64,000 nucleotides of DNA from Pelagicoccus sp. SDUM812005 (GTDB taxonomy: Bacteria; Verrucomicrobiota; Verrucomicrobiia; Opitutales; Opitutaceae): contig NZ_JARXIA010000003.1 in assembly GCF_031127875.1 (NCBI RefSeq), positions 248,001 through 312,000 of the forward strand, in the 5' to 3' direction. Position numbers and translations under genes: made by a program. The stretch's first letter is position 1. Every line of letters starts with the position of its first letter. Below the pieces are notes generated by a model that saw only the letters and a list, made by a program, of their open reading frames with translations, had not been told where the DNA came from and made no database searches. Shown here one piece after another: positions 1 through 64,000 of this stretch.

Positions 1-1
1 G

Positions 2-130
2 GAGCTTTCGGCTCGCTACCCTGAAGTCGCGCAAAAGTTGAAGGCGAAGCTGATGGACTGGAAAGCGAGCCTGCCTGAGAAGCCGAGCGAGAACGCGCTT
101 TCGAAAGCTCGTAGCAAGGTGAAGCGGTAG
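2..130 (+). CDS. C-terminal fragment of a probable sulfatase (5' end outside window)
   Basis: An open frame enters from the left edge and ends at a TAG at 128-130, giving 42 residues that begin ELSARYPEVAQKLKAKLMDW. The pattern 'L(S/A)ARYPEV...L...L..W..SLPE' is the usual tail of secreted S1-family sulfatases, where the last helix follows the 'NLAxxxPEVV' segment. Sulfatases in this window end the same way, for example the one at 8643-10052 (W..SLPEGPSGE). The strand matches the genes downstream. With only the tail visible, family membership is an inference; the catalytic part lies outside the window. Confidence 0.6.
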   Translation, partial: ELSARYPEVAQKLKAKLMDWKASLPEKPSENALSKARSKVKR

Positions 131-515
131 CGGCCCTTGAAGGTGGGGTGTTTGCCCTGCTTTGGTGGTTCTTGTGGCGCTCTGGATTCGAATCGCTCGA
201 GCGTTTCGATTGGGCCGCGGTTCCGCGTTCCCTCCGAGCTTCGAACAGAGTACCCTCCTTTTAGGGGGTGGTGGGATGGGGGCTTTATTGATAGGTTGTT
301 TACCACATACCCTAACGCCCCAAACCTCTCTCTACCCCCCGTTACTACCCCCAGGTCTAAATACCTACTTTGAGGAGGTTTTTCGCGAGACCGACCACCA
401 CGGAAATGCCGTATCGTTTGTTTTGATACAGCAGCTGTTACGCGTGTGGGAAGGGCTTCGTTCCGGTTTGCGGCGTTTTTGTATCGACTGTGAAACTACG
501 TAACTTAGCTCCTAT
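131..515. other. Intergenic region upstream of the first TonB receptor
   Basis: This 385-bp gap has short open frames on both strands, but none has a recognisable product or convincing start. It carries one copy of the recurrent TTTTAGGGGG element at 251-271 and C-rich runs around 335-355. No strong Shine-Dalgarno sequence precedes the ATG at 516. Confidence 0.5.
251..271 (+). promoter_or_regulatory. Recurrent intergenic element, copy 1
   Basis: The sequence TACCCTCCTTTTAGGGGGTG matches the shared pattern TAYYCTYTTTTAGGGGGTA seen in seven intergenic places in this window. It lies about 245 bp upstream of the TonB receptor gene. The function is unknown; it could be a regulator site or a dispersed repeat. 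Confidence 0.4.
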
Positions 516-3500
516 ATGAAAACAGAACACCCACGATTCTTCGCGTCAAAGATGCGAAAGTCAGCGTGCTTGTGCGGCGCGTTGTGCGTTCCCTTGGGCT
601 TGATCGCCCAAGAGGATACGGAAGAGGATGAAGTATTCGAACTTTCCCCCTTCCAAGTTGATGGCAGCAACGACCAAGGCTACCACTCCTCCCAAACCCT
701 AGCCGGGGGTCGCTTGAATACGGACCTCAAGAACATCGCAACTTCGGTGCAGGTCGTCACCAAGGACTTCATGAACGATATCGGCGCGACCAGCATGGAC
801 GAAGTTCTTGCTTACACGACCGGTACGGAAGCCTTCGGTTCGATGAGCGACTACCAGCAGATCTCGTCCGGGCGAGGGAACGACGACCAGCAGCAGGTGG
901 GCGACTTGGACAATTCCGCGGCCCGGCAAAATCCTTACGCGGCCAGCCGCGTGCGCGGCATGACCGCTCCGACGCGCACGACGAACTACTTCCAGTCGAG
1001 CATCCCCTTCGACTCCTACAACGCGACTCGTATCGATATCAACCGCGGCGCCAACTCCTTCCTCTTCGGACTCGGCTCTCCGGGCGGCATCGTAAACGTG
1101 GGCTTGGAGAGCGCGAACCTGAGCAACGATTCCGTAACGCTCAACACCCAGATTTCCACCGAGAATTTCGAGGACAACTTCTCCAAGCAGTTTTCGATCA
1201 ACGCGAACAAGGTTCTCATCGAGGATCGTTTGGCGATGCGCTTCGCGGCGAAGAAGCGGGACGACGAGTTTACGCAGAAGCCTGCCTTTACCGATCAGTC
1301 GCGGCTTTACTTCGCGCTCAAGCTCAAGCCCTTCGCCGAGCGCAACCTTTCCTTTAGCGCCAACTACGAGACCGGCGATACCGAGTTTATATCGGTCGAG
1401 CGCAATGGTCCCTTGGAAACCTTGACGACCTTTCTCGATAGCCCCACGGGCGATGTGTACGGTCCGGTTACCGACGTCGACGGGAACGTGCTGGTGAACA
1501 ACGCCGCCCAGCGCTACATACTCGATGGCTTCGGAAACGTGCTGAAGAATAGCGCGAGCTCAACGAACTCCAATTGGTATACAGGGGTGGACGCCAACGG
1601 CGCTCCGCTCAACTTCGCATTCTACAACAACCACTTCCTTAAGAGGAACGGTTGGATGCTCGTCTACGACGGAACGGTGAACGACCAAGGCCTTCCCACG
1701 CGAGCGGTGGATACGGGCTGGACCAACAATCGCTTCGCTCCCGGGAGCCCGACTTGGGATCCGTATGGAAACCTTTCCGGCAGGAATCGCAGCCAGCTGC
1801 AGCTGGCCACCAATCCGCAAATCGGCCGCATCGGCACGGCGCTGGTCGGCAGTACCGGAACGGACTACACCCGTTGGGTAAATCAAGGTTTGCTCGACTA
1901 CGAAGTCTTCGATTTCCGGAAAAACCTGATCACCGGTTCGAACGATCTGAACAATAACGATTTCGACCGGCGCATGCTTTCGATGGAGGCGGTGTCGGAT
2001 AACGGCGATTTCGGTATCAGCCTCGATTACTCAGGTGAGAGCTTCGCGCGGAGTGGCTTTTCGCTTTCCGGTTCTCCGCGTATCGATATCGATATTAACT
2101 ACAGCTTGCCAGTGGGGCCGAACGCCTTGTTCGGCGAGGCGAACCCCAACTTCGGCCGGCTCTACTTCTATGCCAGCGCTTCCGATCGCAATTACGTGAA
2201 GGAGGACCGTGAAGCCTTGCGGGCGACCGCCTTTGCCAAGGTCGATTTCCAGGAGAAGTTCGACAACGGTTTCCTCAGAAAGTTGGGGAAGCATACCGTC
2301 AGCTTGTTGGTCGACGAAAACGAGTTCATTCGGGAAACGCGGGCTACGGAGCCTTTGACCATGGGCAACGATGCGGACTTCCACCTCAGCACCGATGCCA
2401 ACGTATTCCAGCGCGAGTCGTCGGCGATCTTCTATATCAGCGACCCGTACCTGCAGGCCTTTGAGAATCCGAACTTCAGCCTGTCCGACTTCAGCACGAC
2501 GGGCCTCGATCCGAGGGCCAACGTTCACCTGCCCGAAGATTATTTGGTTCCCTTGGTATTCAAGGCGGAAGGAAATCCGGCCACGGATCCGAACCGCAAC
2601 AACCCGATCGGCGACGAGATGAAGGCCTACGGCAACTACAACGCGGCCTTCCGTCCGATCGAGGGGAACCTGACCGGAACGGAGACCAGCTCGCAAGCGC
2701 TGAACGTGCAGAGCTTCTTCCTCGACGACCTTTTCGTTGCCAATCTTGGCTGGCGACGCGACGAAGTGGACATTCGCCGTTTCAACGCGGAAAAGACCAC
2801 TGCCACGGATAATCCCGGCGAGCCGCGCAACCTAGCGATTTTCGATCCCGAGTCCTTCACCCTCAACCGTAGCAACGTCCGGGTAGAGAAGGCATCCGCC
2901 AGCAACTTCGGCTACGGTTTGGTGCTCAAGACTCCCGCAGAATGGCTGCCCGACGGCATGGGGCTCTCCTTTCACTACGGCGAAAATACCAACTTCGTGG
3001 CCGCCCCCGGCCAGTTCGATTGGCAAGGCAACAACTTGCCGGGCCAGGAAGGCACCACCAAGGACTACGGCTTCACCTATTCCGCGATGGACAACAAGCT
3101 GGTGGTCCGCTTGAGCCGCTACGAAGGCGACATCGAGAACGACGCTTATGGCGATGCCGCCTTTGCCTACCGCGTGTTCGCCAATGTCATTTCGCGGAGC
3201 TACCGCGACCTTTGGGAAGCTAGGGATACGTACGACCAGAATCAGGACGGGATCATCGACCTGGACATGGGAGGGCAGGACCTCGACCTGAACGACAATG
3301 GATACTTGGACGAAGTGGAAGCCTTCCCCGACTACATGTCCAACTACATGTCGATCCAGGATTTGAATACGTTCATGACTGAGTTCGAAGGCGTTTGGAC
3401 CGATTTCGTAATCGATCAGATGAACTTCGTCTTCAATCCCAAGACCGCCACCACGGAAAGCTTGGTGCAGACCAGCCAGATCACCACGGGCGTCCTATCC

Positions 3501-4214
3501 GATACGGCCGACATCGTGGCCAAGGGGTACGAGATCGAGGTGAGCTACAATCCTAACAGCAGCTTGCGCCTCGCATTTAACGCCTCGCAGGGCACCGTAT
3601 CGCGCAGCAACGTTTCCCTGCGCATGGGCTCCTTGCTAGAGGAGTTCATCGATGCCTTCGAGTCCGTGCCGAAGGGCCCCAAGCTGACGAGCGCCGGGAA
3701 TCCTCTCGGCACCGAATTGGCGACGGACGATTTCGCGTCCAATACGCTTCTGGGAGGCCGCATGGCGAACTCCGGTCAGGCAGGCGCCTACTATCTGGGG
3801 CAGGCTCTCAACGGCTCGCCCACTCCCGAATCCGCCGAGTACAATTTCAGGCTGGTGGGCAACTACACCTTTAAGGAAGGTCGCTTCCAAGGCTTCAACG
3901 TGGGTTCCGCCTACCGCTGGACCGACAAGTCGGCGATCGGCTACCCGAACAAGGTGGACCCGGATATCCCAGTCATCATCCCCGACGTCTCCAATCCCTA
4001 CTGGGGAGATTCCCAGGGCTATGCGGACCTCTGGTTAGGCTACCGCCGCAAGATTCTCGACGACAAGGTAAGCTGGAATATCCAGCTGAACATCCGCAAC
4101 GTCTTTGCCGACAAGGATCCGGTACCGGTGCAGGCCCAGCCCGATGGCTCGATCGCCCGCGTATCCATCCCCGTGCCGCGCCAGTTCGTGCTCAGGAATA
4201 CCTTCTCGTTTTAG
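516..4214 (+). CDS. TonB-dependent outer-membrane receptor, 1232 aa
   Basis: This is a large TonB-dependent receptor, expected to import oligosaccharides or another large ligand across the outer membrane. A signal peptide (hydrophobic stretch CLCGALCVPLGLIAQ) is followed by the acidic 'DEVFELSPFQVDGS' segment typical of opitutal receptors, a plug domain (about residues 50-200, 'SVQVVTKDFMNDIGATSMDEV', 'RVRGM', 'IDINRGANSFLFG'), and a long beta-barrel ending in phenylalanine (NTFSF), as outer-membrane proteins do. At about residues 905-935 two EF-hand-like acidic loops occur (DQNQDGIIDLD and DLNDNGYLDEVE), probably in an extracellular loop. An alternative start at 552 gives a shorter signal peptide. 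It differs clearly from the two smaller receptors at 27.8 and 37.4 kb. No SusD partner is present. Confidence 0.9.
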   Translation: MKTEHPRFFASKMRKSACLCGALCVPLGLIAQEDTEEDEVFELSPFQVDGSNDQGYHSSQTLAGGRLNTDLKNIATSVQVVTKDFMNDIGATSMDEVLAYTTGTEAFGSMSDYQQISSGRGNDDQQQVGDLDNSAARQNPYAASRVRGMTAPTRTTNYFQSSIPFDSYNATRIDINRGANSFLFGLGSPGGIVNVGLESANLSNDSVTLNTQISTENFEDNFSKQFSINANKVLIEDRLAMRFAAKKRDDEFTQKPAFTDQSRLYFALKLKPFAERNLSFSANYETGDTEFISVERNGPLETLTTFLDSPTGDVYGPVTDVDGNVLVNNAAQRYILDGFGNVLKNSASSTNSNWYTGVDANGAPLNFAFYNNHFLKRNGWMLVYDGTVNDQGLPTRAVDTGWTNNRFAPGSPTWDPYGNLSGRNRSQLQLATNPQIGRIGTALVGSTGTDYTRWVNQGLLDYEVFDFRKNLITGSNDLNNNDFDRRMLSMEAVSDNGDFGISLDYSGESFARSGFSLSGSPRIDIDINYSLPVGPNALFGEANPNFGRLYFYASASDRNYVKEDREALRATAFAKVDFQEKFDNGFLRKLGKHTVSLLVDENEFIRETRATEPLTMGNDADFHLSTDANVFQRESSAIFYISDPYLQAFENPNFSLSDFSTTGLDPRANVHLPEDYLVPLVFKAEGNPATDPNRNNPIGDEMKAYGNYNAAFRPIEGNLTGTETSSQALNVQSFFLDDLFVANLGWRRDEVDIRRFNAEKTTATDNPGEPRNLAIFDPESFTLNRSNVRVEKASASNFGYGLVLKTPAEWLPDGMGLSFHYGENTNFVAAPGQFDWQGNNLPGQEGTTKDYGFTYSAMDNKLVVRLSRYEGDIENDAYGDAAFAYRVFANVISRSYRDLWEARDTYDQNQDGIIDLDMGGQDLDLNDNGYLDEVEAFPDYMSNYMSIQDLNTFMTEFEGVWTDFVIDQMNFVFNPKTATTESLVQTSQITTGVLSDTADIVAKGYEIEVSYNPNSSLRLAFNASQGTVSRSNVSLRMGSLLEEFIDAFESVPKGPKLTSAGNPLGTELATDDFASNTLLGGRMANSGQAGAYYLGQALNGSPTPESAEYNFRLVGNYTFKEGRFQGFNVGSAYRWTDKSAIGYPNKVDPDIPVIIPDVSNPYWGDSQGYADLWLGYRRKILDDKVSWNIQLNIRNVFADKDPVPVQAQPDGSIARVSIPVPRQFVLRNTFSF

Positions 4215-4240
4215 TCGGTCACCAGTGTTTTAATCGAAGC

Positions 4241-4276
4241 GGGCTCCCGGTTGGTTTCTGCCATCGGGAGCCCTTT
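4241..4276 (+). terminator. Rho-independent terminator after TonB receptor
   Basis: The perfect 9-bp stem GGGCTCCCG / CGGGAGCCC is followed by a short T run (TTTG), 27 bp after the receptor stop codon. Confidence 0.65.
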
Positions 4277-4324
4277 GAAGTGCAGGGGAGAGGGCTTCGG
4301 AAGCGCCCTTTGCGAGGCATTGGA

Positions 4325-4350
4325 AGCGCTTACCCCCTAAAATGAGGATA
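4325..4350 (-). promoter_or_regulatory. Recurrent intergenic element, copy 2
   Basis: Read on the minus strand this is TATCCTCATTTTAGGGGG followed by TAAGCGCT. It has both the TTTTAGGGGG core and the AGCGCT tail shared with copies at 10567 and 42929. It sits about 210 bp upstream of the GH29 start. Confidence 0.4.
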
Positions 4351-4558
4351 TCGGATCGCTGGGAATTCGCTAGGATGTTTGCAGCCCCTAACCCGATGCA
4401 AAAGAGCTCCTCGCTCTCCTCGCCATGGACCGTGATCGCTGTCCGTTGCTCGCAACGAAAGGGTGGCTTCCGTCCCGTCGGAAAAATGAATTTATAAAGC
4501 CAAGAAGATGCAGCCCAGCGGGGCTTATACAATTAATATCAGAAAAGTGAATACAAAG

Positions 4559-6325
4559 ATGCAGAAATTAGTATTGGTAGCGGCGATGCTCATGGCCTTG
4601 GGCTCTGGAGTGAATGGAAATGACCGCATGGACAAGATGTGGGGCGAGCATACCGTAAAGCTGCGGGCAGAGGACGCGAAGCGCGGACAGCTGTTCGACG
4701 AAGGCAACTACGCCATGTTTATCCACTGGGGCCTGTATTCGCTGCTCGCCAACGAAGTTGACGGGAAGACTTACTACGGAATCGGCGAGTGGATCATGAG
4801 CCCGCGTCGCGCCGACATACCGCCGGAGGAGTACAAGAAGCTGGCGGGCCAGTTCAATCCGACGAACTTCGACGCCAAGGCGATCGCCGCCTTAGCGAAG
4901 GCTGCGGGCATGAAGTATATCGTGATCACCTCCAAGCACCACGACGGCTTCGCCATGTACGATTCGAAGGCCAACGATTTTAATATCGTGGACGCGACTC
5001 CGTACGCGAAGGATCCCATGAAGGAATTGGCGGAGGCATGCCGCGAGCAAGGGCTCGGCTTTGGTTTCTACTATTCCCACAACCAGGACTGGACGTATCC
5101 AGGCGGAAACGCGGGTCCGGAAAAGGATGCCAAGGGCAATCGCAAGACCTTCGACGACTACTTCAAGGAAAAGTGTCTGCCTCAGGTCGAGGAGATCACG
5201 AGCCAGTACGGACCGATCGAGCTGGTCTGGTTCGATACGCCGGGCGATATGCCGAAGGAATACGTCGAGCAGCTCGTCGCCGTGGTGCGCAAGAACCAGC
5301 CGAACGCTCTCGTTTCGGGCCGCGCCGGACACGGTTTGGGCGACTACAATACCTTGGGCGATATGGAAGTGCCGCATGCCAACGTAGAGGGCATGTGGGA
5401 AAGCGTGGATACGACCAACGATTCCTGGGCCTACGCTTGGTACGACGAATACTGGAAGTCGCCCGAAGAAATTTTGAAGCGCCTCATCGCTTGCGTCGCT
5501 CGCGGCGGAACGTACATGTTGAACATCGGTCCGCGTGGCGACGGCTCCGTGCCGGAACGGGCGATCCGTATTCTGCGTGAATCCGGAGAGTGGATACAGA
5601 AGTACCCGCAAGTCGTTTACGCTACCGATGCATCTCCTTGGCAGCATGGCTTGCCTTGGGGCGACGCCACGGTGAAGGACAATCGCATTTACCTATCCGT
5701 ATTCGAATGGCCGCGCTCCGGTCGCCTCTTTTTGCCGGGACTGAAGAGCGAAATCATTTCCGCTCGCATGCTGAAGGGGAGCGATTCCAAGGAGATCTCC
5801 TTCTCCAAGAGGAGAGGCTGGACGATGCTGAAGCTGCCTTTGCGGGCTCCGGAGAAACTGATTTCCGTGATCGAGCTCGAGCTCGACGGCGCTCCCGAGG
5901 TCGATCCGACTTTCGCTTTGGATCCGGAAATCGGAACCGAGATCTTGGCGGAGTTCGCCGAGGTGGAGGGAGCGACCAAGGAGAAGTTCCGTTGGATGGA
6001 GAAGTTCGGCGAATGGAAGAGCGTCAAGCGCGTACACGAGTGGGAAGAGGGCGGCACCGCCTCCTTCGAGGTCGATGTCCTGGTCCCGGGCGAATACAAT
6101 GTGGACCTGACCTATGCCGGCAAGGGGCGTCTGGTTTGGAAGGTCGCGGTTGAAGGGGGAGAGTGGATACAGAACGAGCAAAACTCCTCCCATAACTACC
6201 AAGAGTTTCCCATTGGCTGGATCAATTTTCCCAAGCCCGGGCGCTATACGGTTTCGGTTTCCAGCGTGGAGGGGGATCGCAAGTCCGCTAGCTTGAAGGC
6301 GATCCGGTTCACCCCTGTCTTCTAG
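4559..6325 (+). CDS. Secreted alpha-L-fucosidase, GH29
   Basis: This is an exo-acting retaining glycosidase, expected to release alpha-linked L-fucose (some GH29 enzymes act on L-galactose) in the periplasm or outside. The start at 4559 is chosen because it gives a clean signal peptide (MQKLVLVAAMLMALGSGVNG); the frame also opens upstream at 4508. GH29 signatures are clear: 'YAMFIHWGLYS', 'KYIVITSKHHDGFAMYDS', 'GFGFYYSHNQDWTYP' and 'ELVWFDTPGDM', in which Asp226 fits the family nucleophile, plus 'ACVARGGTYMLNIGPRGDG'. The barrel covers about residues 25-370. A C-terminal beta region follows, and its last 130 residues (to about 589) look like an added carbohydrate-binding beta-sandwich. The gene stands alone between two long intergenic regions. 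Confidence 0.92.
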   Translation: MQKLVLVAAMLMALGSGVNGNDRMDKMWGEHTVKLRAEDAKRGQLFDEGNYAMFIHWGLYSLLANEVDGKTYYGIGEWIMSPRRADIPPEEYKKLAGQFNPTNFDAKAIAALAKAAGMKYIVITSKHHDGFAMYDSKANDFNIVDATPYAKDPMKELAEACREQGLGFGFYYSHNQDWTYPGGNAGPEKDAKGNRKTFDDYFKEKCLPQVEEITSQYGPIELVWFDTPGDMPKEYVEQLVAVVRKNQPNALVSGRAGHGLGDYNTLGDMEVPHANVEGMWESVDTTNDSWAYAWYDEYWKSPEEILKRLIACVARGGTYMLNIGPRGDGSVPERAIRILRESGEWIQKYPQVVYATDASPWQHGLPWGDATVKDNRIYLSVFEWPRSGRLFLPGLKSEIISARMLKGSDSKEISFSKRRGWTMLKLPLRAPEKLISVIELELDGAPEVDPTFALDPEIGTEILAEFAEVEGATKEKFRWMEKFGEWKSVKRVHEWEEGGTASFEVDVLVPGEYNVDLTYAGKGRLVWKVAVEGGEWIQNEQNSSHNYQEFPIGWINFPKPGRYTVSVSSVEGDRKSASLKAIRFTPVF

Positions 6326-6350
6326 CGTTCTCGCTCGATCGTTTTCGTTA

Positions 6351-6375
6351 CGCGGCTGCCTACACGGTAGCCGCG
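6351..6375 (+). terminator. Hairpin after GH29 gene
   Basis: The 10-bp stem CGCGGCTGCC / GGTAGCCGCG has one G-T pair and a 5-nt loop. It lies 25 bp after the fucosidase stop. No T tract follows, so it is only a weak candidate for an intrinsic terminator. Confidence 0.4.
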
Positions 6376-6552
6376 CCGTGAAAATGAACAAGCGGGCGAG
6401 ACTAAATGCGGATCAATAATTGTTGTATTCGTAAGGAATGACTATTCCTTTTTATGGCCCGGTTGCGCCATAGTGGGGACGGTTGAACACTGTTTTGATT
6501 TTGCCTCGGAATGCGAGCGCTCGCTTCGATGCCGAGGTGTGCCCAAGTATCC

Positions 6553-8550
6553 ATGACAAACACTACCCTTTCCTTTAAGCGTCCCGAAGCAGACTTGGTG
6601 GCGCTGGAGCACCTTTCCTCCCGCTACCCGAACGCCGCCGCGGCGATCGCTGAAATTGCCCGCTTGTCGGCAGTGCAGACTCTGCCCCTGGGCGCCATCC
6701 ATATCATCAGCGATATCCATGGCGAAGAGAAGAAGCTGCAGCACGTGATCAATAATGCTTCGGGTACCCTGCGACCCTTGGTGGAGAAGCTCTTCTCGGA
6801 TCGCATGAGCGAGAGCGAGCTGAAGGAGTTCCTGAAGCTGGTTTTCTATCCGGCGGAGGTCACCGCCAAGCTCAAGGATAGGCTGACGGATCCGGACGAG
6901 CTGCGCGAGTACGCCCGCGGCACGCTTGATTCCCAGTTCTTCCTTTTTCGCCACTTGATGGCGAACTACAGCCTGCGTTTGGCGACGCAGCTTTTTCCCG
7001 CCGAGTACCGCGACCTGCTCATGGAGATTCTCCATGCTCCTTTTACCGCCAGAGGGGGCGAGTTCATCGACGCGATCGTCGACCAGCTTATCTGCGGAGG
7101 AAAGGCTTTGCATTTCATCCATTTGCTGGGGCGATTGATTCGCAACCTTGCGGTCGACGAGATTGTGATCGGCGGAGACTGCTGGGACCGCGGTCCGCGC
7201 GGGGATCGAGTGGTCGATTACCTGCGGCTGCAGCCGAACCTGTCCTTCATTTGGGGTAACCACGATGTGCTGTGGCTGGGAGCTGCTCTCGGCAACGAGG
7301 CTTTGATCTGCAACGTACTCAGAGTTTCACTACGCTACCGACGGCTGAGCCAGCTGGACGAAGGTTACAGTATCCCGCTTACTCCGCTGGAGCATTTGGC
7401 GAATTCCGCCTACGGCGACGATCCCGCCGCGTACTTCGTTCCCAAGGGCGAGGGCATGCGTCCGATGGAATTGGTGGCACGCATGCAGAAGGCGATCGCC
7501 GTGATGCAGTTCAAGCTGGAGGGGCAGCTGATCGAGCGGAACCAGGAGTGGGACCTCGAGCACCGTCGCCTCTTGCACCGGGTCGCATGGGAAGAGGGGA
7601 CGATCGAGATCGACGGGTGTCGCTACGAACTGCGCGACACCCATTTCCCGACCATCGATCCGGCGGATCCTTACGCGCTTACGGACGAGGAGGAGCAGTG
7701 CCTGAAGTACCTGAAACAGTCCTTCCTGCGCAGCCAGAAGTTGCAGGAGCAGATGCGTTTTATGGTCGATAGCGGCTCCATGTACTTGAAGCGTCGCGAT
7801 TGCCTGATCTTCCATGGCTGCGTGCCGGTCGATGATAAGGGGGCTTTTCGTTCCATGCCTTTCGATGGGGAGCAGCTTTCGGGTCGCGCCTTGTTCGAGC
7901 ACATCGAGATGGTCGTGCACCGCGCTTTGGAGAAATCCGAGACCAAGGACCTCGATTTGCTCTGGTACTTGTGGTGCGGGCCCTTGTCGCCGCTGTTCGG
8001 CAAGGATCGGATCGCCACCTTCGAGCGTTACTTTATCGAAGACAAGGCGCCGCATAAGGAAAACAAGGATCCGTATTTCGACCTCATCCACGACGAAGCG
8101 TTTTGCGATCGGGTTTTGGCCGAGTTCGAGATGGATGCGGCGAGCGGCTTGATCGTCAATGGCCACGTGCCGGTCAAGATCGAGCAAGGAGAGTCTCCGC
8201 TTAAGAAATCCGGCAAGGCTATCACTATCGACGGAGCTTTTTCCGAGGCGTATGGAGATTATGGTTACACCTTGCTCCTAGAACCTGACAGCATCGTTCT
8301 GGCCGAGCACCACCATTTCGATTCGATCGATTCCGCGATCCGAGACGGCGTGGATATCATCCCGGACAAGCGAAAGATCAGGCAATACGATTGTATTCGC
8401 AGCGTACGGGATGGGGAACGCGGGCAGCGGATTCGCTACCGGATCGAGGAGCTGCAGCGTCTCGTGCAAGCCTACCAGACGAACCGGTTGCACGAGAATC
8501 ACGGGTACGAGGGCGGTTTCGCCTCCCAATCTTTGTCGCATCTACGCTAG
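6553..8550 (+). CDS. fbp: Fructose-1,6-bisphosphatase, class III (FBPase_2 type)
   Basis: This cytoplasmic gluconeogenic enzyme converts fructose 1,6-bisphosphate to fructose 6-phosphate. It belongs to the Firmicutes-type class III family, which is unrelated to the classical fold and built on a metallophosphoesterase core. The metal-site motifs are visible in order: 'ISDIHGE' (residues about 52-58), 'GGDCWDRGPRGDRV', 'IWGNHD', 'IFHGCVPVD' and 'IVNGHVPV' near the C-terminus. The length, about 665 residues, is normal for the family. The ATG at 6553 (MTNTTLSF) is preferred over an upstream in-frame ATG at 6511 because family members begin close to this point. It has no signal peptide and no functional link to the sulfatases except in supplying gluconeogenesis during growth on sugars such as fucose. 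Confidence 0.9.
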   Translation: MTNTTLSFKRPEADLVALEHLSSRYPNAAAAIAEIARLSAVQTLPLGAIHIISDIHGEEKKLQHVINNASGTLRPLVEKLFSDRMSESELKEFLKLVFYPAEVTAKLKDRLTDPDELREYARGTLDSQFFLFRHLMANYSLRLATQLFPAEYRDLLMEILHAPFTARGGEFIDAIVDQLICGGKALHFIHLLGRLIRNLAVDEIVIGGDCWDRGPRGDRVVDYLRLQPNLSFIWGNHDVLWLGAALGNEALICNVLRVSLRYRRLSQLDEGYSIPLTPLEHLANSAYGDDPAAYFVPKGEGMRPMELVARMQKAIAVMQFKLEGQLIERNQEWDLEHRRLLHRVAWEEGTIEIDGCRYELRDTHFPTIDPADPYALTDEEEQCLKYLKQSFLRSQKLQEQMRFMVDSGSMYLKRRDCLIFHGCVPVDDKGAFRSMPFDGEQLSGRALFEHIEMVVHRALEKSETKDLDLLWYLWCGPLSPLFGKDRIATFERYFIEDKAPHKENKDPYFDLIHDEAFCDRVLAEFEMDAASGLIVNGHVPVKIEQGESPLKKSGKAITIDGAFSEAYGDYGYTLLLEPDSIVLAEHHHFDSIDSAIRDGVDIIPDKRKIRQYDCIRSVRDGERGQRIRYRIEELQRLVQAYQTNRLHENHGYEGGFASQSLSHLR

Positions 8551-8642
8551 GCCGCTTTTCTGGACGAACGGTCGCAACGCCTATCATGTAAATAGAGGGT
8601 GCGCTCCGTCGATGGATTTGTTATCATTTGCTTTTAATCATG

Positions 8643-10052
8643 TATAAAATGACCCCTTCACCCCTTTTGATCCTTTGCCTTCTCTTCGCCTTTCTGGCGA
8701 ACGCAGCTCGCTCGCAGGCCCAGGCTGAGCAGCGGCCGAACATCGTTTTCATTTTTGCGGACGATTGGGGCTGGGGGGATCTGAGCTGCCACGGGCATCC
8801 CTACGTGAAGACTCCGAATATCGATCGTCTCGCGGCGGAGGGAACGGACTTTACCCGTTTCACGGTTGCGAGCGGCGTTTGTTCGCCCAGTCGGGCAGCG
8901 GTGATGACGGGGCATTTTCCAGCCCGCTACGCCATCGACGGCCACTTCGCTTGGGTGCCGAGCAACGCTTCGCGGGGCATGCCGGACTGGTTGGCGGTAG
9001 ATGCTCCCACCATGCCGCGCTTCTTGCAGCAGGCGGGTTATGCCACGGCCCATTTCGGGAAGTGGCACTTGTCGAACAATATGATTCCCGATTCTCCGAC
9101 GCCGGGAGAGTATGGATACGACGAATACGGCGCCTTCAATTGCTCCGGCGAGCAAATGCCGGTGCACGAGGACGCCCAGCATGCGAACGCGTTCATCGAA
9201 AAGTCGGTCGAAGCAGGGAAGCCGTTCTTCGTGAACCTTTGGATACATGAGCCGCATACGCCCTTTCACACCGTGCCGAAATACGAGTGGCGGTTCCGTC
9301 ACCTGGAGAACGAAGCGGACCGCATCTATGCATCGGTGCTGTCGCATGCGGACGATCGCATCGGGGAAGTTTTGGACACGCTGGATCGTCTCGGCGTGAC
9401 GGACAACACTTTGGTCATCTTCAGTTCCGACAATGGTCCGGCTCGCGGCGGAGAGAATACGAAGTTGGAACTTGGATACGACACGGCTACAGGAGCCGGT
9501 TGGATGATCGGCGGGTCAAAGGGCATCACTGCGGGACGCAGAGGCTACAAGGCCTCGCTTTTCGACGGCGGAATCAACGTCCCCTTTATCGCTCGCTGGC
9601 CGGGCGTGATCGGTGCGGGAGAAACCAACCGTTCCGCCATTTCGGCGGTGGATTTGCTGCCAACCTTCAGCGAGCTGGCGGGCGCCAAGTTGCCGTCCAA
9701 CTACCAGCCGGACGGACTGAGCCAAGTGGAAGTGCTGAAAGGGAAGACAGTTCTGGAGCGGACGAAGCCGCTTTTCTGGAAATACCCGTCGGCCTGGCCG
9801 GCGAGCAAAGGAAAGCCGGATCACTGGGTTTCCTACGCGGTAGCCTTTGGAAAGTGGAAGCTGGTCGCCAATCGGGATTCGAGCTACTTCGAGCTCTACG
9901 ACATCGTGAACGACCCTTACGAGTCGAAGGACCTCAAGGAGAGCTTTTCGGAGGTGGCCGCCGGATTGCTGGCGAAGCTGGGAGACTGGCAGGATTCCTT
10001 GCCCGAGGGGCCCAGCGGGGAGGTCTTCTCCGGTCTTCGTGAAAAGAACTAG
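8643..10052 (+). CDS. Secreted S1-family sulfatase
   Basis: A formylglycine-dependent sulfatase predicted to act in the periplasm or outside on sulfated saccharides. A signal peptide (LLILCLLFAFLANAARSQAQA) precedes the metal site 'FIFADDWGWGD', the maturation motif 'VCSPSRAAVMTG' (Cys80 from this start), 'HFGKWHLS', 'IHEPHTPF' and 'FSSDNGPA'. The open frame extends upstream to 8628, and an ATG at 8649 is also possible. Only 12 bp separate it from the lipoprotein gene downstream, which suggests co-transcription. The substrate cannot be told from sequence alone. Confidence 0.92.
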   Translation, partial: YKMTPSPLLILCLLFAFLANAARSQAQAEQRPNIVFIFADDWGWGDLSCHGHPYVKTPNIDRLAAEGTDFTRFTVASGVCSPSRAAVMTGHFPARYAIDGHFAWVPSNASRGMPDWLAVDAPTMPRFLQQAGYATAHFGKWHLSNNMIPDSPTPGEYGYDEYGAFNCSGEQMPVHEDAQHANAFIEKSVEAGKPFFVNLWIHEPHTPFHTVPKYEWRFRHLENEADRIYASVLSHADDRIGEVLDTLDRLGVTDNTLVIFSSDNGPARGGENTKLELGYDTATGAGWMIGGSKGITAGRRGYKASLFDGGINVPFIARWPGVIGAGETNRSAISAVDLLPTFSELAGAKLPSNYQPDGLSQVEVLKGKTVLERTKPLFWKYPSAWPASKGKPDHWVSYAVAFGKWKLVANRDSSYFELYDIVNDPYESKDLKESFSEVAAGLLAKLGDWQDSLPEGPSGEVFSGLREKN

Positions 10053-10064
10053 GGAGGCTCGGTG

Positions 10065-10520
10065 ATGGCTGGCAGGTTCGCAGTTTTGAGCGCGGGATTC
10101 GCGCTTGTCTTGCTCGTGTTGGGCGGGTGTAGGAACGAGGCGGCGGAAAGGGAGGCCTTGATGTCCGCGATCGATGAATACGAGACCGCTTGGGCGACGG
10201 GCGACTTCCTGAAGGTCGAAGGTTTCTTTACGGAGGATGCCAAGCGACTTCACACGGAGCCTTACGTTTGGGACCGCGCGGAGATCAAGCGTTACTTCGA
10301 GGAGCGGGCGGCCCAAGGCGCAGCTGCTCCGCAAGCGGCCGGCGAAGTCGATTGGAAGTCCGGGCGGGAGTATATCGAGATTCGCGTTGAAGGGGACATC
10401 GCCTACGACATTTTCACGACGGACCGCTTCAAGGCCCTGCATATTTGGGAGCGGCAAGCGGACGGGTCGTGGAAGATCAAGTACGACATGGGTATGTTGA
10501 ACGATCCGGAGTCGGAATAG
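10065..10520 (+). CDS. Small lipoprotein with NTF2/DUF4440-like (SnoaL) fold
   Basis: About 151 residues. A lipoprotein signal peptide ends in the lipobox 'VLLVLGGC', so the mature protein should be membrane-anchored. The remainder, 'ALMSAIDEYETAWATGDF...FFTEDAKRL' through 'GDIAYDIFTTDRF...ERQADGSWKIKYD', fits the cone-shaped NTF2/SnoaL/DUF4440 fold, whose members bind small ligands or act as minor enzymes. The ATG at 10065 is preferred over the GTG at 10062 because an AGGGAGG sequence at 10051-10057 is well spaced from it. It follows the sulfatase stop by 12 bp. The molecular role is unknown. Confidence 0.7.
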   Translation: MAGRFAVLSAGFALVLLVLGGCRNEAAEREALMSAIDEYETAWATGDFLKVEGFFTEDAKRLHTEPYVWDRAEIKRYFEERAAQGAAAPQAAGEVDWKSGREYIEIRVEGDIAYDIFTTDRFKALHIWERQADGSWKIKYDMGMLNDPESE

Positions 10521-10566
10521 CGCTCCTATTGGCGGCTCCGATGTCTGAACTTTTGTCCGGTTATCG

Positions 10567-10586
10567 TATAAAATGAGGGTAGCGCT
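10567..10586 (+). promoter_or_regulatory. Recurrent intergenic element, copy 3 (degenerate core)
   Basis: TATAAAATGAGGGTAGCGCT shares the GGGTAGCGCT half and overall spacing of the repeated element but has AAAATGA in place of TTTTAGG. It lies about 55 bp upstream of the sulfatase start at 10641. Confidence 0.3.
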
Positions 10587-10640
10587 GCGCTCGAAGGCGC
10601 TGTATCCTCGAGGATTCCCTTTTTAACCCCCTGATCCCTT

Positions 10641-12431
10641 ATGATGAAGACGCTTACTCTTTCGCTCTTTTTGTCGCTGGCCGTTTGCTTGTCCGCGAGC
10701 CAACGATCTGCCAACGCTTCAACTCAGCCGAACGTGGTGTTCGTGATGACCGACGACCAAGGTTACGGCGACTTGGCCTGCTTGGGAAATCCATACCTCG
10801 ACACGCCGGCTCTCGACAAGCTGCACGAAGAGAGCACTCGGTTCACGGATTACCACGTGAGCCCGACCTGTTCGCCTACGCGCGGGGCTTTGTTGAGCGG
10901 GCACTACACGAATCGAGCGGGGCCTTGGCATACGATCATGGGGCGCTCAATGCTGCGTTTGGAAGCGATCACCATGGGCGAAGTGTTCGAGGATAGTGGA
11001 TACGCCACCGGCATGTTTGGCAAATGGCACCTCGGCGACGCCTATCCCTATCGGGCCGAGGATCGCGGCTTTCAGGATGTGGTGCGCCACGCGGGCGGCG
11101 GGGTAGGGCAGACTCCCGATTTCTGGGACAACTCCTACTTCAACGACACCTACTTCCGCAACGGCGAGCCGGAGAAGTTCGAGGGCTTCTGCACCGATGT
11201 CTTTTTTCGCGAGGCTCAGCGTTTCATTGGCCAAAGCATCGACGCGGGGAAGCCGTTCTTCGCATACATCGCTCCCAACGCCCCGCACCTGCCGTACCAT
11301 TGTCCCGAAGAGTATTGGGAAAAGTACAAGGGCAAGGGGCTGACTCCCGAGGTTGAGATCTTCTATGGAATGATCGACAACATCGACGACAACGTGGCTT
11401 CGCTCCGCTCCTATCTCGAAAAAAAGGGTGTATCCGAAAATACGATATTCATCTTCATGACCGACAATGGAACGGCGACGGGAGAGAAGGTTTTCAATGC
11501 TGGCATGCGCGGCAAGAAGGGGACTCCGTACGAGGGTGGTCATCGCGTGCCCTTTTTCTTGCACTGGCCTGCGGGCCAGCTCGATACGGGCCGCGACATC
11601 GACACGCTTACCTCCCACATCGACGTCTTGCCGACCTTAATGGATCTCTGCGCCTTGGAGATTCCCATGGACTACAGTTTCGATGGACGGAGCCTTGCTC
11701 CTTTGATCTACGACAATCCGACGCCATGGGTAGAGCGGGCCATCGTCACCGACTCGCAACGTGTGGTGGATCCGATCAAGTGGAAGGATTCGGCGACTAT
11801 GACGGAGCGCTGGCGCCTCGTGAACGGGACCGAGCTCTACGATATCGAAGCCGATCCCGGCCAGACCAAGGACATTGCGGCGAAGCACCCGGATGTGGTG
11901 GCGTCCTTGCGGGCTGAATACGACAAGTGGTGGGCCAGCATCTCGCCGAGTTTCGTGAAGGAAGAACGCTTGCGCATTGGCTGCGACGAGGAAAATCCAG
12001 TGGTCCTCAATGCTCACGATTGGATAACGACCGCTCCGGTTTCCCCGTGGAATCAAGCCCATATCCGTCGCGGGGCGCAGATCGATGGCTACTGGTCCAT
12101 CGTGGTGGAAGAGGTCGGCGTCTACGACGTGGAGTTGAGGCGTTGGCCGCCGGAACTGGCGAAGCCTATCAACGCGTCTTTGGAGCCGGGCGATCCGGTA
12201 CCAGGCTTGGAAGCTTACCGCGGTCCTGCCGGACGCAGCATCGGCGCCAAAACGGCGATCTTGTATGTGGGAGACTACTACGAGGAGAAGCCCGTTGGTC
12301 CGCAGGACGAGGGCATCCATTTCCAGCTCGAGTTGAAGGAAGGACCGACCAAGTTTCGGGCATCCTTCAAGACGGGGCCGAAGCACGAAGACGTCATCGG
12401 CGCCTACTACGCGGTAGTGAAGCGTCGCTAA
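10641..12431 (+). CDS. Secreted S1-family sulfatase with C-terminal extension
   Basis: A 596-residue sulfatase. Signal peptide MKTLTLSLFLSLAVCLSAS; metal site 'VMTDDQGYGD'; maturation motif 'TCSPTRGALLSG' with Cys77; 'MFGKWHLGD'; 'APNAPHLPY'; 'FMTDNGTA'. The usual sulfatase C-terminus is reached around residue 440 ('TELYDIEADPGQTKDIAAKHP'). About 150 further residues follow ('SPSFVKEERLRIGCDEENPVVLNAHDW' through 'FRASFKTGPKHEDVIGAYYAV'), which look like an all-beta accessory domain, possibly for substrate binding. Two adjacent ATG codons (10641, 10644) are equally good starts. A hairpin follows the stop. Confidence 0.92.
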   Translation: MMKTLTLSLFLSLAVCLSASQRSANASTQPNVVFVMTDDQGYGDLACLGNPYLDTPALDKLHEESTRFTDYHVSPTCSPTRGALLSGHYTNRAGPWHTIMGRSMLRLEAITMGEVFEDSGYATGMFGKWHLGDAYPYRAEDRGFQDVVRHAGGGVGQTPDFWDNSYFNDTYFRNGEPEKFEGFCTDVFFREAQRFIGQSIDAGKPFFAYIAPNAPHLPYHCPEEYWEKYKGKGLTPEVEIFYGMIDNIDDNVASLRSYLEKKGVSENTIFIFMTDNGTATGEKVFNAGMRGKKGTPYEGGHRVPFFLHWPAGQLDTGRDIDTLTSHIDVLPTLMDLCALEIPMDYSFDGRSLAPLIYDNPTPWVERAIVTDSQRVVDPIKWKDSATMTERWRLVNGTELYDIEADPGQTKDIAAKHPDVVASLRAEYDKWWASISPSFVKEERLRIGCDEENPVVLNAHDWITTAPVSPWNQAHIRRGAQIDGYWSIVVEEVGVYDVELRRWPPELAKPINASLEPGDPVPGLEAYRGPAGRSIGAKTAILYVGDYYEEKPVGPQDEGIHFQLELKEGPTKFRASFKTGPKHEDVIGAYYAVVKRR

Positions 12432-12442
12432 AGCGGATGCCG

Positions 12443-12471
12443 AGGAAGCGAGGCTCGCCTCGCTTTCCTCA
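12443..12471 (+). terminator. Hairpin after sulfatase
   Basis: GAGGAAGCGAGG pairs with CCTCGCTTTCCTC with a single bulged base and a 4-nt loop, 12 bp after the stop. No T run follows, so the assignment is tentative. Confidence 0.4.
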
Positions 12472-12499
12472 GGCCTAATCGAACTGCATTTATATCGTT

Positions 12500-13768
12500 A
12501 TGAGAAATCGAGCTTTCCGTCTAACGCTCTGCCTTTTGGCGGCATTTGCCTTGGGATTAGGAGCGACCTTGCAGGGCAAGGACTGGTCCAAGAAGGAACT
12601 GCGCAAGGCGCAGGCCAAGGTGCTCGCCCTGGGGAAGCTCGTAGCGGCTCCGCAGGTGTGGGATGACGCAGGGAGGCCTGCGGAGATCGTTCCGGGAGAG
12701 ATGCAGTCCATCTATTTCGACGCCCTCGAATACGAAGGGAAGCCGACTCGGGCCTTCGCTCTCGTGCAGGTTCCGGAAGGGGCTTCCGCGGAGAAACCGG
12801 TGCCTGGGATCGTGCTGGTGCACGGCGGCGGCGGGACCGCCTTTGAGGAATGGGTCAAGCTGTGGGTAGATCGTGGATACGCGGCGATTAGCATTGCGGT
12901 GGAGGGGCAAACGAACGTTCGCAACGAGGCGGCCTCGGACGAGGACAATCCCCGCGGCTGGCAGCGTCACGCTTGGTCGGGACCGCGTCGGGTCGCCATC
13001 TATGGGGACAGCGACAAGCCGATCGAGCAGCAGTGGATGTACCATGCGGTAGCGGATTCGGTGCTGGCCAATTCCTTGATGCGCTCGCTTCCGTTCGTGG
13101 ATGCGGAGCGGACGGGGATCATGGGGATTTCCTGGGGCGGCGTGATCACCAGCACGGTGATTGGCATCGATACGCGTTTTGCCTTCGCGATTCCGACCTA
13201 TGGCTGTGGGCACAAGTTCGACTCGGAGAACCAATACGGCAAGGCCTTGGGCGACAACGAAGTGTACAAGCAAGTTTGGGATCCGATGGTTCGCTTGAAG
13301 CGAGCGAAGATGCCGGTGCAGTGGCTGTCTTGGCCTGGCGACAAGCATTTCCCGATGGACGCCTTCGCAGCTTCCTACCGTGAAGCCTCGGGGCCGCGCT
13401 TGGTGACCTTAATACCCGGGATGAAGCACGGGCACGGCGCCGGCTGGCGTCCTGAGGACAGCTATGCCTTTGCGGACAGCGTGGTAAAGGAAGGACAGCC
13501 TTGGGCGCGGCAGCTTAAAGGCAAACGGGTGGGCGACCGCTACGAAGTGGTCTTCGAATCCGACAAGCCGATCGAGGGAGCTTACTTGGTATCGACCTTG
13601 GATTCTGGATACACGGGTAATCGCAACTGGACGCAAAGCGAAGCCACGCTCGAGAATGTTGACGGCCAGTGGATCGCGACCGCGACTTTGCCGCACGAGG
13701 CCACTGCTTGGTTCGTCAACTTGACCAGCGGGAGCTTGGTGGCGAGCTCCGACTACCAGGAGCGCTAG
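12500..13768 (+). CDS. Secreted alpha/beta-hydrolase, acetyl-esterase-like
   Basis: A 422-residue secreted serine hydrolase of the dienelactone hydrolase/acetyl xylan esterase type. The signal peptide is LTLCLLAAFALGLGATLQG. An oxyanion-type segment 'GIVLVHGGGG' (about residues 97-106) precedes the nucleophile elbow 'GISWGG' with Ser211. Later 'WPGDKHFPMDAF' and 'GMKHGHG' supply plausible Asp and His members of the triad. Related proteins in saccharolytic Planctomycetota and Verrucomicrobiota are annotated as acetyl esterases, which would fit removal of acetyl groups from a decorated polysaccharide, but the substrate is inferred. It stands 68 bp after a sulfatase and is convergent with the next gene. 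Confidence 0.8.
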   Translation: MRNRAFRLTLCLLAAFALGLGATLQGKDWSKKELRKAQAKVLALGKLVAAPQVWDDAGRPAEIVPGEMQSIYFDALEYEGKPTRAFALVQVPEGASAEKPVPGIVLVHGGGGTAFEEWVKLWVDRGYAAISIAVEGQTNVRNEAASDEDNPRGWQRHAWSGPRRVAIYGDSDKPIEQQWMYHAVADSVLANSLMRSLPFVDAERTGIMGISWGGVITSTVIGIDTRFAFAIPTYGCGHKFDSENQYGKALGDNEVYKQVWDPMVRLKRAKMPVQWLSWPGDKHFPMDAFAASYREASGPRLVTLIPGMKHGHGAGWRPEDSYAFADSVVKEGQPWARQLKGKRVGDRYEVVFESDKPIEGAYLVSTLDSGYTGNRNWTQSEATLENVDGQWIATATLPHEATAWFVNLTSGSLVASSDYQER

Positions 13769-13788
13769 CGTTGTCGTAGGCGAGGGAA

Positions 13789-13820
13789 GGGCTGCGCGCT
13801 GCTAGCGTTTCGCGGAGCCC
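13789..13820. terminator. Possible bidirectional hairpin between convergent genes
   Basis: GGGCTGCGCG pairs with CGCGGAGCCC (one mismatch) across a 12-nt loop, in the 74-bp gap where the esterase gene and the minus-strand gene converge. It lacks a clear T run on either side. Confidence 0.35.
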
Positions 13821-13842
13821 CTGTTCCCAAGGAAAGGGCGGG

Positions 13843-14730
13843 CTACTTCTTTTTGGATTTGGTGATCTCTTCCAGTTCGGCGGCGTCGATTTCCTTGACC
13901 ACTTCAAGTTCGCCGACGGTGCCCTTGCCCCAGCCCAGCTGGGTTTTGGTCTTTGCCAGATCGTCGAGATTGGTTCCGAGGTGCGGGATGGCGGCGCGGC
14001 TGAGGGAGGGGACGGCGCTGGCGAAGTTGGTGCCGGGGGACGGGAGGCTGAAGCGGGTAATGAACTGCACTTCCTTGACCTTTTCCTTGTAGAGCTTTTG
14101 CCAGTCGAAGGCGATGAGTACCATGAAGTAGCGTTCCTCGTCGAGCAGGCTCATGTAGTCATGGTAGTCGGAGGGCATGATGCCTTTTTTGTTCAGGCCT
14201 TTGTCGATACCGGTGAGGATGGCGTTTTCGCGGACCTTGGACATGCGCGTCTGGTAGTTTACTTCCTCGCTGAATCCGGTGTCGAAAGAGTCGGTGGATG
14301 CGGCGCTATCCCCTTCGTCGCCGAAGTCGTCGCCGGTTTCCTCGGAACCGTTCTCGCCCATAAGTTCATCCCAATCGTCTTCCAGCTCGGTGGTGCCCCA
14401 GTGCACGACGATGAGGAGGTCGCCTTCTTCGGTCGAAGGGGCGGGGAAGAAGTTCTGGTCCTCCATGTCGGCGGCCAGGGTTTCGACGATGTCCTGGAGG
14501 GTGTAGTTTTCCAAGCTCTTGTCGCGAATGTTGCCGCCGTAGAACTTGCCTTGGGCGAAATGGTAGGTCATGGGGATGGGGCCGTCGTCGCCCATGCGAC
14601 GTTCCACGAACTCCGGCCGAGCCCAGGCGTTGGTAATGACGCGGGCGTTCTTGCGGGAGAAGAGTTGGGCTTGGGCTGAGGACGCGACTGCGAGCGTCAG
14701 CAGGAGAGCAGGTATCCAGATTTTGGGCAT
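13843..14730 (-). CDS. Secreted protein of unknown function
   Basis: I do not recognise this 295-residue protein. It starts with a signal peptide (IWIPALLLTLAVASSAQAQ), then an alpha/beta region. The centre (about residues 125-155) is very acidic and low in complexity, containing runs of E, D, G and S, and looks like a disordered linker. The C-terminus is lysine-rich (EEITKSKKK). Conserved-looking segments are 'DLLIVVHWGTTELEDDWDEL' and 'EERYFMVLIAFDWQKLYKE'. These look like a fold that handles or reports a small value rather than any carbohydrate-active family. It is likely periplasmic. Confidence 0.6.
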   Translation of the reverse strand: MPKIWIPALLLTLAVASSAQAQLFSRKNARVITNAWARPEFVERRMGDDGPIPMTYHFAQGKFYGGNIRDKSLENYTLQDIVETLAADMEDQNFFPAPSTEEGDLLIVVHWGTTELEDDWDELMGENGSEETGDDFGDEGDSAASTDSFDTGFSEEVNYQTRMSKVRENAILTGIDKGLNKKGIMPSDYHDYMSLLDEERYFMVLIAFDWQKLYKEKVKEVQFITRFSLPSPGTNFASAVPSLSRAAIPHLGTNLDDLAKTKTQLGWGKGTVGELEVVKEIDAAELEEITKSKKK

Positions 14731-14843
14731 TAGATAGGGGGGACAAATGTTGGGGGAGTACCTCCTTCTGTATCAGACGAGGAGGACACTCGTTTGTAGT
14801 CTGCTAAAAGCCAACAGATTTCAAGGAGAGATTCAGACGAGAG

Positions 14844-14867
14844 TATCCCTTTTATGGGGGGTACAGG
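14844..14867 (+). promoter_or_regulatory. Recurrent intergenic element, copy 4
   Basis: TATCCCTTTTATGGGGGGTA fits the shared element with one shift in the core. It is about 115 bp upstream of the minus-strand gene at 13843-14730. Confidence 0.35.
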
Positions 14868-14891
14868 GAGCGAGCTGTGGGGGCATTGAAT

Positions 14892-14911
14892 TATCCGATA
14901 AATATCGGATA
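14892..14911. promoter_or_regulatory. Operator-like 9-bp perfect palindrome
   Basis: TATCCGATA and TATCGGATA are separated by only two bases (AA). The spacing is too tight for a good RNA hairpin, so a dimeric repressor site is the more likely reading. It lies between the GMC oxidoreductase stop and the start of the unknown secreted protein gene, both on the minus strand. Confidence 0.45.
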
Positions 14912-14941
14912 GTGAGACTACTAGGGGCGTCGCGACTCCGT

Positions 14942-16591
14942 TTAGGTTGCCATGTGAGCGGCGGCGCGGAGGCCTAAAGCCTCTATGGTAAGGGAAGGGG
15001 ACTCGCCTCCGCCTGAACTCGGGAAAATGCTGGCATCCATGATATGCAAGTTCTGCCAGCGAAAGCTTTTGCCGAAGCTGTCCACGACTGAAGTCTCGGG
15101 ATCAGTTCCCATGCGGCAGGTTCCAAAAACGTGGGTGCTGCTGAAGAAGTCGTAACTTCCGTATTCCTCGACGACTTTGTTGCATCCTGCTTCTTCCAAA
15201 ATAGCGCGTGCGGTTGTTCGCATGAAGCTCAGCCGTTTGATATCTGCATCGTCCAGCTGACTGTGTATCCTAGCGAGCGCGATGCCGTTGGTATCGACTT
15301 CGCTAGGATCCAGGTCGATGTAACTTCCTCGATTCGGTAGCGATTCCCCAATCGCGCCGACCGATAAGATCCGTCCAAACGCCTCCCGCATTGCGACTCG
15401 ATGGGAACGCCCCCATCCGCCGACAATTCTTTGGGCGTATGCAATTGGCCCATTCAGCGCAGCCTCGGACATGCCGGTGGTAAAGCGGCACCCGCCTACT
15501 ACTCCTTCGATGGCGTCCGGAGCATTGAAATCCCAGCTGATGCTATCGGAGGGCAATCCACGGAAGCTCCCGAGGTTTTCCGGATGCAGCGCGCTGGTCG
15601 TCCAGGCCAGCGTCTCCATAAAGTTGAGACCAACCTGCCCCGACTCGTTTGCCAAGCCGTTCGGAGCATGTTGATTGGCCGACGCCAACAGCAAGCGTGG
15701 CGTCTCGACCGCGCCGCAGGATACGATCAGTTTGGGAGTCGCAATGAACTCGTTTTCCCCAGCGCTGTTGACGACATGGACACCGGTCACTCGATCGTCC
15801 GCGCCGGCTTCTATTCGCGTAACGGTGATGCCGGTGCGAATCGTGCAATGGCCGCTCGCTTCAGCCTTACGCAGGAAGGTCACATCGACGCTTCCCTTGT
15901 CCGTGCGCGGACATCCGCGGTTGCAATTCGAGCAATAATTGCAGTGGGGGCGCCCATCGTAGGGCTGGGAAAGCGCTGCTCGAGCGTTTGGACCCCATTT
16001 GATGCCAAGCGCGGAAGCTCCGTCCGCGATTCGACGGCTCGCGTAACCCAAGGGATGTGCCGGCAAAGGATAAGGCTCGCTACGCCAGCGGGCTCCGGGG
16101 TCAGAGGGGCCTGCTACGCCGACTAATCGCTCCGCTTCGCAGTAATACGGTTCCAGCGCGTCGTAGGTCATCGGCCAGTCGGCTGCCACGCCATAGCGCG
16201 ACCGCATCTGCATCGACTCAGGGTGCATACGATGCGACTCCCCGGTGAAGGCTAAGGTCGAGCCTCCGAGTCCGAGTACATGGTTATATTTGTAGGGGCG
16301 GCGGTGAGGCGTTCTGTTGAGACGACCGTCGACTGAATTCCAGGAATACAGATCGTTCAATTCCGGGTCTAGCTCCTGCAAGGCGGCAAAGGCATGCCTC
16401 CCTTCCGAGCCCGCTTTATGGGGAAACCCCTGTTTCTCCCAGGCGTCGGAGTGTAGCTTGAAGTCCTTCGAGGGATCGAAGCGGGGTCCCGCCTCCAACA
16501 CTAGGACCCGCCACTTTTGCCGACTCAGGGCATAGGCCATCGTTCCGCCGCCGGCGCCAGAACCGATAATGACTATATCGTAATCACTCAA
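14942..16591 (-). CDS. GMC-family FAD oxidoreductase (gluconate 2-dehydrogenase large-subunit-like)
   Basis: A 549-residue flavoprotein that oxidises a sugar or sugar acid. The N-terminal FAD-binding motif is 'DIVIIGSGAGGGTMAYALS', followed by 'VLGLGGSTLAFTGESHRM' typical of GMC enzymes. At about residue 215 lies the cysteine cluster 'CNYCSNCNRGCP', seen in gluconate-dehydrogenase-type members. The C-terminal GMC block 'STHVFGTCRMG...LHIMDASIFPSSGGGESPSLT' holds the probable catalytic histidine. No signal peptide is present. Its start overlaps the stop of the upstream small-subunit gene by 4 bp, so the two are translationally coupled and probably form a complex, the small subunit supplying the Tat export signal. 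No cytochrome subunit is adjacent. Confidence 0.88.
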   Translation of the reverse strand: MSDYDIVIIGSGAGGGTMAYALSRQKWRVLVLEAGPRFDPSKDFKLHSDAWEKQGFPHKAGSEGRHAFAALQELDPELNDLYSWNSVDGRLNRTPHRRPYKYNHVLGLGGSTLAFTGESHRMHPESMQMRSRYGVAADWPMTYDALEPYYCEAERLVGVAGPSDPGARWRSEPYPLPAHPLGYASRRIADGASALGIKWGPNARAALSQPYDGRPHCNYCSNCNRGCPRTDKGSVDVTFLRKAEASGHCTIRTGITVTRIEAGADDRVTGVHVVNSAGENEFIATPKLIVSCGAVETPRLLLASANQHAPNGLANESGQVGLNFMETLAWTTSALHPENLGSFRGLPSDSISWDFNAPDAIEGVVGGCRFTTGMSEAALNGPIAYAQRIVGGWGRSHRVAMREAFGRILSVGAIGESLPNRGSYIDLDPSEVDTNGIALARIHSQLDDADIKRLSFMRTTARAILEEAGCNKVVEEYGSYDFFSSTHVFGTCRMGTDPETSVVDSFGKSFRWQNLHIMDASIFPSSGGGESPSLTIEALGLRAAAHMAT

Positions 16592-17091
16592 TCGGGCGCC
16601 TCCGCATAGTCAGGGAATCCAAGCGGTTGTGGCGCATGCGGGAAGCCGACCCCTGGCCAGCTGGCCGCATGCTCGTAATAAAACTGCCGCGCATCTTTCA
16701 AGGTTTGGTAGAAGAACATGCCGGGCATCGTCTTCGTACCCATCGCCTCGGCCTGAGCGACTATTGCTTCGCGTCCCGCTTCGTGCAGGGACAAGAAAGA
16801 GGAAGCGTTGCGATCCCGCGCTTGCTTGTCCGCCCACTGCATTCCCGCTCTCAGCAAGCGAGTGTAGTGGGGTGTCTCGGCAGCCTTCGCGACAATTTGT
16901 TGATGCACCTGCAACTCGCTAGCAGCGGGGCTTGAGCCATCCCGCGGAAGCAGCGTGTCCACCCAACGTCGAACACCAACGCTCCAATCGGCCGGAGTTC
17001 CGCCCATTGGTAATCCGAATAGGCGTCCGAGGTCCGCCCACCAAACGCTTGCGGCAACGATAACGAGGAAGTGGCGACGGGGCAAACGCAT
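16588..17091 (-). CDS. Gluconate 2-dehydrogenase subunit 3-like protein, Tat-exported
   Basis: A 167-residue protein beginning MRLPRRHFLVIVAASVWW, a twin-arginine-type signal (RRHFL). The body, 'GVRRWVDTLLPRDGSSPAASELQVHQQIV' through 'GMFFYQTLKDARQFYYEHAASWPGVGFP', has the signature of the gluconate 2-dehydrogenase subunit 3 family, the small partner of GMC flavoproteins. The start at 17091 is chosen because it begins the Tat signal; the frame also opens 90 bp upstream, into the terminator of the preceding gene. It overlaps the GMC gene by 4 bp. In known systems the small subunit carries its partner across the inner membrane. Confidence 0.78.
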   Translation of the reverse strand: MRLPRRHFLVIVAASVWWADLGRLFGLPMGGTPADWSVGVRRWVDTLLPRDGSSPAASELQVHQQIVAKAAETPHYTRLLRAGMQWADKQARDRNASSFLSLHEAGREAIVAQAEAMGTKTMPGMFFYQTLKDARQFYYEHAASWPGVGFPHAPQPLGFPDYAEAPD

Positions 17092-17183
17092 TGCAGTACA
17101 CAGGCTTATTCTCTCCCGACTGACCAGCCAGAACTTTCCGCGGGCCAATTCAACGGAATTGCGGTGCGGGACAAACCCCACAC

Positions 17184-17217
17184 AAAAACGCGGAACAAGG
17201 CTAACCCTGTTCCGCGA
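17184..17217 (-). terminator. Rho-independent terminator of the VPDSG-CTERM gene
   Basis: On the minus strand CGCGGAACA pairs perfectly with TGTTCCGCG over an 11-nt loop and is followed by TTTTTG. It lies 45 bp after the stop of the 17262-17828 gene. Confidence 0.85.
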
Positions 17218-17261
17218 CGTTCAATGTATGAAATTGATATTCTTGCAAAGAAGCGCCCCGT

Positions 17262-17828
17262 CTAGCGGCGAAGCGTCTTTCGGCTAAGGAAGACTCCGAA
17301 GAGAGCGGAGCCCAGGAGGAGCCACGTGGTTCCGCCGTCGGGTACGCTGGCGCTGTAGCTCTGGTCGATGATGTTTCCATTCGCTGCCACGACGAATTCG
17401 GAGTCCGCTGCGGCGTTAGCTAGGAAGAACTCGGGTAACCAATTGGTGAAGGCTGGGCCGACAAATACGCTCACGTGGCTGTCGCTGCCGAAAAGGCTGC
17501 TGAACGTTCCGAATTCGACCGCATGTATGCTAGAATTCCAATCAGCAGCGTTCCAAATGGGCTGGAAACTGGGATTATTAAGTGAGTAGAATAAACCGAA
17601 CTCAGAATTAGTTGAAATCGCGAAAAAATCGAAAAAGATAGGGACGGGGCCTGGAGAGCGCGCAACGACGGTGTACTCTACTTGAAAGCCGTCATCGTAT
17701 TCTAGGACGTCTACGAATCCATTCAGTCCTTGGATTTCTGTGATGGGAGGCCCCACCCCTGCGTGAGCAGGAAGTATGATGAGGAGAGAGCTCGCGAGAG
17801 CTCCGAGAAGTGCGTATTTGATCTTCAT
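17262..17828 (-). CDS. VPDSG-CTERM (exosortase-sorted) secreted protein
   Basis: A 188-residue exported protein. It has an N-terminal signal peptide (YALLGALASSLLIILPAHAG) and, at about residues 162-188, the tripartite sorting tail: the VPDGGTT motif, a hydrophobic helix (WLLLGSALFGVFL) and a basic end (SRKTLRR). This is the verrucomicrobial variant of PEP-CTERM, recognised by an exosortase encoded elsewhere. The middle is beta-rich with no family I recognise. Such proteins are usually delivered to the cell surface or extracellular matrix. It has its own terminator and an AT-rich upstream region full of TGTAA words. Confidence 0.8.
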   Translation of the reverse strand: MKIKYALLGALASSLLIILPAHAGVGPPITEIQGLNGFVDVLEYDDGFQVEYTVVARSPGPVPIFFDFFAISTNSEFGLFYSLNNPSFQPIWNAADWNSSIHAVEFGTFSSLFGSDSHVSVFVGPAFTNWLPEFFLANAAADSEFVVAANGNIIDQSYSASVPDGGTTWLLLGSALFGVFLSRKTLRR

Positions 17829-18052
17829 GTGTGGTTTTTTGATTGAGGCTAAACAGAGTACTGCCTCAACCCTAGCACGATGCGCGCACGCTTTTATGCG
17901 AGACTGGGACGGGCTTTCGTAAGCTCCTGTAGGGGAGTTTCTTACGTGGTATGAAAAAAGGTCAGGTATTTACGATCGATATTTTCCTAGCTTGAAGTGT
18001 AAAGAGAATCGTAATTTTTGCGTTATGCTTCCTGAAATGATGTGTAAGCAGA

Positions 18053-18075
18053 GTTGTAACTGTTTTGTTTACAAC
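18053..18075. promoter_or_regulatory. Inverted repeat GTTGTAA-N9-TTACAAC
   Basis: A perfect 7-bp inverted repeat with 9-bp spacing, about 225 bp upstream of the VPDSG-CTERM start on the minus strand. The half-site word TTGTAA recurs in the next repeat, which argues for a binding site rather than chance. Confidence 0.4.
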
Positions 18076-18097
18076 GTTTTAGGGATTTATGGGATGC

Positions 18098-18122
18098 GAA
18101 TTGTAAAGATCTCTTACAATTC
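18098..18122. promoter_or_regulatory. Inverted repeat GAATTGTAA-N7-TTACAATTC
   Basis: A perfect 9-bp inverted repeat with the same TTGTAA half-site as the one at 18053-18075. The two lie 45 bp apart centre to centre, about four helical turns. Likely operator pair; the regulator is unknown. Confidence 0.45.
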
Positions 18123-18264
18123 CTTGGGGGACTGCAGGCATACCATTCCCTTTTTTGTCGTGGGCTGAGCTTGTATCTCCGCAAACCCCTGTGGGAGCGG
18201 GTGATTTCTGAGGGAAGCAGTCTGTTTCCGGAGCGCTACGAGTCGCTGGCCCGGCAGCTTAGCT

Positions 18265-20280
18265 CTATAGCTCCGCTAGAGGAATCGAAAGCGTGAGCTC
18301 CGTCCCTCCGGCAGGGGAGGATTTGATTTCCAATTGGGCGTGGAGCCATTCGGCTCGTTGCTTGAGGGTGCGCAGGGTGTGGGGCTTTTGGAGCTTCTTT
18401 TCGTCGATGCCTTGGCCGTCGTCTTTGACTTGGAGCACGATTTTTCCGTCGCTGTGGCGGAGGGAAATGTCGATGCGGCTGCACTGGGCGTGCGTCTTGG
18501 CGTTGTAGAGCGACTCCTTGTAGAAGAGCAGAAGGCCTTTGCGCAGCACGTGGTCGGAGAGCTTGTGGCTGATGCCGGGGCTGGTCTCGAAGGTGTAGGG
18601 GGTCCGGCCGAGGATGAGGGCCGCTAGCTCCTCCATGTAGGCAACGAGGTCTTGGGTGCGGCCGACCTCCGGGGCGGTGGTGTTGAGCACTTCCCGGAGT
18701 CCGAAGACGCTTTCGCGGGTGAGGCGGTAGATGGCGTTGAGCCGTCGCGGCTCCGGCGGTTGCTCGCTTTTTTCCTGCAGCCGCTCGACGTGCAGGATGA
18801 TGGTGCCGAGGTTGCTGCCGACGTCGTCGTGCAGGTCGCTGGCGATCCGGACGCGGGCGGAGCGGAGTTCGCGGCGCATGCGAACGCGGTTGCGGGCGAT
18901 GAGGTAGACGGCGCTGCCGATGCCCAGCACGAGCAGGGCGAGGCTGGAGCGGATGAGGGTTTTGCCGACGGTGGCGAGGGCGCGTTGCTGGCTGGTTCGC
19001 AATACGAGTTGCTCTTCCATCAGTCGCTGGCGTTCGCTCAGTCCTTCGATCCATTCGCGCAGGGGGAGAACCTTGCCGGATTGGGTCAGGCCGTCGCTGG
19101 CGGAGGCTAGGGAGCGAAGGTTGCCGTTATTCAAGGAATCGCCTTGGGCGAAGCGAAGGGTTTGCCCGTGGTAGCTCTCTTCCAGGAGAGCCGGAGTCGG
19201 AAGGGCTTCGCCGCGATGCAGGGCGGTGATTTCGCTGAAGGCGATGGCGGCGTTGGCTTTGGGGACGGGCACGGAGGCTTCCTGGACGGTTAAGCGTACT
19301 GATTTGGCAACGGTTTCCGGGAAGTGGGCGAAGTGCGGGTTGAGGCCGGGGCCGCGCAGGGGGAAGTCTTCGTAGGTCTTGTCGCTGCGGACGACTTGGC
19401 CTTGGGCGTCGAGGAGATCGATGGTGAAACGTACGGGAAAGCTTTGGCCGTAGGAGTGCTGGATGGCGGGGTCGATGCGTACCGCGTCGATGGCTTGCTC
19501 TGCGGCGTAGGTGCAGGTGATGGTGTAAGTGTTCGGCTGCTCCTGCTTTCCCCAGCCGAGCTTTTTTACGAAGCCGTGGGTTTGGGATCTTGAGCTCAGT
19601 TCCGGCAGCCCGAGCGGGGTTTGGCCATCGGTCAGGAACTCTCGGGCCAGCACGAAGTAGCCTTGGCGGCTGCTGCTGGTGCTGGTCTTAGCTCGCGGGG
19701 CGAGGTTGTCGACTCCGGAGAAGATGCAGATCTCGGCGAAGCCGGCGGCATGCCACTTTTCGTAGGGATGCTGGGGCAAGTCGGTGCAGCGGACAGCGAG
19801 GGCGCGGGTGGTGACGGGCTCGAATTCGATGAGCTCGGGGAGGGATTGGGGAATGAGCGGTCGCCCGCCGACGCCTTGGGCGATGGTCTGCATTTGCCCG
19901 CTGACTTTTGCTTCGAGGGTGATGCTTCCGGGCCAGTAGAGATTTTCGCCGTAGATCTCGTCCATGAAGAGGCGCAGGGGGAAGAGGGCGACGGCGTCGA
20001 TCTGTACGGGCTCGTCCCAGGTGAAGACGAGGGAGACGGTATCGTCGCTGTTGAAGAGCTGATGCTCTTGGGAGAGGAAGCCGCCGGTGCCGGTGGGTTC
20101 CCGCAGGTAGGGCTGGGGCAGAGTTGCGAGCTCCGCTTCGATGGCGGCGAGCCGTGCTTCGTTGCGGGCGAAGTTTTTGACGAGCTTGCGGGCGACTGCT
20201 TCCTCCAGCGTGTTGGCGTGGGCATTGACCGCCAAGAGGGTGCTGGCTAGGGCCAATAGGATGAGGACGCGGCGGCGCAT
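18265..20280 (-). CDS. Sensor histidine kinase with discoidin-like periplasmic region
   Basis: A 671-residue membrane kinase of the NarX/HisKA_3 type. Order: signal peptide (1-22), a long periplasmic part (about 30-390) resembling two F5/8-type C (discoidin-like) beta-sandwiches ('VSLVFTWDEPVQIDAVALFPLRL' and 'YTITCTYAAEQAIDAVRIDP'), a helical segment, one membrane span ('LIRSSLALLVLGIGSAVYLIA', about 440-460), the phosphoacceptor box 'RIASDLHDDVGSNLG' with His484, and an HATPase domain ('ESLYNAKTHAQ', 'VKDDGQGID', 'SSPAGGTELTLSIP'). Discoidin folds often bind glycans, so it may sense saccharides in the periplasm (inference). Its ATG overlaps the response-regulator stop by one base (TGATG), so the pair is translationally coupled. 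Confidence 0.88.
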   Translation of the reverse strand: MRRRVLILLALASTLLAVNAHANTLEEAVARKLVKNFARNEARLAAIEAELATLPQPYLREPTGTGGFLSQEHQLFNSDDTVSLVFTWDEPVQIDAVALFPLRLFMDEIYGENLYWPGSITLEAKVSGQMQTIAQGVGGRPLIPQSLPELIEFEPVTTRALAVRCTDLPQHPYEKWHAAGFAEICIFSGVDNLAPRAKTSTSSSRQGYFVLAREFLTDGQTPLGLPELSSRSQTHGFVKKLGWGKQEQPNTYTITCTYAAEQAIDAVRIDPAIQHSYGQSFPVRFTIDLLDAQGQVVRSDKTYEDFPLRGPGLNPHFAHFPETVAKSVRLTVQEASVPVPKANAAIAFSEITALHRGEALPTPALLEESYHGQTLRFAQGDSLNNGNLRSLASASDGLTQSGKVLPLREWIEGLSERQRLMEEQLVLRTSQQRALATVGKTLIRSSLALLVLGIGSAVYLIARNRVRMRRELRSARVRIASDLHDDVGSNLGTIILHVERLQEKSEQPPEPRRLNAIYRLTRESVFGLREVLNTTAPEVGRTQDLVAYMEELAALILGRTPYTFETSPGISHKLSDHVLRKGLLLFYKESLYNAKTHAQCSRIDISLRHSDGKIVLQVKDDGQGIDEKKLQKPHTLRTLKQRAEWLHAQLEIKSSPAGGTELTLSIPLAEL

Positions 20281-20939
20281 CAGATGATCCCCATGGAGGC
20301 GGCTTTGCTAATGGCGCCGGATACGTTGTGGACCTGGAGCTTTTGGTAGATGTTGCGGATGTGGGTGCTGACGGTATGCTTGCTGACGAAGAGCTTGTCG
20401 GCGACCTCTTGGCGGCTGAGCCCGTCGGCGAGCTGCTTGAGCACCTCCGCTTCCCGTTCGGAAAGGTCTTCCTCGGGGGAGGCGGGCTTGAAGTTGGAGA
20501 AGGTGTTGAAAACCATCTTTGCGATATCGGCGCTGAGTGGGGCGATGCCGTGGCAGGCGTCTTCGATGCCTTGCACGATGGCTTTCAGCCCGTCGGACTT
20601 GATGAGGTATCCGGAGGCTCCGGCCCCGAGCGCCTGGAAGACGCGGGCCTTGTTGTCGAAAACGGTTAGGACTAGGATCTTGGTTTCCGGGGCGACCTTG
20701 CGGATTTGCGGGATGGCTTCGAGCCCGTCCATGCCGGGGAGGCCGAGGTCGAGGATGAGGATGTCGGGGGCCTGGGCGTCGTTGAGGTACTCGAAGAGGT
20801 CTTCCGCGTTCGAGAGCACGGCGTCGATGGCGAAGCGGTCCGTGGATTCGAGGGCTTCGCGCAAGGTGTCGCGGAACTCGGCGTGGTCTTCGACGAGGCA
20901 AACGCGGGGCAGGTCGGTAGAGGGATCGGCTTTCGTCAT
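20280..20939 (-). CDS. NarL/FixJ-family response regulator
   Basis: A 219-residue regulator. The receiver domain has the acidic pair 'LVEDH', the phosphorylated aspartate in 'ILILDLGLPGMDG' (Asp64), the conserved threonine in 'VLTVFD' and lysine in 'GYLIKSDG'. A LuxR-type helix-turn-helix follows: 'LSEREAEVLKQLADGLSRQEVADKLFVSKHTVSTHIRNIYQKL'-type order at about 150-200. The start at 20939 (MTKADPSTDL) gives a normal receiver N-terminus; the frame also opens at 20993. It is the partner of the kinase immediately downstream. A copy of the recurrent intergenic element lies about 60 bp upstream. Confidence 0.92.
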   Translation of the reverse strand: MTKADPSTDLPRVCLVEDHAEFRDTLREALESTDRFAIDAVLSNAEDLFEYLNDAQAPDILILDLGLPGMDGLEAIPQIRKVAPETKILVLTVFDNKARVFQALGAGASGYLIKSDGLKAIVQGIEDACHGIAPLSADIAKMVFNTFSNFKPASPEEDLSEREAEVLKQLADGLSRQEVADKLFVSKHTVSTHIRNIYQKLQVHNVSGAISKAASMGII

Positions 20940-20996
20940 GATTTCGTGGGGAAAAATGCAAGCCGGGCCGGGATTGTTCAATACCGGGAACAAAAA

Positions 20997-21019
20997 TACC
21001 CTTTTTAGGGGATCCGCGG
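20997..21019 (+). promoter_or_regulatory. Recurrent intergenic element, copy 5
   Basis: TACCCTTTTTAGGGGATCCG matches the shared element. It lies in the gap between the sulfatase stop (21027) and the response regulator start (20939), both minus strand, so it is a possible promoter or operator for the two-component genes. Confidence 0.4.
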
Positions 21020-21026
21020 GCTTCCT

Positions 21027-22565
21027 TTAAATGTAGTCGAAGTTGAGCTCCGGACGCTCGCGCGGTTGCAGGGCGCGGGGGGCTCGTCCGTCTTTGGCGA
21101 TGCGGAAATGCTTGCGGCCGGCGATGTCGCTGCCGTCGGCCGGTATGCAGAGCGTGGTAACGCAGCGGCTTGTTTCGACCATCCAGTCGATGAGCAGCTG
21201 CTGGCCGGTGGAGACGATCTCGCGGTAGTCGGGCGACTCGAAGAGGTTTTTGGTTTCCTCGGGATCGCTTTGGAGGTCGTAGAGTTCGCCGCGGCATCCG
21301 TTGGCGACGCCGGTTTGCGTGGTGTAGTGCACGAGGCGCCAGCGGTCCCAGACGATGGCTCGACTCCAGACGTTTTCGGTGGCGGCCACTTTGTGGATCG
21401 CTTTCCTTTCCTTGGTGAGAAGGGGTTTCAGGCTTTCGCCATCGGCTGTATCCATGGGAGGGATACCGCAGAGATCGGTGAGGGTGGGGGCGTAGTCGAT
21501 GTTTTCGACCAGAGCGTCGCAGCGGGCGTTTTTGGCCTCGATGCCGGGAACGCGCCAGAGCATGGGCACGCGGCAGACGGCATCGCTGCAAATGCCGGGA
21601 GCTTTTTCGGGAATGCCGAACATGGTGTGGTAGGCTCCGTGGTCGCTTCCGTAGATGACGATGGTGTTATCGGCCACGCCGAGGTCCTCGAGACTCTGCA
21701 GGAGACGTCCGAAGACGTCGTCGACTTGGGAAATGCAAGCGAGGGTGCCGCGCCAGGAGCGTCGGGCTCCGTCTCGCCAGGATTCGCCGGGCTGGGAAAA
21801 TTCCCAACCGTTGGCGCGGAGCTGCTTCCATTTGGACTGGAAGGTTTTCGGCCGCCCATAGGGTGGGTTGTCGATGGTAGGCGGCAGCTCGAGGTCCTCT
21901 GGATACAGCTCCCAAAACTGGCGTTGCGGGAAGAGAGGATGGTGCGGTTTTTGCAGGGCGACTTGGATGAAGAAAGGCGAGTCGGGCGCTTGCCCGATGA
22001 AGTCGGCGGCTTTCTGGGCGCACCAGCGTTCCTGCGTGCGCTCGTAGGGAAGGTCAGAGGGCATGGCGTCGAGCGGGATGCGCTGGGAGCCGTAGTGGTC
22101 CTCGTTGTGCCAGCTGTCCTCGAGGTGACGCAGGCCGTCGCGCTCGAGTCCGTCTAGGAATTCGGATTGAGCGTGTATGCCGTCGACGGTTTCGTAGGAG
22201 TCGCCGAATTCGTCGACCGCGTCCGCGATCCAATTGCGCGGATCGTTGGGAAGGTGGAGCTTGCCGTAGGCGGCGGTGCGGTAGCCGTGGGCTTTGAAAT
22301 GGTGGAAGAGGCTGGGCAGGTTTTGCGGCTGGGGCCCGCCGAGGCCGTAGTATCCATGGTTGTGGCAGTACTGGCCCGAGAGAATGCCGACGCGGCTGGG
22401 GGTGCAAATCGGGTTGGAGCAGTAGGCGCGGGTAAAGCGTGTGGCGTTTTGAGCGAAGGCGTCCAAATGCGGGGTGCGCGCTTGCGGATGGCCGGCGCAG
22501 CCAAGCAGGTCGGCGTTGTGCTGGTCGGCGAGGACCATCAAGACGTTGAGACGGGGTGTATCCAT
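21027..22565 (-). CDS. Cytoplasmic S1-family sulfatase (no signal peptide)
   Basis: A 512-residue sulfatase that starts directly with the catalytic domain (MDTPRLNVLMVLADQHNADL) and has no export signal, unlike the other sulfatases here. The maturation motif is 'ICTPSRVGILSG' with Cys54. The first metal motif is 'ADQHNADLLG', and the lysine/histidine motif is 'AYGKLHLP'; both are normal for the choline-sulfatase/heparan-type branch. 'LQKPHHPL' and 'IYGSDHGAY' complete the site. It lies 15 bp downstream of the sugar transporter gene and is presumably co-transcribed. Together they suggest uptake of a sulfated mono- or oligosaccharide and desulfation inside the cell. Maturation would need a cytoplasmic formylglycine-generating enzyme encoded elsewhere. 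Confidence 0.88.
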   Translation of the reverse strand: MDTPRLNVLMVLADQHNADLLGCAGHPQARTPHLDAFAQNATRFTRAYCSNPICTPSRVGILSGQYCHNHGYYGLGGPQPQNLPSLFHHFKAHGYRTAAYGKLHLPNDPRNWIADAVDEFGDSYETVDGIHAQSEFLDGLERDGLRHLEDSWHNEDHYGSQRIPLDAMPSDLPYERTQERWCAQKAADFIGQAPDSPFFIQVALQKPHHPLFPQRQFWELYPEDLELPPTIDNPPYGRPKTFQSKWKQLRANGWEFSQPGESWRDGARRSWRGTLACISQVDDVFGRLLQSLEDLGVADNTIVIYGSDHGAYHTMFGIPEKAPGICSDAVCRVPMLWRVPGIEAKNARCDALVENIDYAPTLTDLCGIPPMDTADGESLKPLLTKERKAIHKVAATENVWSRAIVWDRWRLVHYTTQTGVANGCRGELYDLQSDPEETKNLFESPDYREIVSTGQQLLIDWMVETSRCVTTLCIPADGSDIAGRKHFRIAKDGRAPRALQPRERPELNFDYI

Positions 22566-22580
22566 TTCTTGAATGCTTGG

Positions 22581-24020
22581 TTAGTTGGCTTGTTCCTCTA
22601 GGATGCGGCGGTTTTCGCGGGCGACTTCTTCGGTGATGGGGTAACGAAGAACGAAGTAGAGGGCGGGTCCTAGAGCGATCAAGGGCGCTAGGGCGAGGCA
22701 GAGTCGCATGGTGTCATAGACGCCCTCTGCCTGGTCGGCGGCTAGCTTGACGTCGAACCCGGTGGCGACGGTGATGTATCCGGAGAGGGCGAAGCTGGCC
22801 GAGAGCGAGAGCTTCTGTACCCAGCCGTAGATGGAGGTGAAGGTAGCTTCGCGCCGTAGACCATACTGGACGCAATCGTCGTCGCTGACGTCCGCCATCA
22901 TGGACGGTCCGAGTATCCAAAGTCCTGCTACGCCGGGGCTGATCAAGGCGACTGGTATGAGCTGCAGGTAATGCATTTCAGGATTGAAGACCCAAAGGTT
23001 GAGAAGCGAGCCACTCGCGATGGATAGGATGCAGAGGGCGAGCCCGAGGCGTTTCCCGGTGACGCGGGAGAACTTGGCGATGACAGGGGTCGCGGCTACG
23101 CTGGCGATGGTCCAGCTCGTGCCGTACCAGCCCGTTACGATCATGCTCGATTTTACGTCGCCGCCGAAAACGTAGTAGACGTTGAGCAGTCCCGAGATGC
23201 CGTAGACTAGGTTGATGCCAAGGAAGGTGCAGCCCATGGTGCCGAGGAGCAGGCGAAAGGAGCGGTTGCAGACCACGGTGCGCCAGCCGGCCCGGACCGA
23301 TTTGACTTTGGAGATGAGGTCGGCCGATGCCTCCTTTTTATCGGTGGGGATGAGGAGCGGGAGCAAGCCCGAGAGCAGGATGATGCCGCCCACGCCGGAG
23401 CTCACCCAGATCATGCCGGTAAGGCCGGAATCGTCGTTGAAGACGGAATGGAAGGCGAGCGGAAGGGCCCACCAGAGGATGATGTTGGAGGAAGCTCCGA
23501 AGAACGTACGGAAAGCTTGGATACCGGTTCGCTGATGGTAGTCTTGGGCGAGCTCGATGCCCATCGCCTGAAACGGTACGCTGTAGAGCGAGTAGCCGAC
23601 GTAAAAGATCAGGAGAACGCAGGTGAAGTAGATGGTTTTGGCTTCGGCGCTCCATTCCGGCGAGGCCATCCACAGGACGGGAAAGAGGATCCCCATGGCG
23701 AGGGCTCCGGCTAGGATGAGCGGCTTGCGGCGTCCGTGGCGACTGACGAGGCGGTCGGAAATTCGTCCCACCAAGGGGTCGGTTATGGCGTCCCAGATAC
23801 GGATGAAAGCCAGGATGGTGCCGATCCAGGCAGGGCTGACTCCCAGCATGACGACGTAGAAGGTATTGCCGATTTGCTTGACGCCGTTGAGGCCGAGGCT
23901 GTCTGCGACTTGGCCGCCTCCGTAGGTGAACTTGTTGCGAAGGGAAAGGGGCTCGGGCCGAGGGGGCTCGGCTTTTTCCGCGTCTGGGGGGATTTGCATC
24001 GCTTGGGAGGGACTGGGCAT
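22581..24020 (-). CDS. MFS sugar:cation symporter of the GPH (MelB-like) family
   Basis: A 479-residue inner-membrane transporter with about 12 hydrophobic segments. GPH-family hallmarks: 'KFTYGGGQVADSLG' at the start, 'IRIWDAITDPLVGRISDR' followed by 'HGRRKPLILAG', and 'YSLYSVPFQAMGIEL' in the fifth helix region. Members carry galactosides, glucuronides, pentosides and similar sugars with H+ or Na+. It is the first gene of a probable transporter-sulfatase operon. A regulon-type palindrome lies 46 bp upstream of its ATG (24066-24079), and the leader also contains a perfect 7-bp inverted repeat AGAGATC / GATCTCT (24044-24066) that abuts the palindrome. The substrate is inferred to be a sulfated or alpha-galactosidic saccharide. 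Confidence 0.9.
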   Translation of the reverse strand: MPSPSQAMQIPPDAEKAEPPRPEPLSLRNKFTYGGGQVADSLGLNGVKQIGNTFYVVMLGVSPAWIGTILAFIRIWDAITDPLVGRISDRLVSRHGRRKPLILAGALAMGILFPVLWMASPEWSAEAKTIYFTCVLLIFYVGYSLYSVPFQAMGIELAQDYHQRTGIQAFRTFFGASSNIILWWALPLAFHSVFNDDSGLTGMIWVSSGVGGIILLSGLLPLLIPTDKKEASADLISKVKSVRAGWRTVVCNRSFRLLLGTMGCTFLGINLVYGISGLLNVYYVFGGDVKSSMIVTGWYGTSWTIASVAATPVIAKFSRVTGKRLGLALCILSIASGSLLNLWVFNPEMHYLQLIPVALISPGVAGLWILGPSMMADVSDDDCVQYGLRREATFTSIYGWVQKLSLSASFALSGYITVATGFDVKLAADQAEGVYDTMRLCLALAPLIALGPALYFVLRYPITEEVARENRRILEEQAN

Positions 24021-24065
24021 GGTTCGAGTCTTGAGCCTTTGCGAGAGATCCCAATCGTCGATCTC

Positions 24066-24079
24066 TGCAAACTATTGCA
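24066..24079 (-). promoter_or_regulatory. Regulon operator, site at transporter gene
   Basis: Read on the minus strand: TGCAA-TAGT-TTGCA, a perfect 5-bp inverted repeat. It is one of five related sites (YGYAA-TAGW-TTRCR) in this window, 46 bp upstream of the transporter start, the same distance as at the GH36 gene. Confidence 0.65.
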
Positions 24080-24121
24080 TTAAGGCCTGGAACTCGGAAA
24101 AGGCGAGTCCTTCGCCCTTCG

Positions 24122-24145
24122 CGGAACCGCTTTTAGGCGGTTCCG
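24122..24145. other. Hairpin CGGAACCGC / GCGGTTCCG
   Basis: A perfect stem with a 6-nt loop (TTTTAG), just past the GH36 terminator and upstream of the transporter operator. There is no T tract. It could be a second, weaker terminator or a chance stem. Confidence 0.35.
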
Positions 24146-24154
24146 AGCGTCTGA

Positions 24155-24180
24155 TAAAAAGGAGGGCGCTCGCCCTCCTT
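24155..24180 (-). terminator. Rho-independent terminator after GH36 gene
   Basis: On the minus strand AAGGAGGGCG pairs perfectly with CGCCCTCCTT across a 2-base turn and is followed by TTTTTATC. It lies 23 bp after the GH36 stop. Confidence 0.85.
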
Positions 24181-24202
24181 GGGGGGAGTAATTCCCGGTT
24201 TG

Positions 24203-26368
24203 CTAGGACCTGCGAAGGACGGCGACGCCGCCGGACCAGGCAGCCGGCGGGGCGACAATGAGCAGGTTTCCGTCGATCCTCGCGGCTGGGGATTGGTCCG
24301 AGAGTTCCTCGGCCAAGGTCCAGCGAGCGTCGGCGGGCAGGGTGACCCACAGCTCCTTGGGCGGATTTTCGAATGCGTGCCAGACGACTACGACGCAGCT
24401 TTGGTCCGCGGCGGTCGCCCGCACGGCCTGGCCGCCGCTGGGATGTTGGTAGGAGTCGCCCCAATCGCCGAAGCGGCGGAAGCGGGCGTCGCGGAGGATG
24501 GGGGCGAGTTGCTGGTAGAGCCGAGTGGCTCGGAGGGTGAAGCTCCATTGCTCCTCGTTGAGCTGGGGAATGTCTCCCGAGAGGCACATGCGGCCGAGGA
24601 AGGTGGCGCTGAGCGAGTAGCAGATCCGTTGCATCGAATCCGAATCGCGCAAGACGGCCCAGATCAGGTTTTTGGATACGGGCGCGATTTGCAGGGCGTT
24701 GGCCGAAATGAGGGGGATGTCTAGCGATTCATGGGCGTCGGTGATGGAAGTCAGATCCGTCAGGCTGACCATGGAGGGCTCGAAGCGGTGTCCTCCCGAC
24801 GAGCAGTTTTCGATGACGAGTTCGGGCAGGGCTTCGCGCAGGGAACGGAAGAAGCGTTGCACGCCTTCGAGGTGTTGGCGGAGGCCTTCTCCGAGGGATT
24901 CGGCTCCGTCGCACCCGAGCCCGATGGTATCGTTGTAGTCGACTTTTAGATACCCGATCCCGCTTTCCCGGAGGAGCTTGGTGACCTTTTCGGTAAGGTA
25001 TTCGTGTACCCAGGGGTCCCTGAAGTCCCAGAAGCGACGGGTGCCGACCTGCAGGGGCTTGCCGTCGCGCTTGAGGAAGTGGTCCACTTGCGTCCATGCT
25101 TCGGTGCCCTCGTTCACGACTTCGAATTCGAACCAGATGCCGGGGATGAGGCCGTGTTCGCGGATGGCGTCGGTGGTGGGCTTGAGGCCGTTGGGGAAGG
25201 CTTTGGGGCAAACGATCCAGTCGCCGTTTTCCTGAAGCAGGGCTTCCGGGGAGCGCTGGGCCCAGCCGTCGTCGATGACGAGGTAGCGAATGCCGGTGCC
25301 GCTGAGCTTTTGGGCGAGGGCGACGATGTTCTCGTGGTTGGGGTTGCCCCAAGAGGTACACCATTCGTTGAATACGATGGGCAGGGGCTCTTCGTTCGCG
25401 GACCGTTCGCTTGGTGGCTGCCGCATGGGATCGGCGAGTCGTTCGGCGGCGCTCTCCACGCCGTCGGTGGTGACGGTAAGGAAGGCCAAGGGGCTCTGGT
25501 AGCTTTCTCCGGGACGGAGGTCCTTTCGCCAGTGGCCGAACTCGTAATCGGCTTGTCCGCCGGAGAGGGCGAGCTGGTCGCCTTGCCGTACGATTTCCAT
25601 CTGCCAGGAACCCGGATGGGCGAGGGAGGCGGCCCAGATCACGCCCTCGGCCTGGTCTTCTACGGCCAGCCAAGGGTGCCAGCCGCGGACAGGCAGCGAG
25701 CCCACGGAGCCGAAGCGCTCGCATTGCAGGCTGGCTCCGGACCAGGAACGTTCTAGGTGGAGGTTTTCGATGGAGTCCTGGCAGGCCCGTCCTTCGCCGC
25801 TCCAGGCGGAGCGGAAGCGATGAACCTGGAGCCGTCCCGGAGCATCGTCGGCGGCGTAGGGGGTGATGCCTCCCAGGGAAAAGGAAGAGAGGGCCTCGAC
25901 GGTGACGGTATCCGTTCCCTCGTTGCGCAGGGTGGTGCGGCAACGCAGGGCTCGCTCTCCCTTGCGGTAGCTTAGCTCGTGGATCACGGCGAGGCCGCTG
26001 GGGGCTGTAAGGGTGGTGCGGATACAGGTGGAATCCTCGTCGCTTATCTCCTCCTGGCCATTTAGGGAAAGTTCGTTGGGGGCGGCGAAGCCGTGGCTGG
26101 TGCGGCCGTAGGAGAATCCGCCGGGGGCGATCTTTCCGGCGATCCGGAGCTGGACGAGGGAGCTGAGCTTGCCCGCCGGGATGGGGAGCCATTTTTCGGG
26201 AAGCGAGACGACGCAGGCGCTGTCTAGGAATTCCCGCTGCTGGGCGAGCTCTTGGGAATGGGATAGGGGCAGCAGGAGAATCTCGGGAGCGGTTTGGCGC
26301 GTCGAGTCGACTTGGTATCGGACGATGATATCTCCGAGTTGAAATTGGGAGTAGGTTTCTACGGACAT
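24203..26368 (-). CDS. Cytoplasmic alpha-galactosidase-like enzyme, GH36
   Basis: A 721-residue retaining alpha-glycosidase of clan GH-D. The N-terminal beta-supersandwich (about 1-320) precedes the catalytic barrel: 'VFNEWCTSWGNPN', 'YLVIDDGWAQRSPEALL', 'GIWFEFEVV', the nucleophile motif 'YLKVDYND' (Asp477), 'ENCSSGGHRFEPSM' typical of GH36, and 'SITDAHES' with the likely acid/base Asp544. A small beta domain closes the protein. The start at 26368 (MSVETYSQF) is chosen over an upstream in-frame ATG at 26407, because the regulon palindrome at 26414-26427 then falls in the promoter region. There is no signal peptide, so it acts on imported oligosaccharides. It is divergent from lacI. Confidence 0.88.
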   Translation of the reverse strand: MSVETYSQFQLGDIIVRYQVDSTRQTAPEILLLPLSHSQELAQQREFLDSACVVSLPEKWLPIPAGKLSSLVQLRIAGKIAPGGFSYGRTSHGFAAPNELSLNGQEEISDEDSTCIRTTLTAPSGLAVIHELSYRKGERALRCRTTLRNEGTDTVTVEALSSFSLGGITPYAADDAPGRLQVHRFRSAWSGEGRACQDSIENLHLERSWSGASLQCERFGSVGSLPVRGWHPWLAVEDQAEGVIWAASLAHPGSWQMEIVRQGDQLALSGGQADYEFGHWRKDLRPGESYQSPLAFLTVTTDGVESAAERLADPMRQPPSERSANEEPLPIVFNEWCTSWGNPNHENIVALAQKLSGTGIRYLVIDDGWAQRSPEALLQENGDWIVCPKAFPNGLKPTTDAIREHGLIPGIWFEFEVVNEGTEAWTQVDHFLKRDGKPLQVGTRRFWDFRDPWVHEYLTEKVTKLLRESGIGYLKVDYNDTIGLGCDGAESLGEGLRQHLEGVQRFFRSLREALPELVIENCSSGGHRFEPSMVSLTDLTSITDAHESLDIPLISANALQIAPVSKNLIWAVLRDSDSMQRICYSLSATFLGRMCLSGDIPQLNEEQWSFTLRATRLYQQLAPILRDARFRRFGDWGDSYQHPSGGQAVRATAADQSCVVVVWHAFENPPKELWVTLPADARWTLAEELSDQSPAARIDGNLLIVAPPAAWSGGVAVLRRS

Positions 26369-26413
26369 GGAAACAGCATCAGATACTGAAAATAGGTTGA
26401 AAACCAAGCGCGA

Positions 26414-26427
26414 ACGTAATCTATTGC
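26414..26427 (-). promoter_or_regulatory. Regulon operator between GH36 and lacI genes
   Basis: Read on the minus strand: CGCAA-TAGA-TTACG. It is 46 bp upstream of the GH36 start and ends 6 bp before the ATG of the divergent LacI gene, so a bound repressor could block both and give autoregulation. Confidence 0.65.
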
Positions 26428-26433
26428 GCCAGT

Positions 26434-27504
26434 ATGGCGACCCGGATCACCCTCAAGGACATAGCGGCCAAGTGTGGTTGTACGGTAGCGACGGTTTCCC
26501 GCGCCTTGCGAAATCGTACTGAAATTCCGGAGACGACTCGCAAGCGAATCCAAGAGGTCGCCAAGCAGATTGGCTACGTTCCAGATCCCGCTATGTCCGC
26601 CTTGGTGGAGCATCGTCGCGGGATGCGAAAGGCGGGCTACTTGGAGAACCTCGCCCTGATATCTCCGGGCCTAAGCCTAGCGGAATCGCAACGGATGCCA
26701 CACCGTATGGCCTTGATCGACGCGATTCGGGCGCGAGCGTCCGAGCTGGGCTACCAAGTCGACTTCTTTTATTTGCCCTGGAATACGGCGAAGCAAAAGG
26801 AGATGAGCCGGATGCTGAAGCGGCGGAACATTCGCGGTCTCATTTTCTTGCCGTCGGATCCGCCGGCGGAGGAGGCCTCCTTCGGCTGGGAAGACTTCGC
26901 AAGCATTCGCATCTACCGTCCTCCCTTGCAACCCTGTATCTCAAGCGTGGATACGGACGTCTATCAAGGAATCTATCTGATGATGGATCGTGTACTTGCG
27001 GCGGGGTGTCGCCGTCCGGGATTGGTGATTCAAAAGCTGGTTTCTCGCAACACGGCGGGCATCTGGCCGCGCTACTTGAATATGGTCGTCGCCGAGCATG
27101 CCGGTCTCAGCTCCGTGCCTAGCTTCGAGTTCGACGGCGATATCACGACTCGGGGAAATCGTACTGTGTTTATGGATTGGATACAGTCCTGCAAGCCAGA
27201 CGTGGTTCTCGCTTTTAGCGCGCCGAACGTCGCCAAAGTGCTGCAGGAGTCGGGTTACGCGATTCCCGATGATATAGGATTGGTCGACCTCGATATAAAC
27301 GACGTTGCGGAGGAGTCGGCTTTGGCGGGGCTTTTTCAGTCTCGCACTGCGATTGGCTGGTCGGCGGTCGATCAGTTGCATGGCCTCCTGCTCACCAACA
27401 CCATGGGGTTGCCGACTTATCCCTCGACGCTGAAGATGGCCTTCCGCTGGGTGGATGGGAATAGCCTGCGTCGGATAGCCCCCAGCGGGAAGCAAGCGGT
27501 TTAA
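26434..27504 (+). CDS. LacI-family transcriptional regulator (first)
   Basis: A 356-residue regulator. The N-terminal helix-turn-helix is 'RITLKDIAAKCGCTVATVSRALRNR' (residues 4-28), followed by a hinge 'GYVPDPAMSALVEHRRG' of the form common in this phylum. The rest is a periplasmic-binding-protein-like sensor domain ('LISPGLSLAESQRMPHRMALIDAIRARA', 'KRRNIRGLIFLPSD', 'DDIGLVDLDIND'). It is divergent from the GH36 gene and shares a 65-bp gap with it that holds a palindrome matching four other sites nearby. It is the best candidate to bind those sites, with an effector likely to be a sugar released from the polysaccharide. Both points are inference. Confidence 0.93.
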   Translation: MATRITLKDIAAKCGCTVATVSRALRNRTEIPETTRKRIQEVAKQIGYVPDPAMSALVEHRRGMRKAGYLENLALISPGLSLAESQRMPHRMALIDAIRARASELGYQVDFFYLPWNTAKQKEMSRMLKRRNIRGLIFLPSDPPAEEASFGWEDFASIRIYRPPLQPCISSVDTDVYQGIYLMMDRVLAAGCRRPGLVIQKLVSRNTAGIWPRYLNMVVAEHAGLSSVPSFEFDGDITTRGNRTVFMDWIQSCKPDVVLAFSAPNVAKVLQESGYAIPDDIGLVDLDINDVAEESALAGLFQSRTAIGWSAVDQLHGLLLTNTMGLPTYPSTLKMAFRWVDGNSLRRIAPSGKQAV

Positions 27505-27754
27505 TGAGGAACGTGAGTTCCGTTCGGACTGCTTTCGCGCAATAGTTTACGCAAGTTAGGCATTGGGTGGCCGAGGGAGATTGGCTGTTTGGAGATCAGC
27601 CGAAAGCGGGATTTGGAAGCCACGGGAAGGGGAATTGCCCACCCTGGTTTCCGGAAAGGTTCTGCACTTCGGCACCCCAATCAAGATGAGAGCCAGTGCA
27701 TGATACTGCCTCATTCTACAAACCAAGACAAACCAGGTTTTATACCGCAATTGT
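27505..27754. other. Intergenic region upstream of TonB receptor, with operator
   Basis: The gap holds the regulon palindrome at 27538-27551. A possible hairpin near 27581-27602 (TTGGCTG / CAGCCGA, one mismatch) lies in what would be the untranslated leader. No gene is visible. Confidence 0.5.
27538..27551 (+). promoter_or_regulatory. Regulon operator upstream of TonB receptor at 27755
   Basis: CGCAA-TAGT-TTACG, in the same orientation to the downstream gene as the other four sites. It is about 200 bp upstream of the receptor ATG and 34 bp after the lacI stop. Confidence 0.65.
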
Positions 27755-30493
27755 ATGAAAAATTACCTTACACCGCTTAATGCCGGGAAACGTCGTTTTG
27801 ACGCGTTCCTTGTCGGCGCCCTGTCGCTCGCACCGCTTACTGTACACGCCCAGAAATCGTCGGACGATGACGGGGTTTTCGAGCTCGACGCTTATGTCGT
27901 GGAAAGCTATTCGGACAGTCTTCGCGAGTCGATCCACGCGAAGCGCGACTCGACGGAGGTCGCGGACATGGTCTTGTCCGAGGACATCGGCAAGTTTCCG
28001 GATTCGAATGTGGCGGAGGCCTTGCAGCGTATTACAGGGGTGCAGATCAACAGGACGGATGGGGAAGGTTCTTACGTGGCGGTGCGCGGCGTGGAGCCCG
28101 ACCTGAACCTGGTAATGATCGATGGGGCGATCGCCAGTTCCGGCGGGTTTGAGAGAGCGTTCGATTTTTCCACGTTGTCCTCTGATCTGGTTTCGGGCCT
28201 GCGCGTGATCAAGTCTCAGTCGGCCGACCTTGTTGAAGGCGGCGTTGGAGCCGTCATCAAAGTGCAGACCCCGAACCCTCTAAACTTCAAATCGGACCGG
28301 ACCATTCGGTTTTCGACGGAGGGATCCTACTCGAGCATGACGTCGGACTGGTCGCCGAAGTACACTGGCTTGTATAGTCAAACCTTTGCCGAGGGCAAAC
28401 TAGGGGCCTTGTTCTCCTTTTCCTACGAAGACCGAGCTCAGCGCACGGACCAAGTGGGCACCAACGGTTGGGTGCGTCTCGCGGTTCCCGGCGAGCAGGA
28501 CAACTTTATACCTCGATTCGTCAACGTATCCTCGAACTTTACCGAGCAAAAGCGGACCGGCCTGACCGGCGCCGTGCAGTACCGTCCGAGCGAAAATCTG
28601 GAATTCATCCTCAAGCTTAGGTCCAACGAGTACGAGACCTCACAGGAGCGGAATGGCTTTAATACGCGACCCTTGGAGAACAACCTGAGCGGATTCGTAT
28701 TCAACGAGGACAACACGGCGATCAGCTACTCGGGACCGTCGTTCAATTACGGCGCTTTGCCGATCCAAACTTATAACGTGCGCTTGTCCACGTCTGACAG
28801 CGCTGTTTTGACGGCGAAGTGGAAAGCATCCGATCGCGTGGATGTGGATTTTGGATACGACGTCAGCTCCTCCGAGAATGACAGCAATCCCAACGGCTTG
28901 GTCGATGTACGGTATTATCTTGCGAACGATCCGGACGAAGGAATTCGTCGCACTGTTTCCTACGCGATGAATCCAGGCGGGGTTCCGGAAATATCGATGG
29001 TTGGAGACACCACCGATTCGTCCAATTGGACCTTCAGGCAGTATAACCTGAATCGCAATATATCCACGACGGATACGAAGGCAGTTTACGCGGATCTGGA
29101 CTTCGATACGGGCGGCAATCTCTTTAATCTATTTGAAACAGGGCTCAGGCTTTCGACCCAGGAAGCAGCGAAGCCGTATCAAGCGGGGGAAAGGTATGTG
29201 AACCTAGGTTTGCCGATTCCGGACGATGCTGTTGTCCCGTTCCCAGTCGATGACTTCCTGGGCGACGTCGATGGCGACATCTACCGCGAATGGATGGTCG
29301 TAGACCAGGAGCGCGCGGTTGAGGTATTGTATGAATCCGGAAACGAGTTTCCAGGTTTGGATGACTTGACGGAGAATCTGCAAAACCAGGGGGCGATCGA
29401 GGAGAAGGTCACTGCCGCTTACGCGAAGATGAACTTTTCGCACTATTTCAGAGAGACCTCGCTCACCGGCAATTTCGGCGTTCGTTTCGCTAGGACGGAT
29501 ATCACGGTAGATGGCTATGGCCAAAACGGCGATGGGGTTTGGGTGCCAAGTCAAGTCAAGCGCAGCTATAACGACCTGTTGCCGAGCTTCACGTTCGTGG
29601 CGAAGCCAAAGCAGGATCTGATCTTGAGGTTTGCGGGGGCTAGCGTGATGACGCGTCCGAAGTTGCAGGATCTCTCGATTAGCCGTAGCGTTCAACCGGA
29701 ACGTGTCCCGCCTTCCATCAATAACGGAAACCCGTATTTGGACCCGTACCGCGCGGACACCCTCGACCTCTCTGCGGAGTGGTATATCGACGAGAGCAGT
29801 CTGCTGTCGGTGGCGCTTTTCTACAAGGACATCGAATCGCTGATCGCTACCGGAACTGAGGATGTGATATTCGAGGAGTACATGGCTCCCGGAACTGCCC
29901 TGATTCCGGGCGAAGAGGTTCGCCTGACCTCGCCCGCCAATATGCCGGGGGACACCTTGGAAGGCTTCGAGCTGAATTTCCAGAAGCAGTTTAAGAATAT
30001 GGCCGCTCCGTTCAACAACATGGGCGTCAATGCGAACTACACCTATACCAAGAGCGGATTGGGCGTCCGAAACGAAGCATTCGTGGACCAAGATGCGGCT
30101 CTCGAAGACGGAACGTATCCAACGAGCGCTTACACCCTGTACCCGTTGGCTGGAAATTCGAAGCACTCTTATAATTTGGGAGCCTTCTACGAAAACGAGA
30201 AGTTCTTCCTTCGTCTCGCGTACAACTGGAGAGATCGCTACCTCTCCAACGCATTGGGCTTCCAAAACACTCCGGAGTTTACCGAAGAGTATGGCCAGTG
30301 GGACGGTCGCTTCTCTTGGACGATCAACGAGTTCGTTACCTTCAATTTGGATGGCATCAACCTGACCGATGAAACGAACTACAGTTTCTATGCCCTGCAG
30401 CTAGGCGCGAACAACCCGGACAGCACGGAGCGCTTCAGCTCGTACCAGCAGACCGGTCGCAAGGTGAACGCGAGCTTTTCCTTCGCCTTCTAG
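27755..30493 (+). CDS. TonB-dependent receptor, 912 aa
   Basis: An outer-membrane receptor for energy-dependent import, probably of oligosaccharides. After the signal peptide (ending LTVHAQ) comes 'GVFELDAYVVESYSDSLRESIHAKRDSTEV', then the plug ('VLSEDIGKFPDSNVAEALQRITGVQI', 'YVAVRGVEPDLNLVMIDGA', 'RVIKSQSADLVEGGVGAVIKVQT') and a barrel ending 'GRKVNASFSFAF'. The whole protein is a close paralogue of the receptor at 37362-40142; plug and C-terminus are nearly superimposable, so a duplication with later divergence of the loops is likely. A regulon palindrome lies upstream and a strong terminator downstream. No SusD-like lipoprotein accompanies it. Confidence 0.93.
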   Translation: MKNYLTPLNAGKRRFDAFLVGALSLAPLTVHAQKSSDDDGVFELDAYVVESYSDSLRESIHAKRDSTEVADMVLSEDIGKFPDSNVAEALQRITGVQINRTDGEGSYVAVRGVEPDLNLVMIDGAIASSGGFERAFDFSTLSSDLVSGLRVIKSQSADLVEGGVGAVIKVQTPNPLNFKSDRTIRFSTEGSYSSMTSDWSPKYTGLYSQTFAEGKLGALFSFSYEDRAQRTDQVGTNGWVRLAVPGEQDNFIPRFVNVSSNFTEQKRTGLTGAVQYRPSENLEFILKLRSNEYETSQERNGFNTRPLENNLSGFVFNEDNTAISYSGPSFNYGALPIQTYNVRLSTSDSAVLTAKWKASDRVDVDFGYDVSSSENDSNPNGLVDVRYYLANDPDEGIRRTVSYAMNPGGVPEISMVGDTTDSSNWTFRQYNLNRNISTTDTKAVYADLDFDTGGNLFNLFETGLRLSTQEAAKPYQAGERYVNLGLPIPDDAVVPFPVDDFLGDVDGDIYREWMVVDQERAVEVLYESGNEFPGLDDLTENLQNQGAIEEKVTAAYAKMNFSHYFRETSLTGNFGVRFARTDITVDGYGQNGDGVWVPSQVKRSYNDLLPSFTFVAKPKQDLILRFAGASVMTRPKLQDLSISRSVQPERVPPSINNGNPYLDPYRADTLDLSAEWYIDESSLLSVALFYKDIESLIATGTEDVIFEEYMAPGTALIPGEEVRLTSPANMPGDTLEGFELNFQKQFKNMAAPFNNMGVNANYTYTKSGLGVRNEAFVDQDAALEDGTYPTSAYTLYPLAGNSKHSYNLGAFYENEKFFLRLAYNWRDRYLSNALGFQNTPEFTEEYGQWDGRFSWTINEFVTFNLDGINLTDETNYSFYALQLGANNPDSTERFSSYQQTGRKVNASFSFAF

Positions 30494-30520
30494 TCGAGCG
30501 AAGTTCAATTGTTGAAGTCA

Positions 30521-30573
30521 GCCTAGATCGAGCGGAGGCGGTTTCTCTGCTTGGTCTAGGCTTTCTCTTTTTC
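30521..30573 (+). terminator. Rho-independent terminator after TonB receptor
   Basis: GCCTAGATCGAGC pairs with GCTTGGTCTAGGC (two imperfect pairs) and runs into TTTCTCTTTTTC. It begins 28 bp after the stop. Confidence 0.75.
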
Positions 30574-30684
30574 TGGCCTAGGACACGGTGGCCGTTTGGT
30601 TGGGGGCATGGATGGCGCAGCACTACCCGAGGTGTGGTCGAAAGCCTTCGCTTCCCAGCCTAGGCGGTCACGGCACGGAGCGAG

Positions 30685-30698
30685 TGTAATAGTTTACG
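30685..30698 (+). promoter_or_regulatory. Regulon operator upstream of beta-helix gene
   Basis: TGTAA-TAGT-TTACG, about 360 bp upstream of the start at 31056. It shares the core AATAGTTTACGCAA, including flanking bases, with the site at 27538. Confidence 0.6.
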
Positions 30699-31055
30699 CA
30701 ACTAATTTGTTTTGCAGAGTGGGGAAGGCTGCATCGTGAGAGGCTCCGACACCCCTTATGCGAAGCTCCCGATCGGTGTTTTGCGTGGTACCGCTACCCG
30801 GCTCCTGCGACGGAGGTTGATCCGTAGAGGCTTTTGGAGCCTGGAAGGCAGCCTTGCGTTTCTAGTCAGCTAAGTATCGAGCATCAGCCCTTCGCGACGC
30901 GATTTTCCGGCCTCGAATGCGAGGCTCTAAACAACCCAACCCCCAAGATAGAAATAACCCCAATGCTCTAACTCTCGGCCCGCGCGGCAGGCCTCGCTTG
31001 CTGGTGGACTGAGGTTGGAGGTTTCTATATAAATGTTAAGCACCCCCATCCTGAT

Positions 31056-34000
31056 ATGAGAACAAGAATAAGGTTTATAGTATTGGCTGTTCTACTGCTG
31101 AACGTCCCGCTGTTAAGCGCTCAGATATACGTTTCGGCAAGCAGTGGCAGCGACGTGACCGGTACCGGCTCCAGCTCGAATCCCTTTAAGACGATCAGCA
31201 AGGCGGTCGCGATGAGCGCTGCGGGCGACGTGGTGTATGTCGGCGAGGGCGTTTATCGGGAGACTGTTTCGCCGACGGTGGACAACCTTACGATCAAGGC
31301 CTTGAATGGCGAAGCTGTCACGATATCGGGTTGCGATCCGATTTCGGGTGGCTGGGGAACGGCTGCCCACGATGCGAGTATCAAGACGAATGCGACGGCG
31401 ACGCGCGTCATGCAGGTCTTCATAGGAGAAGACCGGATGAACTTGGCACGTTTCCCGAACGAGGACCCGTCGCAAAACATGTTCGATTATAGCGAATTCG
31501 CCCAAACCGTCACCCGTTCGGGAGAAAATGTCGGAACGGGCATTGCTGACGTTGATTTCAACGCGAATGCCAATATGCCGGACGACGGGCCCGACACTTG
31601 GGTCGGCGGTTCCTACATGGGCATCAACGGGACAAACGTTTTTACGGCCGCGGTGGGCAAGATCACGGCTTCGAATGGCAATCGCCTTACCTGTACGGAT
31701 CTGAGTTTCTACTGGCGTACCAATCCGACCGCGGTCACGAATGTGGGCGCTGGAAAGGGGTATGTGATCAACCATCTTCGCGCTTTGGACGCCCCGACGG
31801 AGTGGTACAGCGCGGACGACGGCACCTTTTACTTGTATCCGCCCAATGGCGTGGACCTAAACACAGTCCAGGTCGACGTGAGAACGCGGCTCTGGGGAAT
31901 GGATTTAAGCGGACGAAGCGGCGTAACCATTGAGGGGATACATTTTTTTGCCTCTTCGGTTTTGATGGACGAGTCGCAGAACTGCGTCATGAGGGATTGC
32001 CATGTCGAGTATCCCGCTCCTTGGTCGAACTACTACCACGGGGTGCCCGGTCCCGGGTTCGGCGCCAGCGAGGAAGCGGGAACCGGAGGGTCGAACTACG
32101 GTGGAAAGGAAGACGGCTCCAGCGGCGTTTTCGTTTCTGGAAGCAATAACTTGGTGGAGAACTGCTGGATCGAGAAGAGCTGGGGAAGCGGTATCCGTCT
32201 CGAGGGTACGGACAATACGGTTCAGGGCTGCCTTGTCGAAGACATTGGCTGGATGATGCGTCGCCATCACCCGATTCAGGCTTTCGGCCTTCGCACGCAG
32301 GTGTTGAACAACACGGTACGCAAGTGTTCCCAGTCGGCTATCGATGGAGGGAACCGCCTGCTTGGCGGCGTTATCTCCAGCCAGATTACGGTTCGGAACA
32401 ACGTTATCGAGAAGCCCGCATTGGTGCTGCACGATTGCGGCGCGTTTTATATCAACCACCAAGGGCAGAGCTCCAACGGAACTGAATTTGCCTACAACGT
32501 GATCAAAGATAATACGACGAACCTACCGTATGGTTTTTATGGAGACAATGGTACCGATGACATGTTCGTTCACCACAACTTGATGGACATACCTCTGGCC
32601 TGGATCGGAATCCGGTTCAACGGTTCGCGCAACAAGGTCTTCAACAATACCGTTATGAGTCCCGACGAGGCGATTATCCATCAGAGAAGCGGATACGAAG
32701 GGCAGGTGGTTCAGAACAATCTGGGTAACAAGAAAATCAAGAACGACGGACAGTTCGCGATCGTTTCCAACAATGCGACGAGCGCCGATAGCTCGAGTTT
32801 CGTGAATGCGGCGATAGGCGACTTCCGGATCGCTCCTTCCTATGCGCGTGCGATCGATTCCGGCGTCGAGCATTCGCCCTATACGGATGGGTTCAACGGT
32901 GTGTCGCCTGACTTGGGTTGCTATGAATTTGGACAGCCCATTTGGAACGCGGGTAGTTGGGTAAACGCGGAGATATCGACAGCCGCGGGTACCTTGCTTT
33001 CCACGGCCCCGACGGACCCGATCGTCATCGACGCGGCGGCTAGCGGAGCGCTGGCTGACCTTACGATCGTGCATGGCGCCATGGGAGTGATCCCGGTTAC
33101 GCTGAACGAGGTCCCTGTCGATTTTGCGCCATCGGTAACGCTGCTGTTCAACGGGCAGACCTCGGTGCTGCTAGGAGCGGAGAGCGCGGAGATCGGTGCG
33201 AACGACTTCGCTTATACCGTTACTCCCACGGGCAATGGTAAGGCGACGTTTAGTTTCCAGATCCAACGCAACACGACTTGGTTGTCCACTCCGTGGCGTA
33301 TCCAAATCAGCAGCGAAAGCGCGGTACCACCTGCTTCCGGCATGCTGTATTCGGATTCCTTTGACGAGGGCGCGATTGGAAGCAACTCGGACTTGGGTGG
33401 CGGCATGGGCAATTTTGGAGCGACTGCCGGCGATGCCTGGAATGAGGACGCGACTAACGGGCAGATCGTCTACCAAGGCTCGGGCGGAGGGAACCGCGCG
33501 AACGCCTATTCCCTGAACGCCTTCGAGGTGACGAACGGTTTCACCCTGGATATCGCTTACGCTATAGACAGTCTCGCCGTCAGTTCGAACAATCAGTTTT
33601 CCTTCGGGCTGGTCGCGAACTACACGCCGAACCAGAACAACTCGTTCATTGCGGTGGACGACTATGGGATTGGCTTCAACTTGACTCCCGGCACGGGAGG
33701 CAACGACCAAGGGCTCATCCTTTCAGAGGGCGGGGCGATTCCGTCCAGCCACCTTCTCTTGAGTCCGTTCGTGACGGGTACAGGAGGGCATAGCTTGCAG
33801 TTGACGGTTACTCCGAACGGCAGTGGCGGCGCGGACTGGTCCTATCGCTACGACGGTGGGGCGGCTGTAAGCGGTAGCATCGCAAGTTTCGACTTTGCTC
33901 AATCCTATCATTTCGTGGCTCACGCCCGAGACGGCTCGATTGCCAAATCGATACAGTCGGTGAGTTTGAGCGTACCATCGTCGGGGCCGACTGAACTGGT

Positions 34001-35291
34001 CTATTCCAACAGCTTCGACGACGGCGCCCTCGGCACCAATTCCGGTGCGGGCAGCGGCATGGGCAGTTTCGGCGCGACGAGCGGAGACGAGTGGATCGAG
34101 AACCCCGGCAGCGGTCAGATTACCTACCAAGGCTCGGGCGCCGGCAATCGGGCGAGCGTCTACTCGTTCGACACCTTCGATTTGTCGGAAGGAGTGATAC
34201 TGGAAGTCGACTATACGATCAGCAGCTTAGCGGTTGGATCCAACAACCAGTTCTCCTTCGGGCTTGTTGCGGATTACGCGCCGAACCAGAACAACTCCTT
34301 CATAACGGTCAACGACTACGGGATCGGTTTCAACCTGACTCCGGGCACGGGAAGCAACGATCAAGGGCTCATCTTGTCGGAAGGCGGGGCCATTCCGTCC
34401 AACCACATCCTTTTGAGTCCGTTCGTGACAGGTACGGGAGCGCACAGCCTGGAATTGACGCTGATGCCGGACGGCACTGGCGGCGCGGACTGGTCCTATC
34501 ACTACGATGGCGGGGCGGCGGTGAGCGGCAGCGTCGCGAGTTTCGATTTCTCCAAGCTCTATACCTTCGTGGCCCATGCCAGGGACGGCTCGATTTCGAA
34601 ATCGCTGCAGGAGGTGAAGGTAACTGTGGGATCCGGATCGAGCGCTCAGGCCCTTATGGCGCAGTGGGCCTTGGACGAAAACGCTGGCAGCGTCGCCTCC
34701 GACCTGACGGGTAACGGCCACGACGGTACCGTCGTCAGCGCCACTTGGACGCCCGGGATCGACGGTTCCGCTTTGGCGTTCGACGGCGCTTCGTCGAGCG
34801 TGTCGCTGCCCGCCTCGGCGTTCGCGAATGTGGGTGATGAGATATCCATCGCGCTTTGGGCCAAGGGCGACCTTGCGAATCCAGTTGCCAATTCCGTTTT
34901 CTATGCGGCGGATTCCAGCGGTAGCCGGCTGCTGAACGTGCACCTGCCGTGGGGCAACGGAGAGGTGTATTGGGATGCTGGCGACGAGTTGGGCTACGAT
35001 CGTATCCAAAAGGCGGCTACGCCTTCTGAATACGAAGGAGCTTGGCAGCATTGGGTTTTCACCAAGAACGCGAACACGGGCGTGATGAACATCTACCTCA
35101 ATGGCGCCCTTTGGCACACCGGCACGGGGCTCGTCGCTTCCATCGGTACGGTCGATGCGGCCAGCTTAGGGAGCAACCTCGGAACGAGCAGCTACCACGG
35201 AACGATCGACGACGTGCTCTTGTTCAACGTTGCTCTCAGCTCTGTCGAGGTGGAGGAACTCTATTTGGCCTATGCCGGTACAGGACAGTAG
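31056..35291 (+). CDS. Secreted right-handed beta-helix protein with duplicated domain and LamG-like domain
   Basis: A 1411-residue exported protein, probably a polysaccharide lyase or glycosidase. A signal peptide (1-22) is followed by 'IYVSASSGSDVTGTGSSSNPF' and 'AGDVVYVGEGVYRETV', the typical opening of DUF1565/right-handed beta-helix proteins; helix turns run to about residue 630 ('NNLVENCWIEKSWGSGIRLEG', 'NTVRKCSQSAIDGGNRLLGG'). About residues 764-975 and 982-1193 are a tandem duplication of a beta-sandwich-like domain ('GQIVYQGSGGGNRAN' and 'GQITYQGSGAGNRAS'). The end (about 1200-1411) is a concanavalin/LamG-like fold ('QWALDENAGSVASDLTGNGHDGTV'). I cannot assign a catalytic family. A regulon palindrome upstream ties it to the TonB receptors and GH36. 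Confidence 0.82.
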   Translation: MRTRIRFIVLAVLLLNVPLLSAQIYVSASSGSDVTGTGSSSNPFKTISKAVAMSAAGDVVYVGEGVYRETVSPTVDNLTIKALNGEAVTISGCDPISGGWGTAAHDASIKTNATATRVMQVFIGEDRMNLARFPNEDPSQNMFDYSEFAQTVTRSGENVGTGIADVDFNANANMPDDGPDTWVGGSYMGINGTNVFTAAVGKITASNGNRLTCTDLSFYWRTNPTAVTNVGAGKGYVINHLRALDAPTEWYSADDGTFYLYPPNGVDLNTVQVDVRTRLWGMDLSGRSGVTIEGIHFFASSVLMDESQNCVMRDCHVEYPAPWSNYYHGVPGPGFGASEEAGTGGSNYGGKEDGSSGVFVSGSNNLVENCWIEKSWGSGIRLEGTDNTVQGCLVEDIGWMMRRHHPIQAFGLRTQVLNNTVRKCSQSAIDGGNRLLGGVISSQITVRNNVIEKPALVLHDCGAFYINHQGQSSNGTEFAYNVIKDNTTNLPYGFYGDNGTDDMFVHHNLMDIPLAWIGIRFNGSRNKVFNNTVMSPDEAIIHQRSGYEGQVVQNNLGNKKIKNDGQFAIVSNNATSADSSSFVNAAIGDFRIAPSYARAIDSGVEHSPYTDGFNGVSPDLGCYEFGQPIWNAGSWVNAEISTAAGTLLSTAPTDPIVIDAAASGALADLTIVHGAMGVIPVTLNEVPVDFAPSVTLLFNGQTSVLLGAESAEIGANDFAYTVTPTGNGKATFSFQIQRNTTWLSTPWRIQISSESAVPPASGMLYSDSFDEGAIGSNSDLGGGMGNFGATAGDAWNEDATNGQIVYQGSGGGNRANAYSLNAFEVTNGFTLDIAYAIDSLAVSSNNQFSFGLVANYTPNQNNSFIAVDDYGIGFNLTPGTGGNDQGLILSEGGAIPSSHLLLSPFVTGTGGHSLQLTVTPNGSGGADWSYRYDGGAAVSGSIASFDFAQSYHFVAHARDGSIAKSIQSVSLSVPSSGPTELVYSNSFDDGALGTNSGAGSGMGSFGATSGDEWIENPGSGQITYQGSGAGNRASVYSFDTFDLSEGVILEVDYTISSLAVGSNNQFSFGLVADYAPNQNNSFITVNDYGIGFNLTPGTGSNDQGLILSEGGAIPSNHILLSPFVTGTGAHSLELTLMPDGTGGADWSYHYDGGAAVSGSVASFDFSKLYTFVAHARDGSISKSLQEVKVTVGSGSSAQALMAQWALDENAGSVASDLTGNGHDGTVVSATWTPGIDGSALAFDGASSSVSLPASAFANVGDEISIALWAKGDLANPVANSVFYAADSSGSRLLNVHLPWGNGEVYWDAGDELGYDRIQKAATPSEYEGAWQHWVFTKNANTGVMNIYLNGALWHTGTGLVASIGTVDAASLGSNLGTSSYHGTIDDVLLFNVALSSVEVEELYLAYAGTGQ
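33345..34632 (+). repeat. In-frame tandem duplication inside the beta-helix gene (period 654 bp)
   Basis: Two copies of a roughly 218-codon unit begin at 33345 and 33999. Matching landmarks are 'NQNNSFIAVDDYGIGFNLTP' against 'NQNNSFITVNDYGIGFNLTP', and 'DQGLILSEGGAIPS' in both. DNA identity is visibly high over long stretches, so the duplication is fairly recent. Confidence 0.85.
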
Positions 35292-35349
35292 GGGAGGGCG
35301 ACGCGAGGACGATTCCTTGAACCCCGTATAGCTATATGAACACTTAACA

Positions 35350-35380
35350 GGAGGCGGTCCCCGGTGGGATCGCCTCCTTG
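35350..35380 (+). terminator. Hairpin terminator after beta-helix gene
   Basis: GGAGGCGGTCCC pairs with GGGATCGCCTCC (one G-T pair) over a CGGT loop and ends in TTG, 58 bp after the stop. Confidence 0.55.
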
Positions 35381-35453
35381 CTTGGGGCGAAGGCGATTGC
35401 CGCTTTCTCGCTCCAGCTACCTTCGGTAGGCCTGGTGGTGCGGGACGCATATA

Positions 35454-35473
35454 TACTCTTTTTAGGGGGTAGC
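35454..35473 (+). promoter_or_regulatory. Recurrent intergenic element, copy 6
   Basis: TACTCTTTTTAGGGGGTAGC is the cleanest copy of the shared element. It lies 66 bp upstream of the sulfatase start at 35540. Confidence 0.45.
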
Positions 35474-35539
35474 TTTTCGAGGCGCGGAATGATAGGATGG
35501 GCGGGAACCTAGGAACTTAAACCTACCCCTTTGCCCTTT

Positions 35540-37063
35540 ATGAAAACCTCATCTCTCATTAAGTCTCTCATGTCCTGCGGCTTTTTCTTGGCTGCGGTTG
35601 GCCTGCAGGCTGAGCAGAAGCAGCCCAATGTCGTGATCCTATACGCGGACGACATGGGCTATGGCGATTTGGGTATCCAAAATCCGAATTCGAAGATTCC
35701 TACGCCGCACCTCGACCAGCTCGCCTCCGAGGGGATGCGCTTCACGGACGGTCACTCGTCGTCGGGCATTTGTACGCTGAGCCGCTACGCACTGCTGACG
35801 GGGCGCTACCATTGGAGAAAGATGCACGGGATCGTGCATGCCTTCGGAGAAAGCGTCTTCGATGCGGAGGAGCAAACCCTGCCGGAAATGTTGCAGGAGC
35901 AGGGCTACTATACGGCTTGTATCGGCAAGTGGCACTTGGGTTGGGACTGGGATGCGATTCGCAAGCCCGAAGCGGGTCCTGTTGAGATGGATGCCAGAGG
36001 CGTGAATAAGCTGCCCCATTTTTCTGAATACAACTGGGACCAGTCCGTGCCGGATGGCCCCTTGGCCCATGGGTTCGACCATTACTTCGGCGATACGGTT
36101 ATCAATTTTCCCCCATACGCCTGGATCGAGGACGACAAGCTGACGCAGGCTCCCACCCTGCAGAAGGACGAGGAGCTGTGGAAGCCCTTGCAGGAAGGGA
36201 ATTGGGAATGCCGCGTCGGGCCGATGGTCGAAGGTTGGGATCCGTACGAGGTATTGCCGGAGCTGACGCGCCGGGCGGTTTCCTTCGTGGAAGGACGCCA
36301 GGACGAGGAAGAGCCTTTCTTCCTGTTCATGGCCTTTCCGGCGCCGCACGCGCCTATCGTGCCATCGGCGGAGTTCGAGGGAACTTCGGAAGCCGGGCCT
36401 TACGGAGATTTCATGGTGCAGACCGATTGGAGCTGTGGCCAGATTTTGGATGCGCTGAAGCGAAGCGGGCTGGAAGAGGATACTATCGTGATCTTTACGG
36501 CCGACAACGGTGCGGAGCACTATGCGTACCCGCGGGCACTGAAGTACGACCATTGGTCGTCGGAGCCGTTTCGCGGTCTCAAGCGCGACACCTACGAGGG
36601 AGGGCATCACGTGCCGTTTTTGGTCAAGTGGCCGGGCGTGGTGGAGCCTGGAAGCGTTTCGGAGGCGATCATTTCCCAGGTTGACTTGATGGCGACGCTG
36701 GGAGAGGTTGCCAAAGCCAAGATCCAGCAAGGCGCCGCGGAAGATTCGCGGAGCCAGCTGCCGGTTCTCACCGGTGAAGCCGCTGCGGTCCGCACGGAGA
36801 TCGTGCACAATACCTCCGCCAGCAACTACGCCGTTCGACGGGGGGATTGGGTGCTGATCGATGCGCCAAGCGGAGACCACAATCGGAAGCGATCTGGGGA
36901 GTTCGAAGAGATGCGGGGGTATCCGGCGGACGACGGCCAGCCCGTGGAGCTCTTCAACCTGAGGAACGATCCGTCGCAGCGCCGGAACGTGGCGAAGGAA
37001 TATCCGGAGAAGGTGCAAGAGCTTCAGGCCTTGCTCAAGCGTATCCGGAAAATGGATTCGTAG
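35540..37063 (+). CDS. Secreted S1-family sulfatase with non-canonical CTLSR maturation motif
   Basis: A 507-residue sulfatase. Start at 35540 (MKTSSLIKSL), with an in-frame ATG 9 bp upstream; the signal peptide ends near 'VGLQAEQ'. The fold markers are all present: 'ILYADDMGYGDLG', 'CIGKWHLGWDWD', 'PAPHAPIVPS', 'FTADNGAEHYAYP' and 'YEGGHHVPFLVKWPG'. The maturation site is 'ICTLSRYALLTG' (Cys78): the residue two after the cysteine is leucine, where the formylglycine-generating enzyme normally finds proline (C-x-P-x-R). All other catalytic residues look intact, so it may still be matured, perhaps less well. It stands alone between the beta-helix gene and the second receptor. Confidence 0.92.
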   Translation: MKTSSLIKSLMSCGFFLAAVGLQAEQKQPNVVILYADDMGYGDLGIQNPNSKIPTPHLDQLASEGMRFTDGHSSSGICTLSRYALLTGRYHWRKMHGIVHAFGESVFDAEEQTLPEMLQEQGYYTACIGKWHLGWDWDAIRKPEAGPVEMDARGVNKLPHFSEYNWDQSVPDGPLAHGFDHYFGDTVINFPPYAWIEDDKLTQAPTLQKDEELWKPLQEGNWECRVGPMVEGWDPYEVLPELTRRAVSFVEGRQDEEEPFFLFMAFPAPHAPIVPSAEFEGTSEAGPYGDFMVQTDWSCGQILDALKRSGLEEDTIVIFTADNGAEHYAYPRALKYDHWSSEPFRGLKRDTYEGGHHVPFLVKWPGVVEPGSVSEAIISQVDLMATLGEVAKAKIQQGAAEDSRSQLPVLTGEAAAVRTEIVHNTSASNYAVRRGDWVLIDAPSGDHNRKRSGEFEEMRGYPADDGQPVELFNLRNDPSQRRNVAKEYPEKVQELQALLKRIRKMDS

Positions 37064-37361
37064 CGGCGAGGCGTACGCTGCTTTTATGGGAGTCGCTGGC
37101 TCTGGCGGCAAGCTAGGCGGATGCTCTAGAGGAGCATCCCGTCGCTTGCGAAGAGGCCCTCTGTATTCGCGCGGAATCCCCCCCTTGGGGGCCGCTTGCG
37201 CAATAGTTTACGGGGCATTTGTTTTTACCCGTCAGGTGCCCAGCTTAGATTCGCTTCAGAGTGCGCTTCCCTCAGTTGCCGTTGCAGCTGAGAGGGAGGT
37301 ATGCTTCTGAAACGTTCTCCGCTTGGGAGAATACCCCCCATAACTCAAACCCAACAAACCA
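37064..37361. other. Intergenic region upstream of TonB receptor, with operator
   Basis: About 300 bp with the regulon palindrome at 37199-37212 and a short C-run/G-run hairpin just before it (37179-37192). No gene is visible. Confidence 0.5.
37199..37212 (+). promoter_or_regulatory. Regulon operator upstream of TonB receptor at 37362
   Basis: CGCAA-TAGT-TTACG, identical over all 14 bases to the site at 27538 in front of the paralogous receptor, although the flanking sequences differ. It is 150 bp upstream of the ATG. Confidence 0.65.
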
Positions 37362-40142
37362 ATGAAGATTTACCCCAATCGATTTGTGAGCGGTACCTTT
37401 GCCCGCCGCTCGTTCGGAGCAGCCAGCCTGGCCCTCCTGACCACCAGCCCGCTTGCGATGTTCGCCCAGCAGGGCCAAACGAAATCTAGCGACGAGGATG
37501 TTTTCGAGCTGAACGCCTTCGTCGTGGAAGGATACAAGGACAGCTTGAGGCAGTCGGCCCAGGCCAAGCGCGGCGCCACGGAAGTGACCGACGTTATCCT
37601 GTCGGAAGACATTGGCCAGTTCCCCGACGAAAACGTGGCGGAAGCCCTGCAGCGGATCACCGGCGTGCAGATCCAGCGCAGCGACGGCGAAGGCACTTAT
37701 ATCTCGGTGCGCGGAGTGGAGCCCAACTTGAACCTGGTCACGATCGACGGACGCACTGCCACCTCCGGCGGCTTCGAGCGCTCCTTCGACTTTTCCACGC
37801 TTTCGGCCGACCTGGTCTCGAGTTTGAAGGTTATCAAGTCGCAGTCCGCCGACATGGTGGAGGGTGGCATTGGGGCCGTGGTGGAGATCCAAACTCCCAA
37901 GCCGCTTAACTACAAGGAGGAGCGAGTCGGCAGGTTGACCGCCCAGCTTACCCATATGAATTTGACGGGGGATTGGAGCAATAAGTTCTCGGGGCTAGTC
38001 AGCCAGCAGTTCGACGAGGGCAGGCAGGGGATCCTCGTTTCTTTCTCCTCGGAAGAAAACGTGCAACGAACCGATAATTTCGGCAACAACGGCTGGGTGC
38101 GCAACGCTATCGAGGGAGGTCAGGACCTTTTCACTCCGCGTTTCTTCCTGCACCAGTCCTACCTGAACGATCGGGAACGCAAGGGCGTGACGGGTTCGTA
38201 CCAGTTCAAGCCCAGCGACCAGCTGAAGCTCACCTTGAGCGGCAACGTAAACTTCTATACGACCGAGCAGGCTCAGAACGCTTACAACGTCAACACGCCG
38301 AACCGGACGGGGGCGGCTCAAACCTTCAGGGCTCCCTTGGACGACTATACCTTTAACGAGAACGGCACCGGTATCGCTTTCGACGGCAACGCGAACCAGT
38401 CGGTGCCGATCCAGCAGTACGCCTTGCGCGAAACCATCCTGAGCAGCATCGGGGCCGATATCGAGTGGAAGCCCAGCGAGCGCTTGAAAGTGGATTTCGA
38501 TATTAGCGTGAGCGATAGCTACAACGACAGCAATCCCGAGAACCGCGTCGACATTCGCTGGCAGCCTGCGGACTTCCCGGCCGCTCGCTATGCTTTGCCG
38601 GAGGGAGGAGCCGGCGTTCCGGATCTGGAGCTGACCGGTATCGATCCCAGCGACCACACCTTGTACAACGTCCGCCAGCTCAACTTGAACCGCACCATAA
38701 CCGAGAACAAGGACTCCGCGATCGCGGTCGATCTGGACTACCAGTTCGAGAAGGGCTTCTTCACGATATTTGAAACGGGGGTCCGCTCCTCGAAGCGGTC
38801 GACCGCACTGCCGCGCCGCATCGGCATGGTGGTGCGTCCGCCAAACTTCCCCGTGGGCATTCCCACGCCCGGGAACGTGGTGGTTCCGTTTCCCATCGAC
38901 GGTTTCCTGGAAGGCTCCGGGGCGAACGTGATCCGCTCCTGGATGGTTGTGGACCAGGATGCGACGCTTGAGTACCTGCGTACGCAGGGGCTTGGCTTCG
39001 ACCTCTCGGACCCTTGGTCCGAGGCTCGTCCGGACCAGCTTTTCGATATCGAGGAAGCGGTCTTGGCGACCTACGCGAAGCTAAACTTCGCCACGACGCT
39101 GGGCAACCTTCCCTTGAGCGGAAACTTCGGAGTGCGCTACGCCGAAACCGACGTGGCTTCCAGCGGCGCCCAAAACATCGACGGGGTGGTCGAGAACGTG
39201 ACGTTGAAAAATGGATACGGAGATTGGCTGCCGAGTTTCACGCTGGTGGCCAAGCCGCGCCAGGACATGGTGTTGCGCTTGGCCGGAGCGAGCGTGATGA
39301 CTCGTCCGAACCTGAGCTTCATGCAGGTATCCCAGACGGTGAACCTGGAGCGCGTGCCCGTAAGCATCAACAACGGGAACCCTTTCCTAGATCCCTACCG
39401 GGCGGACCAGCTGGACCTTTCGGCGGAATGGTATATCAATGACATCGATTCCCTTTCGATCGCCTTCTTCGTCAAGGAGGTCGAGAGTTACGTCTCGCGC
39501 AACTCTTCGGCTGTTTCCTTCACGGATTCCTTGGCTCCAGGAGCCAACATCCCCGAGGGCGAGGAGGTGGTGATCACTCGCCCCGAGAACCTCGAAGGCG
39601 ACAAGATCGAAGGCTTCGAGATCGGCTACCAGAAATCGTTCGCGAATTTGCCGGCTCCGTTCGACGGGCTGGGGCTTACCGCAAACTACACCTATACCAA
39701 GAGCGGTCTAGGCATCCGAAACTTTGTATTCGCGGATGCGGACTTGCGCCTGGAGGACGGCTCGTATCCAGATTCCGCATTCGCTAAGCTGCCGCTGCCG
39801 GGGAACTCCAAGCACTCCTACAACTTGGGCGCTTTCTACGACAAGGGACCGTTCTCGATGCGATTGGCTTACAACTGGCGCGAGCGTTACCTGATCAACC
39901 CGCAGTTCCACCAAAATGCGCCTCTGATGCGCGAGGACTACGGTCAGTGGGACGGGCGCATCCAGTACCGCGTGAACGATCGGATCAAGGTGACCTTGGA
40001 CGCGATCAACATCGACGAAGCCAGCACCTACGAGTTCTACGCGCACGATCTCGCCAGCCCCAACCCGGACTCCGCGGAGCGGATTCGGTTGTATTCGGAG
40101 ACAGGTCGGAAAGTTAATTTAGGCATGACTTACGCGTTCTAG
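37362..40142 (+). CDS. TonB-dependent receptor, 926 aa
   Basis: Paralogue of the receptor at 27755. Signal peptide ends 'TTSPLAMFAQQ'; then 'DVFELNAFVVEGYKDSLRQSAQAKRGATEV', plug ('ILSEDIGQFPDENVAEALQRITGVQI', 'ISVRGVEPNLNLVTIDGRT', 'VIKSQSADMVEGGIGAVVEIQTP') and barrel, ending 'GRKVNLGMTYAF'. Shared late-barrel segments include 'INNGNPFLDPYRADQLDLSAEWYI' and 'NYTYTKSGLGIRN'. Divergence is greatest in the presumed surface loops, suggesting related but different ligands. Identical operator upstream; intrinsic terminator downstream; convergent with the second LacI gene. Confidence 0.93.
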   Translation: MKIYPNRFVSGTFARRSFGAASLALLTTSPLAMFAQQGQTKSSDEDVFELNAFVVEGYKDSLRQSAQAKRGATEVTDVILSEDIGQFPDENVAEALQRITGVQIQRSDGEGTYISVRGVEPNLNLVTIDGRTATSGGFERSFDFSTLSADLVSSLKVIKSQSADMVEGGIGAVVEIQTPKPLNYKEERVGRLTAQLTHMNLTGDWSNKFSGLVSQQFDEGRQGILVSFSSEENVQRTDNFGNNGWVRNAIEGGQDLFTPRFFLHQSYLNDRERKGVTGSYQFKPSDQLKLTLSGNVNFYTTEQAQNAYNVNTPNRTGAAQTFRAPLDDYTFNENGTGIAFDGNANQSVPIQQYALRETILSSIGADIEWKPSERLKVDFDISVSDSYNDSNPENRVDIRWQPADFPAARYALPEGGAGVPDLELTGIDPSDHTLYNVRQLNLNRTITENKDSAIAVDLDYQFEKGFFTIFETGVRSSKRSTALPRRIGMVVRPPNFPVGIPTPGNVVVPFPIDGFLEGSGANVIRSWMVVDQDATLEYLRTQGLGFDLSDPWSEARPDQLFDIEEAVLATYAKLNFATTLGNLPLSGNFGVRYAETDVASSGAQNIDGVVENVTLKNGYGDWLPSFTLVAKPRQDMVLRLAGASVMTRPNLSFMQVSQTVNLERVPVSINNGNPFLDPYRADQLDLSAEWYINDIDSLSIAFFVKEVESYVSRNSSAVSFTDSLAPGANIPEGEEVVITRPENLEGDKIEGFEIGYQKSFANLPAPFDGLGLTANYTYTKSGLGIRNFVFADADLRLEDGSYPDSAFAKLPLPGNSKHSYNLGAFYDKGPFSMRLAYNWRERYLINPQFHQNAPLMREDYGQWDGRIQYRVNDRIKVTLDAINIDEASTYEFYAHDLASPNPDSAERIRLYSETGRKVNLGMTYAF

Positions 40143-40178
40143 GAAGTCGGCCAACCCAGTTGATCGGGTTATTATGGG

Positions 40179-40217
40179 ATGCCCCTTTTAGAGATAAGCT
40201 CTCAAGGGGGCATTTTG
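40179..40217 (+). terminator. Rho-independent terminator after TonB receptor
   Basis: ATGCCCC pairs with GGGGCAT, extended by AGAG / CTCT inside, and is followed by TTTTG. It lies in the gap between the receptor and the convergent LacI gene. Confidence 0.75.
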
Positions 40218-40251
40218 CGTTTTCGCCTTTATGGCTTTTCCAAGTAGGGCG

Positions 40252-41304
40252 TCAGGGGCGTGGGGGCAGCATCGATCCGTCGACCCAGCGGCCTTCCACC
40301 AGCATCTCGTCGCCGTATTCGGGAATTCCATACGAGCCTTCGGCGATGAGGGAGGCGATCAAGCGAATCGCGGTGCGACCAATCTCGTAGGGACGTTGAT
40401 CGATGCCGGTATCGATGGGGGTGTCGTGAACGCTGGTGGTTGCGAGTCCGATATCTTCGGGGATGCGGTAGCCGAGGTTTTGCAGCTGGGGGAGCAGGGC
40501 GCCCTTGTCGGTGATGATGGCGTCGGGCCGGTGCTCGCGAAGCCAGGACTTTAGGGCTTCCCGCTTGGAGCGACTTTCGATGGGCGGGTCGATTTCGAGC
40601 ATGGGGAGCCGCTGTGTTTGAGGGACCGCGTTCTGGGCCCAGAGGTATCCAGCGGAGAAGAAGCGCGAGTCGTTGCGGCTGCCGACGTAGCCGATCCGTT
40701 GGTAGCCCCGTTGGCGGACCTGCTGGAAGGCCATCACCGTATTCTTCATTTGGGCGCTGGCGACGTAGTGCGTTTTAGGGGACGGAATGGTTTGGCCGAG
40801 GCGTATGACGGCGAAGTCGGACCAGTCGAAGGCCTCCAGTCCCGATGCCTGTTCGCTGTGCAAGGGCGGGAGGATGATTCCGCGGATGTTGCGGGTTGTC
40901 AGGATTGTATGGATACGCTGGATGGGGGTGTCGGCGAGGTTGAAGCGTTCCAGGCGATAGCCTAGCTGGTGGGCGTTTTCTTTGGCTCCTTGCCAGTAGA
41001 GCTCGAACTCCTTGCGTTGAGGGCGCTCGGCGGGGCGGAGGGAGATGTCGAGCCACGCCAGAGACGCTTGGATGTGCGGGGTTGCCGCGTTGTGGCGGTA
41101 GCGGTGCAGGGCGGCCAGTTCCGGATCCGGGCGGTAGCCCAGCTCCTTGGCTTTGCGCTCTACCAGAGCCCGGGTCGCCTCCGAGACCCCGTGGCGTTTG
41201 CGCAGGGCCAAGGAAACGGACATCTTGGAGATGCCGCATTCGAGGGCGATGTCGGCGAGGGTGACTTTCCGTTTCAAGGTCGGGGCGATTTTCTTTTTCT
41301 CCAA
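40252..41304 (-). CDS. LacI-family transcriptional regulator (second)
   Basis: A 350-residue regulator. The helix-turn-helix is 'KVTLADIALECGISKMSVSLALRKR' (about residues 13-37), with the hinge 'GYRPDPELAALHRYRH'. The sensor domain carries 'TTRNIRGIILPPLHSEQ', 'GYQRIGYVGSRND' and 'IPEDIGLATTSVHDTPID'. Its recognition helix (SKMSVSLAL) differs from that of the first LacI protein (TVATVSRAL), so it probably reads a different site. A perfect 14-bp palindrome lies 22 bp upstream of its start and may be its own operator. It is divergent from the sulfatase gene at 41433. Confidence 0.93.
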   Translation of the reverse strand: MEKKKIAPTLKRKVTLADIALECGISKMSVSLALRKRHGVSEATRALVERKAKELGYRPDPELAALHRYRHNAATPHIQASLAWLDISLRPAERPQRKEFELYWQGAKENAHQLGYRLERFNLADTPIQRIHTILTTRNIRGIILPPLHSEQASGLEAFDWSDFAVIRLGQTIPSPKTHYVASAQMKNTVMAFQQVRQRGYQRIGYVGSRNDSRFFSAGYLWAQNAVPQTQRLPMLEIDPPIESRSKREALKSWLREHRPDAIITDKGALLPQLQNLGYRIPEDIGLATTSVHDTPIDTGIDQRPYEIGRTAIRLIASLIAEGSYGIPEYGDEMLVEGRWVDGSMLPPRP

Positions 41305-41325
41305 GGGCCTCCGGCAGCCGTGGAG

Positions 41326-41339
41326 CTTTACATGTAAAG
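41326..41339. promoter_or_regulatory. Perfect palindrome CTTTACATGTAAAG, putative operator
   Basis: A 14-bp perfect palindrome in the 128-bp divergent gap between the second LacI gene and a sulfatase gene, 22 bp upstream of the LacI start. Size and place fit an autoregulatory LacI operator. Confidence 0.55.
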
Positions 41340-41432
41340 ATCCTGCGGCATAGCCACTTCTCCCGGCAAGCGCATTTTCGAGAATGCCCCGTTTATCCCT
41401 GGGGCAGTGTTACCTCAAATGATATCAAGCGC

Positions 41433-42800
41433 ATGAGAATATCCGTTTTATTTGTAATCCTTGGGTTGGTTGTTGCCGCGAGAGCGGCCTTTGCCTCGGA
41501 GGCGAAAGCGTCGAAGCCAAACTTTATCCTAATCTACGCGGACGACTTAGGCTACGGGGATCTCGGTTGCTACGGGGCGGAGGGCTACGCTACGCCCGAG
41601 CTCGATCGCATGGCGGAACAGGGCCTGCGCTTCACCGACTTTTCGACCTCCAGCTCGATTTGCACCCCCTCGCGGGCTGGCTTGCTGACGGGTCGCTACG
41701 CTCAGCGCTGGGGGCATGAAGGCGGGGTCTACTGGCCTTACAGCGCGGATGGCATGCCGGGATCGGAAATCACGATCGCGGAAACCTTGCAGGAGTCCGG
41801 ATACGAAACCGCGTTGGTAGGGAAGTGGCACCTCGGGCATCGAGACGAGTTTCACCCGGTGGCCCAGGGATTTGATTTATACTACGGAATCCCATTCAGC
41901 AACGACATGTGGCACGACCCGAGCAGCCCCTTGGCGGAGGACGCCGTGTTCAATGCAGGCTTCAATCGCGAGGATTTCTTGAACCACAAGGTGAAGGACC
42001 GGAAGACGCACCGGGACAACGTGCCGCTGATGTTGGGCCGGGAAGTGATCGAATGGCCGGTCGATCAGTCCACCTTGACGAAGCGCTACACGGAGAAGGC
42101 TTTGCAGTTTATCGAGAGCAACAAGGATAAGCCCTTCTTCCTCTATTTCGCTCACGCCATGCCGCATACGCCGCTGTTCGCTTCCGAGCGCTTCGCGGGG
42201 AAGTCGGAGCGCGGCATCTTCGGCGACGTGATCGAGGAGATGGATTGGTCTACCGGCGAGATCCTAAAGGCTTTGCAGGAGCATGGCTTGGACAGGAACA
42301 CGCTGGTCATCTTTACCTCGGACAACGGGCCGTGGCTCAGCAAGAAGGACCATGCGGGAACGGCGGCCCCGTTGCGTGGAGGGAAGTTTGGCCCCTACGA
42401 GGGAGGCAGTCGCGTGCCCTGTATCGTTTGGCAACCCGGAACCGTGCCAGCGGGCGTGGTGAGCTCAGAGCAGGTGTCCACCTTGGATTTTTTCCCGACC
42501 TTCGCGTCGATGGCCGGCGCTCGCATTCCCGAGGACCGTCCCTTGGACGGCGTGGATGTCGGCCCCTTGCTGCGGGGCGAAAGCGAAACGGTACCCGAGC
42601 GCGAATGGTTCCTCTACCGCGGAAACGCGATTCGCGTGGGGAACTGGAAGTACGTGAAAACGAAGGACGCCGAGGAGCTTTTCGACCTAGCCACGGACGT
42701 GGAAGAGCAGAAAAACCTCGCTCCGCAGTATCCGGAGAAAGTGTCGCAGCTTTCCAAGCGACTGGCGGCGGCGCAGGCCAGCTTGGCCGATCCGCAGTAA
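41433..42800 (+). CDS. Secreted S1-family sulfatase
   Basis: A 455-residue sulfatase. Signal peptide 'VLFVILGLVVAARAAFA'; metal site 'IYADDLGYGDLGCYG'; maturation motif 'ICTPSRAGLLTG' (Cys77); 'LVGKWHLGH'; 'AHAMPHTPLF'; 'FTSDNGPW'; 'YEGGSRVPCI'. All catalytic positions are canonical, and the architecture matches arylsulfatase A-like enzymes. It is divergent from the second LacI gene and could be controlled from their shared gap. A 233-bp gap follows, with two GC-rich stems (around 42808-42834 and 42890-42918) and a copy of the recurrent element. Confidence 0.93.
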   Translation: MRISVLFVILGLVVAARAAFASEAKASKPNFILIYADDLGYGDLGCYGAEGYATPELDRMAEQGLRFTDFSTSSSICTPSRAGLLTGRYAQRWGHEGGVYWPYSADGMPGSEITIAETLQESGYETALVGKWHLGHRDEFHPVAQGFDLYYGIPFSNDMWHDPSSPLAEDAVFNAGFNREDFLNHKVKDRKTHRDNVPLMLGREVIEWPVDQSTLTKRYTEKALQFIESNKDKPFFLYFAHAMPHTPLFASERFAGKSERGIFGDVIEEMDWSTGEILKALQEHGLDRNTLVIFTSDNGPWLSKKDHAGTAAPLRGGKFGPYEGGSRVPCIVWQPGTVPAGVVSSEQVSTLDFFPTFASMAGARIPEDRPLDGVDVGPLLRGESETVPEREWFLYRGNAIRVGNWKYVKTKDAEELFDLATDVEEQKNLAPQYPEKVSQLSKRLAAAQASLADPQ

Positions 42801-42928
42801 GCTGAGTCGCGGCCGTCGCTCCTCGCAGCGGCCGCTCCACCATCGGTCGGGAAGTAAGACCGGCATCGGCAGGCTCCGTGCTCGAAAGGGCGCCGGACCG
42901 GCAGGCCGGCCTGCGCCTTGGCCCCAAA

Positions 42929-42951
42929 TACTCTTTTCAGGCGATAGCGCT
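42929..42951 (+). promoter_or_regulatory. Recurrent intergenic element, copy 7
   Basis: TACTCTTTTCAGGCGATAGC followed by GCT keeps the TACTCTTTT half and the TAGCGCT tail. It lies 83 bp upstream of the first gene of the long sulfatase operon. Confidence 0.4.
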
Positions 42952-43033
42952 CGAGAGGCAGCAAGCGCTACTATGGGAGGCTGGACGACTCGTACCGGTC
43001 CTTTGCCCCATTCCCGCTTAAATTGAAGTCTAT

Positions 43034-44479
43034 ATGAAGATTATTGGTGCCTCACTTCTCCTTGCTCTCTGCTGCTCAGCGACCTGCTGGGGCGAGGCGC
43101 AACGAAAACCCAACATCCTGGTTTTCCTCGTCGACGACCTCGGCTACGCGGATATCGGAGCGAACAATCCGGATTGCTTCTACGACACGCCGCACATCGA
43201 CGGATTGGCGGAGACGGGGCAGCGCTACACGGACGGTTACGCGGCGAACCCGGTTTGTTCGCCGACGCGCTACGCTTTGATGACCGGCAAGTATCCGTCC
43301 CGCGTCGATGCCACCAATTTCTTTTCCGGTAAGCGTAGTGGAACCTTCAATACGGCGCCTTTTATAGATAACATGCCCTTGGACGACATCACCATTGCCC
43401 AAGTATTGAAGGAAGCTGGATACCGGACCTTTTTCGCGGGCAAGTGGCATCTGGGCGAATCGGAGGAATACTACCCGCAGCATCGCGGCTTCGATATTAA
43501 CAAGGGCGGGCACACGAAGGGCGGTCCCTATACCGGCAACAAATACTTTTCGCCCTTCGAGAATCCGCAGTTGCATCCGGATAGCCCGGAAGGGGATCAC
43601 CTGCCGGATCGCTTGGCTCGGGAGACGGCCCAGTTTATCGAGGAGAATAAAGAAGGCCCATTCTTCGCCTACCTCTCGTTCTACTCGGTGCATACTCCGT
43701 TGATGGGAAGGCCGGACTTGGTGGCGAAGTACGAGGAGCGAGCCAAGGAGATCGCTGGCGAGGCGTTCGCGGAAGAGGAGCAAATTTTCGGAGACAAGGC
43801 GCGGCGGGTGCGGGTTTTGCAGAAGCACGCGGTCTACGCCGCTATGGTGGAAGCCATGGACGAGGCGGTGGGCAAGGTACTGCAGCAACTCGAAGACTCG
43901 GGCGTGGCGGACAATACGATCGTCGTTTTCACCTCCGACAATGGCGGTTTGTCTACCTCGGAAGGCTCGCCCACCAGCAACCTCCCGCTGCGCGGCGGCA
44001 AGGGTTGGGTCTACGAAGGCGGCATTCGCGAGCCGTGGATCATTCGCTATCCCGGCGTCACGAAGCCCGGCAGCGTGAGCGACGCCCAGATTTGCTCCAT
44101 CGATTTGTTCCCGACCTTGGCTGCCGCAGCCGGCGCGGAGATCGAGCACGAGATCGACGGCTTGGACTTGAAGCCGACCCTGCAGGGCGGCGAGCTGCAG
44201 CGGGACGCCCTGTTTTGGCACTATCCGCACTACAGCAACCAGGGCGGAATTCCCGGGGGAGCGATTCGGATGGGAGATTTCAAGCTCTTCGAACGCTACG
44301 AGGACGGCCAGGTGCACCTGTACAATTTGAAGAACGATCTTGGCGAGCAAAACGATATCGCAGCTGCCTATCCAGAGAAGGTCGCCCAGATGCGGGCTCG
44401 CCTGCACGCTTGGTACGAGGAGGTGGACGCGAAGTTTCTCCAGCCGAAGGATGGTGGCCCCATGCCCTGGAGGCCGTAG
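43034..44479 (+). CDS. Secreted S1-family sulfatase, first gene of the long operon
   Basis: A 481-residue sulfatase. Signal peptide 'LLLALCCSATCWG'; metal site 'FLVDDLGYADIG'; maturation motif 'VCSPTRYALMTG' (Cys75); 'FAGKWHLGE'; 'FYSVHTPLM'; 'FTSDNGGLSTSEG'. The 'GGL..SEGxPTSNLPLRGGKGW' segment is typical of one common arylsulfatase A-like branch. Only 20 bp separate its stop from the next gene. From here to the right edge all genes are on the plus strand with small gaps or overlaps, so this looks like the head of the operon. Confidence 0.93.
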   Translation: MKIIGASLLLALCCSATCWGEAQRKPNILVFLVDDLGYADIGANNPDCFYDTPHIDGLAETGQRYTDGYAANPVCSPTRYALMTGKYPSRVDATNFFSGKRSGTFNTAPFIDNMPLDDITIAQVLKEAGYRTFFAGKWHLGESEEYYPQHRGFDINKGGHTKGGPYTGNKYFSPFENPQLHPDSPEGDHLPDRLARETAQFIEENKEGPFFAYLSFYSVHTPLMGRPDLVAKYEERAKEIAGEAFAEEEQIFGDKARRVRVLQKHAVYAAMVEAMDEAVGKVLQQLEDSGVADNTIVVFTSDNGGLSTSEGSPTSNLPLRGGKGWVYEGGIREPWIIRYPGVTKPGSVSDAQICSIDLFPTLAAAAGAEIEHEIDGLDLKPTLQGGELQRDALFWHYPHYSNQGGIPGGAIRMGDFKLFERYEDGQVHLYNLKNDLGEQNDIAAAYPEKVAQMRARLHAWYEEVDAKFLQPKDGGPMPWRP

Positions 44480-44499
44480 TTAGAAATTAAATACGAACG

Positions 44500-45516
44500 A
44501 TGATTTTAAAGCATATGAATACGAAGCGCTTTTTTAATATAGGTCTCTTGGCCGCAGTTGGATTTGCAGGATGGGCCGGATGTACGAAAGCCCTCGAAGC
44601 CGGAACGGTCGCGATGAGCTACACCGAACTCTCCGGCATCGGTTGGGAGAAAGGCGTCATGCGCCGGGATCCGAGCGATGTGATCAAGGTGGGCGACTTG
44701 TATTACGTTTGGTATTCGAAGGGGCCGGATTCGACCGGCTACACGGCCACGGTTTGGTATGCCACTTCCGAGGACGGCGTCGACTGGGCGGAGAAAGGGC
44801 AAGCGGTTGCCAAGGGCAAAGCGGGAAGCTGGGAAGCGGGCGGCGTCTTTACGCCGAACATCTTGGTCGCCGAAGGGAAGTACTGGCTTTTCTACACCGG
44901 TGTTTCTCAGGAGTACACGCGTCCCTTCAATCCTGACTCGAAGATTGGCATGGCGGTGTCGGATTCGCCGGACGGTCCTTGGGAACGCATCGGTTCCGGT
45001 CCCGTGTTGGTTAACAGCGACGATCCGAGCGACTTCGACAGCCACTTGGTGGACGACGCCTGCCTTATCGTTCGCGATGGGAAGTACTGGCTCTACTACA
45101 AAGGCCGCCAATTGGGAAAGAGCCCCGCTCAGACCAAGATGGGCGTCGCGATCGCGGATCGCCCGCAAGGCCCCTACGTCAAGCACGAGGCCAATCCAGT
45201 GATCCAGGGCAACCATGAAGTGGTGGTGTGGCCGCAGGGCGAAGGCGTTGCCGCGATGATCGGCACCACCGGCCCGAAGGAGATCACGAACTCCGTACTG
45301 TATTCGGAGGATGGTATCCATTTTTCCAAGCTGCATGACGTGGTCGAAGGGCCTTGGGCAGCGGGGGCGTATCGTCCGGAAGCTTTCACCGAAAGCGGCA
45401 AGGGCGACTTGCCGGAGTGGGGCGTCGAGATTGGCCGTCCTCGTGGCATGAAAGGGCAATCTTGGCAAAAGGGGCAGCTGCCCTTCATCCAACGTTGGGA
45501 CTCGGAACTACAGTAA
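44500..45516 (+). CDS. Beta-propeller glycosidase, GH117/GH43-like (copy 1)
   Basis: A 338-residue exported protein; the N-terminus (LLAAVGFAGWAGC) is a signal peptide and possibly a weak lipobox. The body has five propeller-like repeats: 'RRDPSDVIKVGDLYYVWYSKG', 'ATVWYATSEDGVDWAEKGQA', 'FTPNILVAEGKYWLFYTG', 'DDACLIVRDGKYWLYYKGRQ' and 'GNHEVVVWPQGEGVAAMIG'. The RRDPSDVI motif and the His-containing 'NHEVVVWPQG' resemble GH117 exo-alpha-1,3-(3,6-anhydro)-L-galactosidases, which act on agar-type galactans; GH43-like enzymes are the alternative. An ATG at 44515 is another possible start. It is 6 bp before the GH116 gene and has a close paralogue at 60775. Confidence 0.68.
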   Translation: MILKHMNTKRFFNIGLLAAVGFAGWAGCTKALEAGTVAMSYTELSGIGWEKGVMRRDPSDVIKVGDLYYVWYSKGPDSTGYTATVWYATSEDGVDWAEKGQAVAKGKAGSWEAGGVFTPNILVAEGKYWLFYTGVSQEYTRPFNPDSKIGMAVSDSPDGPWERIGSGPVLVNSDDPSDFDSHLVDDACLIVRDGKYWLYYKGRQLGKSPAQTKMGVAIADRPQGPYVKHEANPVIQGNHEVVVWPQGEGVAAMIGTTGPKEITNSVLYSEDGIHFSKLHDVVEGPWAAGAYRPEAFTESGKGDLPEWGVEIGRPRGMKGQSWQKGQLPFIQRWDSELQ

Positions 45517-45522
45517 ACGGCC

Positions 45523-48500
45523 ATGATCTTTAAAAAAGTATCGGAAAACCAGATACAAGGGGTCGCTCCCGCAGCGAGCTCCACCGTTTCCCGCCGACGC
45601 TTCCTAGTGTCGGCGGGCGCCTTTGCGGCTGGATTGAGCTTAGGTCCCTTGGGCGGATCCCTCTTCGCAGCGGGGCGTCGAGAGGAGTATGCGAAAGCTT
45701 TGAAGTCTCATGATTCGCTGCGTGGCTACTGGAAATTCGATGGGGATTTGCTCGATGCCTTGAGCAACAAGGCCGCGACGGCGGCCGCTCCTGTTTCGTT
45801 CGTTGACGGAGCAGTGGAGGGAGATGCTTTGAGCCTGACGCCGCAGCAATCGATCTTCGTGAAGGAGGCCGAGCATCTTAGAGGGCGTTCCGCGACGTTG
45901 GAGCTGTTTTTCAAGGTAGACTCCCGGCCTGAGGGCGACGACGACTTGGTTCTCATTGCCCAGACCGCGGGGCGAGAGGCTCGCTACGTGGTCGGCATCA
46001 AGAACGACTTGTCGGCCTTGCTCTATCGAAACGTGAACGCCGCGGTATTGACCGAGGTCAATCTGCCGACCGCTCAGCCGATCGAGCTCGGCCGGTGGTA
46101 TCATCTCGCGGTCACCAGCTTCGACCTCGACGTGCGCGCTTACGTGGATGGATACGAATGCAGCCTGGTTGGCGGTGCGTACGAGTTCACGCGACGCGGC
46201 CCGAAGAAGACAGCCTTGAATTGGGGCGGCATCGAGATCGAGGGTTGGTCCTCGGGCAAGGTGTGCTTGGACGAAGTTGCCTGCTACGCGGAAGGCCTGA
46301 CTCAGGCTCAGATCCAGAAGCATATCCGGGCTGCTGGCTGGGGAGAGAAGCTGGAGGAAACCGGAGCTTTGGTCGCGAGCGTTCTGGCCGAACGCGAAGC
46401 GCGGCGGGCTCGCAAGGCGGAGGCGATTCTGGCGAACCCGGAGCTTACCGATCCGGGCCGGACGCAGGTCTACGAAGGAGAGCGCCTCACAGCTATCAAC
46501 TTTATCGTAGGGGGAATTGGAGCAGGCGGCATTCAGTTCAACGGAAAGGCCGAGCCCGCTATTTGGCAGATCGCCTGCAACTACGAAGAGCACCGCGTCG
46601 AAGACAGCTTCTTGGCGGTGCGTGCTCAAGCTGCCGGCGGTAAACCCGTGGTGCGGGCCTTGCAGACCGAGCCGGTTGGCGCTTTTCAGGCGATGTCGTC
46701 CCTGAAGTTCGAGGGCGAGTATCCGTTCGCTAAATACCGTTTCGAGGAGTCTGAGCTTCCGGTTGAAGTTGAGCTGGAAGTATTCAATCCCTTCATACCG
46801 ATGGATCTTAAAAGCTGCGCGATTCCTTGCGCGATCTATACGGTGAAAGCGACCAACAGGTCGTCTCGCAAGGCGACGGTCGATGTGTTGGCCGCGCAGA
46901 AGAACGCCCTCGGCTTCGACGAAGGAAAGGGTGGTCGCTTTGGTCGAAACCAGAACGCGGTCGTGAAAAAGGGAGACGCTACCTTCCTGCACATGACCCG
47001 TGACGGTGTCGACGATTCGGATATGGTTTTGATGAGCCAGGCTTCCGGCGTTTCGAGCGTCGCGGAGTGGGATTCCCTGAGCGAGCTCCATGATCGCTTC
47101 GCGGCGAAAGGGAAATTGCAGGGACCGCCGCAGTCTAAGCTCAGCCCCAGCGGTCGCTCGGTAAACGGCGCCCTCGCGGCTCCGCTCGAATTGGCTGCCG
47201 GCGAAACCAAGTCGGTCACCTTTGCCCTCGCCTGGTATTTCAAGGACGGGGAACATGGCCAAGGCAAGCGCGGACCTGCTTTGGAAGGCGAGGGGAGAGC
47301 CAAGCCCGGCAAGTGGTTGCGCTATGGGCAGAACTACACCAACTGGTGGCCCAGCGCCCTGGGAGTGGCGGAGGATTTGCAGAAGAACCTTGCCAGCCTC
47401 ACCGCTCGCACGCGTCGCTTCCACGATACGTTCTACGCCTCGAAGCTGCCGGTGTGGCTGCTGGACCGCATGAGTTCGCAGCTGGCGGTGTTGCGCAGCC
47501 AGACCTGCTGGTGGTCGGAGGACGGCTACTTCGGCGCTTGGGAAGGCTGCAACGCGGACGCGGGCTGCTGCGGTGGAAACTGTACGCATGTGTGGCACTA
47601 CGCCCAAGGGCATGCCCGTTTGTTGCCGGAGCTCGGACGCAAGATGCGCGAGCAAGATTATTCCATGCAGTTGGAGAACGGCCTGACGCCGTATCGACAT
47701 ACCAATACGGCTGGCGCTGCGGACGGTTTTTACGGCACGATTTTGAATACCTACCGCGAGCACCTGTGTTCGCCCGATAGCGGCTGGCTCAAGTCGCTCT
47801 GGCCAAAGGTTAAGAAGGGCATGGACTGGAGCATCGACTACTGGAATCCCAGCCGTGATGGATTTATGGAGACGGTGCAGCATAATACGCTCGATGGCGA
47901 TATCATGGGCTGCTCTTCGTGGATCGGAAGCTTGTACCTTTCCGCCCTGGAGGCTGCGGCTCGCATGGCGGACTTGATGGGCGAGCCGGATGCGGCGGCC
48001 GAGTACCGCAGGATTCGCGAGTCCGGCAAGAAGCTGCAGAACGAAAGTTTGTGGAATGGGGAATACTATATCCAGGAAGTCGGAGAAAAGCGGATACAGG
48101 ATTATCTCGACGGCTGCCATATCGATCAGATTCTAGGCGAATGGTGGGCCGATCAGATCGATATCGATCGTAACTTCCCGCCCGAACGCTCCCGGCGGGC
48201 GATGGAGTCGCTCCTGAAGTACAACTTTCGAGCGGATTTCCACGGCCAGTCCCTCAAGCCGCGTCAGTATTGCGAGGTCGATGACGGCGGCATGAAGATG
48301 ATCACTTGGCCCAAGGATCCGCAGCCGATTCCAGGCATGAAGTACGGTGACGAGGTCATGACTGGCTTCGAGTATGGAGCGGCTGTATCCATGATTCAGA
48401 ACGGCATGCTGAAGGAGGGCTTGATGGTCATAAAGATTATCTCGGACCGCTACGATGGCCGTTTGCGTACGGAAGGGGTTTCCAATGTGCGAAACGGACC

Positions 48501-48939
48501 CTGGGGCTACTCCGGCAATCCCTTCGGCGACGACGAGTGCGGAAAGTTCTATGGACGCTCGCTCAGCGTCTGGTCGGCGTTGCTCGCACTGCAGGGCTTT
48601 TCGTACGATGGCCCGGCAGGCCGTATCGGGTTCCGCCCTGTTTTGAATCCAGAGGACCACGCCAGCTTCTTTACGGCGGCAGAGGGCTATGGGCTGTTTT
48701 CGCAGAAGGTGGACCGGAAAAAGCTGACCGCCTCGCTCGAGCTCTCCGAGGGAACGCTCCGCTTGTCGGAGATCGCTCTCGCCTCTCTAGGGGCGTCGCC
48801 GGCCAAGTCCGCCGAGGTGACGCTAGCAGGTAAGACTGTGAAAGCGCGTTTGGAAGCGGGGAAAGCAGAGCTTCGGTTGATTTTCCAAACCCCAATTGTC
48901 CTAGAAGGAGGGGCCCGGCTGTCGATCGAAGTGAGCTAG
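45523..48939 (+). CDS. Tat-exported GH116 glycosidase with N-terminal LamG-like domain
   Basis: An 1138-residue enzyme. Residues 1-52 are a twin-arginine signal (SRRRFLVSAGAFAAGLSLG). About 64-275 form a concanavalin/LamG-like domain ('DSLRGYWKFDGDLLDALSNK'). From about 315 the GH116 N-terminal beta-domain starts ('INFIVGGIGAGGIQFNGKAEPAIWQI'), and from about 645 the alpha/alpha-barrel of the GBA2/GH116 family: 'NCTHVWHYAQGHARLLPELGRK', 'DGFMETVQHNTLDGD' (Glu783, candidate nucleophile) and 'CHIDQILGEWWADQI' (Asp868, candidate acid/base). Known GH116 enzymes are beta-glucosidases, beta-xylosidases or glucosylceramidases, so the linkage here is open. Tat export suggests folding in the cytoplasm before secretion. 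It sits 6 bp after the propeller glycosidase. Confidence 0.85.
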   Translation: MIFKKVSENQIQGVAPAASSTVSRRRFLVSAGAFAAGLSLGPLGGSLFAAGRREEYAKALKSHDSLRGYWKFDGDLLDALSNKAATAAAPVSFVDGAVEGDALSLTPQQSIFVKEAEHLRGRSATLELFFKVDSRPEGDDDLVLIAQTAGREARYVVGIKNDLSALLYRNVNAAVLTEVNLPTAQPIELGRWYHLAVTSFDLDVRAYVDGYECSLVGGAYEFTRRGPKKTALNWGGIEIEGWSSGKVCLDEVACYAEGLTQAQIQKHIRAAGWGEKLEETGALVASVLAEREARRARKAEAILANPELTDPGRTQVYEGERLTAINFIVGGIGAGGIQFNGKAEPAIWQIACNYEEHRVEDSFLAVRAQAAGGKPVVRALQTEPVGAFQAMSSLKFEGEYPFAKYRFEESELPVEVELEVFNPFIPMDLKSCAIPCAIYTVKATNRSSRKATVDVLAAQKNALGFDEGKGGRFGRNQNAVVKKGDATFLHMTRDGVDDSDMVLMSQASGVSSVAEWDSLSELHDRFAAKGKLQGPPQSKLSPSGRSVNGALAAPLELAAGETKSVTFALAWYFKDGEHGQGKRGPALEGEGRAKPGKWLRYGQNYTNWWPSALGVAEDLQKNLASLTARTRRFHDTFYASKLPVWLLDRMSSQLAVLRSQTCWWSEDGYFGAWEGCNADAGCCGGNCTHVWHYAQGHARLLPELGRKMREQDYSMQLENGLTPYRHTNTAGAADGFYGTILNTYREHLCSPDSGWLKSLWPKVKKGMDWSIDYWNPSRDGFMETVQHNTLDGDIMGCSSWIGSLYLSALEAAARMADLMGEPDAAAEYRRIRESGKKLQNESLWNGEYYIQEVGEKRIQDYLDGCHIDQILGEWWADQIDIDRNFPPERSRRAMESLLKYNFRADFHGQSLKPRQYCEVDDGGMKMITWPKDPQPIPGMKYGDEVMTGFEYGAAVSMIQNGMLKEGLMVIKIISDRYDGRLRTEGVSNVRNGPWGYSGNPFGDDECGKFYGRSLSVWSALLALQGFSYDGPAGRIGFRPVLNPEDHASFFTAAEGYGLFSQKVDRKKLTASLELSEGTLRLSEIALASLGASPAKSAEVTLAGKTVKARLEAGKAELRLIFQTPIVLEGGARLSIEVS

Positions 48940-49063
48940 CATGTGTATATTCGATAAATTGCTGTGCAGCGCCTTTCGTTGTCACGGAAGCAAAGTTTAG
49001 ATTTTAAGAGAGCCCCATTCGCTCGAGAAATTCTAAACTCCGAACGACTCCCCATCGAACCCC

Positions 49064-49363
49064 ATGATTAAAGATAGGAAATTGAAGTCGAATTCACCGC
49101 TGCGATTCAGGCCGCGGTGGATCCTTGGTCTGCTATTTGTGCCGTGTATCGTTTACGCAGCGGATTTTCATGTGGCGGTCGACGGAAGCGATTCGAACAG
49201 CGGCGCCATCGATGCCCCGTTCCTGACCATCGCAAAGGCGTCTTCTGCAATGCAAGCGGGCGATCGGTGGGACCGCGAGAGGATCGAGCAGGCGGAGCGC
49301 TTGAAGGAAAGCGAAAGGAAACGTCTCGAACGGCAGCGGGCGAGGGAGAACGCTGAAGAATGA
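49064..49363 (+). pseudogene. Remnant of a beta-helix protein gene, internally deleted
   Basis: The 99-residue product starts with a signal peptide ('WILGLLFVPCIVYA') and then 'ADFHVAVDGSDSNSGAIDAP' and 'FLTIAKASSAMQAGDR', which is the standard first turn of DUF1565/right-handed beta-helix enzymes (compare 'IYVSASSGSDVTGTG' and 'AGDVVYVGEGVY' in the gene at 31056). Where the helix should continue, the sequence switches to a highly charged tail ('WDRERIEQAERLKESERKRL'), unlike any beta-helix. The simplest reading is an in-frame deletion joining the start of a beta-helix gene to the end of another gene. The tail overlaps the next sulfatase start by 4 bp, suggesting that the lost upstream gene was translationally coupled to it. 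It may still be translated, but enzymatic function is unlikely. Confidence 0.7.
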
Positions 49364-50757
49364 CGGCGCGGACGAGAACCTGGGGAGCGTTTTGCGTTTT
49401 GCTTGCCTCCCACATGCTATGGGGGGAGAGCGTTGAGTCGCTAAAACCTAATATCGTGGTCATCTTTGCCGACGACCTTGGCTACGGCGATCTGGGGTGC
49501 TATGGCGCGGACTACGAGACGCCGTCCCTGGACCAGTTGGCGGCGGAGGGGCTGCGTTGTACAGATTTCATCGTTCCAGCCAACGTTTGCAGCCCTTCCC
49601 GCGCGGCGCTGCTCACGGGGCGCTATCCGATGCGCAACGGCCATCCGGTTTATCGGACGGAAGACAAGACTTGGACCTACGGCTTGCATCCGGACGAGAT
49701 CACCTTTGCGGAATTGCTGGATGCTGCGAGCTATCAAAGCCTTGCCGTCGGCAAATGGCACCTTGGATTCGAAAAGGAAGGCTCCCATCCCATGGATGCC
49801 GGCTTCGATGCGTACTACGGGCTCGCCTACAACTATTCGAAGAAGCACGAACCTTGGAACAGGGCCTTGTATCGCGACCGTGAAGTGGAAGAAGCGGAAG
49901 TGGAATTCGAGGTCGTTACGGAGCGTTATACGCAGGAAGTGGTGCGATTTATCGAGCAGCACGATCCGGATGCGCCGTTCCTTATTTACCTTGCCCACCA
50001 GATCGCGCATTCGCCGGTATTGCCGAGCGAGGCCTTCAAGGGTGCTACGGGAAAGGGCGTTTACGCGGATTTCGTTGCGGAGCTCGATCACAGCACCGGT
50101 CAGGTGCTGGAAGCGCTTCGCGACGCGGGCTTGGAGGAAAGCACTTTGGTGGTGTTCCTCGCGGACAACGGTCATACGGGGCGCTTCGGTTCCGGCGGGC
50201 CCTTGGCGGGCGGCAAGTACACGACGATGGAGGGCGGTCACCGCGTACCGGGGATATTTCGCTGGAAAGGGACCATACCCGCCGGACAAGTCTCGGATGT
50301 CACCGTAAGCAGTATGGATCTGCTTCCGCTCTTTTGCGATCTAGCGGAGGTTGAGGCGCCCAAGGATCGGAAGATCGACGGAAAGAATATCCTCAACGTT
50401 CTTCTCGGCGAAGCGGAGGAATCGCCGCACGAAATTTTGTATTATTATAATGGGCACAACCTGCAGGCGGTTCGCAAGGGGAAGTGGAAGCTTCACCTGC
50501 CGCGCTCCGCCCAAGATCAGCCGTTCTGGGGAAAGGGCGGGAGAAGTCGCCGTTTCTATGAGTTGGACGAAGCATTTCTCGTAAATCTGGAAACCGATAT
50601 CGCGGAAGAGCGGAATCTCGCCGCCCACTATCCGGAGGTCGTCACCGATCTTCTCGAGGAAGCGGAGCGGGCGCGACGCGAGTTGGGAGACGTAGGCGTT
50701 CAAGGCAGGGACCAGCGTCCGGGCTGGCCGCCGAGGCACGGCGCAAATTCGCTATGA
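49360..50757 (+). CDS. Secreted S1-family sulfatase
   Basis: A 465-residue sulfatase. Signal peptide 'GAFCVLLASHMLWG'; metal site 'IFADDLGYGDLGCYG'; maturation motif 'VCSPSRAALLTG' (Cys77); 'AVGKWHLGFEKEGSHPMDAG'; 'AHQIAHSPV'; 'FLADNGHTG'. It is closely related to the sulfatase at 55112 ('GKWHLGFHVEGSHPLDAG', 'QAVRNEKWKLHFPRSSDDQP') and more distantly to 56617, so this operon grew partly by duplication. The oxyanion-side 'ADNGHTGRFGSGGPL' differs from the usual DNGP. The ATG overlaps the upstream remnant by 4 bp, and the stop overlaps the next gene by 4 bp. Confidence 0.92.
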   Translation: MTARTRTWGAFCVLLASHMLWGESVESLKPNIVVIFADDLGYGDLGCYGADYETPSLDQLAAEGLRCTDFIVPANVCSPSRAALLTGRYPMRNGHPVYRTEDKTWTYGLHPDEITFAELLDAASYQSLAVGKWHLGFEKEGSHPMDAGFDAYYGLAYNYSKKHEPWNRALYRDREVEEAEVEFEVVTERYTQEVVRFIEQHDPDAPFLIYLAHQIAHSPVLPSEAFKGATGKGVYADFVAELDHSTGQVLEALRDAGLEESTLVVFLADNGHTGRFGSGGPLAGGKYTTMEGGHRVPGIFRWKGTIPAGQVSDVTVSSMDLLPLFCDLAEVEAPKDRKIDGKNILNVLLGEAEESPHEILYYYNGHNLQAVRKGKWKLHLPRSAQDQPFWGKGGRSRRFYELDEAFLVNLETDIAEERNLAAHYPEVVTDLLEEAERARRELGDVGVQGRDQRPGWPPRHGANSL

Positions 50758-52160
50758 AAAGGTTTCGGTCTAAAGTCTCCAAGCAGGTCTCGGCGCGGCT
50801 CCTGGCGGTTCTGATCCTGAGCTGCTGTGGGCATGCGCGAGCGGCAGCGTCCGAGTTGCCGAACTTCGTCCTTATACTCACGGACGACATGGGGTGGAAT
50901 GGGCTCTCGCTGCCCGCCGACCCGGAGATTCCGGAGTCGGGCAGCAGTTATTACCAAACGCCGCATACGGATCGCCTGGCCCAAAGCGGAATACGCTTCT
51001 CAAGAGCTTATTCGCCCTCTTCGGTGTGCGATCCCACGCGTACCAGTATCCAGTATGGGATGACGCCGACGGCACTGGGGAAGTTTGCCACGGTCGCTCC
51101 CAAGTCCTTGCCGCCTCCTTCGGATGCCATGGTCAGTCGCTTGAAGGCCGCTTTCCCCGATTATAAAGCGGCACACTTCGGCAAGTGGCACCAGCGCTCT
51201 CGCACGCCGGAGGATATTGGCTTCGACGAGAGCGATGGGCAAACCATGAACGACCAGAGCAAGGATCCTTTCGATCCGAAGATGAGCTTCTCCTTGGCGA
51301 AAAAGGCCAACGCGTTCATCGAAGCTCAGGCGAAGGCGGAAACTCCGTTCTTCCTGCAGGTTTCGTTTTACGCCAACCATCTAAAGTACCAGGCCCTTCC
51401 AGAAACGATTGCGAAATACGAGACCTTATCTGAGCGGGCGACCGAGTACCACAACTCGCCGCTTTGGGCAGCCATGAATGAGAATCTGGATACAGCTGTG
51501 GGATCCATAATGGAGGCCTTGGAAGAGCAGGGCCTATCCGATAACACCTATATCATCTATACTGCGGATAACGGCTACGAGAGTAAGCGGGATCGGCTTC
51601 TACCTATGTCGGAGCGCGACTTCTATAAGTCTTATCCGCTGCGGAGCCATAAGTACGTGATCAGCGAAGGCGGCATCAGAGTGCCGTTTATCGTGAGTGG
51701 CCCGGGCATTCCTGCAGGCGTAAGTTCGCGGGTTCCTGTCGTCGGTTGGGATATCATGCCAACCGTTCTCGATTTGGCGGGCGCCAGCGAACAGATTCCC
51801 GATGCTGTGGAGGGAGGCTCCTTGCGTTCTCTGTGCTTCAGTGGTGGCAATGCCGAAGTCGAAAGGCGGGACCCGTTTATGGTGTTTCGGTCGGCGATGG
51901 CTAGGGAGGAGCAGGGCGTTTTCGGCGGCGTTTTGGATGTGGCGATCATTCAAGACGGGTATAAGTTCTATCGCGAGATCGAGTCCGGAAACGAATACCT
52001 CTGGGCGATCGAGGAAGATTTGGGAGAATCGAATAACCTGATCCGCGTCATGCCTGAGCTCGCCGAGCGCCTGCGCAAGAACATGGACGCGTATTGTGAG
52101 CGTGTCGGCTGGGACCAGAAAGAAAGAGCGAAGTTTTTGGGGCGAAAGAAGCGAGGGTAA
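50754..52160 (+). CDS. Secreted S1-family sulfatase with unusual CDPTR motif
   Basis: A 468-residue divergent sulfatase. Signal peptide 'LLAVLILSCCGHARAAA'. The metal site is 'ILTDDMGWNGLSL', where GYGD is usual. The maturation motif is 'VCDPTRTSIQYG' (Cys92): C-x-P-x-R is kept, but an acidic residue follows the cysteine and the usual '(A)xLxTG' helix is replaced by TSIQYG. The lysine/histidine motif is 'HFGKWHQRSRTPED'. 'YTADNGYESKRDRL' and 'ISEGGIRVPFIVSGPG' complete the site. The family is related to arylsulfatases A, but the changed surroundings suggest a distinct subfamily. It overlaps the previous gene by 4 bp. Confidence 0.88.
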   Translation: MKRFRSKVSKQVSARLLAVLILSCCGHARAAASELPNFVLILTDDMGWNGLSLPADPEIPESGSSYYQTPHTDRLAQSGIRFSRAYSPSSVCDPTRTSIQYGMTPTALGKFATVAPKSLPPPSDAMVSRLKAAFPDYKAAHFGKWHQRSRTPEDIGFDESDGQTMNDQSKDPFDPKMSFSLAKKANAFIEAQAKAETPFFLQVSFYANHLKYQALPETIAKYETLSERATEYHNSPLWAAMNENLDTAVGSIMEALEEQGLSDNTYIIYTADNGYESKRDRLLPMSERDFYKSYPLRSHKYVISEGGIRVPFIVSGPGIPAGVSSRVPVVGWDIMPTVLDLAGASEQIPDAVEGGSLRSLCFSGGNAEVERRDPFMVFRSAMAREEQGVFGGVLDVAIIQDGYKFYREIESGNEYLWAIEEDLGESNNLIRVMPELAERLRKNMDAYCERVGWDQKERAKFLGRKKRG

Positions 52161-52240
52161 GAGGTCGAAAAAGAAATTTGAAGCTATTGAAAAGCGTGGA
52201 ACGGTTTAGAAGCGGCACTCGCCGCAGTCATTCAAGAGTC

Positions 52241-53671
52241 ATGATCAGAGTAACAGCAAATATTACATTTTTAGTCCTGGCATTTGCCTTGGCGCCTCAC
52301 GTCGCGTCAGCGGCTAAGCCCAGTCGACAAGCTCAGGAGAAACCGAACTTTATTATTATCTTCACCGATGACCAGGGCTATCAGGATGTCGGCTGTTACG
52401 GTTCGCCCGATATCAAGACGCCGCGGCTCGATCGCATGGCGGAGGAGGGGATGCGCTTTACCAGCTTTTATGCCCATACGGTCTGCGGGCCGTCGCGGGG
52501 AGCCTTGATGACGGGCAGCTATCCCTTGCGTTTCGCTCGTTTCGACGATCCGGACTCGATCCACCCGGAGCTGCACTTGGAGGAGGTCACCCTCGCCGAA
52601 GTCCTTAAGGAAGAGGGCTACGCGACGGGAGCTTTTGGAAAATGGGATTTGGCGGGACACAATCCGACGGCCTACAAAAAGGAGCTCCTGCCAACGTATC
52701 AGGGATTCGACTACTACTTTGGAACGCCAGGCAGCAACGACAAGTACGTGGATCTGATTCGCGGAACGGAGCGGATCGAGGAAAAGGCGGATATGGCCAC
52801 CTTAACCCAGCGCTATACTGACGAAGCCTTGTCTTTTATGGAACGGAATCAGGACCGTCCGTTTTTCGTCTACCTCGCCCATACCATGCCGCATACCCGA
52901 TTGGCGGCTTCGGAGGCATTTAGAGGCAAGTCGGAAGGTGGCTTGTATGGGGACGTCATTGAAGAGTTGGACTATCACATCGGGCGCGTGCTCGATAAGG
53001 TCGACGAGCTCGGGCTTGACGAAAATACATACGTTATCTTCACCAGCGACAACGGGCCCTGGCACATCCGGGGAGATCATGGCGGGCATGCGGAACCGCT
53101 GCGGGGAGCCAAGACGTCCTGCTGGGAAGGTGGCTTGCGGGTGCCGTGTATCATGCGAGCGCCAGGGCGCGTCCCGGCGGGCCAGGTGACTGATGCCATT
53201 ACTGCAACCATTGATCTGCTGCCAACGCTGGCGGACTTGGCGGGCGCGTCCGTTCCCCAGGATCGCGTAATCGACGGGATCAACATTTCATCGGTGATGC
53301 ACGGCAAAGGCGATGACTTGGAACGCAGCTACTTCTACTACCAGCACGATTGCTTGCGAGCGGTGCGTTCCGGAAAGTGGAAACTGATGTTGCCGCATAC
53401 GGAGCCGTTGGAAGGAAGTATCGGTTGGAAGTGGAGAAATCACATCAAAGCGGAAGACCGTATCCGCTTCGAGAAGGCGCACCTTTACGACCTGGAAGCG
53501 GATATCGGGGAGACGACGGATGTGGCGGATCAGAACCCGGAAGTCGTGGCGGAGCTGATGCAGCTTGCCCAATGGGCCCGCGAAGATATCGGCGATCACG
53601 ACGTTTTTGGAGCGAACGCCCGTACTTTCGGGGCTGAAAGGCGAACGCTTACGAGCGAGAAGAAGCTATGA
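52241..53671 (+). CDS. Secreted S1-family sulfatase with GKWD in place of GKWH
   Basis: A 476-residue sulfatase. The start at 52241 gives the signal peptide 'NITFLVLAFALAPHVASA'; the frame opens upstream at 52178 without one. Metal site 'IFTDDQGYQDVGCYG'; maturation motif 'VCGPSRGALMTG' (Cys82). The lysine/histidine motif reads 'FGKWDLAGHNP': the histidine that normally contacts the formylglycine is Asp136 (GAT at 52646-52648), with another histidine four residues on. 'HTMPHTRLA' and 'FTSDNGPWHIRGDHGG' are intact. Whether this is a functional subfamily variant or an early stage of decay is not clear. Its last 4 bp overlap the next gene. Confidence 0.9.
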   Translation: MIRVTANITFLVLAFALAPHVASAAKPSRQAQEKPNFIIIFTDDQGYQDVGCYGSPDIKTPRLDRMAEEGMRFTSFYAHTVCGPSRGALMTGSYPLRFARFDDPDSIHPELHLEEVTLAEVLKEEGYATGAFGKWDLAGHNPTAYKKELLPTYQGFDYYFGTPGSNDKYVDLIRGTERIEEKADMATLTQRYTDEALSFMERNQDRPFFVYLAHTMPHTRLAASEAFRGKSEGGLYGDVIEELDYHIGRVLDKVDELGLDENTYVIFTSDNGPWHIRGDHGGHAEPLRGAKTSCWEGGLRVPCIMRAPGRVPAGQVTDAITATIDLLPTLADLAGASVPQDRVIDGINISSVMHGKGDDLERSYFYYQHDCLRAVRSGKWKLMLPHTEPLEGSIGWKWRNHIKAEDRIRFEKAHLYDLEADIGETTDVADQNPEVVAELMQLAQWAREDIGDHDVFGANARTFGAERRTLTSEKKL

Positions 53672-55110
53672 AGAAGGAGCTGCTAACTGCGATCGGCCTT
53701 GTCTTTTTCCTTGTCGGAATTTCGTCTTGGGCGGCTGGCTCTGGGAAGGCTCAACCGAACTTTATTGTCATATTGACTGATGATCAGGGCTACGGAGATC
53801 TAGGCTGCTTCGGAGGGGATCATGTAAAGACGCCGCGTATTGATAAAATGGCGACGGAAGGGGTCATGCTAACGAGCTTCTACATGGCCGGATCGGTTTG
53901 CACGCCCTCGCGCTCGGCCTTGATGACGGGGAGCTATCCTAAGAGGATCGGGTTGGCGGACGGAGTCTTTTTAGCGGGCGACGAGAGAGGACTGAGTCCG
54001 GAAGAACTTACGATTGCCGAGATCTTGAAGTCAGCGGGATATCGAACCGGGATATTCGGCAAGTGGCACTTGGGCGACCAGCCGGAGTTTTTGCCGACGC
54101 GGCAAGGCTTCGACGCTTTTTTCGGGCTGCCTTATAGCCACGACATTCATCCCTACCATATGAACAAGCGTCATAACTTCCCGCTTCTGCCGCTGTTGGA
54201 AGGCGAGGAGGTAATCGAGGAGGAGCCCGATGCGGATTACCTGACGAAGCGGATTACGGAACGGGCGGTGGATTTTATCGAACGGCATAAGGACGAGCCG
54301 TTTTTCCTCTACGTGCCGCATCCCCTTCCGCATCGCCCGATTCATATGTCCCCTCCGTTTATGGAGACAGCCCCGGAGGAGATCAAAGCGAAGCTTGAGG
54401 AAGAGCAGGGCATCGATTATTTGACGCGGGATAAACTGTATCATCACGCGATCAGCGAGATCGACTGGTCCGTAGGTCAGATCCTCGATGCCCTGGTGGC
54501 GAACGGAATCGATGAGAATACGCTGGTGATTTTCACTTCCGACAATGGTCCTTCGGTGGGTTCGACCGGTTCGTTGACGGGAGGGAAGGGTAGTTCTTAC
54601 GAAGGCGGACAGCGTGTCCCGACAGTGATTCGCTGGCCGGGAGCCATTCCGGCGGGAGGGAAGAACGACACGCTGATGAGCGCTATGGATTTGCTTCCAA
54701 CCTTTGCGAAGCTGGCCGGGGTGGAGGTTCCCTCGGACCGAGCGATCGACGGTAGAGATGTTTGGGCAGCGTTGACCGAGGGCGTTGAAACGCCGCACGA
54801 AGCGTTTTTTTACTACAAGGGAAGTCGTCTGGAGGCGGTGCGCTCGGGTCCGTGGAAACTGCATTTGGGCAGGCCGGGGAAAAGCTCGAAGGGAGCCGAA
54901 CGGCGCGGCAAGGGGTCGAGCTCGCCGATAGCCGCGTTGTATCATTTGGATACGGACGCGGGCGAGCAGGTGAATGTTTTGAATGACTATCCGGAGGTCG
55001 CGGAACGCTTGCGAGCGTATGCGAAGGCCTTTGAAGCGGAGTTGAGCGAGGATAGTCGCCCCGCTGGAAAAGTGGAAGAGGCGAAAATTTTGACGAGGAG
55101 GATTCGGTGA
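53668..55110 (+). CDS. Secreted S1-family sulfatase
   Basis: A 480-residue sulfatase. Signal peptide 'IGLVFFLVGISSWAAG'; metal site 'ILTDDQGYGDLGCFGGDHV'; maturation motif 'VCTPSRSALMTG' (Cys78); 'IFGKWHLGDQPEFLPTRQGF'; 'PHPLPHRPIH'; 'FTSDNGPSVGS'. It is a close paralogue of the sulfatase at 61776: both share 'GKWHLGDQ.EFLPTRQGF', 'PYSHDIHP', 'PLPLLEGE.VIE.EPDADYL' and 'RITERAV.FIE'. A GAGGAGG sequence near its 3' end (55094-55100) probably serves the next gene, which starts one base after its stop. Confidence 0.93.
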   Translation: MKKELLTAIGLVFFLVGISSWAAGSGKAQPNFIVILTDDQGYGDLGCFGGDHVKTPRIDKMATEGVMLTSFYMAGSVCTPSRSALMTGSYPKRIGLADGVFLAGDERGLSPEELTIAEILKSAGYRTGIFGKWHLGDQPEFLPTRQGFDAFFGLPYSHDIHPYHMNKRHNFPLLPLLEGEEVIEEEPDADYLTKRITERAVDFIERHKDEPFFLYVPHPLPHRPIHMSPPFMETAPEEIKAKLEEEQGIDYLTRDKLYHHAISEIDWSVGQILDALVANGIDENTLVIFTSDNGPSVGSTGSLTGGKGSSYEGGQRVPTVIRWPGAIPAGGKNDTLMSAMDLLPTFAKLAGVEVPSDRAIDGRDVWAALTEGVETPHEAFFYYKGSRLEAVRSGPWKLHLGRPGKSSKGAERRGKGSSSPIAALYHLDTDAGEQVNVLNDYPEVAERLRAYAKAFEAELSEDSRPAGKVEEAKILTRRIR

Positions 55111-55111
55111 G

Positions 55112-56620
55112 ATGGAGATGTTTTATAGAAGTTTTTTATCGTTAGCTTTCGACGCGTTCTTAGGTAGGGCTCGACCGCCGGGCGAGCCGAGGAGAATTGA
55201 ACCTGCGATGCGGTCCGCCCGGCGGTCGGACCCTACCTTGCTTGGCCTCGTTTCCGTTTTCTTGCTGGTATTGACTGTGGGAGCCTATGCTGAGAAACCG
55301 AACATCATCCTGATCTTCGCGGATGATCTTGGTTACGGCGACTTGGGGTGTTACGGGGCGGATCTGGCGACGCCGGAGATCGATCGCTTGGCCGCTCAGG
55401 GATTGCGGGCGACGGACTGTTTGGTGGGGGCTAATGTATGCGGGCCTTCCCGCTCGGCTTTGATGACGGGGCGTTATCCGATGCGGGTGGGGCATCCGAT
55501 TTCCCGGCATCCATTTCCTAAATACGCCGCATATGGAATCGCTCCTGATGAGCTGACCATGGCGGAACTGCTGAAGTCGGCGGGCTACTACACCAAGATG
55601 ATTGGCAAGTGGCATCTCGGCTTTCACGTGGAAGGAAGCCACCCGCTCGATGCCGGCTTCGACGACTATTTGGGGCTGCACAGCAATCATCTTGCGAGCC
55701 GGCCGGATGCGAGCGCTCTCTACCGGAATCGGGAAATCGTTCGGGCGGACATTCCTTTCACGGAAGTGACGAAGCTATACACCGACGAGGCCGTGGAATT
55801 CATCAAGGCGGATCACAAGGAACCCTTTTTCCTCTATTTCGCCCATCACATTCCGCATACGCCCATCGAAGCGAGCGAGCCCTTCGTGGGTGCCTCCGGC
55901 AAGCCGGGCAAGGACGGGGAGTATAGCGATGTGGTGCTGGAGCTCGACCATAGCGTGGGGCGGGTCGTCGCTGCGCTCGAGGAAGCGGGAATCGTCGACG
56001 ATACCTTGCTCGTGTTCCTGTCGGATAACGGTCCGGCGAGATTCGGATCGGCGGGGGATCTGCTCGGTGGCAAGTACGTCACCACGGAAGGAGGACACCG
56101 CGTTCCCGCTATTTTCCATTGGCCGAAGCGAATTCCTGCAGCTCAGGTTTCCGACGCCCTGATGACCAGCATGGACCTATTGCCCTTGTTCTGTGACGTG
56201 GCGGGCGTGGCGCTCCCCACGGATCGAACCTACGATGGAAAGAACATCATCAAGCTTCTAACCGGTGAAGAGACGCAAAGCCCTCACCGCTATTTCCATT
56301 ACTACAATGGACTCCATCTGCAGGCGGTGCGAAACGAGAAGTGGAAGCTGCACTTTCCCCGTAGCTCAGATGACCAGCCTTACTGGGCGAAGCGCGACAG
56401 CGGAAAGAGGGTGTACACTACCTTGGAGGCGCCTTTGTTGTTTAATTTGGATACGGATGCTGGTGAGAGAAAAAATGTCTATTCCCAGCACCCGGAAGTC
56501 GTTGCGGAGCTGATGAGAGAAGCGGAACGGATCCGTGCCGAAATCGGTGACCTGCATATGGTCGGTAGGGATCAACGGCCGCATGGCTTGGCGAATCCGC
56601 AGGAGAAGGGAGAACCGTGA
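55112..56620 (+). CDS. Secreted S1-family sulfatase whose 5' end contains a REPIN-like element
   Basis: A 502-residue sulfatase. The catalytic part is canonical: 'IFADDLGYGDLGCYG', 'VCGPSRSALMTG' (Cys110 from this start), 'MIGKWHLGFHVEGSHPLDAG', 'AHHIPHTPIE', 'FLSDNGPARFGS'. The N-terminus is unusual. Translation from 55112, which has a well-placed GAGGAGG, gives MEMFYRSFLSLAF, then about 30 polar residues encoded by an inverted-repeat element (55163-55237), then the hydrophobic core 'LLGLVSVFLLVLTVGAYA'. An ATG at 55208 inside the element would give a normal signal peptide. So either the insertion lengthened the n-region in frame, or it created a new start. Paralogue of 49360. Confidence 0.9.
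   Translation: MEMFYRSFLSLAFDAFLGRARPPGEPRRIEPAMRSARRSDPTLLGLVSVFLLVLTVGAYAEKPNIILIFADDLGYGDLGCYGADLATPEIDRLAAQGLRATDCLVGANVCGPSRSALMTGRYPMRVGHPISRHPFPKYAAYGIAPDELTMAELLKSAGYYTKMIGKWHLGFHVEGSHPLDAGFDDYLGLHSNHLASRPDASALYRNREIVRADIPFTEVTKLYTDEAVEFIKADHKEPFFLYFAHHIPHTPIEASEPFVGASGKPGKDGEYSDVVLELDHSVGRVVAALEEAGIVDDTLLVFLSDNGPARFGSAGDLLGGKYVTTEGGHRVPAIFHWPKRIPAAQVSDALMTSMDLLPLFCDVAGVALPTDRTYDGKNIIKLLTGEETQSPHRYFHYYNGLHLQAVRNEKWKLHFPRSSDDQPYWAKRDSGKRVYTTLEAPLLFNLDTDAGERKNVYSQHPEVVAELMREAERIRAEIGDLHMVGRDQRPHGLANPQEKGEP
55163..55237. repeat. REPIN-like element: two REP hairpins in inverted orientation
   Basis: The arms GGTAGGGCTCGACCGCCGGGC (55163-55183) and, inverted, 55217-55237 agree at 19 of 21 positions. 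Each arm also folds alone: GGCTCG / CGAGCC on the left and GGTCCG / CGGACC on the right. The two differences are compensatory, so each stem remains perfect. A GTAG tetranucleotide opens each arm, as in REP sequences mobilised by RAYT transposases. The element lies within the 5' part of a sulfatase gene. Confidence 0.75.
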
Positions 56621-58080
56621 TTAGAACGAAAATTAAGTTAATCGCCCTTGCGGGCATGCTCTGCGCTTCCGTCTCTTGCTGGGGCAAGGCTAGGACTGAT
56701 CGTCCCAACGTGATCTTCATCCTCATGGACGACATGGGGTACAGCGATGTCAGTTGCTACGGCGCTGAAAAAGTGGATACGCCGAACATCGATCGCATGG
56801 CGGCGGAGGGGCTTATGTTTACGGACTTCCATACGGGCGCCTCGATCTGTTCGCCTTCGCGGGCGGCGTTCTTGACCGGCGCCTATCCGCAACGAGCGGG
56901 GCTCTACATGGGAATCAACCAAAACCGGGAAGCCCATTGGTTTCTGGGATTGAATCCGGAGGAGCTTACGATCGCCGAGCAGTTCAAGAAGCAAGGCTAC
57001 GTCACTGCTCTCGTAGGCAAGTGGCACTTGGGAAAGGAGGAGGCGTTTTCCTACTATGGCCAAGGTTTCGACCATTATTACGGGGCGCCGGACAACATGG
57101 GGCATAACTCCGCCTTCTACGACGATCGGGAAGTGGTCTATGAGTCCACGCCGCTGGACCAGCTGACGACGCTCTACACCGAACGTATGGTCCAGCATAT
57201 CGAGGACTTTCGGAACCAACCCTTCTTCATCTATTTCGCCCACAATTATCCGCATACTCCCTACCGGGCAGGTCCCGAGTTCAAGGGCGCTTCCGACGAC
57301 GGCGTGCGGGGCGACATTATCGAGGAAGCGGATTGGGGGATTGGCGAGATTCTGAAAGCGCTCGAAGCCAACGGACTTCTGGAAAATACGCTTGTAATCT
57401 TCAGCTCCGATAACGGACCCGTGAAGGAGGAGTACGCTCAGCCCTATAGCGGAACCAAGTACGTATCCAGGGAAGGAGGACATCGAGTCCCGTTTATCCT
57501 GTACTGGAAAGGGACCTTGGAACCGGCGGTCTCTGAGGTGCCGGTAGTGGCCATGGACTTGTTTCCCACCTTGAGCGAACTGATCGGAGCTCCCTTGCCG
57601 GAGGATCGGGTATACGATGGCGTCAGCTTGCTGCCCTTGTTCGAGGGCAAGGCGATTGCCCGTGCGGCGGACGAGCCGTTTTACTACTACAACTGCGAAA
57701 ACCTGCAGGCGGTTCGGGTAGGCGACTGGAAGCTGCACCTGCCGCGTCGCATGGAGCAGATTCCGTTTTGGGCCATGAAAAAGCAGCAGGAGATCGCCGC
57801 GCCGCGCCTGTATCATCTCGCTAACGACGTGGCTGAGGAACGGGACCTTGCCGCTCAATATCCGGAGCGTGTATCCGAAATGATGGCCCTGGCGGAAGGG
57901 ATTCGGGCGAAGCTTGGCGAGTATGGCCGACGCGGCTCCGATCAGCGAGCCACGGGAACGCTCTTTCCGGAAGTGCCTATCGTATCGAACCATCTTACCG
58001 ATTGGGATAAGCTGTCCGACGAGGAAAAGGGCAGGGCCAAGTCGGAATTCCTACCCAAGAAGAAAGCAAGGAAGAAGTAG
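56617..58080 (+). CDS. Secreted S1-family sulfatase (GTG start)
   Basis: A 487-residue sulfatase. It starts at a GTG overlapping the previous stop (GTGA), with AAGGGAG upstream at 56607-56613. Signal peptide 'KLIALAGMLCASVSCWG'; metal site 'ILMDDMGYSDVSCYG'; maturation motif 'ICSPSRAAFLTG' (Cys78); 'LVGKWHLGKE'; 'AHNYPHTPYR'; 'FSSDNGPV'. It shares the late motif 'YYNxxxLQAVRxGxWKLHLPR' with the sulfatases at 49360 and 55112. The C-terminus is strongly basic (KKKARKK). It stops 5 bp before the next gene. Confidence 0.92.
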   Translation: MIRTKIKLIALAGMLCASVSCWGKARTDRPNVIFILMDDMGYSDVSCYGAEKVDTPNIDRMAAEGLMFTDFHTGASICSPSRAAFLTGAYPQRAGLYMGINQNREAHWFLGLNPEELTIAEQFKKQGYVTALVGKWHLGKEEAFSYYGQGFDHYYGAPDNMGHNSAFYDDREVVYESTPLDQLTTLYTERMVQHIEDFRNQPFFIYFAHNYPHTPYRAGPEFKGASDDGVRGDIIEEADWGIGEILKALEANGLLENTLVIFSSDNGPVKEEYAQPYSGTKYVSREGGHRVPFILYWKGTLEPAVSEVPVVAMDLFPTLSELIGAPLPEDRVYDGVSLLPLFEGKAIARAADEPFYYYNCENLQAVRVGDWKLHLPRRMEQIPFWAMKKQQEIAAPRLYHLANDVAEERDLAAQYPERVSEMMALAEGIRAKLGEYGRRGSDQRATGTLFPEVPIVSNHLTDWDKLSDEEKGRAKSEFLPKKKARKK

Positions 58081-58085
58081 CACGT

Positions 58086-59645
58086 GTGAGGAAACTGAAT
58101 ACAGCTTGTTTGGCCATGCTTGCTTTCCTGTTTGGGGGAAGCGAGGCCAGCGCCGCGAGGGGAGGCTTGCCCAACGTGGTGCTTATCGTGGCCGAAGACC
58201 TTGGCTATGGCGACCTTGGCTGCTACGGGGCGACGCGGGTGCGGACGCCGCATATCGACGGCTTGGCGGAACGTGGGCGTCGCTTTACGGATGCCCATTC
58301 CGCGTCCGCCGCGAATTCTCCGTCGCGCTACGCGCTGCTGACGGGGCAGTACCCGTTTCGGGTCGACCTCTGGGCTCCGGTTCGCAATACCTCCGGCCTG
58401 GTCATCGATCCGGAGACCTTCACGATCGCGGACCTTTTCAAGAAGAAGGCCTACGCGACCGGGTTCGTCGGAAATTGGCAGCTCGGTTTCGGGGCTGGCG
58501 AAACCGATTGGTCGAAACCGCTTCGTCCCGGCCCGCTGGAGCTCGGCTTCGACTCCTATTTTGGCATCCCTGTAATCAATAGCGTCAGCCCCTTCCTTTA
58601 CGTTGAGAACGACCGGCCGCTGGGCCATGATCCAGCGGATCCATTGGTCTTCATTGGATCCAAACGCCCAGACGAAGCGACGCCGCTTAAGCCGCTGCCG
58701 CCCGAATCGGAGGTTGGCCAGCGTTCGGAGAATGCGTTTAGCGGGGCGGTCGAAGCTCACGAAAGCTACGACGATTTCGAGCAAGGCATACGACACACCG
58801 AAAAGGCAGTTGAGTGGATTCGCTCCCAAGACGATGGTCCTTTCTTCCTCTATTTTTCAGCCCTGAATATCCATCATCCTTATACGCCGGCCGAGCGATT
58901 CCGAGGGAGCAGCGAAGCGGGCGTCTATGGAGACTACCTTCATGAGCTGGACTGGATGGTTGGCGAAATCGTTGCGTGCCTCGAGGAGCGAGGGCAGCTG
59001 GACGATACCTTGATCGTATTTACCAGCGACAACGGCGGGATGTTCAGCAAGATCGCCCAAGACGCCTATCAGCTTGGCCATGAAAACAACGGCAGCTTGC
59101 TTGGCTATAAATTCGGAGCCTGGGAGGGCGGTCACCGCGTTCCCTTTATCCTGTCCTGGCCCGGCAAGGTGGAGGCGGGATCGGTTTCGGAGGAGCTGCT
59201 TTGTACGATGGACCTTCTCGCGACCTTTGCGGCGATTACGGAGCAAGCGGCGCCGGCTGGCGATAGTCTCAACCAATTGCCGACCTTCCTAGGCGAGACG
59301 AGGGAGCCGGTGCGGAAAGAGCTGGTAATTGCTGCCCGTCAGGAGGAGCACCTTTCGCTTCGCAAAGGGAAGTGGATGTATATTCCATTCCAAGGGAGCG
59401 GAGGCTTTCGCGGAAAGCAACCCGGCCAAAACGGATTCGCCGGCCCTGCGGCGGCTAGCTACGCGGGTCGAGAGAACAGCGATATCGAAAACGGACGTAT
59501 CAAGGAATCGGCTCCGCCGGGGCAGCTTTACGATCTCGAACGGGACTTGAGCCAAACGACGAATCGCTACCGCGACTACCCGCACCGCGTGGAGCGGATG
59601 GCGTCATTGCTGAACGAATACGTAGATGCGTCCCAGTCGCCCTAG
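58086..59645 (+). CDS. Catalytically degenerate sulfatase-like protein (pseudo-sulfatase)
   Basis: A 519-residue secreted protein (GTG start, signal peptide 'ACLAMLAFLFGGSEASA') with a complete S1 sulfatase fold and no frameshift or stop. Several active-site residues are replaced. The maturation motif reads 'AANSPSRYALLTG', so the formylglycine cysteine is Asn77 (AAT at 58314-58316). The metal pair reads 'VAEDLGYGD' (Glu37 for Asp). The sulfate-binding motif reads 'VGNWQLGFG' (Asn130 for Lys, Gln132 for His). 'NIHHPYTP' and 'FTSDNGGMFS' remain. The incomplete gene at 63307 is a close paralogue with every residue intact ('SASAVCTPSRYG', 'VVGKWHLGFG'). It should not work as a formylglycine sulfatase; it may bind sulfated glycan. 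Confidence 0.9.
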   Translation: MRKLNTACLAMLAFLFGGSEASAARGGLPNVVLIVAEDLGYGDLGCYGATRVRTPHIDGLAERGRRFTDAHSASAANSPSRYALLTGQYPFRVDLWAPVRNTSGLVIDPETFTIADLFKKKAYATGFVGNWQLGFGAGETDWSKPLRPGPLELGFDSYFGIPVINSVSPFLYVENDRPLGHDPADPLVFIGSKRPDEATPLKPLPPESEVGQRSENAFSGAVEAHESYDDFEQGIRHTEKAVEWIRSQDDGPFFLYFSALNIHHPYTPAERFRGSSEAGVYGDYLHELDWMVGEIVACLEERGQLDDTLIVFTSDNGGMFSKIAQDAYQLGHENNGSLLGYKFGAWEGGHRVPFILSWPGKVEAGSVSEELLCTMDLLATFAAITEQAAPAGDSLNQLPTFLGETREPVRKELVIAARQEEHLSLRKGKWMYIPFQGSGGFRGKQPGQNGFAGPAAASYAGRENSDIENGRIKESAPPGQLYDLERDLSQTTNRYRDYPHRVERMASLLNEYVDASQSP

Positions 59646-59731
59646 ATTCGCGAGCGTTTCCATTTTTCATCACAACCTAAGATCCCCCCCCTAAAACCAA
59701 CCCCTATAAACGTCAAAGAAGGAGCCCCGTT

Positions 59732-60727
59732 ATGAATTCCGAAGAACTGAATCGCAGAGAAGCTATCAAGAGAGGAGCCATCCTTGGCGGTGGTATGCTG
59801 GCCCTGAAGGGCTTGAGCCCGCTGGCTTGGGCGGCGCCGCGTTCCAACGAAATGCCGATGTCGTTCTTCGGAAAAACGGGGGTGCGCGTTTCTAAGATCG
59901 GCGTGGGGACGGCCTCCTTGTCCAAGCCGGAATGCAGCGAGGAAGAGGCGATGCGGGTGATCGATCAAGCGATCGACGAAGGTATTAACTATTTCGATAC
60001 GGCGCCTCGCTACGACCAAGGGGAGGCGGAGCGTCGCACCGGCAAGGGCCTGAAGGGGAAGCGGGACAAGGTTTTCCTCGTTTCGAAGACTCATGATCAA
60101 AGCTACGAGGGAACTTGGAAGCTGCTGGAGCAAAGCCTCAAGCACCTGCAGACCGATTACCTGGACATGGTGCACCTTCACAATATCGGCCATGAAGAAC
60201 GTTGGGAAGATCTGGACTTCGCCTTCAGTGAAAAGGGAGCGATGGGCGCTTTGCGGGAGGCCAAGCAGAAGGGCATGGTTCGCTTCATCGGGGCGACCGG
60301 GCATCTTTATCCGAGCCGGTTCGGCCGCGTTGTCGAATCCGATGAGATCGATGCCCTGATGGTGGCGGTAAACTTCGTTAACCAGCATACTTACAATTTC
60401 GAGGACAAGGTTTGGCTGCCCGCGGCTAGCAAGAACAAAGGGCTGGTGTCCATGAAGGTGTTCGGCGGGCGAGTCGGTCGTACGGCCTCGCACCGTTTCG
60501 ATCCGGCGGACTACGAGAACGCCTTGCGCTATACCTTGAGTCTCAAAGGATTGAATACAGCGGTAGTGGGAATGAGTAGCAGGGCCCACTTGAACCAGTT
60601 GCTGGAGACCTTTCGCCGGGTGGACGCTTTGAGCGAGGAGGAACTAATCGCCGTAGCACGTCGCGGTCGCGAGCTCATTGAAGAAAACCCGCGTCTGCAG
60701 GCGATGCATGGCGGCTCGACAGCCTAG
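59732..60727 (+). CDS. Tat-exported aldo/keto reductase
   Basis: A 331-residue oxidoreductase of the aldo/keto reductase superfamily. A twin-arginine signal is visible at the start (NRREAIKRGAILGGGMLAL, residues 7-25), so it is expected in the periplasm. The TIM-barrel motifs are 'VGTASLSKPECSEEEAMRVIDQA', 'NYFDTAPRYDQGEAERRTGK' (catalytic Asp and Tyr region), 'VFLVSKTHDQ' (Lys), 'DMVHLHNIG' (His) and 'AVVGMSSRAHLNQLLE'. Exported members of this family are common in saccharolytic PVC bacteria, but their substrates are mostly unknown; a sugar aldehyde is possible. An AAGGAG ribosome site lies at 59719-59724. The gene sits within the sulfatase operon. Confidence 0.88.
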   Translation: MNSEELNRREAIKRGAILGGGMLALKGLSPLAWAAPRSNEMPMSFFGKTGVRVSKIGVGTASLSKPECSEEEAMRVIDQAIDEGINYFDTAPRYDQGEAERRTGKGLKGKRDKVFLVSKTHDQSYEGTWKLLEQSLKHLQTDYLDMVHLHNIGHEERWEDLDFAFSEKGAMGALREAKQKGMVRFIGATGHLYPSRFGRVVESDEIDALMVAVNFVNQHTYNFEDKVWLPAASKNKGLVSMKVFGGRVGRTASHRFDPADYENALRYTLSLKGLNTAVVGMSSRAHLNQLLETFRRVDALSEEELIAVARRGRELIEENPRLQAMHGGSTA

Positions 60728-60774
60728 TCGCGGTGAGATCGGGTGTAGTAGATAGCGAGTTACAGACATTTAGA

Positions 60775-61755
60775 ATGAAACCAAAGGTTTTGAACAAACT
60801 TTCGCTCCTGGCGCATTTGCTGGTTGCCGTCCTTGCGACGGTTCCCTCAACCCAGGCGGAGTCGCAGGATTACGGGAGGGCGTCGCTCACGCATACTCGA
60901 TTGACGGGGATCGGCCCGGAAGAAGGAGTTTCCCGGCGAGACCCGAGCGATATCATAGAAGTCGGCGGGCTCTATTACGTCTGGTATTCGCGTGGGCCGG
61001 TTCGGACTGGCTACGACGCTACCGTTTGGTACGCGACCTCCCCGGACGGCTTGCGCTGGACGGAACGAGGTCAGGCGATTGCCAAGGGCGAAAGCGGAGC
61101 TTGGGACGAGGCAAGCGTTTTCACTCCAAACATTCTGGTGGCTGAAGGAAAGTATTGGCTGTTTTATACTGGGATTTCGAAGGATCCTGAGATCAAGCCC
61201 GATTCGAAGATCGGTATTGCAGTTGCGGATACGCCAGACGGACCCTGGGAACGCTTGTCCAGCAATCCCGTGCTGCGGAACAGCGAAAACGAATCCGATT
61301 TCGATAGTCACTTGGTTGACGATTCTTGCCTGATCGTTCGGGACGGAAAGTACTGGCTTTATTATAAGGGGCGTCAGCTGGGCAAGCAACCCAGCGAAAC
61401 GCAAATGGGGCTGGCGATCGCGGATTCGCCCGGTGGGCCGTACGTGAAGCATTCCGCCAATCCCGTCATTCCCGGCAACCACGAGGTGGTCGTTTGGCCG
61501 CAGGGAAAAGGCGTAGCGGCGATGATTGGAAAAGTCGGGCCGAAGGACCTGGTGCGAACCGTGCAATACGCGGAGGATGGGGTTTATTTCTCAAAGACCC
61601 ATGAGCTTTCGCAGGAGGCGTTTGCGGGAGGCACGTATCGACCGGAAGCCTTCACTGGCAGCGATGAGGGCGAGGCTCCGGTCTGGGGCGTTGAAATTGG
61701 AAAAGCCGGAAAGCTGCTTTGTATCCAACGATTCGATATCGAATGGAGCGAGTAG
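60775..61755 (+). CDS. Beta-propeller glycosidase, GH117/GH43-like (copy 2)
   Basis: A 326-residue exported paralogue of the protein at 44500. The start at 60775 gives the signal peptide 'LSLLAHLLVAVLATVPSTQA'. It shares 'RRDPSDIIEVGGLYYVWYSRG', 'ATVWYATSPDGLRWTERGQAI', 'FTPNILVAEGKYWLFYTG', 'DDSCLIVRDGKYWLYYKGRQ' and 'GNHEVVVWPQGKGVAAMIG' with copy 1. The two differ most near their C-termini (FDIEWSE here; WDSELQ there) and in loops, so they may cut related linkages. The family call has the same uncertainty as for copy 1. It is 47 bp after the aldo/keto reductase and 20 bp before the next sulfatase. Confidence 0.68.
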   Translation: MKPKVLNKLSLLAHLLVAVLATVPSTQAESQDYGRASLTHTRLTGIGPEEGVSRRDPSDIIEVGGLYYVWYSRGPVRTGYDATVWYATSPDGLRWTERGQAIAKGESGAWDEASVFTPNILVAEGKYWLFYTGISKDPEIKPDSKIGIAVADTPDGPWERLSSNPVLRNSENESDFDSHLVDDSCLIVRDGKYWLYYKGRQLGKQPSETQMGLAIADSPGGPYVKHSANPVIPGNHEVVVWPQGKGVAAMIGKVGPKDLVRTVQYAEDGVYFSKTHELSQEAFAGGTYRPEAFTGSDEGEAPVWGVEIGKAGKLLCIQRFDIEWSE

Positions 61756-61775
61756 GACGCTTGGGGAACGAAGAA

Positions 61776-63257
61776 ATGAAAAACGTTTTAAATATAATTC
61801 TGAATACGCCTCTAAACCGGAGGAAATGCGCAATGGCGGCCGCGCTTATGGGTCTTCACCTCCTCGGTGTTTCGCAGCTGGGCGCGGAATCCTCAGCATC
61901 ATCTGAGACGCCGCCGCGTCCGAACCTGGTGATCATCTTCACCGATGACCAAGGGTACGCGGACTTGAGCTGCTTTGGTGGGGATCATGTCCTGACTCCG
62001 AATATCGATCGGATGGCGGCGGAGGGCGTTCGCTTGACGAGCTTTTATGTCGGCGCCCCGCTTTGTTCGCCGTCGCGGGCGGCCTTGATGACAGGCTGTT
62101 ACCCGTCGCGTATCGATATGGGAACTCCCTCTTCGATCGCGGTGGACCTGCCGAATGTCCCGCGGGGAAAGTGCTTCCCCGTTTTCTTGGCAGGTGACGG
62201 ACGGGGCCTGAATCCGGAGGAATTCACGATTGCCGAGGCGGCGCAATCGGCTGGATACAAGACGGGCATGTTCGGCAAATGGCATTTAGGCGACCAGACG
62301 GAATTCCTACCGACCCGCCAGGGCTTCGAGGAGTATTTTGGAATTCCCTACAGCCACGATATCCATCCCGCCCACCGGCGGCAGGAGATCTTCAATTTCC
62401 CTCCACTGCCGCTGCTGGAAGGAGAGACCGTAATCGAAATGGAGCCTGACGCGGATTACCTGACGCGGCGCATCACGGAGCGGGCGGTGTCGTTTATCGA
62501 GAAGAACAAGGACGAGAACTTTTTCCTCTACGTGGCGCATCCCTTGCCGCATGGCCCTCTGGCGGCGTCGCCGGAGATCAAGAAGGAGTACGCTCAGAAA
62601 GTCGGGACGGACGATAAGGCGAAACAAGGGCTTTATTCCACCGCGATCTATGAGATCGATTGGTCGGTGGGAGAAATTCTAGACGCCCTCGAGGAGCAGG
62701 GAATCGAGAAGAATACGATTGTACTCTTTGCGACCGATAATGGTCCGGCTGGACGGAAAGGTTCCGCAAAACCCTTGAGCGGATGGAAAGGCAAAACGCT
62801 TGAAGGCGGCATGCGCGTGCCTGCGGTGCTTCGTTGGCCAAATGGTATTCCGGCGGGGACCGAAGTCGATGAGCTGGTGACGGCCATGGACGTGCTGCCC
62901 ACCTTTGCGAAGCTCGCGGGAGCGAAGCTGCCAAGAGACCGTGCCATCGACGGGAAGGATATCTTGCCTACCTTGGCGGACGGCGCGGAAAGCCCGCACG
63001 AGTATTTCTTCTATGCCCACTGGGGCACCCTGGAAGCGGTGCGTTGGAAGGATTGGAAGCTGCGCATCGTGGATGGAGAAGAAGCGCTCTACAATTTGGA
63101 TACGGATATCTCGGAGAAAACGAATCTCGCATCCAGCCACCCGGAAATCGTGCAGCAGCTCAAGGGCGCCATGCAGGCCTTCGAAAAGGAAATGGAGGCG
63201 AACGAGCGCCCTGCAGGCTCGGTCGACAACCCGACGCCTCTGGCCCTTATCCCGTGA
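61776..63257 (+). CDS. Secreted S1-family sulfatase
   Basis: A 493-residue sulfatase. The start at 61776 (MKNVLNIILN) avoids overlap with the upstream gene; the frame opens at 61719. The signal peptide is unusually long-headed, with hydrophobic core 'AAALMGLHLLGVSQLGA'. Metal site 'IFTDDQGYADLSCFGGDHV'; maturation motif 'LCSPSRAALMTG' (Cys97); 'MFGKWHLGDQTEFLPTRQGF'; 'AHPLPHGPLA'; 'FATDNGPAGRKGS'. It is a close paralogue of the sulfatase at 53668, with an insert of about 20 residues after 'RIDMGTPSS'. Confidence 0.92.
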   Translation: MKNVLNIILNTPLNRRKCAMAAALMGLHLLGVSQLGAESSASSETPPRPNLVIIFTDDQGYADLSCFGGDHVLTPNIDRMAAEGVRLTSFYVGAPLCSPSRAALMTGCYPSRIDMGTPSSIAVDLPNVPRGKCFPVFLAGDGRGLNPEEFTIAEAAQSAGYKTGMFGKWHLGDQTEFLPTRQGFEEYFGIPYSHDIHPAHRRQEIFNFPPLPLLEGETVIEMEPDADYLTRRITERAVSFIEKNKDENFFLYVAHPLPHGPLAASPEIKKEYAQKVGTDDKAKQGLYSTAIYEIDWSVGEILDALEEQGIEKNTIVLFATDNGPAGRKGSAKPLSGWKGKTLEGGMRVPAVLRWPNGIPAGTEVDELVTAMDVLPTFAKLAGAKLPRDRAIDGKDILPTLADGAESPHEYFFYAHWGTLEAVRWKDWKLRIVDGEEALYNLDTDISEKTNLASSHPEIVQQLKGAMQAFEKEMEANERPAGSVDNPTPLALIP

Positions 63258-63306
63258 ATCAGGAATAATGAAAAAGCATTATCGAATTTCAACTTACCCG
63301 AATACT

Positions 63307-64000
63307 ATGAGAACGAAGCTATTAACCCTAATCCTTTCAATGCTGGCAGCGGGCACCCTCTGCTCGGCCGCGACTTCGCCTTCCATGCGGCAAGTAGCTC
63401 CCAACGTGGTGCTCATCTTCGCCGACGATCTTGGCTATGGGGACCTTGGCTGCTATGGCGCGACGAAAGTGGATACGCCGAACATCGATCGCCTCGCGGC
63501 GGAAGGGCGTCGCTTCACGGACGCTCATTCGGCCTCGGCTGTCTGTACGCCATCTCGCTACGGTCTGCTAACGGGAGAGTATCCTTACAAGGCCGATGGC
63601 GGCAAGGGACTTTGGGGGCCGTGCCCGATCGAGTCACCGCTGCTGATCGACGTCGAAACGCAGACCATTGCCGACGTATTCAAAAGCAAGGGATACGATA
63701 CGGCAGTGGTCGGTAAGTGGCATCTCGGTTTCGGGGAAGGCGAGAACGATTGGCAGAAGCCCTTGAGTCCGGGCCCGCGCGACTTGGGCTTCGATTATTA
63801 TTTCGGGATGCCAGTGGTGAACAGCGCCCCTCCGTACGTGTATGTGGAAAATGAACACGTGGTGGGCGGCGATCCGTCGGATCCATTGATCTACCTCGGG
63901 CGAAACGCGGAGAAGAAGCCCGTGACGCCGATTACGCCAATTCCTCCCGAGGCATCCCAACGTACGGAAAACCGCTTCCAAGGCGCGGTCGAAGCGCATA
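63307..64000 (+). CDS. Secreted S1-family sulfatase, N-terminal part (runs off right edge)
   Basis: The first 231 codons of a sulfatase that continues past the window. Signal peptide 'LLTLILSMLAAGTLCSA'; metal site 'IFADDLGYGDLGCYG'; maturation motif 'VCTPSRYGLLTG' (Cys80); 'VVGKWHLGFGEGENDWQKPL'. It is the intact paralogue of the degenerate protein at 58086: both have 'DAHSASA' before the motif, 'SPGPRDLGFDYYFGMPVVNS' against 'RPGPLELGFDSYFGIPVINS', and 'RFQGAVEAH' against 'AFSGAVEAH'. An in-frame ATG at 63268, with AGGAA just upstream, is an alternative start but would put 13 polar residues before the signal peptide. Confidence 0.9.
   Translation, partial: MRTKLLTLILSMLAAGTLCSAATSPSMRQVAPNVVLIFADDLGYGDLGCYGATKVDTPNIDRLAAEGRRFTDAHSASAVCTPSRYGLLTGEYPYKADGGKGLWGPCPIESPLLIDVETQTIADVFKSKGYDTAVVGKWHLGFGEGENDWQKPLSPGPRDLGFDYYFGMPVVNSAPPYVYVENEHVVGGDPSDPLIYLGRNAEKKPVTPITPIPPEASQRTENRFQGAVEAH

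Follow-up and report, generated by a model that had tools for sequence, protein, structure and literature searches.

A candidate pseudo-sulfatase with a shared set of active-site replacements, encoded in a sulfatase gene cluster of Pelagicoccus

What is a sulfatase gene kept for when the residue that should mature to formylglycine has been replaced and the reading frame is still open? The question is raised by a single gene in a stretch of 64,000 nucleotides from Pelagicoccus sp. SDUM812005 (contig C53:248001-312000), which we refer to as the window in the following. An earlier note, made from the letters of this stretch alone, had described the gene as that of a full-length pseudo-sulfatase with four altered active-site residues, which lies in an operon of sulfatases and may be under selection for a non-catalytic role.

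The frame is indeed open over the length given in that note, and the protein it encodes (the window protein) starts with a probable signal peptide (Table 1). It matches the Pfam family Sulfatase (PF00884) over residues 29-384 at 8.7e-52, which places it in the alkaline-phosphatase/sulfatase fold. The gene is the seventh in a run that starts with six sulfatase genes, all on a single strand and separated by -4, 17, -4, 1, -4 and 5 bases, and this arrangement agrees with the operon that had been proposed. Promoter and terminator patterns near the gene occur in counts close to those in shuffled sequence. On the 3' side, a gap of 86 bases is followed by genes for an aldo/keto reductase, a GH43/GH32-like protein, a sulfatase and, 3.7 kb downstream, a complete paralogue, which is 57% identical to the window protein in the genome search and 54% identical in BLASTP. 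This paralogue had been described as intact, and it does have the Cys, the Lys, the His and both Asp.

Table 1. Positions of the features discussed in the text, counted from the first letter of the window.
Feature	Position	Strand	Remarks
Six sulfatase genes upstream	49360..58080	+	Probably one operon with the pseudo-sulfatase gene; spacings -4 to 17 bases
Pseudo-sulfatase gene	58086..59645	+	519 codons and stop; begins with GTG (58086), stop codon 59643-59645
Probable signal peptide region, about residues 1-24	58086..58157	+	By eye from the translation
Glu37	58194..58196	+	GAA at 58194; first metal-ligand position; Asp in 93/93 Cys-bearing subfamily members
Ala76 and Asn77	58311..58316	+	AAT (Asn77) at 58314; Val and formylglycine Cys in 93/93
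Asn130-Trp131-Gln132	58473..58481	+	AAT at 58473, CAG at 58479; Lys-Trp-His in relatives, Lys and His in 93/93
Tyr266	58881..58883	+	Three residues past conserved His263; Phe in 90/93
Ser321	59046..59048	+	Shortly after conserved Asp315-Asn316; Asn in 90/93
Aldo/keto reductase	59732-60727	+	
GH43/GH32-like protein	60733-61755	+	
Sulfatase	61719..63257	+	72% homologue adjoins the orthologue L119 in the other genome
Complete Cys-bearing paralogue	63307..64000	+	534 codons, first part in the window; runs past the window end

All four replacements named in the note are real: Glu37, Asn77, Asn130 and Gln132 take the places of the Asp, Cys, Lys and His of sulfatases. The list was short, however, as V76A, F266Y and N321S, which are common to the orthologue described below, have to be added to it, together with G122A, which is private to the window protein. 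Where the formylglycine signature C/S-x-P/A-x-R is expected, the protein reads N-S-P-S-R, and the Lys and His of G-K-x-H are absent. Without a precursor residue, and with neither Lys nor His left in the second signature, the window protein should, as judged from its sequence, be unable to act as a formylglycine sulfatase. Asp38, Arg81, His263, Asp315, Asn316 and Lys342 are retained; in the predicted calcium site (two Asp, a further Asp and an Asn), Asp38, Asp315 and Asn316 are thus present, with Asp37 changed to Glu.

How unusual these residues are can be read from the host genome itself (6.65 Mb in 118 contigs), which contains 118 matches to PF00884. From the stretches around these matches, we aligned 115 sulfatase-like open reading frames, 112 of which cover the catalytic motif. 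The catalytic position is occupied by Cys in 110 of them, by Asn in one, the window gene, and by Gly in one on contig C26. Lys is found at position 130 in 108 of the 112 frames and Asp at position 37 in 106. Glu stands at position 37 in four frames, and the three others besides the window gene (L075, L096 and L118 on contigs C50, C33 and C22) retain Cys; Glu37 is therefore not by itself a loss, and Glu may serve as a metal ligand. Likewise, His132 occurs in 82 of the 110 frames with a residue there and is variable in the wider family, so that its loss alone says little. A published survey, in the part available to us, gives the conservation of these positions as 96% for the Asp, 94% for the Lys and 81% for the His (PMC5066984). 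The frame with Gly (L117:679-2022, minus strand; C26:52226-53176) is the second sulfatase-like one without Cys; it belongs to a different subgroup, and its first metal Asp is replaced by Ser and the later one by Val. Furthermore, partial sulfatases at contig ends (both ends of C59, the start of C39 and the end of C53) carry near-identical motifs, as if the assembly had split and part-duplicated one gene.

Beyond the host, protein searches covered the genus, family, order, class and phylum of the window as well as the families or class of four of the genomes that gave matches. Groups beyond the genus were mostly sampled, with cut-offs from 1e-60 to 1e-185 (one at the default) and a maximum of 30 loci per search, and the broad searches scored the best 3 to 8 first-look candidates per genome, so that further copies can have been missed. 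Subfamily members were recovered from about 47% identity upward in these whole-genome protein searches. Among the matches listed, there is one orthologue, L119 (G284:C2:772211-773719), which comes from another family of the same order and is 64% identical to the window protein. It has Glu37, Ala76, Ser77, Asn130, Gln132, Tyr266 and Ser321, and its signature reads S-S-P-S-R. The search for orthologues with the same substitutions, which the note had suggested, has thus yielded one protein that is likewise without the Cys, the Lys and the His at those positions.

We aligned the window protein and L119 with 93 members of the subfamily that have Cys77, to a total of 95 rows; L057 (N-terminus missing), L004-L030 (distant or partial), L058-L064 (distant) and L065 were left out. 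Asp37, Val76, Cys77, Lys130 and His132 are found in all 93, and none of these members departs at any of ten catalytic and metal positions (37, 38, 77, 81, 130, 132, 263, 315, 316 and 342), which were picked from general arylsulfatase knowledge. In having lost catalytic residues that 93 of 93 relatives retain, the window protein corresponds to what is understood by a pseudoenzyme. Two members, L142 and L180, have CTASR in place of CTPSR, which is a permitted variant of the signature. As for the sequences outside the alignment, Cys is present in L004-L006, and L065:327-581, on a short planctomycete contig, is a sulfatase start with AEDLGYGD whose frame enters unrelated sequence, probably because the gene is broken or the assembly faulty.

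When a genome-contig collection (84,980 species) was scanned for six peptide patterns taken from the window protein, 75 stretches matched, one of which encodes a relative, namely a 3.6-kb fragment from a planctomycete, with similarity over residues 9-91 and other sequence beyond; the scan tests exact patterns only, and a copy with diverged patterns would escape it. The viral collection gave zero matches to the window protein, and all 35 matches in plasmid records are below 60% identity, with the top-listed one at 39%.

Do the replacements form a set, or are they part of a general drift from the consensus? Among the complete members, 145 sites show an invariance of 95% or more. Eight of these near-invariant positions (37, 76, 77, 122, 130, 132, 266 and 321) are altered in the window protein, which keeps the other 137, and L119 departs at 13, which include seven of the eight and carry the identical residue at six (E37, A76, N130, Q132, Y266 and S321). 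Four of the seven shared departures fall among the ten catalytic and metal positions (hypergeometric p = 0.00037). The 93 complete members, by comparison, show a median of 1 departure, and never more than 10, at the 145 sites, so that the 13 of L119 exceed them all; outside the ten positions, the window protein departs at four sites and L119 at nine, which lies inside the range of the complete members and above their median. The two proteins differ at about 37% of positions, and at the least conserved sites they have 34-38% of residues in common, yet six of the seven altered residues in the active-site region are identical. This agreement would hint at constraint on the altered pocket itself. 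The hint is modest, because the same replacement is found at 58 of the 125 sites where both proteins leave the consensus, and if agreement at each site had a probability of 50%, at least six identical residues out of seven would arise in 6% of cases. On the strength of the same six residues, a working altered pocket, whether for binding or for new chemistry, would be no less likely than a passive scaffold.

Such a pocket could belong to an altered enzyme, whose site was rebuilt so as to act on the same glycan by a new reaction, for instance on a different ester or by a metal-and-water mechanism that does without a covalent nucleophile. The specific set common to both proteins fits this idea, as do more states that hardly occur outside the pair (V35, R100, L305, T374 and F435, plus N449 as a sixth) and the presence of Asp38, Asp315 and Asn316 next to a potential metal ligand in Glu37. 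However, position 77 is Asn in one protein and Ser in the other, so that the two have no nucleophile in common, both the Lys and the His are gone, and the searches made found no known family enzyme with this residue set. We therefore consider an altered enzyme rather unlikely.

The history of the two genes bears on whether they are maintained at all. In a tree of 80 members, which was calculated with the seven altered columns removed by a quick method with SH-aLRT support and without bootstrap, the window protein and L119 are sisters (SH-aLRT 99). The stem of the pair measures 0.36 and its tips 0.62 and 0.59; given a median end branch of 0.24, the pair evolves faster than most of its relatives. 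Fast tips and missing catalytic residues could also point to a dying gene or a sequencing error. Against simple decay or error stand the open frame, the recurrence of the same changes in L119, which comes from a separate assembly, and a pairwise omega of 0.048 for the two genes, which is tested against 1 with a likelihood ratio of 374 and is a rough figure given a saturated dS of 5.15. Decay and sequencing error are thus very improbable, and we have set them aside.

The omega value also answers the dN/dS comparison proposed in the note: at about 0.05 it is far from 1, with dS saturated and for one orthologue pair, and within these bounds it indicates the purifying selection expected for a conserved pseudoenzyme. 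We computed eight pairs altogether, three of which gave meaningless dS because synonymous sites were exhausted. Three pairs of neighbouring sulfatases have omega values of 0.051-0.062 and the GH43-like pair one of 0.027, with dS saturated throughout, and the pseudo-sulfatase gene accordingly looks about as constrained as its neighbours. The claim of selection for a non-catalytic role can therefore be upheld in part: the orthologue and the omega value speak for selection for something other than sulfate-ester hydrolysis, but the note had overlooked altered catalysis.

The serine of L119 suggests a further scenario, in which L119 at least is still a sulfatase that uses Ser as its precursor, and the window protein descends from such a form by a recent loss. 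In addition to the S-S-P-S-R motif of L119, this is favored by a large survey, according to which Ser is the precursor in 22% of FGly-sulfatases (Barbeyron et al. 2016a, cited in the available part of PMC6388578). The same source, as far as available, describes Ser precursors as rare in sulfatase-rich PVC bacteria (5/2040), and both proteins are without the Lys and His that are present in 93 of 93 relatives, which makes this scenario improbable.

The genomic surroundings of the two genes are related. The L119 gene is located on a contig of 884,666 bases, where it is flanked by homologues of the window sulfatases at 61719 (72%) and 52178 (68%); homologues of the GH43/GH32-like genes of the window (63-77%) and of the sulfatase at 49360 (67%) are found nearby, as are GH95, GH116 and GH29 genes. 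The window cluster in turn has GH29, GH116 and TonB-dependent receptor genes, with GH116 and GH95 beyond the window end, and the gene order differs between the two clusters. Besides the GH43/GH32-like gene listed in Table 1, the window holds a second one at 44500-45516, and several homologues of these two (60-77%) are found in the L119 cluster. This gene set would suit sulfated, fucose-containing polysaccharides. According to the available part of PMC8857213, the fucoidan genes of isolates related to the fucoidan degrader Lentimonas sp. CC4 are located on megaplasmids.

These surroundings also invite the idea of a partner or scaffold, which would form complexes with the complete paralogue or with the sulfatases of the operon and stabilise, regulate or inhibit them. 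The gene belongs to the same run as six sulfatase genes and lies shortly before that paralogue, and the fold is retained. The neighbours of L119, by contrast, are only partly the same, and a passive scaffold needs no specific altered pocket. A partner role therefore appears doubtful to us, although it is, with the altered enzyme, the chief competitor of the binding role discussed below.

In fold and at most conserved positions, the window protein resembles family S1 of the SulfAtlas classification. The nearest sequences in the PDB are those of S1_15, i.e. BT1624 (7oze), BT3333 (6s20) and the carrageenan enzymes S1_15A/B (9bas, 9bau), with a phmmer E-value of 1.5e-84 for BT1624. Structural comparisons were made with a predicted model with a mean pLDDT of 68.8 and low confidence in parts: ranks 1-8 in Foldseek are S1_15 chains, and in VIA-align 2 several S1 subfamilies are level at Z 36-40. 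Unlike the S1_15 structures, the window protein has neither Cys nor Ser at the formylglycine position, nor the Lys/His pair. BT3333 reads the sugar (O4) by an Asp/Arg pair, D173 and R174, according to the available part of PMC6994673. With an offset of two that we infer between the numbering of the chain and that of the paper, this pair aligns with Ser166-Val167 of the window protein, where the subfamily consensus is Ser-His; the O3-reading His of BT3333, H225, falls in a stretch where the alignment is uncertain. Since the Asp/Arg pair is absent from both the window protein and the consensus, we have rejected an assignment to S1_15, although the sequence is nearest to this subfamily, and no galactose-6-sulfate specificity is to be assumed.

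A precedent for the use of the sulfatase fold outside sulfatases is LapC/YejM (PbgA), which has a regulatory role and whose gene is not known from sugar clusters. An assignment to LapC/YejM was likewise rejected, as the NF038282 score is 17.7 bits and the cut-off 825; moreover, LapC/YejM is a membrane protein according to the excerpts available, unlike the window protein in its presumed periplasmic form. As stated in the available part of PMC5066984, the C/S-x-P-x-R signature is absent from many members of PF00884, and nine sequences that have lost its charged residue may be inactive. The signature-less proteins covered there are members of other groups (with Thr, or with T-x-N-x-E) or no longer have the Arg, and that part describes no clade with a rebuilt pocket inside a sulfatase subfamily. 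In the open-licence literature, we found no sulfatase pseudoenzymes by title and no pseudoenzymes in polysaccharide clusters. There is thus precedent for sulfatase-like sequences that lack the signature; what seems new is a rebuilt and retained clade inside a sulfatase subfamily.

We think it probable that the two proteins represent a dedicated, anciently kept clade whose pocket was rebuilt as a set (E37, A76, N/S77, N130, Q132, Y266 and S321) and which serves as a periplasmic glycan holder or as an enzyme of new specificity in clusters for sulfated fucose polysaccharides. To the more specific reading we give about an even chance: the gene would have arisen long ago by duplication of a formylglycine sulfatase, would have ceased to encode one, and would have been kept by selection, in two members, for another job, most likely the binding of sulfated glycans in the periplasm.

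The Lys and His of the second signature normally contact the sulfate. With both of them lost, this contact may be weak, and the ligand may be held mainly via its sugar side or be a desulfated product. In a binding role, the mature protein would be periplasmic and would retain the sugar side of the pocket along with part of the anion and metal site (the six conserved residues from Asp38 to Lys342 named above). A sulfated, probably fucose-rich oligosaccharide, or a partly desulfated product, could then be bound without being cleaved, and would thereby be held, presented or buffered for the sulfatases and fucosidases of the cluster. Holding without cutting is a natural reading insofar as Cys-to-Ser sulfatases hold sulfated sugars in crystals, as described in the available part of PMC12549532. 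These laboratory mutants (S1_15A C94S, S1_15B C84S and S1_8B C92S) are likewise without formylglycine and can hold sulfated glycan, but they are man-made, and in the text available their Lys and His appear to be unmutated. The window protein might be the natural counterpart of these glycan-trapping mutants made by crystallographers. The binding role is the least certain step of this explanation, and counting against the explanation as a whole are the small number of members, two, their fast tips, the 13 departures of L119 and the fact that its Ser is a legal formylglycine precursor.

Bacteria of the host's type carry a hundred or more sulfatase genes, and annotation counts genes such as this one as enzymes. 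If the window protein is a conserved member of the family without its chemistry, some sulfatase-like proteins would work by binding, and classifications based on C/S-x-P-x-R would omit them. Furthermore, a small set of substitutions may separate the holding of a sulfated sugar from its cutting, and the complete paralogue further downstream in the same cluster offers itself for the comparison.
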